In this document: positions 1-32,344 of the stretch, one piece after another | How positions within the stretch are numbered: the first letter of the stretch is position 1 | How the letters are laid out: each line of letters begins with the position of its first letter | Origin: Gemmatimonadota bacterium | GTDB lineage: Bacteria; Gemmatimonadota; Gemmatimonadetes; Longimicrobiales; Gaopeijiaceae | Length of the DNA stretch: 32,344 nt | Assembly: GCA_027623325.1 (NCBI GenBank) | Contig: JAQBXY010000034.1 | Span: forward strand, 1 to 32,344 | Direction: 5' to 3' | The notes under the pieces: model-generated | Databases searched by the model: none | Told to the model about the DNA's origin: nothing | Seen by the model: the letters and a program-made list of their open reading frames with translations, nothing else | Position numbers and translations under genes: made by a program

Positions 1-690
1 ATTGTCCCGGCAACGATTTACACCGGCTTCCGGATGCTGTGGGTCGTGTACCGGAAGTCACCCTCGTCGGCCTGTGTCTGCCACTCGGCGCCGCAGCAGT
101 GGGCCCGGTTCATCCTCCGGTGCTCCGGTGTCAAGATCGTGCTCGAGAATGCTGAAGCCATCGATCCGAACCGCCCACAGATTCTGGTCGCCAATCACGA
201 ATCGTGGTTCGATGTCCTGGCCATTCTGGCTCAGACTCCAGGCAGAACGATCTTCGTCGCCAAGAAGGAGCTCGAGCGGATCCCGATTTTTGGGTCCGCG
301 GTGGCCGCGTGCGGGCATATCTTCATTGACAGGGAAGACCGCGGCCGGGCGGTGGACTCCCTGTCGGTGGCTCGAAAAAGGTTGGAGGAGGAGAGCCCCA
401 CCGTCATCATGTTTCCAGAGGGTACGCGATCGGCGACGGGTGAGTTGCGACCGTTCAAGAAGGGAGCGTTTGTCCTCGCGATTCAAACCGGCGTCGATAT
501 CGTGCCGGCGGCGATTTGCGGCTCGCGTGCCGTCATGAGAAAAGGTTCGCTCTTCATTCGCCCCGGGACGGTGTTGGTGCGATTCGGAGAGCCAATCAGC
601 GTGCAGGGACTGACGTTGGATGCACGAAACGATCTGTCCGATCGCGCCCGCGAGGCCCTGACCGGTCTGCGGGCGTCCGCGGCCCGATAA
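1..690 (+). CDS. plsC: 1-acyl-glycerol-3-phosphate acyltransferase (PlsC-like), 5' partial
   Basis: Lysophospholipid acyltransferase that would add the second acyl chain to make phosphatidic acid at the inner membrane. The reading frame is open from base 1, so the N-terminus lies outside the window; about 229 codons are visible. The family's HX4D catalytic motif is present as NHESWFD (His codon 196-198, Asp codon 211-213). The substrate-binding motif FPEGTRS is at 412-432, followed by the usual PAAICGS segment. An internal ATG at 34 could be called as a start, but the frame continues upstream with plausible residues. Enolase follows after 30 nt. The family assignment is firm; the exact acyl-acceptor is inferred. 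Confidence 0.9.
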   Translation: MVPATIYTGFRMLWVVYRKSPSSACVCHSAPQQWARFILRCSGVKIVLENAEAIDPNRPQILVANHESWFDVLAILAQTPGRTIFVAKKELERIPIFGSAVAACGHIFIDREDRGRAVDSLSVARKRLEEESPTVIMFPEGTRSATGELRPFKKGAFVLAIQTGVDIVPAAICGSRAVMRKGSLFIRPGTVLVRFGEPISVQGLTLDARNDLSDRAREALTGLRASAAR

Positions 691-2335
<1,645 letters not shown>

Positions 2336-2339
<4 letters not shown>

Positions 2340-3277
2340 TCGTTCTCCCGGCGGCTCCGAGAGGCCGGGAGGCGCTCGACCTCGTCAGTTCCTCCGCTTC
2401 CGCCCTCGAGTAGCTTGTCCGCGATGCCTTGCAGGAGATCGCCACCGTCCCCGGCGGGAAGGGCGGACGCCATCGCCTCCGTCGCCGCCTTCAACGCTTT
2501 CGCCCGGGCTTCGGGCGACGCTGGCTTCGATTCGCGGAGGAACGGCGCAAAGAGATCGATCGGAATGGGGAAGAGTGTCGTCGAGTTGTTCTCGACCGCC
2601 ACCTCGGCGACGGTCTGGAGAAAGCGGAGCTGCATGGCCATCGGGAATTGCTCGAGGATCTCGGCTGCGGCCACCAGTTGAGTCGAAGCCTGATACTCGC
2701 CTCGTGCGTTGATGACCTTGGCGCGTCGCTCGCGCTCGGCTTCCGCTTGCTTGGCCATGGCGCGCTTCATTTCCTGCGGCAGATCGATGTCCTTGATCTC
2801 CACCCCAGTAACGTCGATGCCCCACGGGTCGGTCCCTTGATCAATGATCTTCCGGACGACCTCGTTGATTCGATCACGTTCTGCCAGAAGTTCGTCCAAC
2901 TCCGACTGGCCGATGACCGAACGCAGAGTCGTCTGCGCCAGCTGACTCGTCGCGAAGTAGTAGTCTTCGATCTCGATAACCGCCTTCGTCGGATCCGCAA
3001 CCCGAAAGTAAACGACTGCGTTGACGCGCACGCTGACGTTGTCCTTCGTGATGGTATCCTGTGGAGCGATGTCGAGCGCTACGATGCGCAGGTCCATTTT
3101 TCGCAGGCGATCGATGCCGAAGGGCACCAGAAAGACGAGGCCGGGCCCTTTCGCGCGGGTGAGCTTCCCCAACCGGAAAATTACGCCGCGCTCGTATTCG
3201 TACAGCACCCGCATGCTCGACAAGATGCCGCCGAGGGCGATGACGATCGTCGGTACGAGAATCATTCCGAGGTCCAT
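2336..3277 (-). CDS. slipin / stomatin-like SPFH (PHB) domain protein
   Basis: Membrane-associated SPFH-family scaffold of the slipin (bacterial stomatin) group, which form cage-like oligomers on the inner membrane and often affect membrane protease activity. The 313-residue protein has one N-terminal hydrophobic segment (residues 5-25), then the SPFH core with [12 protein letters not shown], the GPGLVFLVP block and [19 protein letters not shown] helical region [21 protein letters not shown] and a charged, Gly-rich tail follow. The ATG at 3277-3275 has a good SD (GGAGGGA, about 4 nt upstream). Slipins are commonly paired with an NfeD protease-like gene; none is present here. Function in this organism is inferred only. 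Confidence 0.93.
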
Positions 3278-3389
3278 CGATTCCCTCCATGGAGTGAGGT
3301 GGGGACTCCACCGGGCCCGGAGCCGCTCAGGCGTTTCGCGGGCCCATCCAGCGTCGCAGATGATGCGCCGCCACGCAACCGTCCCACAG

Positions 3390-3418
3390 TTGACATGGGC
3401 ACGGGGCCGGATGAGCTT
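3390..3418 (+). promoter_or_regulatory. possible sigma-70 promoter of tRNA-CAT
   Basis: A perfect TTGACA (3390-3395) is followed after 17 nt by GAGCTT, a poor -10 match. Transcription would begin about 5 nt before the tRNA. The -35 match and position are right but the -10 is weak, so this is tentative. Confidence 0.3.
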
Positions 3419-3429
3419 TTTCGCCCATC

Positions 3430-3503
3430 GCCGGAGTAGCTCAGTCGGTTAGAGCAGCGGAATCATAATCCGCGTGTCGGGGGTTCGAGTCCCTCCTCCG
3501 GCA
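3430..3503 (+). tRNA. tRNA with CAT anticodon (tRNA-Met, or tRNA-Ile2)
   Basis: A 74-nt cloverleaf. The acceptor stem is GCCGGAG paired with CTCCGGC, and the discriminator A is at 3503. The D-arm is GCTCAGTCGGTTAGAGC. The anticodon stem GCGGA/TCCGC has loop ATCATAA, giving anticodon CAT. The T-arm is GGGGG/CCCTC with loop TTCGAGT. The first acceptor pair is G-C, so it is not an initiator of the usual type, which has a mispaired first position. Elongator Met and the lysidine-modified Ile2 tRNA share this anticodon; I cannot separate them by eye. The Ile2 option is worth noting because tilS lies at 11576. The 3' CCA is not encoded. Confidence 0.93.
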
Positions 3504-3530
3504 TCCAGAGCCACTGCGGCTCTCGGGTGC

Positions 3531-3557
3531 GGCCCCTCCTCCGGGAGGGGCCATTTT
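3531..3557 (+). terminator. probable intrinsic terminator after tRNA-CAT
   Basis: GGCCCCTCC and GGAGGGGCC pair into a 9-bp G+C-rich stem with a 4-nt loop (3531-3552), followed by ATTTT. The T-tract is short. It lies 27 nt after the tRNA end, in the right place to stop tRNA transcription and insulate the next gene. Confidence 0.6.
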
Positions 3558-3674
3558 GTTGACTGGCGACCGGTTGTCGATGGGAGGCTGCAACAGTATC
3601 CCCCCCTGCGCGTGTCACTTCACGGGCCACGGCTTCCCGGGTCGACCGTCTTGATCACCTTTCGAGAAGCACCC

Positions 3675-6005
3675 ATGTCTGTTCGTCTCATTCGCCGGCG
3701 CGCTGCAAGAGCTCTCCTGGCGGCCGCTCTCTTCACCGCGCCTTCGGGCGTGGCTGCGCAGGCTGGCAACGCACCTCAATTCGGCGACCCGCCTCCACCG
3801 GTGGGTCCGTCCATGATAAACCAGGCCGGCGAGGGAGGAGCGACACTCCGGGCGGTTAGGGTGAGCGAGCCGCTTCGCATCGATGGGGTCATCGACGAGG
3901 CGTTCTACCTCAATACTCAACCGATTACGGAGTTCGTGCAGAGCTTGCCGATCGAGGGCGGGGAACCCAGCCAGCTCACCGAGGTCTGGATCGGGTTCGA
4001 CGACGACAACGTGTACGTGTCGGCCAAGGTGTGGGACACCGCCGGACCGGACGGCTGGATCGCCAACGAGATGAGGCGCGACAGCGAGCAGATTCGCCAG
4101 AACGACAATTTCGGAGTCTTTCTCGACACCTATTATGACCGCCGCACCGCCGTGGCCTTCTACGGAAACGCCATCGGCGGCGTCTCGGACTTTCAGATCA
4201 ACAGCGGTGGTGGCGTGAACCGCGATTGGAACCCCGTTCGACAGAGCAAGACCGCGCTCTTCGACGGCGGCTGGTCGATCGAGTTTGCGATCCCCTTCAA
4301 GTCCCTGCGCTATCGGCCCGGTAGGGAGCAGATCTGGGGCATTCAACTGCGGCGCGCGATCATGCGCGAGAACGAATGGGACTACATTCGGGCGCTGCCG
4401 CTTTCCGTGGTCAGGGGCGGCCCGTCTGGAGCCAATCGGGTTTCCATGTACGGGACTCTCGTGGGGATCGAAGCGCCGCCCCCGAGCCGGAACCTCGAGC
4501 TGAAGCCGTTCGGCATCTCGGGCGTCCAGACCGACCTCACGAGCGACCCTCAGCGTTCCAACGACGGCTACGCGGACGCGGGGTTGGACATCAAGTACGG
4601 CATCACCGAGAATCTGACCGCCGACTTCACGTACAACACGGACTTCGCTCAGGTGGAGGTCGATGAGCAGCAGGTCAACCTGACCCGCTTCTCGCTCTTC
4701 TTTCCGGAAAAGCGTGAGTTCTTCCTGGAAAGCCAGGGCATCTTTGAATTCGGATCGGGCGGGATTGGCGGCGGGGGCGGAGGAGGCGGAGCCCGGGGAG
4801 GCGGCGGTGGCGGTGGGGGAGGCGCGCCCACCCTCTTCTACAGCCGCCAAATCGGACTCCAGAGCGGAGTGGCCGTCCCGATCTTGGGCGGCGGCCGAGT
4901 GACCGGGAAGGTGGGGTCCTTCGACGTCGGACTGGTGAACATTCAAACCGACGACGCCCAGAGCGTGGGTGCCGAGTCGACCAACTTTTCGGTCGTGCGG
5001 GTCAATCGGAGCCTCTTCGCGCGCAGCCGTGTCGGCGTCCTTCTGGAAAACCGGTCGAAGTCGGTCGTCTCTTCAGGCTCCAACCAGGCGTGGGGGGTAG
5101 ACGGCTTCTTCGGGTTCACGGAGGAGTTGGATGTCCTGGCCTACTACGCGGAGACGAGGACCGAGGGGCTCACGGGTCTCGATGCGAGCTACCGGGGACA
5201 GTTCAGCTACCACGGGGACCAGTGGGGGGCGACCGCGGGCCATCTGGTGGTTGGCAATGACTTCAACCCGGAGATCGGCTCCGTGCGTCGGAAGGATTTC
5301 CGGCAGACGACGCTGTCGGGGCGATTCAGCCCTCGGACCGCGTCGATCTCCTGGGTCCGACAACTGACCTTTCAAGCGGACTTCGGATATCTGGAGAACG
5401 AGCGGGTCGGCTTCCTGGAGAGCCGGAATTGGGGCGGCCAGTTCAGAGCCGAGTTCGAGAACAGTGATCAGTTCAGCATCAATTACACGAATAACTTTGA
5501 GCGTTTGGTCGAGGATACACGGATCTCCGGGGCTACGATTCCGACCGGACGGTACTCCTTCCCCGATGTGCGTGTAAGCTACACTCTGGGCACGCAGCGT
5601 AGTTATGCGGGCACTCTGTCCGTTCGCAAGGGCCAATACTACGGTGGAGATCTCACCTCCATAGGCATCAACCGCAGTCGCGTAGAGATATCGCCCCAGA
5701 TCTCGTTCGAGCCCAGCATCTCCTTCAACTGGATCGACTTGCCTCAGGGGCAGTTCGACCAACACGTCGCGGCGACCGAAGTGACCTACACCATCACGCC
5801 ACGGGCCTATCTGAGTGGCCTGCTCCAGTACAACTCGGGGAGCGACTCCTTTGGAGGCAACTTCAGATTTCGTTGGGAGTGGGCTCCTGGCAGCGAACTG
5901 TTCCTCGTCTTCACGGAGGAACGCGACACGGACGTCTTGGACCGGTGGCCCGAGCTACGGAATCGCGGTTTCGTCATCAAGGTCAACCGACTCCTCCGGA
6001 TCTAG
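3675..6005 (+). CDS. secreted DUF5916 protein with N-terminal CBM9-like domain
   Basis: A 776-residue exported protein. Residues 1-30 are a signal peptide: Arg-rich start (RLIRRRAAR), a hydrophobic AALFTAPSGVA core and a likely cut after VAAQA. A CBM9-like beta-sandwich follows (about 60-220, with LRIDGVIDEAFY and VYVSAKVWD). The DUF5916 domain fills the remainder, with its hallmark PEKREFFLES at about 344-353, and the end looks like an outer-membrane beta-barrel. A run of 20 Gly in 24 residues interrupts it at 360-383. The frame is open upstream through the tRNA, but ATG 3675 is the first start giving a signal peptide. The family is common in Gemmatimonadota, Bacteroidota and Acidobacteriota, often near peptidases or transporters. 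Ligand and function are unknown. Confidence 0.88.
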   Translation: MSVRLIRRRAARALLAAALFTAPSGVAAQAGNAPQFGDPPPPVGPSMINQAGEGGATLRAVRVSEPLRIDGVIDEAFYLNTQPITEFVQSLPIEGGEPSQLTEVWIGFDDDNVYVSAKVWDTAGPDGWIANEMRRDSEQIRQNDNFGVFLDTYYDRRTAVAFYGNAIGGVSDFQINSGGGVNRDWNPVRQSKTALFDGGWSIEFAIPFKSLRYRPGREQIWGIQLRRAIMRENEWDYIRALPLSVVRGGPSGANRVSMYGTLVGIEAPPPSRNLELKPFGISGVQTDLTSDPQRSNDGYADAGLDIKYGITENLTADFTYNTDFAQVEVDEQQVNLTRFSLFFPEKREFFLESQGIFEFGSGGIGGGGGGGGARGGGGGGGGGAPTLFYSRQIGLQSGVAVPILGGGRVTGKVGSFDVGLVNIQTDDAQSVGAESTNFSVVRVNRSLFARSRVGVLLENRSKSVVSSGSNQAWGVDGFFGFTEELDVLAYYAETRTEGLTGLDASYRGQFSYHGDQWGATAGHLVVGNDFNPEIGSVRRKDFRQTTLSGRFSPRTASISWVRQLTFQADFGYLENERVGFLESRNWGGQFRAEFENSDQFSINYTNNFERLVEDTRISGATIPTGRYSFPDVRVSYTLGTQRSYAGTLSVRKGQYYGGDLTSIGINRSRVEISPQISFEPSISFNWIDLPQGQFDQHVAATEVTYTITPRAYLSGLLQYNSGSDSFGGNFRFRWEWAPGSELFLVFTEERDTDVLDRWPELRNRGFVIKVNRLLRI
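4752..4823 (+). repeat. polyglycine-coding low-complexity tract
   Basis: 24 codons of GGN-rich sequence encode 20 Gly, interrupted by Ser, Ile and an Ala-Arg pair, inside the DUF5916 barrel region just after the EKREFFLE motif. The codons are mixed (GGC, GGG, GGA, GGT), so this is not a simple trinucleotide slippage array. It probably encodes a flexible extracellular or periplasmic loop. Confidence 0.85.
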
Positions 6006-6059
6006 CGAAACCCTGTCTTCCGAGTGGCCAGAGGGTAGCGCGTCGGGCGAGATTGTTGG

Positions 6060-7574
6060 ATGATGACAGATTCTTCTCTCCGGGGTCGCCTCCGCACTCT
6101 CGGGCTCGTGCTGGCCGTCGGAGCCGCGGCAGGCTTCCTGCTCCTCGCCGTTCCGGCGAGGCCTGCACCCACGCCCGAGCTCGCGCCCGCGCCCTTCCGC
6201 TGGAACGCCTCGGACCTCGTCGCCTCGCTGGAGGCTGATTTCGAGCAGGCCCGACAGACGCCTCTGGCTGACGCGGAGGCCGGCGCGGACGCGCTGGATG
6301 CCCTAGGCGACGGACTCCTTGTTGCGATCGCGGAGAGTGAGGTCACACCGCTCGCGGCGTTGACCTCGCTCGCAGATCGACAGTTCGACTATGCGCTCAT
6401 CGGGGCCGCTCACGCCTCGCTTCTCCCCAGAGCCGAGGCGTTCGTACTCCGGGCTCGAACGACGGTCTTGCGGGCTGCGTCCGCCTGGCCGGCGGAACGG
6501 TCCACGCACGAAGCGATGTACCGAGTTGTGTTCGGCGGTCGGATGGCGATGGAAGAGGCTCTCATCCAGGCTGGACCGAACGTGTTGCCCGAGCTCCTCG
6601 AGATCGAGGTTGGCGAGAGTGCCACCCCCTTCATCGATGTCGAAGGCGTGCGGGTTCACTCCGGCGACATCCTCTTGTCTCGAGGTGGTGCGCCGACTTC
6701 CGCGCTGATCGCTCGGGGGAGCGACTTTGCGAACACCTTTTCCCACGCCGCGCTCGCGCATGTGGATGCGGAGACCGGAATCGGGACTGTCGTCGAGTCG
6801 CTCATCGAGACGGGGTCTGTACTGACGACCGTCGAGGAGTTTCTGGCCTACAAGAGCCACAGAGTTCTGGTTCTTCGACTCAGGCCGGACCATCCGGCGC
6901 TTATGGGTGATCCTTTGCTGCCCCACCGGGCCGCCACGGCGATGCTCGACCAATTGAGGGCGAATCCGGTTCCCTATGACTTCGCCATGGATTGGGCGGA
7001 GGCGTCGAAGATGTTCTGCGCGGAGGTCGTGTTTCACGCGTACCTCGAGCAAGGCGTCGAGTTGTGGCCGATCCGCTCTGCGATGTCGGCTCCGGGGCTC
7101 GTGCGTTGGCTTTCGGGGATGGGTGTGCGGGAGTTTCAGACCCTGGTCCCGTCCGACCTCGAGTATGACCCTCAGCTCCTACCCGTCGTGGAGTGGCGCA
7201 ACGCAGCGGCCCTGCAGGAGTACCGCCTCGACAATGCGATCACCGACGTCTTGTTGGAGGACGCGGACCGCGGGACCGACCTCGGGTACGCTTGGTATAC
7301 GCTCCCCATGGGGCGCGTGCTCAAGGGGCTTTCGGTCGCGCAGTCCTGGCTCGGATGGCAGCCCATCATTCCGACCGGCATGGACGCTTCCGCCGCCCTC
7401 CGGGTCTCTGCACTCGTCACTGTCGTGAACCCCACCCTCAAAGGCGACCTGCTACTGAGGGAATCTCAGTTCCTCGACGAGCAAGGGTTTCGTGCGCCGT
7501 ATTGGATTCTGGTCGACCTCGCCCGCGGCTCGCTCAGCGACCTGAAGTCCGACCTTTCACCTGCGCTTCGATAG
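6060..7574 (+). CDS. YiiX/NlpC-P60-like permuted papain cysteine hydrolase
   Basis: A 504-residue protein with an N-terminal signal or anchor (about 9-32) and an Ala-rich helical region up to about 190. A YiiX/YebB-type permuted papain-fold domain follows. Visible motifs are GDILLSRGG (about 209-217), the His in FSHAAL (His229), the acidic residue in VVESL (Glu246) and the nucleophile Cys320 in MFCAEVVFHAY. These fit the permuted order, with His before Cys, of this family, whose members cleave amide or ester bonds in peptidoglycan peptides or lipids. The substrate here is unknown. ATG codons at 6060 and 6063 are both possible. The 3' end overlaps the convergent SET gene by 41 bp. Confidence 0.82.
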   Translation: MMTDSSLRGRLRTLGLVLAVGAAAGFLLLAVPARPAPTPELAPAPFRWNASDLVASLEADFEQARQTPLADAEAGADALDALGDGLLVAIAESEVTPLAALTSLADRQFDYALIGAAHASLLPRAEAFVLRARTTVLRAASAWPAERSTHEAMYRVVFGGRMAMEEALIQAGPNVLPELLEIEVGESATPFIDVEGVRVHSGDILLSRGGAPTSALIARGSDFANTFSHAALAHVDAETGIGTVVESLIETGSVLTTVEEFLAYKSHRVLVLRLRPDHPALMGDPLLPHRAATAMLDQLRANPVPYDFAMDWAEASKMFCAEVVFHAYLEQGVELWPIRSAMSAPGLVRWLSGMGVREFQTLVPSDLEYDPQLLPVVEWRNAAALQEYRLDNAITDVLLEDADRGTDLGYAWYTLPMGRVLKGLSVAQSWLGWQPIIPTGMDASAALRVSALVTVVNPTLKGDLLLRESQFLDEQGFRAPYWILVDLARGSLSDLKSDLSPALR

Positions 7575-7971
7575 ACGACCCGGTCGCCGCGAGCTCGAAG
7601 GTCATGCCCCTCATTCGCGACGCCCAGTCGAAGTTTCGGTAGTCCGACGTGAGTTCCTCGCCGGCCCGAATGATCCGATTCGTCACGGTGATTTCCCCTT
7701 GAGGGTCGTCACAGTTGGGTTCGTCCGAGTGGTTCATGAACTTCCCGTTGTCTCCACACAGTACGTGGAGTCCGGACTCTTCCTGATACAGGTAGTGCCG
7801 TAGCCGGGACCGAAATGGCTCGGGGAAAGCCTGGACATCGGCCTCGGTGAGGCGCCAATCGACCTGTTCCGTGAACTCCCAAATCAGGAAGTCCGCCGGA
7901 AGATCGGTGGCGGCAAAAAGCCCCGCGCCTGCAATGGGGCTAGGGGCAACGAACGTCGGCACACGAAGCAT
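7534..7971 (-). CDS. SET-domain protein (putative lysine methyltransferase)
   Basis: A 145-residue protein that is almost entirely a SET domain. It has the N-terminal SAM-binding block SPIAGAGLFA (11-20), the pseudoknot motif FMNHSDEPNC (78-87) and the GEELTSDY block with the expected Tyr at 111. Bacterial stand-alone SET proteins of this size are widespread, and SAM-dependent lysine methylation is the family reaction; the target here is unknown. No post-SET Cys cluster is visible. No clear SD precedes the ATG at 7971; an A7 run sits just upstream instead. It is convergent with and overlaps the YiiX-like gene. Confidence 0.87.
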   Translation of the reverse strand: MLRVPTFVAPSPIAGAGLFAATDLPADFLIWEFTEQVDWRLTEADVQAFPEPFRSRLRHYLYQEESGLHVLCGDNGKFMNHSDEPNCDDPQGEITVTNRIIRAGEELTSDYRNFDWASRMRGMTFELAATGSSIEAQVKGRTSGR

Positions 7972-8168
7972 GCTGTTTTTTTCGCGCTTTGAGCCCCCGT
8001 ACCCCTCGTCGGCACAGGGCCCCTGGAGACCACTCGGTCCCCGGTGTGGTCAGTCACGTGTGGCCGGCGAGGGCGGGCGCGCACATGGTCGTATCCGGTA
8101 GGGTACGACGGGAGAATATTGCGATCGTGGTCTCTCCATTCAATAGCGAATCTCGGTCGCCGTCCGGC

Positions 8169-8747
8169 CTATTCGGACGGACGGGCGCGGGTCGCGACGG
8201 CCATGGCGCGCAGCACCCACGCGCTGACCACCAAGGACGCGAACATCAGGAAGATTCCGGCGCGCTGCAGGGCGCTACCGATACGCTCGTCCTGGGAGAG
8301 CTTACCGTACTTCATCAGCATTACGGTCCAGTCGTGACTGTCGACATCGACAGGTCCGAAGGGTGACACCAGCGGCAGATCCTGGGCCCTCGCGTCTGCG
8401 GCGTAGATCCCGGCTCCCACAAGGGCCGTGCCGAGCCAGAAGACACAAACCGCGGCACCGAACGGATCGCGCTGCTTGTGAAGGAGGTAGGCCCCTGCGA
8501 TGACCGGAATACCAAGTTGGAAGATGGTCCCGCCGGCCGTGGTCAGGATTCGGTTGCCGAACAGCATGAAGGCGGCATGACCCATCTCATGGAATCCGAG
8601 GTTGATCCCATCGAAGAGCGAGTAGTATGCCCGATCATCGAGATACCCGTCGAGCATCCAGGCGAACACTACGAGAAGTGGGGCGCGGTACCACCACACC
8701 TGTCCGGCGACCCGCTCCTGCAGCCAACTCGATGGTGGCGCACTCAT
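8169..8747 (-). CDS. M50-like integral membrane zinc metalloprotease
   Basis: A 192-residue polytopic membrane protein with HEMGH (residues 53-57) at the start of a hydrophobic segment, as in site-2-type (M50/M50B-like) intramembrane metalloproteases. Hydrophobic segments lie at about 22-35, 55-65, 75-90, 97-115 and 163-185. A second polar motif, DSHDW (136-140), lies where a further zinc ligand would be expected. No PDZ domain is present. Family placement rests on the HExxH motif in a membrane setting, so the peptidase call is probable, not proven. It lies 21 nt downstream of the amidohydrolase gene on the same strand and is probably co-transcribed with it. Confidence 0.65.
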   Translation of the reverse strand: MSAPPSSWLQERVAGQVWWYRAPLLVVFAWMLDGYLDDRAYYSLFDGINLGFHEMGHAAFMLFGNRILTTAGGTIFQLGIPVIAGAYLLHKQRDPFGAAVCVFWLGTALVGAGIYAADARAQDLPLVSPFGPVDVDSHDWTVMLMKYGKLSQDERIGSALQRAGIFLMFASLVVSAWVLRAMAVATRARPSE

Positions 8748-8768
8748 GGTCGACTCAGAAGTGGCGGA

Positions 8769-10043
8769 TCAACGTTCGGGACCACCGACGACGAGCGCCC
8801 CACCCTTCATGACGAAATCCACCCGGCGGAGCGCACCGATGTCGTTCGACGGGTTTCCACGTACCGCGACCAGGTCGGCCAGAAGACCGGGGGCGATTCG
8901 GCCTCGGTCGGCAAGCTCGAAGATGTCGGCATTCCCGCCGGTGGCGGCGTGTAGCGCCGCGCTGGGGTCCATTCCGTATTCGACCATGAGCTCGAGTTCG
9001 CGCACGTTGTCACCGTGCGGATATACGCCCACGTCGCCACCGAAGCACATCGCAACCCCGGCCTCCATGGCCATGCGGAAGGTCACGCGCTTGTTGCGGA
9101 GGCGAGCCGGTTCCTCGTCGACGCCCTTTCGCCATCCCCCGTACTCCGAGATCGCATCCCCCGCAGCGAGCGTGGGACAGAAAGCAACGCCAAGCTCCGC
9201 CATCAGCGCGAACGTGTCGGGCGTGCCGTTGTCCCCGTGCTCGATGGTGCGGACGCCGGCCCGAGCAGCGCGTTCCATTCCCTCAGCGGTGGAGGAGTGC
9301 GCTACGACCCTCCGGCCAGAACTCTCGGTGACCTCCACGATCAGCTCGAGCTCGCGCTGGGTATATGTCGGGCTGGCCTGGCCATCGGGTCCCCAACGGT
9401 AATCCGCGTAGACCTTCACCCAATCGGCCCCTCGTCCGATCTGATCACGAGTGACGCGAATCAGGTCGTCCACGCCATCGGCCTCTTCGGCTCCCTTGGG
9501 CAGGAGCCATTCCGGTGCGCCCTTCGGGTTGTAGCTTCCCGTGGCCACGAGCGCCGGACCCGAGACCAGCATCCGAGGACCCGGAATCACACCCTTGTCG
9601 ATCGCGTCGCGGAGCCCGACGTCCGCGTATCCCGCACCCTCTGAGCCCAGATCACGGACGGTGGTGATGCCCGCAAGGAGTGTTGCTCGTGCGTGGACCG
9701 TGGCCCGAACCACGCGCTCGGCGTGCGACTCGAGCAAGACTTGGTCCGTCCACGACGTCTCGTTGTACGGGTGAAGGAGTAGGTGTGAATGCCCCTCGAT
9801 CAATCCCGGCAAGAGTGTCGTGCCCGCCAGCTGAAGCTCGATCGCTCCCGAGGAGGACAGCGCGGGACCGACCGCTTCGATGACCCCGTCGCGCACCAAG
9901 ACCGCCCATCCGTCCCGCATGGTGTCCCCGTCGTAGACCCGGTCCGGCCTCAGAAGCCAGGCCTGTTGGGCCTCCAGCGCACTGGCCCCCAACACGACCG
10001 CTACGGCGGCAATCCAAAGAGCTCGAAAGGAAGTGAGCCGCAT
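8769..10043 (-). CDS. secreted metal-dependent amidohydrolase (prolidase/imidazolonepropionase-like)
   Basis: Amidohydrolase-superfamily enzyme, 424 aa, with a signal peptide (MRLTSFRALWIAAVAVVLGA, likely cut near LEAQQ). Metal-site residues are visible in order: the HxH pair in IEGHSHLLLH, the probable carboxylated Lys in DWVKVYADY, His in VVAHSST, His in RTIEHGDNG and Asp in CFGGDVGVYPHG. This pattern fits the family that holds Xaa-Pro/Xaa-Arg dipeptidases and imidazolonepropionase-like enzymes; the substrate cannot be read from sequence. The open frame extends to 10091, but ATG 10043 is preferred: it starts a proper signal peptide and has GGAG 9 nt upstream. Confidence 0.88.
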   Translation of the reverse strand: MRLTSFRALWIAAVAVVLGASALEAQQAWLLRPDRVYDGDTMRDGWAVLVRDGVIEAVGPALSSSGAIELQLAGTTLLPGLIEGHSHLLLHPYNETSWTDQVLLESHAERVVRATVHARATLLAGITTVRDLGSEGAGYADVGLRDAIDKGVIPGPRMLVSGPALVATGSYNPKGAPEWLLPKGAEEADGVDDLIRVTRDQIGRGADWVKVYADYRWGPDGQASPTYTQRELELIVEVTESSGRRVVAHSSTAEGMERAARAGVRTIEHGDNGTPDTFALMAELGVAFCPTLAAGDAISEYGGWRKGVDEEPARLRNKRVTFRMAMEAGVAMCFGGDVGVYPHGDNVRELELMVEYGMDPSAALHAATGGNADIFELADRGRIAPGLLADLVAVRGNPSNDIGALRRVDFVMKGGALVVGGPER

Positions 10044-10127
10044 CAGCTGTTGCTCCAGGGGGCTGAGGTGAAATGGGAAGTGGACCAACATTGGGCTGCG
10101 CTACGGCCCGGGCCAGGCCACCGTCGA

Positions 10128-10156
10128 TTTACCCGGGCGGTCGGGTTACCTATGTT
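10128..10156 (+). promoter_or_regulatory. candidate sigma-70 promoter upstream of the 10198 gene
   Basis: TTTACC (10128-10133) and TATGTT (10151-10156) are separated by exactly 17 nt in the divergent intergenic region. The predicted start, near 10163, leaves a leader of about 35 nt containing the GAGG ribosome-binding site of the hypothetical gene. Each hexamer matches consensus at 4 of 6 positions. Confidence 0.45.
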
Positions 10157-10197
10157 GGCCCCTCACGGAACCCCATGCGATTCGAACGAGGGACATG

Positions 10198-10713
10198 ATG
10201 ACCGATCGCCCCACAACGCTCCTCGCGGGCCGACGCGAGCGTATCGAGCGGATTCTCGGGAGGCCGATGGCGGGCCCGGAGCCGGGCTCAGACGAGCCGA
10301 TTCCGGACGATGCACGTCGCTACCTCCTCGGAGAGGGACAGGACCTCTACTGGAACGAGCTCGAGTGGGAGCACATCACCGATGAGGAAGCGCTCGAAGA
10401 GGGGCCGATCACCGAGCTTACATTTCCGGGCCTCCTCGCCTTTATGCGCGGCCTACTTCTGAGCGAAGTGATGCCCGATTCGCTTTCGCCTGCTAATCCG
10501 AGGCCTCTGATCGTAGAGGACATGCTCAAGTTCTTGGCGGGTCGTGTCGTCGAACTCGAGGATAGCCTGACGGAGCCGGACTCGGAGGACGAGAGCCGGC
10601 ATCGCGCCGAGCTCGAGATGACGAGTGCACTGGTCGACCGCGTGTTCTACGTCTATTACGGCCTCACCACGGAGGACATCGAGCGAGTGGGGGCCGCGCA
10701 GGCCTCTCGCTGA
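10198..10713 (+). CDS. hypothetical acidic cytoplasmic protein
   Basis: I do not recognise this 171-residue protein. It is rich in Glu and Asp, has no signal peptide or transmembrane segment and looks mostly helical. A basic N-terminal stretch (RRERIERILGRP) leads into an acidic middle (EWEHITDEEALEEG), then a more hydrophobic patch, TFPGLLAFMRGLLL, and an ending containing VDRVFYVYYGL. ATG occurs at both 10195 and 10198; GAGG at 10188-10191 is spaced 6 nt from the second, which I prefer. Codon use matches the neighbours and an upstream promoter is visible, so it is very likely real. It is 17 nt from the GDPD gene. Confidence 0.8.
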   Translation: MTDRPTTLLAGRRERIERILGRPMAGPEPGSDEPIPDDARRYLLGEGQDLYWNELEWEHITDEEALEEGPITELTFPGLLAFMRGLLLSEVMPDSLSPANPRPLIVEDMLKFLAGRVVELEDSLTEPDSEDESRHRAELEMTSALVDRVFYVYYGLTTEDIERVGAAQASR

Positions 10714-10730
10714 GGCCTCTCGGGGGATCG

Positions 10731-11579
10731 ATGGCTTCGTGGCTCCGACCCCGACCCGGGACAGCGTATGTCGCTGGCGCTCCCATGTTGGTTGCGCACC
10801 GGGGGGGATCGAAACTCGCTCCTGAGAATACGCTCGAGGCCTTTGTGGCGGCGGTCGAGGATTGGGGTGCAGATATGCTCGAACTTGACGTGCGCCTCAC
10901 TCGGGATGGCCACGTGGCCGTGATTCACGACGCTACGGTCGATCGGACGACCGACGGAAGCGGGCTCGTGTCGCAACTCACGCTCGAAGAGCTTCGTGCC
11001 CTCGATGCCGGACACCGATTCGTAGATCCCGCGGGTCGGCATTCGTTCCGCGGGAGGGGGGTGCGGGTCCCCACTTTGGAAGAGTTGCTCGCAGTGTGTC
11101 CGAACGTGTGGCTCAACGTTGAAGCGAAGGAAGCCGAGGTCGCGGGCCCCCTGGTGGAGATCGTCCGCGCGAGCGGCCAGGAGCACCGTGTACTCGTGGC
11201 GGCCGAACATGAGAAGAACCGGCGCGCGGTGCGTGGGTACCCGGGGCCTTGGGGTGCGAGTCGGCGGCAGTGCATGCTCTTTTGGTTCGCGCACTGGCTC
11301 CCTGGCGGCGGGCTGTACACGCCACCGGTCGATGTTCTTCAGGTTCCCGAATTCTGGAAGGGTCGTCGCATCGTGTCGCGCCGATTCGTGACCGAGGCGC
11401 ACCGCCGAAACATCCCTGTGCATGTCTGGACGGTAGACGATCCCGACACGATGCGTCGACTCCTTTCTTGGGGAGTGGACGGCATTCAGTCCGATCGGCC
11501 TGATCTGCTCTCCGAGGTGCTGATCGAGGTGACCGGCCGACCCCCACCGCCGTGCGCCCGCAAGGCGCTCCGGTCGTGA
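10731..11579 (+). CDS. glycerophosphodiester phosphodiesterase (GDPD family)
   Basis: Cleaves glycerophosphodiesters to glycerol-3-phosphate and an alcohol. The 282-residue TIM-barrel protein has the family's opening VAHRGG (His23, Arg24), the metal ligands ELD (Glu51, Asp53), the second catalytic His in VIHDATVDRTTDG (His66), NVEAKE with the third metal Glu, and the closing VHVWTVDD and GVDGIQSDRPD blocks. No signal peptide is evident, so it is probably cytoplasmic. GGGGGA lies a few nt before ATG 10731. Its stop overlaps the GTG start of tilS (GTGA at 11576-11579). Confidence 0.95.
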   Translation: MASWLRPRPGTAYVAGAPMLVAHRGGSKLAPENTLEAFVAAVEDWGADMLELDVRLTRDGHVAVIHDATVDRTTDGSGLVSQLTLEELRALDAGHRFVDPAGRHSFRGRGVRVPTLEELLAVCPNVWLNVEAKEAEVAGPLVEIVRASGQEHRVLVAAEHEKNRRAVRGYPGPWGASRRQCMLFWFAHWLPGGGLYTPPVDVLQVPEFWKGRRIVSRRFVTEAHRRNIPVHVWTVDDPDTMRRLLSWGVDGIQSDRPDLLSEVLIEVTGRPPPPCARKALRS

Positions 11580-12940
11580 GCCCGAAGGGCTTGTGCGAGC
11601 GCTTCTCGGCGGCGCTCGCGGAACTTCGGGGATCGGTGTCGGAGGGACCGATCCTTGTGGCCCTGTCCGGTGGGCTCGACTCGTGTGTCCTCCTTCATAT
11701 GCTGCGGTTTGGGATTACCCCTCGGCCCGACATCATCGTCGCGCACTTCGATCATCGTATGCGGCCGGACAGCACACAGGATGCCGAGTGGGCTCGTGGT
11801 TTGTGCGCCGCGTGGGAGATTCCGATTTCGGTCGAGCGGGCTGCCCACATCCCCACTTCGGAGGAAGCCGCTCGGGACGCACGGTACGTCGCTCTCGAAT
11901 CCGTCCAGCAGAGAGTCGGTGCGACGCACCTCCTGACGGGTCATCATGCCGATGACCAGGCCGAAACGGTTCTGTTTCGTGTTCTTCGAGGAACGGGCAT
12001 CGACGGGCTCCGGGGGATCCCTGCGTCTCGGAGTCCAGGAGTCTTACGACCCTTGCTCGGATTTTGGCGCACGGAGCTCGAGGCGTACGCTCGGTCGGTC
12101 GGACTTCGATGGCGGGAAGACTCCACGAATAAGCACGTGGGTTATGCGCGCAACGTCATTCGTCGGGAGCTCATTCCTCGCGTTGAGGAGGCGGTCGCGC
12201 CGGGTGCTCGCACCGCGCTGGTCCGACTCGCTGCGATCGCAGAGGGGAACGAAGCTGCGTGGGCGGTTGTTCTCCCCGGTCTGATCGCGGGTCTCGATCT
12301 GCGTCCGCAGGAGCGGTCGACCTCGGAGTTTCCGGGGCTGTCGTGGAGCCGACCTCGGATGATCGAGCTCCATCCGGCGCTTCGGGCGAAGACCCTTCGA
12401 CGGCTGGCTGCCGATGCGGGAGTCGTCTTGGGCGAGTCGGGGACCCGTCGTGCGGTTGATTTCGTTTCTTCCTCCCGGAGCGGGAGTCGCCTCGAGTTGG
12501 GTCGTGGCTTCGAGCTCCGCCGTGAGCTCGATCGGTTCGTTCTGAGGCGCACCGGAGCGGAACGAGAAGACCGGCCACTACGCATTGCCGATCTGGGCCC
12601 GGGGTCCGGCGAAGCGGTCGTGGGTGGCAGAATATTGCAGGTCCGGTGGGGCGCGGACCGGCAGACGAGCGCCGAAGACGAAGGGACCTTCCCGATTGAA
12701 GTCCTCGAATTCCCACTCACAGTGCGGGGCCGGGCGCCTGGCGATCGCATTCGGCTCCGTGGACACAGCCGCAAAGTGAAGGCACTTCTGCTCGAGGCGC
12801 GTATCCCTTCCGGCATGCGCTCACAGGTTCCCATTCTTGCGGATGGCGCAGGCCGAATCCTTTGGGTGCAGGGTGTGGCGGTTGCTTCGGAAGTACCGAC
12901 GCGGCAGGGCGAACGAACGTGGGGGATTCGAATCGGATGA
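11576..12940 (+). CDS. tilS: tRNA(Ile)-lysidine synthetase TilS
   Basis: Converts C34 of the CAT-anticodon tRNA-Ile2 to lysidine using ATP and lysine, so that it reads AUA. The product is 454 aa. The PP-loop ATPase motif SGGLDS is at residues 31-36, followed by FDHRMRPDS, the LLTGHHADDQAET block and the GLRGIP motif. The C-terminal TilS domain is recognisable (GDRIRLRGHSRKVKALLLEARIP with a WVQGV strand). The frame is open to a GTG at 11552, but GTG 11576 overlaps the GDPD stop as GTGA and better fits coupled translation. It ends in ATGA with hpt. A tilS-hpt-ftsH order is widely conserved in bacteria. Confidence 0.95.
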   Translation: MSPKGLCERFSAALAELRGSVSEGPILVALSGGLDSCVLLHMLRFGITPRPDIIVAHFDHRMRPDSTQDAEWARGLCAAWEIPISVERAAHIPTSEEAARDARYVALESVQQRVGATHLLTGHHADDQAETVLFRVLRGTGIDGLRGIPASRSPGVLRPLLGFWRTELEAYARSVGLRWREDSTNKHVGYARNVIRRELIPRVEEAVAPGARTALVRLAAIAEGNEAAWAVVLPGLIAGLDLRPQERSTSEFPGLSWSRPRMIELHPALRAKTLRRLAADAGVVLGESGTRRAVDFVSSSRSGSRLELGRGFELRRELDRFVLRRTGAEREDRPLRIADLGPGSGEAVVGGRILQVRWGADRQTSAEDEGTFPIEVLEFPLTVRGRAPGDRIRLRGHSRKVKALLLEARIPSGMRSQVPILADGAGRILWVQGVAVASEVPTRQGERTWGIRIG

Positions 12941-13485
12941 AGGAAACCGCGAGGTCTGATCGGCTCGGCGGCCGAGCCCCGGAGCGCATCGTCATTGGTA
13001 CCGACGAGCTGGCAGCCCGGGTACGAGTGCTCGGAGCGGAAATCTCGGACAGCTATCAGGCGTCCGATCACCTTCTGGTCCTTGGGATCCTCAAGGGCTC
13101 GTTCATCTTCATGGCCGACCTGGTGCGTGCGATCCGGACCCCGCTCCAGGTCGACTTCCTCGCGGTGTCGAGCTACGGAGACGCGACGCGATCCAGTGGC
13201 ACCGTGCGGCTCCTGTACGACCCGATGCCATCCCTGGAGGGACGTGCTGTATTGGTCGTCGAGGACATTCTTGACAGCGGGACGACACTTCAATGGCTCA
13301 TTCCACGTCTGGAAGCACGAGGGGCCAGTTCCGTGGACATTTGCACTCTGCTCCACAAGAGGGTGGCCTCTAGCACGATCGAGCCGCGCTGGATTGGTTT
13401 CGATGCACCCAATTCGTTCCTCGTGGGGTATGGACTCGACCACGCGGAAGACTTTCGCCATTTGCCATATATTGCGAGCCTTTAG
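12937..13485 (+). CDS. hpt: hypoxanthine phosphoribosyltransferase
   Basis: Purine salvage enzyme joining hypoxanthine or guanine to PRPP. The 182-residue product has ILKGSFIFMADL (51-62), the flexible-loop region SSYGDATRSSGTVR and the PRPP-binding signature VLVVEDILDSGTT (105-117). The family end, VGYGLDHAEDFRHLPYI, is intact. The start at 12937 overlaps the tilS stop as ATGA; an upstream in-frame start at 12862 would lie deep inside tilS and adds residues not typical of the family. ftsH follows after 39 nt. Confidence 0.95.
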   Translation: MKETARSDRLGGRAPERIVIGTDELAARVRVLGAEISDSYQASDHLLVLGILKGSFIFMADLVRAIRTPLQVDFLAVSSYGDATRSSGTVRLLYDPMPSLEGRAVLVVEDILDSGTTLQWLIPRLEARGASSVDICTLLHKRVASSTIEPRWIGFDAPNSFLVGYGLDHAEDFRHLPYIASL

Positions 13486-13524
13486 GGCGCGTTAGAACGC
13501 CCTGCGGACGCCGAAAACGAGCCG

Positions 13525-15522
13525 ATGTCACAACCCTCCATGAAACCGGATCCGAACGAGCGACTCGGACGAATGTCCAAGAACGCTGCGTTTCTCATGA
13601 TCATGGCGTTGGTCCTGCTGTTCCTGATCCAGATGGTACGAGGTCAGGAAGGCGCTCCGGCCAAGATCACGTATTCGCAATTCACTGCGTACTTGGCGGA
13701 AGGCCGGATCCATAAGGTCACCTTCCGTGACCGCGCCATCGAGGGTGAGTTGCGCACCCCCGTGACCATCGAGGGCCAGGAATACGTCGAATTCGTCGCG
13801 CGCTCTCCGGGCGATGTGACCGATGGGTTGCTCGCGGACCTGACCGCGGAAAACGTGATTATCGACGCGGAGGCGCCGGAAGCGGGGTGGGGGACGGTCT
13901 TGCTGACCGCGCTCCCGTGGCTCCTCTTCATCGCGTTTTGGATCTGGATCTTCCGAACCATGCAGGGCGGTGGCAATCGTGCGTTCCAGTTCGGCCGTTC
14001 GAAAGCCAAGATGATTTCGCCGGACACCCCGAAGGTCACCTTCGTGGATGTCGCCGGTGCGGACGAAGCGAAGGAAGAGCTTCAGGAGATCATCGAATTC
14101 CTGAAGGATCCAGCCAAGTTTTCCCGACTCGGTGGACGCCTGCCCAAGGGTGTCCTGCTTGTGGGCCCGCCGGGCACGGGCAAGACCCTGTTGGCACGGG
14201 CGGTCGCGGGCGAAGCGGCCCGTCCGTTCTTCCAGATGTCGGGTTCCGATTTCGTCGAGATGTTCGTCGGTGTCGGAGCGTCGAGGGTCCGAGACTTGTT
14301 CGAACAGGGTAAGGCCCATGCGCCGTGTATCATCTTCGTTGACGAGATCGATGCGGTGGGCCGTCACCGTGGGGCCGGTCTGGGTGGAGGCCATGACGAG
14401 CGCGAACAGACTCTGAACGCGCTCCTGGTGGAGATGGACGGCTTCGAGTCGAACGAAGGTGTCATCCTGCTCGCCGCGACGAACCGACCCGATGTGCTCG
14501 ACCCCGCACTCCTGCGGCCTGGCCGATTCGATCGCCAGGTGGTCGTGGATCTGCCTGATGTGAAGGGCCGAGAGGGCATTCTCCGCGTCCACGCCAAGAA
14601 GCTGCCACTTTCCGACGACGTCGAGTTGTCGTTGGTCGCGCGGGGAACCCCCGGAATGAGCGGGGCCGATCTGGAGAACATCTGTAACGAGGCTGCCTTG
14701 CTCGCCGCTCGCCGGGATGGAGACAAGGTCTCGATGGAGGACTTCGAGCAGGCCAAGGACAAGGTGATGCTCGGGACGGAACGCCGGAGCCTGATCCTGA
14801 CCGAGAAAGAGCGGGAGCTGACGGCCTACCATGAAGCGGGGCACACCGTGCTCGCGCTCAAGATCCCAGGGCTCGATCCGGTCCATAAGGTATCCATTGT
14901 CCCGCGCGGGCGGGCCCTCGGCATCACGGCGAGCCTGCCGGAGCAGGACCGCCATTCCTATACGAAGGAATGGTTGCAGGGCCAACTCGCCATGCTGTTC
15001 GGCGGGCGCGTGGCCGAGGCGATGACGTTCGGGGAGAAAAACGTCACGACGGGCGCGGGGAACGACATTCAGCGGGCCACGGAAATGGCTCGCCGCATGG
15101 TGTCGTCCTTCGGGATGAGCGAGGTAATTGGTCTCGTTGCCGTCGCCGATAGCGAACACGAAGTCTTCCTCGGACGCGAGATCAGCCAGCGGCGCTCGGT
15201 GTCAGAGCACACCCAGAGGATCGTCGATCAGGAGATGAAGCGGTTTCTGGACGAGGCGCACGAAAGGGCGCAGGCGATTCTCAAGGAACACCAGGTGTTG
15301 CTCGAGAGCATCGCGCAGGCGCTGCTCGACCGGGAAACCCTCGACCGCGATGACGTCGAGGCTCTGGGGCGTGGTGAGCCGCTACCGCCCCTTGCGGTCG
15401 TGGAGGTCGATCGGGAGCGGGGACTTGAAACGCCGAAGCCTCAGGCGGTTGGTGGCAAGGCGCCCCGGGCTTTCGGGCTCCCGGGTGCAAAGGGGCCGCT
15501 GCCCGGACCGGCGCCAGGGTGA
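13525..15522 (+). CDS. ftsH: ATP-dependent zinc metalloprotease FtsH
   Basis: Membrane-anchored AAA+ protease that degrades misfolded membrane and regulatory proteins. It is 665 aa, with two transmembrane segments (about 22-41 and 126-144) around a small periplasmic domain. Walker A is GPPGTGKT (214-221), Walker B ends at Asp273-Glu274 in [15 protein letters not shown], and the second region of homology starts near 320 ([20 protein letters not shown]). The zinc motif HEAGH is at 436-440, with the third ligand Asp514 in [11 protein letters not shown], the same spacing as in E. coli FtsH. The C-terminal tail is Pro/Gly-rich and not conserved. It lies in the conserved tilS-hpt-ftsH series. Confidence 0.98.
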
Positions 15523-15640
15523 TCGAAGAGACGGACAACGACGCTCTGCCGTGAACGCGACGGGGTTTTCGCGCCGTCCCGTGAGCGTAGCTTACAGTAG
15601 GCAGGCGGCCCCCCCACGGAGCGCAAGGAGTTAGCGGCAG

Positions 15641-16453
15641 GTGACGAGGATCCTGGAGCAGCTCCAGTTCTTGCGACCAGAATGGACCGATCTGGCCGAG
15701 ATCCTGATCGTCGCGTTCCTGCTGTACCGGGTTCTGCTGGTTCTCCAGCGCACCCGTGCGATGCAGATCATGATGGGCCTGGTACTGCTCGCCTTCCTGT
15801 ATGGCACGTCCCGGCTGCTGGATCTCATCCTGATTCGCACACTGCTCGAGGCGGCGTTCCAATACGGTGCGATTGCGACGTTGGTTGTGTTCCAGCCCGA
15901 ACTACGCGCCGCGTTAGCTCGCCTCGGACAGACTCGGATGATCCGTGCATTCCAGCGTCTCGAAGGAAGTCGGGTGACGGACGAGATCGTTGAAGCCGCA
16001 GAGCGGCTGTCGCGAGCGCGTCACGGCGCGATAATCGCAATCGAGCAGGAGGTCGGTCTCGGAGAGTATGCCGATACCGGGAGCGCGATCGACGCGCGCC
16101 TGTCGGCGGAGATGCTGACCACGATCTTCACACCGTACTCTCCGTTGCACGACGGCGCGGTGCTCGTTTCCGGAGATCAAATCCGCACGGCCGGAGCCAT
16201 CTTGCCGCTGACCCAGTCAACCGTGAAGGATCGTTCTCTCGGGACCCGGCATCGCGCGGCGCTCGGCCTCAGTGAGGAAACGGACGCAATCGTCGTCGTC
16301 GTCAGTGAAGAAACCGCTCAAATCTCCGTCGCGGTGGGAGGACGGATGGAGCGCGACGTCGGTCCGGAGCGCCTGCGTACCATCCTTAACGGGGCGGCAC
16401 CGTCCACGGATGGAGGCCTCGTAGGAGCGGCTGCGGTAATGAGTCCTTCGTAG
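15641..16453 (+). CDS. cdaA: diadenylate cyclase CdaA (membrane DisA_N protein)
   Basis: Synthesises cyclic di-AMP from two ATP at the membrane. The 270-residue protein has about three N-terminal transmembrane helices (about 17-36, 42-62, 66-85) and a DisA_N catalytic domain. The catalytic DGA motif is LHDGAVLV (Asp171), and the ATP-binding RHR motif is GTRHRAALG (Arg203-Arg205). It starts with GTG; AAGGAG lies 10 nt upstream. A 118-nt intergenic stretch separates it from ftsH; I see no convincing promoter in it. Neither cdaR (YbbR) nor glmM, the usual partners, is adjacent. Confidence 0.95.
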   Translation: MTRILEQLQFLRPEWTDLAEILIVAFLLYRVLLVLQRTRAMQIMMGLVLLAFLYGTSRLLDLILIRTLLEAAFQYGAIATLVVFQPELRAALARLGQTRMIRAFQRLEGSRVTDEIVEAAERLSRARHGAIIAIEQEVGLGEYADTGSAIDARLSAEMLTTIFTPYSPLHDGAVLVSGDQIRTAGAILPLTQSTVKDRSLGTRHRAALGLSEETDAIVVVVSEETAQISVAVGGRMERDVGPERLRTILNGAAPSTDGGLVGAAAVMSPS

Positions 16454-16481
16454 GCTCGTACGTGTGCTCGAAGTCTCTGCG

Positions 16482-16511
16482 TTGACACCCCGACGAAGCC
16501 CGGCCTAGATT
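16482..16511 (+). promoter_or_regulatory. sigma-70 promoter of the exbB-exbD-exbD-tonB operon
   Basis: A perfect TTGACA (16482-16487) is followed after 18 nt by TAGATT (16506-16511). It lies in the 136-nt gap between cdaA and exbB, and the predicted transcript start is near 16518. It is one of the best promoter matches in the window. It marks the start of an operon that ends at the terminator at 18927. Confidence 0.65.
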
Positions 16512-16589
16512 CCCCCGGTCTTTCCCCTAGGCAGACTCGACGTGCTCGGATCTGCCCCTCGATTCCAGGCGACCAGGAGCGAAGTCTTC

Positions 16590-17288
16590 GTGGGTACCCA
16601 GTATCGGCTGCTGACCCTCTTTGCAGACGGCGGACTCATGATGTATCCGCTCGTGCTGTGTTCGATGATCGCGCTCGGCGTGATGATCGCGAAGGCGTTC
16701 ACGCTCCACATAGCGCACAAGGGGACGGAACGGGTGCTCCACGACGTGGCTGAGGCAGCCATGGCGGGCGATATCAAAGGGGCGGTGGTGATTGCTCGTG
16801 ACACGCCCGGCCCGGCCGCCGCGATTCTGCTCGCAGGATTGCGCCGGATTCAGACCAAGACGCTGGCCGCGGGAGAGCTCGAGGCAGCGGTCGCCACGAC
16901 CGGTACGATCGAGCTCGGCTTTCTGGAGCGCGGCCTCGTGATCTTGGCTACCATCGCCAACGTCGCCCCGCTCATGGGCTTTCTCGGCACCGTCGCGGGA
17001 ATGATTCTCGCGTTTGCCGCCATCGAGGCGGCGGGTGACGTCGATCCGACGCTGGTTGCGGGCGGCATCAAGGTGGCTCTGCTCACCACGGCCGCCGGCC
17101 TCGTGATCGCGATTCCGGTGAACATCGCATACAATTTCTTCGTTACGCGGATCGACCGGTTGATCGTCGATATGGAGCAGGGCGCGCAGAGGATCCTGAA
17201 CCTGGCATGGGACCTCGAGAAGGACGGCAAGATCCAGATCATCTCGAAGGAAGACACTCGCTGGCCGGCTGCTAAGGCCTCGGAATAG
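16590..17288 (+). CDS. exbB: ExbB/TolQ-type proton channel protein
   Basis: MotA/TolQ/ExbB family subunit of the proton-driven motor that energises TonB. The product is 232 aa, with transmembrane helices at about 16-36, 115-140 and 160-182. The family blocks are visible: GLMMYPLVLCS, LIATIANVAPLMGFLGTVAGMI-like core around LATIANVAPLMG, and KVALLTTAAGLVIAIPVNIAYN. I chose GTG 16590 because AGGAG lies 10 nt before it; an in-frame GTG at 16542 has no clear SD. It heads exbB-exbD-exbD-tonB. Confidence 0.92.
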   Translation: MGTQYRLLTLFADGGLMMYPLVLCSMIALGVMIAKAFTLHIAHKGTERVLHDVAEAAMAGDIKGAVVIARDTPGPAAAILLAGLRRIQTKTLAAGELEAAVATTGTIELGFLERGLVILATIANVAPLMGFLGTVAGMILAFAAIEAAGDVDPTLVAGGIKVALLTTAAGLVIAIPVNIAYNFFVTRIDRLIVDMEQGAQRILNLAWDLEKDGKIQIISKEDTRWPAAKASE

Positions 17289-17350
17289 TCGAAAGAGGGA
17301 ACTTGAGCGTTCGAGACCAGTACCTTTAAGCAACGCGAGGCAGGACACAA

Positions 17351-17776
17351 ATGGCGGTTCTGAACAAGAAGAAATCCAAGGTGAGCGATGAGGTGCCGAC
17401 GTCGTCGATGGCCGACATCGCTTTCCTCCTTCTGATCTTCTTCCTGGTCACCACGACCTTCCCCAAGGATAAGGGGCTGGCGGTGGTGCTGCCCGAACCG
17501 GGCGAGGAAGCTCAGGTCAGTCAGAAGAACATCCTCCACCTGATTATTCAGCCCACCGGCATCGTCGACGTGAAGCGCGGCGAGAACCAGCAGGTGCAGC
17601 AGATGCGCCCGCAGGAAGTGGAAGGGCTGTGGCGCCAGGAAGTGAGCGCCAATCCAAACCTAATCGCAGCCGTGAAGACCCACCCGGACGCCGCCTACAA
17701 GTTCATGGTCGACGTCTTGGACGCACTTCACGCCGCGAACGCGGAGCGGATTTCGCTCCAAGTACTGGAGAACTGA
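17351..17776 (+). CDS. exbD: biopolymer transport protein ExbD (copy 1)
   Basis: ExbD/TolR family stator subunit, 141 aa. It has a short basic cytoplasmic N-terminus, a single transmembrane helix with the motif SSMADIAFLLLIFFLVTTTF containing the essential membrane Asp (residue 22), and a periplasmic domain that includes RISLQVLEN at the end. GCAGGA precedes the ATG. It follows exbB by 62 nt and precedes a second exbD by 3 nt. Confidence 0.95.
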   Translation: MAVLNKKKSKVSDEVPTSSMADIAFLLLIFFLVTTTFPKDKGLAVVLPEPGEEAQVSQKNILHLIIQPTGIVDVKRGENQQVQQMRPQEVEGLWRQEVSANPNLIAAVKTHPDAAYKFMVDVLDALHAANAERISLQVLEN

Positions 17777-17779
17777 TCG

Positions 17780-18226
17780 ATGGGCATGAGAGGTGGTTTC
17801 CAACGGAAGTCGAAGGCGTCGTCCGAGGTTCCGTCCTCGTCGTTGGCCGATATCGCCTTCCTGTTGCTGATCTTCTTCATGGTCACGACGGTTTTCCAGG
17901 CTGACCGCGATCGACCGATCACGTGGCCCGAGGCTGGCGCCGCGGAGAAGATTGATGAAAAGCAGAAGAACATCCTCAATATTTGGATGGAGCGGGACGG
18001 TTCGATCTTTATCAACGATCAGCCCTACCCGATGGTAGATGTGTCTGCGGTCGTCGCCCCGCTCTACGCGGCGTCCGAACGAGCTCTCGTGATTTCCATT
18101 CGTGGCGATCGTGAGGTGCCGTACCGGTTCATGGATCAGGTCCAAAAGGAGTTGGTCGCAGCTGGTGTGGTTCGCGTGGTCTTCGCCGCGCAACTGGAGC
18201 AGAGCATGCAGAGGGAGAGACGATGA
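17780..18226 (+). CDS. exbD: biopolymer transport protein ExbD (copy 2)
   Basis: A second ExbD/TolR-type subunit, 148 aa, paralogous to the first. It has the same layout: a basic start (MGMRGGFQRKSKAS), a transmembrane helix with SSLADIAFLLLIFFMVTTVF and its membrane Asp, then a periplasmic domain. The two copies differ strongly in the periplasmic part, so they probably form a heteromeric stator rather than being a recent duplication. Its stop overlaps the tonB start as ATGA. Confidence 0.95.
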   Translation: MGMRGGFQRKSKASSEVPSSSLADIAFLLLIFFMVTTVFQADRDRPITWPEAGAAEKIDEKQKNILNIWMERDGSIFINDQPYPMVDVSAVVAPLYAASERALVISIRGDREVPYRFMDQVQKELVAAGVVRVVFAAQLEQSMQRERR

Positions 18227-18903
18227 CAGCCGAAGCCGTACCCGCCCTCGAGATCTTCGAGGAAACAGCGAACGAGCGCCTGAAGCGGACGTTCAGTTCT
18301 TGGTTCTGGGGTTCGATGATCGCCGCGACGGTCGTTCACTTCAGCACCTTCGCGTTCTGGCCGGAACTCACTGCGGAGGACTTCTCGTTCACCTCGGAGG
18401 AGTTGGAGGCGATCGAGCTCCCCCCGGAAATCGAGATTCCACCGCCGCCGCAGCAGATTTCGCGTCCCGCGACGCCCGTGATGGCCGCGGCCGACATCGA
18501 CGAGGACATCACCATTGCGCCGACCACGTTCGAAGAGAACCCGGTCGAGGACCTTCCTCCGCCGCCTGAGGACCCGGGCAACGACTTGTCGGCCGCTCCG
18601 ACCTTCACGCCGTTCACGGTAGCGCCGACGATTCAGAATCGGACCGAGGTCGTTCGGGCGATGGAGCGGGAGTATCCGCCGCTTCTACGTGACGCCGGAA
18701 TCGGTGGCACGGCCCGGGTATACTTCTTCATCGACGAGAACGGGCGGGTCCAGGATTACCGGATCGATCAGAGTTCCGGTCACCAGGCTCTTGATGCAGC
18801 GGCGCTCGCGGTTGCCGACGTGTACCGTTTCACAGCCGCGCTCAACCGAGACAAGAAGGTTCCCGTCTGGGTGTCGTTCGCGATTACCTTCCAGGTTCGG
18901 TAG
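18223..18903 (+). CDS. tonB: TonB family energy-transducer protein
   Basis: Links the ExbB/ExbD motor to outer-membrane receptors. The 226-residue protein has a cytoplasmic N-terminus, one transmembrane segment (about 27-46), a Pro/Glu-rich periplasmic stretch (about 60-128, with IPPPPQQ and LPPPPED) and a C-terminal TonB domain. That domain begins near YPPLLRDAGIGGTARVYFFI and ends with VSFAITFQVR. The N-terminal cytoplasmic part (about 26 residues) is longer than in E. coli TonB. No TonB-dependent receptor gene lies in the window. A strong terminator follows 24 nt after the stop. Confidence 0.93.
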   Translation: MTAEAVPALEIFEETANERLKRTFSSWFWGSMIAATVVHFSTFAFWPELTAEDFSFTSEELEAIELPPEIEIPPPPQQISRPATPVMAAADIDEDITIAPTTFEENPVEDLPPPPEDPGNDLSAAPTFTPFTVAPTIQNRTEVVRAMEREYPPLLRDAGIGGTARVYFFIDENGRVQDYRIDQSSGHQALDAAALAVADVYRFTAALNRDKKVPVWVSFAITFQVR

Positions 18904-18926
18904 CCCGGAGCCTAGAGGATTCCCAA

Positions 18927-18963
18927 GGGACCCCGCCGGTGCTCCGGCGGGGTCCCTTTTTTT
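18927..18963 (+). terminator. strong intrinsic terminator after tonB
   Basis: GGGACCCCGCCGG and CCGGCGGGGTCCC form a perfect 13-bp stem with a TGCT loop (18927-18956), followed directly by seven T. It ends the exb-tonB operon and separates it from yggS. Confidence 0.95.
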
Positions 18964-19000
18964 ATTGCAGGTTGTTTGCCCGTCACGAACATTCGAACCG

Positions 19001-19726
19001 ATGACGACCACGATGCCCGACACCTACGAGGCGCGCCTCGAGCGAACGCTCCCCGAAGTTCGGGATCGGATTGCGCGTGCCGCCGAGGTCGCGGGTCGCT
19101 CCGCGTCGTCGGTCCGACTCGTCGCTGTGACAAAGTCGCATCCGATCGAGGCGGTCGAAGCCGCGTTGAGCGCTGGGTTGACGGACCTGGGCGAGAATCG
19201 GGTCGAAGAGTTGGAGGCCAAAGTCGCGACGCTCGGACGCGGGGCGGCCACGTGGCACATGATCGGCCACCTCCAGAGCCGGAAGGCCTCGCGGCTCGTG
19301 AAGATCGCTGATGTGATTCATTCGGTGGACTCGTTCCGGCTTGCCGAGAGGATCTCGCGGGCCGCTACGGAAGATGGGCAACGGGTGACCGTACTGGCCC
19401 AGGTGAACACAACCGGAGAGGTTACCAAGGGGGGATTCGGCGTAGAAAGCGCGTCGGACGATATCCAGAGGATGGCGGAACTGCCTGGTTTGTTCGTAAA
19501 TGGACTCATGACCATGGCTCCGTTCGTGGACGACGAGGCTGTTCTGGGAGCTGCTTTCGGGGCGCTGCGGCGGCTCTCGGAGCGGCTCACCACGGCGACC
19601 GATCGGGTCGGGCACGAGCTCTCGATGGGCATGACCAACGACTTGGAGATCGCGATCCGCGAGGGCAGCACGATGGTTCGGATTGGGACGGCACTTTTCG
19701 GGGATAGAGCAGGGGGCGCACTATGA
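19001..19726 (+). CDS. yggS: PLP homeostasis protein YggS/YlmE/PROSC family
   Basis: Pyridoxal-phosphate-binding protein that keeps PLP and amino/keto acid pools balanced; no catalysis is established for the family. The 241-residue product has the PLP lysine Lys45 in LVAVTKSHP, the GENRVEE block, WHMIGHLQSRK, VNTTGEVTKGGF, GLMTMAP and the closing LSMGMTNDLEIAIREGSTMVRIGTALFG. The frame is open to 18689, but that runs back through the terminator, so ATG 19001 (or 19013) is the start. I see no SD. It overlaps divIVA by ATGA, matching the yggS-divIVA neighbourhood of many bacteria. Confidence 0.95.
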   Translation: MTTTMPDTYEARLERTLPEVRDRIARAAEVAGRSASSVRLVAVTKSHPIEAVEAALSAGLTDLGENRVEELEAKVATLGRGAATWHMIGHLQSRKASRLVKIADVIHSVDSFRLAERISRAATEDGQRVTVLAQVNTTGEVTKGGFGVESASDDIQRMAELPGLFVNGLMTMAPFVDDEAVLGAAFGALRRLSERLTTATDRVGHELSMGMTNDLEIAIREGSTMVRIGTALFGDRAGGAL

Positions 19727-20679
19727 TCGACCTTACACCGCTCGACGTCCGCAATAAACGCGGAGATTTCAAGAAGATCATGCGAGGCTACGACCCGCAT
19801 GACGTCGACATCTTCCTGGAGCTAGCCGCGGAACGCCTGGAGTCCTTGGTTCGCGAGAACATGCAGCTGAGGGAGAGGACGCAGAGCCTGCAGGAGCAGG
19901 TCGCATCGCAGGCGGGCCGCGAACACGCAGTTCACGAAGCGTTGGTGACGGCTCAGGAACTGAGGGCGGACATTCGCGCGCAGTCCCAGCGCGAAGCCGA
20001 CCACATCGTCAAGGAGGCTGAGGCCGAGGCTCGCCGACGGATCGCAGAGGCCGACGCGGAGATTCGCACGAAGCTGCGGGGCACCGAGCGCCAGGCGGAT
20101 CAGGCTCGGGACGCACTCGTCGAGATGGAGCGTCGGCGAGGCCGCTTCGTGAAGGAGTTCCGCATGTTGCTCGAGCGGGAACTCGACGTCGTCCGAGTGG
20201 AGGAGGGGCGAGAGCCTCTAGACGGTCGAGCGATCGATCTCGACCTCGGTCCCCAAAGAACGGTGGCAGGGGGGAGGGCGCCCGCAGAGTCCGAGGAGAG
20301 CGAACCTCCCGAGGATGCCAACGCGAGTACTGCAGACGGCCCGGACGACGCGGAGGAGGCGGTCGACGTTTCGTCCCTCAGCCCGGTGGAGCCCGTCCGC
20401 GCTCAGGCGCCGCCACCCGCGGTTGGCCACGAGCCGTCGTCTCTCGAAGTCGAGTTGATGGCCGGTGCGACGGGTGCGTCCGCCCCGTCCGGACGCCGGA
20501 GGCCCGCCGAGGTAGAGCCCTTCGCGGGCGTGCCGGACCTCGAGACGGTCCTGGCCGAAGCGGGAGCCGACGAGCCGCAGCGTCCGAAGGGTGACGGGAT
20601 TGAGCCCCCGCCGATTCGCGGCCGCACGGACGACAATCTCATCCTCTTCGATCCCGACGAAAAAGACCACCGGCGCTGA
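19723..20679 (+). CDS. divIVA: DivIVA-domain cell-pole/division protein
   Basis: DivIVA family coiled-coil protein, which in other bacteria senses membrane curvature and recruits pole or septum factors. The 318-residue product begins with the family's LTPLDVRNKRGDFKKIMRGYDPHDVDIFLE membrane-binding region (3-33 approximately), then a long coiled coil (about 35-165) rich in Glu, Arg and Ala. From about 185 to the end it is acidic, Pro-rich and probably disordered (SEESEPPEDANA, for example). This tail is longer than in classical DivIVA. The start overlaps yggS as ATGA. A purine nucleoside phosphorylase and ileS follow. Confidence 0.9.
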   Translation: MIDLTPLDVRNKRGDFKKIMRGYDPHDVDIFLELAAERLESLVRENMQLRERTQSLQEQVASQAGREHAVHEALVTAQELRADIRAQSQREADHIVKEAEAEARRRIAEADAEIRTKLRGTERQADQARDALVEMERRRGRFVKEFRMLLERELDVVRVEEGREPLDGRAIDLDLGPQRTVAGGRAPAESEESEPPEDANASTADGPDDAEEAVDVSSLSPVEPVRAQAPPPAVGHEPSSLEVELMAGATGASAPSGRRRPAEVEPFAGVPDLETVLAEAGADEPQRPKGDGIEPPPIRGRTDDNLILFDPDEKDHRR

Positions 20680-20705
20680 CGTTCGCCTGCCGGTCGAACC
20701 CCATC

Positions 20706-21527
20706 ATGAGCGATCTCGTCGAACGCGTCGCCGCGTCTGTGGCGTCCGTGCGGACCCACTCCACTTCGGAGCCGAGGGTCGGCATTGTCTTGGGTACGGG
20801 CCTGGGTGGGCTGGCGAACGAAATCGACGTCGAGACGAGCATTCCCTACGACGAGCTACCCGGCTTTCCGACGCCCACCGTGGAGTCACACTCGGGTCGC
20901 CTCGTCTTCGGAACGCTTGCCGGTACTCCCGTAGTCGTCATGCAGGGCCGATTCCATCGCTACGAAGGGTACTCGCTCCAGGAGGTCACATTCCCGATCC
21001 GCGTCCTGCGCGAACTGGGAGCGGAGACACTCGTCGTTTCCAATGTTTCGGGTGGACTGAATCCGCTCTGGGCTGTTGGTGAGCTCGTCCTCATCGACGA
21101 CCATATCAATCTCCTGGGTGACAGCCCGCTGATCGGGCCCAACGCGGAGCGTTTCGGCCCCCGATTTCCGGATATGTCCGCGCCGTACGACCGGGAACTC
21201 CAGGAACTGGCAAGGCGATCGGCCGCTGAGCTGGGCCTCCGTTTGAATCGTGGCGTGTACATCGCGGTGCCCGGTCCTGCGCTCGAGACGCGCGCCGAGT
21301 ACCGGATGCTGAGGGCCATGGGCGCCGACATCGTGGGCATGTCGACCGTCCCCGAGGTCATCGTTGCCCGGCACATGAACATGCGAGTCCTCGGGGTCAG
21401 CATCATCACCGATGCGTGCTTCCCCGATGCCCTCGAAGTCGCAGACGTTTCCAAAATCATTGCCGCGGCGACCGCGGCTGAACCCGACCTGACCCGACTA
21501 ATCGAGCGGGTCGTAGGCCAACTGTAG
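20706..21527 (+). CDS. purine nucleoside phosphorylase, trimeric (PNP/MTAP) family, predicted 6-aminopurine-accepting
   Basis: Phosphorolyses purine nucleosides to base plus (deoxy)ribose-1-phosphate. The 273-residue protein has the phosphate site GIVLGTGLGGLA, the MQGRFHRYEGYS block, SNVSGGLNP, and GPALETRAEYRML with the base-binding Glu194. It continues with GMSTVPEVIVARH and VSIITDACFPDAL. The residue aligned to human PNP Asn243 is Asp236 (Glu-to-this-residue spacing is 42 in both). Asn at this place marks 6-oxopurine enzymes; Asp is seen in MTAP and in adenosine-accepting PNPs, so adenosine or a related 6-aminopurine nucleoside is predicted. It sits between divIVA and ileS, 26 nt and 10 nt away. 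Confidence 0.93.
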   Translation: MSDLVERVAASVASVRTHSTSEPRVGIVLGTGLGGLANEIDVETSIPYDELPGFPTPTVESHSGRLVFGTLAGTPVVVMQGRFHRYEGYSLQEVTFPIRVLRELGAETLVVSNVSGGLNPLWAVGELVLIDDHINLLGDSPLIGPNAERFGPRFPDMSAPYDRELQELARRSAAELGLRLNRGVYIAVPGPALETRAEYRMLRAMGADIVGMSTVPEVIVARHMNMRVLGVSIITDACFPDALEVADVSKIIAAATAAEPDLTRLIERVVGQL

Positions 21528-21537
21528 AAACTCTTCC

Positions 21538-24500
21538 ATGATCTACCCCGAGTTGCCGAAGGGCCTCCTCGAAATCGAGGCAGAAATGCTCCAGCGCTGG
21601 AAGGAGGAGGATCTCTTCCGTCAGACGCTGGAGGCGAACGCCGACGGTGAGCGCTTCGTCTTCTATGAAGGGCCGCCCACCGCCAACGGACGCCCCGGCT
21701 TGCATCACATCCTGAGTCGCACGATCAAGGACCTCGTGTGCCGGCATCGAGCGATGCAGGGCCGGAGCGTCACGCGGATCGCGGGCTGGGATACGCATGG
21801 CCTTCCCGTCGAGATCGAGGCTGAGAAGAAGCTCGGAATCAGTGGCAAACCAGCCATCGAAGCGTTGGGCATCGCGGAGTTCAACCAGACGTGTAAGGAC
21901 TCGGTATTCACCTACAAGGAGGAGTGGGAGGAGCTCAGCGAACGGATCGCGTATTGGCTGGAGTACTGGCGCCCTTATGTCACCTTCCACACTACGTATA
22001 TCGAGTCCGTCTGGGCCATTCTGAAGACACTCGCGGACAGGGGTCTCCTGTACCGCGGACACAAGAGTGTCCCCTACTGCCCGCGGTGCGGCACCGCCCT
22101 GTCCTCGCACGAGGTCGCGCAGGGATATCGTGACGTCGAGGACCCGTCGCTCACCTTCGTCGCCGAAGTCGTCGACGTGAACGGAGATCCCGATGGGGCC
22201 GGTCGGGCGTTCCTGGCGTGGACCACAACACCGTGGACTGTGCCATCGAATACGGGCCTCGCTGTACATCCCGCGCTCACCTATGTCGAAGTCGCCCGTG
22301 ACGGGCGACGGTACATCGTCGCTGAGGGCAGGGCCGAGGCCCTGTTCGGTGAGGATGCGGAGATTGTGGGGCGGCATCTCGGGGCCGACCTCGTCGGCTG
22401 GCGCTACCGCCGGCCGCTGGAGTTGGTGGCGGTTCCTGAAGATGGGGGCAATGGCTGGACGGTCGTTGCAGAGGACTTCGTCAGCGCAGAGGACGGCACC
22501 GGCATCGTACACATGGCACCCGCGTTCGGCGCCGACGACTACGCTGCAGGTCAGCGACACGGCCTGCCGATGCTGAACCCGATCGACCGCAGTGGCCACT
22601 TCAACGACGATGTGACGCTCGTCGGCGGGCAGTTCGTGAAGGACGCCGATCCCACGCTGGTGGAGGCACTTCGGGCGCGCGGTTTGCTCTTCGATATCGG
22701 TCGCGTGATGCACAGCTATCCGCATTGCTGGCGCTGCGATTCTCCTCTGCTCTACATCGCGATCGATTCGTGGTTCGCGGCTACATCGACGCTCAAGGAC
22801 CAGATGCTCGCGAACAACGATCTCATCGCGTGGCATCCTCCCGAGGTCGGAGAAAAGCGCTTCGCTGAGTGGCTACGCGGCAACATCGACTGGGCGCTGT
22901 CCCGGGACCGCTATTGGGGCACCCCGCTTCCCGTCTGGGTGTGCGACCACGATCGCGAGCATATGCATTGGATCGGGTCGCTCGACGAACTCTCCGAAGC
23001 TGCGGGCCCGCTTCCGGACGACTTCGATCCACACCGCCCCTTCATCGACGAAATCCGTTGGCCGTGCACGATGTGCGAGGGGACCATGTGCCGCACGCCG
23101 GAGGTGGTCGACGTGTGGTTCGACTCCGGGGCGATGCCTTACGCTCAGTGGCACTATCCCTTCGAGAACGAGGCGGAGTTCGAGGATCACTTCCCCGCGG
23201 ACTTCATCTGTGAGGGGCTCGATCAGACCCGCGGATGGTTCTATTCCCTGCTCGCGATCTCGACGTTGCTCGGGAAGGGGCCCTCCTTCAAGAACGTCCT
23301 CGTCAACGATCTGGTGCTCGATGCCGAAGGTCGAAAGATGTCGAAGTCCAAGGGCAACGTAGTGAACCCCTGGGATGCGATCGACGAACATGGCTCGGAC
23401 GCGCTCCGGTGGTATTTCATTACGTCGTCGAACCCGTGGCTCCCGAAGCGCTACGACACAGAAGGGGTTAAGGAGGCGGCGCGGAAGTTCTTCGACACGC
23501 TGTTCAACACCTATCGCTTCTTCTCCCTGTACGCGTCGGCGGAGAAGTGGGCGCCGTCCGACTCCGATCCGGCTCCGGAGACACGCCCACTCCTCGATCG
23601 CTGGCTTCTCGCACGCCTCGAGACCGTTACGACCGAGGTCAAGCGCGACTTGGAGGAGTACAACCTCACGCGCGCGTATCGCACGTTGGGCGATTTCGTC
23701 GTGGAGGATCTGTCCAACTGGTACGTACGCCGGAGTCGGTCCCGGTTTTGGGGGAACACGGACGCGGTCGACATGAACGGCGCGTTCCGGACGCTGCATG
23801 ACGCGTTGTGTCGCGTCAGCGTGCTGGCAGCCCCCTGCGTCCCATTCGCCTCGGATTGGCTACACCGCGCGCTTCGGGGCACCAGCGTCCACCTGGCACG
23901 CTTTCCCGAGGGAGAGATGGAGCCGGCATCGGGTTTGGAGGCTGATATGAGCGCGGTGCGTACGCTGGTTTCGCTCGGACGCGCGGCCCGCGAGGACGTG
24001 CAGATTCGGGTGCGTCAGCCCCTGCGGGGCCTGCAGGCCGTCGTGCCGGGTGGCGTCCTGTCGGAAGAGATGCTCGAAGTCGTCCGGGACGAACTCAACG
24101 TGAAAGAGGTCGGATTCATGTCGTCCGTGGACGGTATCGTGACCCTGATCGCTCGGCCGAATTTTCGCGCCCTCGGCGCCCGTTTCGGCAAACAGACCAA
24201 GGAGGCGGCGCAAGCAGTCCGGTCGCTGTCCCAGAGTGACCTGTCCCGTGTTCAACGGGGAGAGAGCGTCGAGATCGAGGTCGACGGGGTCACACACACG
24301 TTGGTCGAAGGTGATCTCGAGATCGTTCAGGAAGCGGCTGGGCACCTCGTGGTGAAGGGAGAGGGAGCGTTCGTCGTCGCGTTGGATCCAGAACTCGACG
24401 ACGAACTACGAGCGGAGGGGGTCGCCCGTGAACTCGTGAATCGGATCCAACGTCTGAGGAAGGACGCGGGCCTGGAGATCACGGATCGTATCGAGCTCGG

Positions 24501-24681
24501 GATCGGGGGCGGTGATACCATTCAGTCGGCCGCGAAGGATCACCGCGACTTCATCGGGGGCGAGACGCTCGCGCGAGGGGTCTTGATCGCTGCAGCTGTC
24601 GGGGAGGGCGACTTCCCCCACGTCCGAGAGGTCGACATCGATGGGATAGCGGCCTCGATCGGACTCCGGGTTGCGGGTTGA
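21538..24681 (+). CDS. ileS: isoleucyl-tRNA synthetase, eukaryote-like IleRS2 type
   Basis: Charges tRNA-Ile. At 1047 aa, and by its blocks (GPPTANGRPGLHHILSRTIKD, AGWDTHGLPVEIEAEKKLGI), it belongs to the IleRS2 clade rather than the E. coli-like IleRS1. The class I signature is GLHH (residues 54-57) instead of HxGH. KMSKS is intact at 600-604. The CP1 editing domain carries AWTTTPWTVPSNTG, and Cys pairs YCPRCG and CWRCD are present. The C-terminal extension lacks the zinc-finger ending of IleRS1. No SD precedes ATG 21538, which lies 10 nt after the phosphorylase stop. The stop overlaps the TTG start of the next gene. Confidence 0.97.
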   Translation: MIYPELPKGLLEIEAEMLQRWKEEDLFRQTLEANADGERFVFYEGPPTANGRPGLHHILSRTIKDLVCRHRAMQGRSVTRIAGWDTHGLPVEIEAEKKLGISGKPAIEALGIAEFNQTCKDSVFTYKEEWEELSERIAYWLEYWRPYVTFHTTYIESVWAILKTLADRGLLYRGHKSVPYCPRCGTALSSHEVAQGYRDVEDPSLTFVAEVVDVNGDPDGAGRAFLAWTTTPWTVPSNTGLAVHPALTYVEVARDGRRYIVAEGRAEALFGEDAEIVGRHLGADLVGWRYRRPLELVAVPEDGGNGWTVVAEDFVSAEDGTGIVHMAPAFGADDYAAGQRHGLPMLNPIDRSGHFNDDVTLVGGQFVKDADPTLVEALRARGLLFDIGRVMHSYPHCWRCDSPLLYIAIDSWFAATSTLKDQMLANNDLIAWHPPEVGEKRFAEWLRGNIDWALSRDRYWGTPLPVWVCDHDREHMHWIGSLDELSEAAGPLPDDFDPHRPFIDEIRWPCTMCEGTMCRTPEVVDVWFDSGAMPYAQWHYPFENEAEFEDHFPADFICEGLDQTRGWFYSLLAISTLLGKGPSFKNVLVNDLVLDAEGRKMSKSKGNVVNPWDAIDEHGSDALRWYFITSSNPWLPKRYDTEGVKEAARKFFDTLFNTYRFFSLYASAEKWAPSDSDPAPETRPLLDRWLLARLETVTTEVKRDLEEYNLTRAYRTLGDFVVEDLSNWYVRRSRSRFWGNTDAVDMNGAFRTLHDALCRVSVLAAPCVPFASDWLHRALRGTSVHLARFPEGEMEPASGLEADMSAVRTLVSLGRAAREDVQIRVRQPLRGLQAVVPGGVLSEEMLEVVRDELNVKEVGFMSSVDGIVTLIARPNFRALGARFGKQTKEAAQAVRSLSQSDLSRVQRGESVEIEVDGVTHTLVEGDLEIVQEAAGHLVVKGEGAFVVALDPELDDELRAEGVARELVNRIQRLRKDAGLEITDRIELGIGGGDTIQSAAKDHRDFIGGETLARGVLIAAAVGEGDFPHVREVDIDGIAASIGLRVAG

Positions 24682-25637
24682 GCGTGTCCAGTCAACGTCA
24701 CTCGCTAACAGTCGGCGAAGGTGAAGGGGGGCGCCTCGATCGTTTCGTCGCCGAACGGATGGCCCTATCGAGGACTCGTGTTCAGGGCCTCCTGGCCCAG
24801 GGCCTCATCACGCTGGACGACCGACCGGCGAAGAAGTCGGAGAAGGTCGAAGTCGGCTCACGCGTCGAGATCGTGGTCCCCCCGGCCGCCCCCGTGGAGA
24901 TGGTGGCAGAGGAGCTACCCCTCGATATCGTCTTCGAAGACGAATCGCTTCTGGTGGTGAACAAGGCGGCTGGAATGGTGGTGCATCCGGCACCGGGTCA
25001 CCGGTCGGGGACACTCGTCAATGCCTTGTTGTGGCATGTCTCGGACTTGGCGGGCGTGGGAGGACGAGCCCGTCCGGGAATCGTGCACCGCCTGGACCGG
25101 GACACCTCCGGGCTCCTCGTAGTGGCCAAGAACGACGTGGCCCATCATGCGCTCTCCGATGCCCTCCGCCGGCGCAAAGTGAAGCGTATCTATTTAGCCG
25201 CGGCCTGGGGTCACCTCGATGAGTCGCCTCGTACGATCGAGGCCTCGATCGGTCGCGATCCCAGGGACCGCAAGCGAATGGCCGTCGTCGAGGGTGGCCG
25301 CGGTGCAACGACCCGCGCGGAGGTTCTCGAGCGATGGCAGAGTGCCGACCTGCTCCGCATTGCCCTCAAGACCGGTCGAACCCATCAGATTCGCGTACAC
25401 CTCGCGCACATTGGACACCCGGTGGTGGGCGATCCTGTGTACGGCATCGGTTGGGAGCGTGGACTCGGGGGTCCGACACGACGCTGGGTCAACGAACTGG
25501 CTCACCGGACGACGCGCCAGTTCCTGCATGCCACGGAGTTGGCGTTCGATCACCCGCTGTCCGGTGAACGCAAGCGCTTTACGGCGGAGTTGCCGCCCGA
25601 TCTCGCCGAGGTGGCCGATTGGGCGAGAAATGCCTAA
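24678..25637 (+). CDS. rluD: RluD-family 23S rRNA pseudouridine synthase
   Basis: RluA/RluD-type pseudouridine synthase. The 319-residue product has an N-terminal S4 RNA-binding domain (about 18-65, LDRFVAERMALSRTRVQGLLAQG) and a catalytic domain with HRLDRDTSGLLVVAK (catalytic Asp140). Further blocks are LKTGRTHQIRVHLAHIGHPVVGDPVYG and the FLHATELAFDHP segment. RluD modifies 23S helix 69 in E. coli; the exact target here is inferred. It starts with TTG overlapping the ileS stop as TTGA; a GTG two codons later is an alternative. lspA, which often lies between ileS and rluD, is absent. Confidence 0.95.
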   Translation: MSVSSQRHSLTVGEGEGGRLDRFVAERMALSRTRVQGLLAQGLITLDDRPAKKSEKVEVGSRVEIVVPPAAPVEMVAEELPLDIVFEDESLLVVNKAAGMVVHPAPGHRSGTLVNALLWHVSDLAGVGGRARPGIVHRLDRDTSGLLVVAKNDVAHHALSDALRRRKVKRIYLAAAWGHLDESPRTIEASIGRDPRDRKRMAVVEGGRGATTRAEVLERWQSADLLRIALKTGRTHQIRVHLAHIGHPVVGDPVYGIGWERGLGGPTRRWVNELAHRTTRQFLHATELAFDHPLSGERKRFTAELPPDLAEVADWARNA

Positions 25638-25746
25638 ACGGGTAGTACTCAAGCCCTTTTTTATTCCGGCGCGCGGGCCGATACTTAGCGGCTGGGGCGT
25701 GACCTCGTGCCGATGGTCGTCCGAACTGAATCTCCCCCGGATGTAG

Positions 25747-27564
25747 ATGTCGGAACTCGATCCCAAACTCACGTTCGACTCGTTCGTCGTCGGCCCCGCC
25801 AACCGATTGGCGTCGGCCGCCGCCCGTCGAGCAGCCGAGTCCCCCGGCACGAGCTACAACCCGCTCTTCCTCTATTCGGCTCCAGGGCTCGGCAAGACAC
25901 ACATCCTGACTGCGATCGCCCATAAGTCGGCCAGCGGTGGGAAGGATCTCGCTGTCGAGTACATGGCGCTCGACGAGTACTTGAACCGGCTCGAGGGAAG
26001 TCTCAAATCGGGTAGTAGTGAGAAGGCGCTCTACGACCATCTCGATATTCTTCTGCTCGACGACGTGCAGTTTCTCACGGGCCAGCCGGAAGCCCAGGAA
26101 ATGCTGCTCAAGACGCTCGATCAACTGACCGCGGCGGGTGGCCAGATCGTCTTGGCGAGCGATCGCCCGCCGGCCGACATCAACGGGCTTGATGCGCGCC
26201 TGCTCTCGCGTTTTTCGGGCGGGCTCATCGTCGACCTGGGTGCTCCGGAATACGAAACGCGGGTGGCGATCATCATCAAGAAGGCCACCGATCGAGGGCA
26301 AACACTCGAACCCGGTGTCGCGGAAGCGGTCGCCAAGGCTCCCTTGAAGAACGTTCGGGAACTGGGCGGGATCCTCAACAAGATCTTCGCGACTCAGGAT
26401 CTCGAAGAACGACGGGTCTCGCTCGACGAGGTCGGGGCTCTGATGGCCGAGCAGGACAAGGCAGCGGCGCTCAGCACCGGGTCCGACGAATTCGGCTCCT
26501 TTTTGAGCGAGTTGGCGTCGACGGTCGCCTCTGCCGTCGAGTTGAAGGAAGAGCCTTGGAGAAAAGCGGTCCGTGAGGCCATCGAGTCTGCCGATCGGCA
26601 GGGTTTTTCGACGTTGAGACTCGTCGCGATGCAGGAAGGAGCGAAGTCGGCCAATTGGGAAAAGCTGATCGAGGCGTTCAAGGTCGACATTCACCGACTG
26701 AACGAAATCGACAACGAGCTCCAGCGACTCGGGAACCCGTGGCCTGAGGCCGCTCAGGGCGTTTTGGAGGATCCCGATCGCCTCGAGGAGGCCGAGGCAC
26801 TCCTGACCTCGGTGCGAGAGCGTCAGCGGCCCTTCCCCTCGCTCGGATCGGGTCCCCAGCTCCATGACCTCGAGGCGTTCGAGAATATCGCACTGAAGGC
26901 GGGTGCGCAGTTGGTCGGCGCGGAGAAGCCCGAATACAACCCTCTGTTCGTGTGGTCCGCCGACGAGGCTGTTGGCCGGACGCTTTTGGGTGCCGTGGGT
27001 CGTACCTACGGTGAGTCCTATCCTGAACTTCGGATGGCGGTGAGTTCGGTTTCCTTGTTCGCGGCCGACTTCATCCGTGCTTTGGGCGAGGGTGTGGCGG
27101 GGGCGTGGCGTGAGCGCTGGTGGACGGTAGATCTCCTCCTGGTCCACGGGATTCAGGAGTTGACCGAGACCGAACGGGCACAGGACGAGTTCTTTCACCT
27201 CTTCGAAGCGCTGCGTCGGAGGGGCGCCCGCATGATGTTCGTTGCGGACCGTCCGCCGTCAGCCATCGAAGACATCGACGACCGTCTCCGCTCACGATTC
27301 GAAGGTGGGTTGGTCCTCGAGTTGTCGACGGGCGTGGCCGGTCCGTTCGAGTTGATCGAGCCGCCAGAAGGAGAGGCTCCCGCCGACAGCGTCTTCATGC
27401 CTGCACTGGGATCGGCCGGGAGCGGCGATTCGGCACGGGCCTCCGAGCCCCAACCGGTCGCGATCGAACCCGCGAAGAAGGGCGGCGCCTGGTTCCCAGG
27501 CCCCGAGAACGTCGTCATCCACTGGCCCCGGATGCATGAACTCCTCATCGAGGAGCTCGACTGA
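25747..27564 (+). CDS. tandem DnaA-type AAA+ protein without DNA-binding domain
   Basis: A 605-residue protein of two DnaA/Hda-like modules. Module 1 (about 6-235) has FDSFVVGPANRLA, YNPLFLY, Walker A SAPGLGKT (44-51), Walker B LLLDDVQF (Asp105-Asp106), sensor I ASDR (137-140), box VII RLLSRF (arginine finger Arg155) and sensor II KNVRELGG (Arg204). A helical region (about 236-375) follows. Module 2 (about 376-530) repeats the plan with YNPLFVW. Its Walker A is degenerate (SADEAVGRT, Lys replaced by Arg) and its Walker B Asp pair is His467-Gly468, but RLRSRF with Arg517 is kept. The DnaA helix-turn-helix domain is absent; the C-terminal 75 residues are unassigned. It is not the replication initiator. 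It is probably an ATP-regulated scaffold or switch. Confidence 0.9.
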   Translation: MSELDPKLTFDSFVVGPANRLASAAARRAAESPGTSYNPLFLYSAPGLGKTHILTAIAHKSASGGKDLAVEYMALDEYLNRLEGSLKSGSSEKALYDHLDILLLDDVQFLTGQPEAQEMLLKTLDQLTAAGGQIVLASDRPPADINGLDARLLSRFSGGLIVDLGAPEYETRVAIIIKKATDRGQTLEPGVAEAVAKAPLKNVRELGGILNKIFATQDLEERRVSLDEVGALMAEQDKAAALSTGSDEFGSFLSELASTVASAVELKEEPWRKAVREAIESADRQGFSTLRLVAMQEGAKSANWEKLIEAFKVDIHRLNEIDNELQRLGNPWPEAAQGVLEDPDRLEEAEALLTSVRERQRPFPSLGSGPQLHDLEAFENIALKAGAQLVGAEKPEYNPLFVWSADEAVGRTLLGAVGRTYGESYPELRMAVSSVSLFAADFIRALGEGVAGAWRERWWTVDLLLVHGIQELTETERAQDEFFHLFEALRRRGARMMFVADRPPSAIEDIDDRLRSRFEGGLVLELSTGVAGPFELIEPPEGEAPADSVFMPALGSAGSGDSARASEPQPVAIEPAKKGGAWFPGPENVVIHWPRMHELLIEELD

Positions 27565-29183
27565 TGGCGATCGAAGGCGCCCTTCAGGACGTCAGCCTGG
27601 CCGATATCTGCCAGCTGCTCGGTATGGGGATGAAGACCGGCTGTTTGAGCATCACGGACCGCTCGAACTTCGGTTACATCTACTTCGGCAAAGGGCGTGT
27701 CATCTACGCGTCGGTCCTGAACCGAAAGGATCGGCTGGGCGAGTTGCTTGTCCGAAACCACGTGATCACTCGAAAGGACCTGTCCGCCGCCATGGAGCGG
27801 CAGGCGAGGGAGAAGGGCAAACGCCTCGGCGAGATCCTCGTCGAGATCGAGGCGTTGACCGAGGCGGACCTACAGAAGTACATCCAAAATCAGATCGAGG
27901 AGGCAGTGTACCACCTCTTCGCCTGGACCCAGGGCTCGTTCCATTTCGACACCGACCAGATGCCCGACGAGGACGGCATCTTCCTGGTGAGCATCCCGCC
28001 CGAGGCGCTGCTCATGGAGGGTGCGCGGCGGGTGGACGAGTGGAGTCAGGTCGAGAAGAAGATTCCGTCGTTCGATATCGTCTTCCAGTTGGACAAACAT
28101 CCGGACGAGTCGGATGAGGACGTCGAGCTGACGAAGGATCAAAAGAAGCTCCTCCCCTTCATCGACGGACAGAGAACGGTCCACGAGATCATGGACGAAG
28201 CCGGCCTCGTGGAGTTCGAGACTGGCAAGGGCCTCTATGGTCTCATCCAGGCGGGCTTCGTCTCCCGATCGGGGGAGCGCAGCACGACCGAGGAAACCGG
28301 CGGCGACGAGGCGCTTCAGCAGCACCTCAACGTCGGGATCGCGTACTACCGATCGGGGATGATGGAGGACGCGGGTCGCGAATTCGAACAGGCGCTCGCG
28401 GCCGATCCTAAGCAGGCTCGCGCGAACTTCATGATGGGCCTGATCGCTTTCCGGCGCGGCCGACTCGAGGAGGCGTTGGGGCACTTCGGCTCGATGCCGC
28501 CGGGCGCAGGAAACAACTACTCGGTCCACCGGAACACGGCGCTGATCCTCGAACTGCTCGGAAGGTACGATGAGGCGCTCGGAGCCCTGGACGAGGCGCT
28601 GGTCACCAAGCCGACGGATCCGGACGTGCATCTGGCGCGCGCGATCATTCACCTGAAACGCCGTGACATTCCGAAGTCGCTCGAAGCGCTGCGCCAGTAC
28701 CGTACGTCGCCGGCCGTGAAGAAGCCGGCCGCTGCCTACTACGCGTATACGGTGCTCGCGTCCGCAGTTGGAGGCGATCTAGAATACGCGGTATCGGTAG
28801 GTCGCGAAGGCCTCCGTCACTACCCCGACTCCGGTCCGATTCTGGTGAACTCCGGCGCGGTACTCGAGCGACGCGGAGAAGTCGAGGCTGCCGCCGCGCT
28901 TTACAAGCGCGCAGTCCAATTGCAGCAACCGCTCCCTCAAGCCCATAAGAATCTCGGGGATCAGGCTTACGCGCACGGAGACCATGAGGGTGCTCGTGCC
29001 CAGTACGAGAAGGCGGTAAAGCTGTCTCCTCGCTTGGGCGACGACGTGTATCTGCGTTTGGGGACCATGGCGTACAAGGCGAACGACCGTGACGTCGCGT
29101 TGCTTCTGTGGCGCCGTGCCCTGGACCTGAATCCCAACAACGAGGCCGTCCAGGCGAACCTGGAGATGTTGGCCGGCGAGTAG
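27564..29183 (+). CDS. DUF4388 (PATAN) domain protein with C-terminal TPR repeats
   Basis: A 539-residue cytoplasmic protein. The N-terminus is a DUF4388/PATAN domain (about 1-125: GALQDVSLADICQLLGMGMKTG, YIYFGKGRVIYA, RLGELLVRNHVITRKDL, QGSFHFD). A winged-helix-like segment follows (about 180-235: LLPFIDGQRTVHEIMDEAGL), then seven or so TPR-type helix pairs (about 255-535, for example AGREFEQALAADPKQARANFMMGL and ALDLNPNNEAVQANLEML). PATAN domains are common in two-component and gliding-related proteins as interaction modules. Its ATG shares one base with the preceding stop (TGATG), so it is coupled to the DnaA-like gene. Function unknown. Confidence 0.88.
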   Translation: MAIEGALQDVSLADICQLLGMGMKTGCLSITDRSNFGYIYFGKGRVIYASVLNRKDRLGELLVRNHVITRKDLSAAMERQAREKGKRLGEILVEIEALTEADLQKYIQNQIEEAVYHLFAWTQGSFHFDTDQMPDEDGIFLVSIPPEALLMEGARRVDEWSQVEKKIPSFDIVFQLDKHPDESDEDVELTKDQKKLLPFIDGQRTVHEIMDEAGLVEFETGKGLYGLIQAGFVSRSGERSTTEETGGDEALQQHLNVGIAYYRSGMMEDAGREFEQALAADPKQARANFMMGLIAFRRGRLEEALGHFGSMPPGAGNNYSVHRNTALILELLGRYDEALGALDEALVTKPTDPDVHLARAIIHLKRRDIPKSLEALRQYRTSPAVKKPAAAYYAYTVLASAVGGDLEYAVSVGREGLRHYPDSGPILVNSGAVLERRGEVEAAAALYKRAVQLQQPLPQAHKNLGDQAYAHGDHEGARAQYEKAVKLSPRLGDDVYLRLGTMAYKANDRDVALLLWRRALDLNPNNEAVQANLEMLAGE

Positions 29184-29184
29184 A

Positions 29185-30222
29185 GTGTCGAGGCTCCACG
29201 CCGAATGGGTCCGAACGCTGATTCAGGACGTGCGGTACTGTCTGATAGGTGGTGGAATCGTCCTGGGCTTGATCGTGTCGACCGCCCAAAGCGTCAGGGG
29301 CCAACTTCCGACGGTGCTCGATGGTCAGGTCTATTCCGTACTGGAGGGGCAGCGGGCGCAGGTGCGCTTCGCGCCACAGGACGCTAGGGTCGCCGCGCGT
29401 GTTTTGGGCCTGCTCGACAGCCAACCACCCCTCCCAGGGCTCCCACCGGACCTGCCGAACGGCGTGGACGCGGTGCTCGCCCATTCGCCCCAGGCCTTCG
29501 ACGAATTGACGGGCGGGGTCGTGCCGGAGTGGCGCGCCGGGGTAGCGATCCCCGACCTGAACATGCTCGTCATGCCCACGGGCGAGGGCGTGCGTGTCGT
29601 CGATGGCGAGGGTCTGCGGACGCTGCGCCACGAGTGGGCTCACCTCGGCCTGCATGGCTACCTGGGCGACCTCCGCGCCCCCCGTTGGTTCGACGAGGGC
29701 TATGCGCAGTGGGCATCAGGCGGATTCGATGCGGCCGAGGCGTGGCGTCTCCGTGTGCTGATCGCGCTCGGGCGGGCCCCCGCGCTCGACTCTCTCGACC
29801 TTCGCTGGCCCTCCGGTCGAGAGGAGGCACTCTCGGCCTATCTTCTGTCTGCCAGTGCCTTGAACTATTTGCTGGAGCCGAGCGGCGAACGCGGCCTGGA
29901 GCTGTTCTTCGAACGGTGGCGAAGGGATCGGTCCTTCGACTCGGCGTTTCTGGAGACGTTCGGGGTCACCAGCGGTCAGTTCGAGGAAGACTGGCGACGG
30001 CACGTGCGCCAGCGCTATGGATGGCTCTTCGTGGTGAGTCGCTCGAGTGTCTTCTGGTCGCTCTTGGCACTGGTCTTGCTCTTCATGGTCAGAGTCCGGG
30101 CGCGTCACAATCGAGAGAGACTTGCGAGGCTTCGCGCACGGGAAATCCCGGACGACCCCGCGTTCTGGGAGGGTGTCTCCCAAACGGGGGGACCCGTCGA
30201 ACCGCCCTCCGGGGTAGGATGA
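29185..30222 (+). CDS. membrane-anchored HExxH peptidase (peptidase MA-like)
   Basis: A 345-residue protein with an N-terminal signal or anchor (about 17-36) and a C-terminal transmembrane segment (about 288-306) followed by a basic cytoplasmic tail. The gluzincin-type zinc motif HEWAH is at 149-153, and the third ligand Glu171 lies in WFDEGYAQW. This spacing fits peptidase MA-like (M1-related) proteins. The catalytic domain should face the periplasm. The start is a GTG one nt after the previous stop. The peptidase call is by motif; no substrate is known. Position and coupling suggest it works with the DnaA-like/DUF4388 pair. Confidence 0.78.
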   Translation: MSRLHAEWVRTLIQDVRYCLIGGGIVLGLIVSTAQSVRGQLPTVLDGQVYSVLEGQRAQVRFAPQDARVAARVLGLLDSQPPLPGLPPDLPNGVDAVLAHSPQAFDELTGGVVPEWRAGVAIPDLNMLVMPTGEGVRVVDGEGLRTLRHEWAHLGLHGYLGDLRAPRWFDEGYAQWASGGFDAAEAWRLRVLIALGRAPALDSLDLRWPSGREEALSAYLLSASALNYLLEPSGERGLELFFERWRRDRSFDSAFLETFGVTSGQFEEDWRRHVRQRYGWLFVVSRSSVFWSLLALVLLFMVRVRARHNRERLARLRAREIPDDPAFWEGVSQTGGPVEPPSGVG

Positions 30223-30226
30223 GGCC

Positions 30227-31549
30227 ATGATTGATCGCTCGAAGTCGCGCATTCTCGTCGTCGACGACGATACCGACGGACTCGAAGTACTCGAGTTGCG
30301 TCTCACGCACGCGGGCTACGACGTCGAGACCGCAGACAGCGCCGAAAAAGCGCTCGCACGTGTGAGTGCGTTCGATCCCGGGATGATCGTGACCGATGTC
30401 CGCATGTCGGGCATGACCGGCCTCGAACTGCTGGAGAAGGTGCGGGGGGCCATGGAAGGTGTCGAGGTCGTCGTCATGACGGCTCACGACGATATGGAGA
30501 CGGCGGTTCGGGCCATGAAGTCCGGAGCGTTCGACTTCCTTGTGAAGCCCGTCGATCCCAAGGCCGTTCAGGCGTTGGCCGACCGCTGCTTCCGCGATCG
30601 TGCGCTGACCGAGGGAAGCGAGATCCCCGAGGCACAGGCAGCCCTCCCTCGAAGTCGGCTCATCGGCCGTGACCCACGCATGATCGAGATCTACAAGACG
30701 ATCGGTGTGCTCGCCGCGAACCGCGCCACCGTGCTCATCCGTGGTGAGACCGGGACGGGCAAGGAGGTCATCGCCCGAGGCATTCACGAGAATTCGGGAC
30801 ATTCCGCCGAGCCCTTCATTGCCGTGAACTGCACCGCGTTGACGGACACACTGCTCGAATCGGAGCTGTTCGGACACGTCAAGGGAGCCTTCACCGGGGC
30901 GACGCACGCTCGGAAGGGGTACTTCGAGATGGCCGGGAAGGGGACGATCTTCCTCGACGAGATCGGGGACACCAGTCCAGACTTCCAGACGAAGTTGCTC
31001 CGAGTACTCCAGGAGCGGCGCTTCTACCCCGTGGGTGGTGAGGACTCCAAGAAGACCGGCGCACGCGTCATCGCGGCTACCCACCAGCCGATCGAGGAGC
31101 TCATCGAGGCCGGACGCTTCCGCGAGGACCTGTACTTCCGCCTCAAGGTCGTCGGCATCGAGGTGCCGCCGCTCCGCGAGCGTCCCGGAGACATCGAGCT
31201 CGTCGCGGTCGCGCTGCTCGGTCGGATCCGTGAGGAGACCCAGCGCGACGTCCGACGCATCTCGGATGAGGCCGTTGCGCGTCTGCAGGCCTACAGTTGG
31301 CCCGGGAACGTGCGTGAACTCGAGAACGCGCTCCTGCGTGCTGCGATCGTGGCACGCGGCACCGTCATCGGTGCCGACCATCTCATCCTCGGCGAAGCGG
31401 ATCAGCACGGCCCCGCCGATTTCACATTGGCCGGTGCGATCGCACGGCAGGTAGCCCTCGCGATGGACAGGGTCGCCGGTGACGAGGCGGCTGCGTCAGA
31501 GCTTCTTGGCATTACCGTGAAGGAGCTCAAGAAGCACCTCAGCGATTGA
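30227..31549 (+). CDS. NtrC-family sigma-54-dependent response regulator
   Basis: A 440-residue transcription activator. The receiver domain (about 7-120) has the acidic pocket VVDDD and phospho-acceptor Asp57 in IVTDVRMSG, then KPVD with the conserved Lys. The sigma-54 activator AAA+ domain (about 145-380) has Walker A GETGTGKE (173-180), GAFTGA (220-225), Walker B GTIFLDEIGD and the arginine-finger region FREDLYFRL. A short Fis-type helix-turn-helix closes it (AAASELLGITVKELKKHL). All key residues for phosphorylation, ATP hydrolysis and sigma-54 contact are present. No histidine kinase lies in the window. It is 4 nt from the peptidase gene and ends the four-gene unit. Confidence 0.95.
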   Translation: MIDRSKSRILVVDDDTDGLEVLELRLTHAGYDVETADSAEKALARVSAFDPGMIVTDVRMSGMTGLELLEKVRGAMEGVEVVVMTAHDDMETAVRAMKSGAFDFLVKPVDPKAVQALADRCFRDRALTEGSEIPEAQAALPRSRLIGRDPRMIEIYKTIGVLAANRATVLIRGETGTGKEVIARGIHENSGHSAEPFIAVNCTALTDTLLESELFGHVKGAFTGATHARKGYFEMAGKGTIFLDEIGDTSPDFQTKLLRVLQERRFYPVGGEDSKKTGARVIAATHQPIEELIEAGRFREDLYFRLKVVGIEVPPLRERPGDIELVAVALLGRIREETQRDVRRISDEAVARLQAYSWPGNVRELENALLRAAIVARGTVIGADHLILGEADQHGPADFTLAGAIARQVALAMDRVAGDEAAASELLGITVKELKKHLSD

Positions 31550-31574
31550 CCCACTGCGCAGCCCTGTCTAGCAT
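31546..31574 (+). promoter_or_regulatory. sigma-70 promoter for a near-leaderless transcript
   Basis: TTGACC (31546-31551) overlaps the stop of the response regulator; 17 nt later TAGCAT lies at 31569-31574. The predicted transcription start falls at about 31581, that is, on the ATG at 31580. No SD precedes that ATG. Confidence 0.55.
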
Positions 31575-31579
31575 TCCCC

Positions 31580-31774
31580 ATGGCCAAGAAACCCACCAAA
31601 TCCGCAGCGCCCGTTGCCCTCAAGTTCACCAAGGTGAACGCGATGCTGGGTGGGGGCGGGATCCTGGCATTGACGCTCGGATACTGGCTGCTCGCTCAGG
31701 GTTCGATCACCGCTGCGCCACTCTTGCTCGTGCTCGGGTACGTCGTCCTGCTTCCCATGGCGATCATCCGGTAG
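31580..31774 (+). CDS. small two-helix membrane protein (DUF3098-like)
   Basis: A 64-residue protein with a Lys-rich start (MAKKPTKSAA), the segment LKFTKVNAMLGGGG and two hydrophobic helices (about 22-40 and 45-63) that end in PMAIIR. The pattern, FTKxN followed by two helices with a GSITxAPxLLVLGYV turn, resembles small proteins labelled DUF3098 in Bacteroidota, but I place it there only tentatively. A good promoter lies directly upstream, which supports a real gene. It may be translated from a leaderless mRNA. RidA follows after 38 nt. Confidence 0.75.
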   Translation: MAKKPTKSAAPVALKFTKVNAMLGGGGILALTLGYWLLAQGSITAAPLLLVLGYVVLLPMAIIR

Positions 31775-31812
31775 CAGCGTCCAGCTCTCTCCGCAAACCT
31801 GCCGTGCCCGCC

Positions 31813-32190
31813 ATGCGAAAACCGCTATCCAGTTCGACCGCGTCCGCCATCGGCCCGTACTCGCATGCGATCGACGATGGCACCCACGTATTCTGCTCAG
31901 GGCAAACGCCCATCGATCCCGCGACCGGCAAGCTTCGGGAAGGGACCGTCGGCGATCAGACGAATCAGTGTTTCGACAATCTCTTCGCGGTGCTCGCCGA
32001 CGGCGGCCTGACCTCCGACGATGTCGTGAAGGTCAACGTTTATCTGACCGACATGAACGACTTCGCCGAGATGAATGCGGCGTACACGACACGCTTCACA
32101 GCTCCCCCGCCGGCGCGGACCACCGTGGGGGTAGCAGCCCTCCCGATGGCCGCGCGGGTCGAGATTGAACTGGTGGCCAAGAAACGGTAG
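31813..32190 (+). CDS. ridA: RidA (YjgF/YER057c/UK114) enamine/imine deaminase
   Basis: Hydrolyses reactive 2-aminoacrylate-type enamines and imines made by PLP enzymes. The 125-residue product has the full family pattern: AIGPYSHAI, VFCSGQTPIDP, QCFDNLFAVLADGG, VVKVNVYLTDMNDFAEMN and the catalytic Arg in PPPARTTVGVAALP, ending VEIELVA. The open frame runs back to 31546 across the small gene, so a start near ATG 31813 (or GTG 31804) is chosen by family length. A 6-bp inverted repeat (TAGGCG/CGCCTA) sits on the stop codon but has no T-tract. Confidence 0.95.
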   Translation: MRKPLSSSTASAIGPYSHAIDDGTHVFCSGQTPIDPATGKLREGTVGDQTNQCFDNLFAVLADGGLTSDDVVKVNVYLTDMNDFAEMNAAYTTRFTAPPPARTTVGVAALPMAARVEIELVAKKR

Positions 32191-32200
32191 GCGATTCGCC

Positions 32201-32229
32201 TACACATGCTTCGACCCCGTCACTATGTT
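32201..32229 (+). promoter_or_regulatory. candidate sigma-70 promoter of tRNA-Val
   Basis: TACACA (32201-32206) and TATGTT (32224-32229) are spaced 17 nt apart. The predicted start near 32236 is about 10 nt before the tRNA. Each box matches consensus at 4 of 6 positions, and the -10 is identical to that proposed at 10151. Confidence 0.45.
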
Positions 32230-32245
32230 CGGGTCGTCGAAACGA

Positions 32246-32320
32246 GGGCGCTTAGCTCAGCTTGGTTAGAGCACCTGCCTTACAAGCAGGGGGTCGGGGG
32301 TTCGAGTCCCTCAGCGCCCA
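32246..32320 (+). tRNA. tRNA-Val (anticodon TAC)
   Basis: A 75-nt cloverleaf. The acceptor GGGCGCT pairs with AGCGCCC, and the discriminator A is at 32320. The D-arm is GCTCAGCTTGGTTAGAGC. The anticodon stem CCTGC/GCAGG has loop CTTACAA, giving anticodon TAC for Val. The T-arm is GGGGG/CCCTC with loop TTCGAGT. CCA is not encoded; the next bases are CTC. Confidence 0.97.
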
Positions 32321-32344
32321 CTCCAGTAAAGGCCCGTCTCGCTT

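Follow-up and report, generated by a model that had tools for sequence, protein, structure and literature searches.

A tandem DnaA-type ATPase with a predicted pseudo-ATPase module, associated with an MglA, chemosensory and PATAN gene neighbourhood in Gemmatimonadota

What does a DnaA-like protein do when two ATPase modules are joined in one chain and the DNA-binding domain of the initiator is missing? DnaA is usually viewed as a replication protein, and Hda as its regulator. The question is raised by a gene in the window, that is, the whole stretch of 32,344 nucleotides of a Gemmatimonadota contig that was analysed here. Its product was found to contain two DnaA-type AAA+ modules with a helical linker in between; a disordered stretch follows, and the chain ends in a conserved C-terminal peptide. 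The reading preferred here, to which a probability of roughly 0.55 is given, is that the protein would be an ATP switch derived from the core of DnaA and serving an MglA/PATAN polarity and motility module, with module 2 as a pseudo-protomer that docks on module 1.

Architecture of the protein and its first module

The gene call and its coordinates in the original prediction were right, as judged from the open reading frame and its translation. A frame or sequencing artefact was rejected because a full-length homologue with 76% identity occurs in the same genus, and a minus-strand ORF (25579-27198) was rejected as the true gene because Pfam matches and conserved homologues exist for the product of the plus strand. 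A scan of 84,980 species genomes, made with patterns from the window's own lineage, returned 46 homologues with the same architecture, some of them cut by contig ends, together with three ordinary DnaA genes. All 46 are labelled Gemmatimonadota, except for one contig labelled Gammaproteobacteria (L113), whose MAG shares its numbered series with two of the Gemmatimonadetes records. Counts out of 41 below refer to an alignment of the window's taxonomic family that comprises 40 of the 46 homologues and the window protein. The gene and its parts other than module 2 are as follows.

25747..27564, + strand: tandem DnaA-like ATPase gene (605 aa; ORF and translation)
25756..26412, + strand: module 1, DnaA domain III of predicted active type (residues 4-222; PF00308 E 2.9e-47; Z 29.9 to 8btg_B)
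25876..25899, + strand: Walker A of module 1 (residues 44-51; K50 in 41/41)
26059..26064, + strand: Walker B of module 1, D105-D106 (41/41 each)
26209..26211, + strand: box VII arginine finger of module 1, R155 (41/41)
26356..26358, + strand: sensor II of module 1, R204 (38/41)
26494..26844, + strand: family-specific helical linker domain (residues 250-366; linker profile; model helical, pLDDT ~90)
27373..27486, + strand: disordered, poorly conserved stretch (residues 543-580; pLDDT <50; identity 33-48% within the genus)
27487..27561, + strand: conserved C-terminal peptide (residues 581-605, with E587, W593, P594 and E602; retained in relatives without module 2)

In Pfam scans, Bac_DnaA (PF00308) was found to match each half of the protein separately: module 1 at residues 4-163 (E 2.9e-47) and the second half, when scanned alone, at approximately residues 380-524 (E 2.7e-28), so that the suggested membership of the second half in the DnaA family is borne out. 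Judged from these matches, the DnaA-type repeat is not due to chance. The landmarks predicted for module 1 (Walker A at 44-51, D105/D106, R155 and R204) were all located at their places by translation and residue check, and the family alignment shows K50, D105, D106 and R155 to be invariant; with this full residue set, module 1 is a predicted active DnaA-type ATPase. Two pore positions deviate, with Glu or Gln for R245 and Arg or Lys for H252 in E. coli DnaA numbering. The nearest solved structures are 8btg, 8bv3 and 2z4r. The match of the modelled module to 8btg_B (Z 29.9, rmsd 1.8, 235 residues) refers to module 1 and not to the linker or module 2, as the VIA-align rows cover mainly residues 1-246. 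An AlphaFold2 model of the full chain, computed with 37 family sequences, has a mean pLDDT of 85 and a pTM of 0.50; its individual domains are good, and the mutual placement of the modules is not defined.

The linker was searched by sequence against Pfam and the PDB, and no known domain scored over the cut-off. Modelled alone from a single sequence, it gave a poor model (pLDDT 56). Its profile, run on the collected loci, finds the tandem DnaA-like family and nothing else convincing. Residues 543-605 are predicted to be disordered, yet their final part is conserved in sequence, and this tail persists in the lineages without module 2, suggesting that it matters independently of that module. The EE(L)D-like end of the chain and the adjacent TPR gene invite the speculation that the peptide might contact a TPR domain.

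A second module with an eroded nucleotide face

The second module was found at the following positions, together with its eroded and its conserved elements.

26866..27327, + strand: module 2, predicted DnaA-type pseudo-ATPase without lid (residues 374-527; PF00308 E 2.7e-28; one clade, support 100)
26956..26982, + strand: eroded P-loop of module 2 (residues 404-412, with G410 at the Lys position; alignment with module 1, DnaA and intact relatives)
27091..27123, + strand: GVAGAWRERWW, in the region of the DnaA initiator-specific motif (residues 449-459; invariant in 41 family members)
27145..27150, + strand: eroded Walker B of module 2, H467-G468 (family alignment)
27283..27297, + strand: box VII arginines R513 and R517 of module 2 (41/41 each; R517 in 26/27 in other families with module 2)

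When the PDB was searched with module 2 alone, DnaA chains only were returned (best E 2.7e-23), and the AlphaFold2 pLDDT of the module is mostly >93. YNPLFVW (397-403) and RLRSRF (513-518) lie where they had been placed, and the Walker B pair is indeed His-Gly. The proposed replacement of the P-loop Lys by Arg was one register off: once module 1 and module 2 are aligned with DnaA, the K50 column holds G410, and T51 pairs with R411. Across the 41 sequences, the Lys position is occupied by Ala in 25, Gly in 8, Leu in 3, Thr in 3 and residues seen once each in the rest, whereas the Walker B positions are mostly His or Tyr and Gly, hence mostly non-acidic. The module also lacks the lid and sensor II in the window's family. 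With P-loop and Walker B lost lineage-wide, the view that module 2 is related to DnaA domain III and has a dead nucleotide site is upheld, and in the window's lineage the module is predicted to be a pseudo-ATPase.

This state holds for the 41 sequences of the window's family and does not extend to the other taxonomic families, in which the module 2 P-loop is mostly intact (Walker A Lys in 26/27), often with a lid, and the box VII finger arginine is likewise present in 26/27 of those having module 2. In two further lineages (f9, and f3 on the evidence of L061), the protein is only ~390-470 aa long and consists of module 1, linker and tail. In a tree built from the module sequences and 13 DnaA proteins, module 2 forms one clade (support 100) and module 1 another (91), and the two together stand apart from DnaA (support 100). 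Both modules thus stem from one ancient internal duplication that predates the split of the sampled taxonomic families, and, given this tree, the absence of module 2 from f9 and f3 is most simply a loss.

What has been kept in module 2 is more than the arginine finger, to which the original prediction had limited it. Its invariant columns (25/154) include GVAGAWRERWW, R477, H484, R513, R517, G521 and L522; thus R513, R477, H484 and L522 are 41/41 as well, and D501 (37/41) and R502 (39/41) are nearly so. Conservation was compared module by module as amino-acid identity to the six closest relatives, all within the genus: module 1 reaches 84-88%, module 2 77-83%, the linker 71-73% and the disordered part 33-48%. 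Such identity, along with the invariant columns, suggests a maintained rather than a decaying domain. The correspondence with E. coli DnaA was anchored on Walker B, the E. coli numbering of which agrees with the spacing to R281/R285. By this correspondence, R477 equals R245, H484 equals H252, R513 equals R281, R517 equals R285 and L522 equals L290, and the position of R227 is Trp in 41/41. In DnaA, the arginine finger is R285, on the face that lies across from the ATP site; R281, R227 and Leu290 are required for contacts between domains III, and Val211/Arg245 are single-stranded DNA-binding motifs (PMC5742627). The positions kept in module 2 are thus interface, finger and single-stranded DNA positions of DnaA, and in the window's lineage the nucleotide face was lost and the finger face retained.

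Does module 2 then donate an arginine to module 1? Conservation of R513 and R517 in 41/41 after the loss of the nucleotide site is consistent with R517 reaching, in cis or in trans, the ATP of a module 1. Against donation as the sole purpose of the module stand the finger of module 1 itself, R155, which is also 41/41, and the two lineages that retain module 1, linker and tail without module 2. Since R155 and R517 are equally conserved, pairing may simply take place between two copies of module 1. Natural variants of both fingers occur: in L027 the module 1 finger is lost (Gly) and module 2 is intact, and in L028 the module 2 finger is lost (Val).

The same data bear on the alternative that module 2 is a protein- or nucleic-acid-binding platform and not an arginine donor, module 1 self-assembling via its own R155. 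The invariant surface formed by GVAGAWRERWW, R477, H484 and box VII would in that case bind a partner like the DUF4388-TPR protein described below, or single-stranded DNA. The largest invariant block of the module is 449-459 and not box VII, R477 and H484 correspond to DnaA pore positions, R155 is invariant, and lineages without module 2 exist, all of which would fit a platform. However, R513 and R517 are invariant though the fold does not require them for such a role, and the retained DnaA interface positions sit on the face opposite the ATP site. We regard the platform as rather unlikely, though as an alternative to be taken seriously.

Gene neighbourhood, co-occurrence and known relatives

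A simple ORF caller, BLAST and Pfam served to read the neighbourhoods of the gene in relatives. In loci from outside the window's family, the upstream order is CheA, CheC/CheX, a large TPR protein, a DUF4388-TPR protein, TPR-Roadblock, Roadblock, Roadblock and an MglA-type GTPase, and the downstream order is a DUF4388-TPR protein, then CheR, CheD, CheB, CheW and a Peptidase_MA protein, some of these genes being absent or uncalled in some loci. In 24/25 of these loci, mglA lies immediately 5' of the DnaA-like gene (from a 12 bp overlap to a gap of 108 bp); at the one other locus the distance is 731 bp, probably because the protein start aligned poorly. The DUF4388-TPR gene lies directly 3' of the DnaA-like gene in 75/79 loci, and the other four are at or near a contig edge. 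The linker profile is present in 236/395 sampled genomes of the phylum, as a rule in one copy each. Among 149 genomes of the class, mglA was found in 62/62 carriers of the tandem gene against 31/87 non-carriers, and within the window's family in 12/12 carriers against 7/31 others, both counts ignoring relatedness. PilM was matched in 148/149 genomes of the class and so provides no test of a pilus link. Many relatives carry a second mglA besides the operon copy. Judged by conserved adjacency, the DnaA-like gene is part of an mglA/chemosensory/PATAN gene module in relatives.

The window's family departs from this arrangement, as the DnaA-like gene no longer adjoins mglA or che genes there. In the window's genome, no CheW domain and no Roadblock domain was found, and the single mglA (L059:8803-9381; G000:C2:41805-42380) lies beside recR, ybaB and dnaX. 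Chemosensory genes were thus lost from the lineage, which kept a trio of DnaA-like, DUF4388-TPR and Peptidase_MA genes, and the role in the window's family may have shifted. The two companions in the window are as follows.

27564..29183, + strand: DUF4388(PATAN)-TPR protein with two MshEN-type motifs, candidate partner (PF14332; NF053729; adjacent in 75/79 loci)
29185..30222, + strand: Peptidase_MA-like protein accompanying the pair (PF13485; in most neighbourhoods)

The first is the sole DUF4388 protein of the window's genome. It passes the cut-off of NCBIfam NF053729, an MshEN-type c-di-GMP domain (49.8 vs 38 bits), with the motifs at residues 57-80 and 87-110. The published MshEN-type motif includes a turn glycine (PMC5013675), which is absent from both window copies and present in some relatives; on this pattern, c-di-GMP binding by the DUF4388-TPR protein is plausible. 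Its gene accompanies the DnaA-like gene phylum-wide, and the protein is a candidate receptor for c-di-GMP. The Peptidase_MA-like protein has a hydrophobic C-terminal segment and occurs also in full chemosensory operons. In the window, and likewise in some close relatives, the next gene after the trio encodes an NtrC-type sigma-54 response regulator (30227-31549), which may mark a lineage-specific rewiring that followed the loss of the chemosensory genes. Elsewhere in the window, the frames of TonB (18223-18903) and the alanine racemase-like YggS (18689-19726) overlap by ~200 bases as listed, and the start of YggS is probably farther downstream.

Could module 2 in the window's lineage be a functionless remnant that decays after the loss of chemosensory genes? 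The losses of Che/Roadblock genes and of the nucleotide site do coincide in the window's family. The 77-83% identity of the module within the genus and its 25 invariant columns across the family argue otherwise, and an f2 member (L016) is also without the P-loop, though its locus keeps mglA, Roadblock and che genes. Decay of this kind is considered very improbable.

How does the protein compare with its known relatives? Module 1 shares with DnaA domain III the fold, Walker A and B, sensor I, the box VII arginines and sensor II, and both modules share the Bac_DnaA match. Unlike DnaA, the 605-aa protein has two modules per chain, one of them without a nucleotide site, lacks the DNA-binding domain IV and the N-terminal domain I, and adds the helical linker and the C-terminal peptide; furthermore, in relatives its gene adjoins mglA and PATAN genes, and the window's genome has a separate true DnaA on contig C8. 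No domain IV match was obtained in a Pfam scan of the 605-aa protein, the C-terminal part being disorder and a short peptide, and the DnaA equivalog TIGR00362 scored 341.4 bits summed over two stretches, below its cut-off of 343.9. The earlier exclusion of the initiator, based on the missing domain IV, agrees with the Pfam result and with the separate DnaA. Hda, which together with the sliding clamp promotes hydrolysis of the ATP bound to DnaA, is likewise a DnaA-like AAA+ protein without domain IV, but has ~230 aa against 605 aa with tandem modules and a phylum-specific linker; the Hda equivalog TIGR03420 gave 105.5 bits against a cut-off of 194.8, in keeping with the claim that the protein is not Hda.

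DnaA and Hda are nonetheless the closest relatives, and with a true DnaA in the same genome, an Hda-like replication regulator might be envisaged, in which mixed assemblies with DnaA would link initiation to surface or motility signals. This alternative is improbable: the Hda score falls far short, no clamp-binding motif was seen at the N-terminus, the genes that recur beside the tandem gene are those of mglA, che and PATAN type and not those of replication, and many genomes of the phylum contain DnaA and lack the tandem family.

In the polarity modules of Myxococcus xanthus, MglA is combined with the Roadblock protein MglB. The operon of the relatives likewise combines mglA with Roadblock genes and with genes of DUF4388/PATAN type. 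That PATAN genes occur close to mglA genes of group 1 is known from a survey of prokaryotic Ras-like GTPases, in which a DnaA-type ATPase is not mentioned (PMC4316618). In the literature searched, which did not cover most subscription papers, no description was found of a DnaA-type protein in MglA/PATAN/chemosensory modules. As to architecture, the pairing of an active with an inactive module is a general design among tandem (type II) AAA+ proteins. The present protein resembles them in having one active-type and one inactive ATPase module per chain, and differs in that both modules are of the DnaA clade and the inactive one has no lid.

Proposed role and meaning

DnaA-clade assemblies are open filaments and not closed rings. 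In the preferred explanation, a two-module relative of DnaA domain III would have been taken out of replication and would now act, within a signalling module of Gemmatimonadota, as a switch whose assembly is driven by ATP. That signalling module would consist of chemosensory proteins, the Ras-like GTPase MglA, Roadblock proteins and PATAN/DUF4388-TPR adaptors, and its probable task is the control of cell polarity or of motility driven by pili. Module 1 would bind and hydrolyse ATP. Decay of the nucleotide face with retention of the opposite face and R513/R517 suggests that module 2 acts as a built-in pseudo-protomer, which, via its box VII arginine face, would dock on a module 1 at its ATP face, thereby capping a DnaA-like assembly or fixing its length. 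The linker and C-terminal peptide may tether the protein to partners, most likely the adjacent DUF4388-TPR protein.

A more far-reaching version, which we put forward only tentatively, is that the DnaA assembly mechanism, namely ATP-gated head-to-tail contacts through the arginine finger, was recruited as the ATP switch of a small-GTPase polarity system, where a lineage-specific pseudo-ATPase cap would size the assembly and signal to a c-di-GMP-sensing PATAN-TPR adaptor.

What is new here is a DnaA-like double ATPase tied to a chemosensory/MglA polarity and movement gene neighbourhood in Gemmatimonadota, that is, a known fold, the DnaA ATPase core, in a new architecture and a new setting. The series running from an intact tandem through a dead module 2 to the loss of module 2 offers a natural test of each face of a DnaA protomer. 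With this family, the control of bacterial polarity and motility gains a candidate ATPase component, and the use of DnaA-style assembly outside replication becomes open to test.
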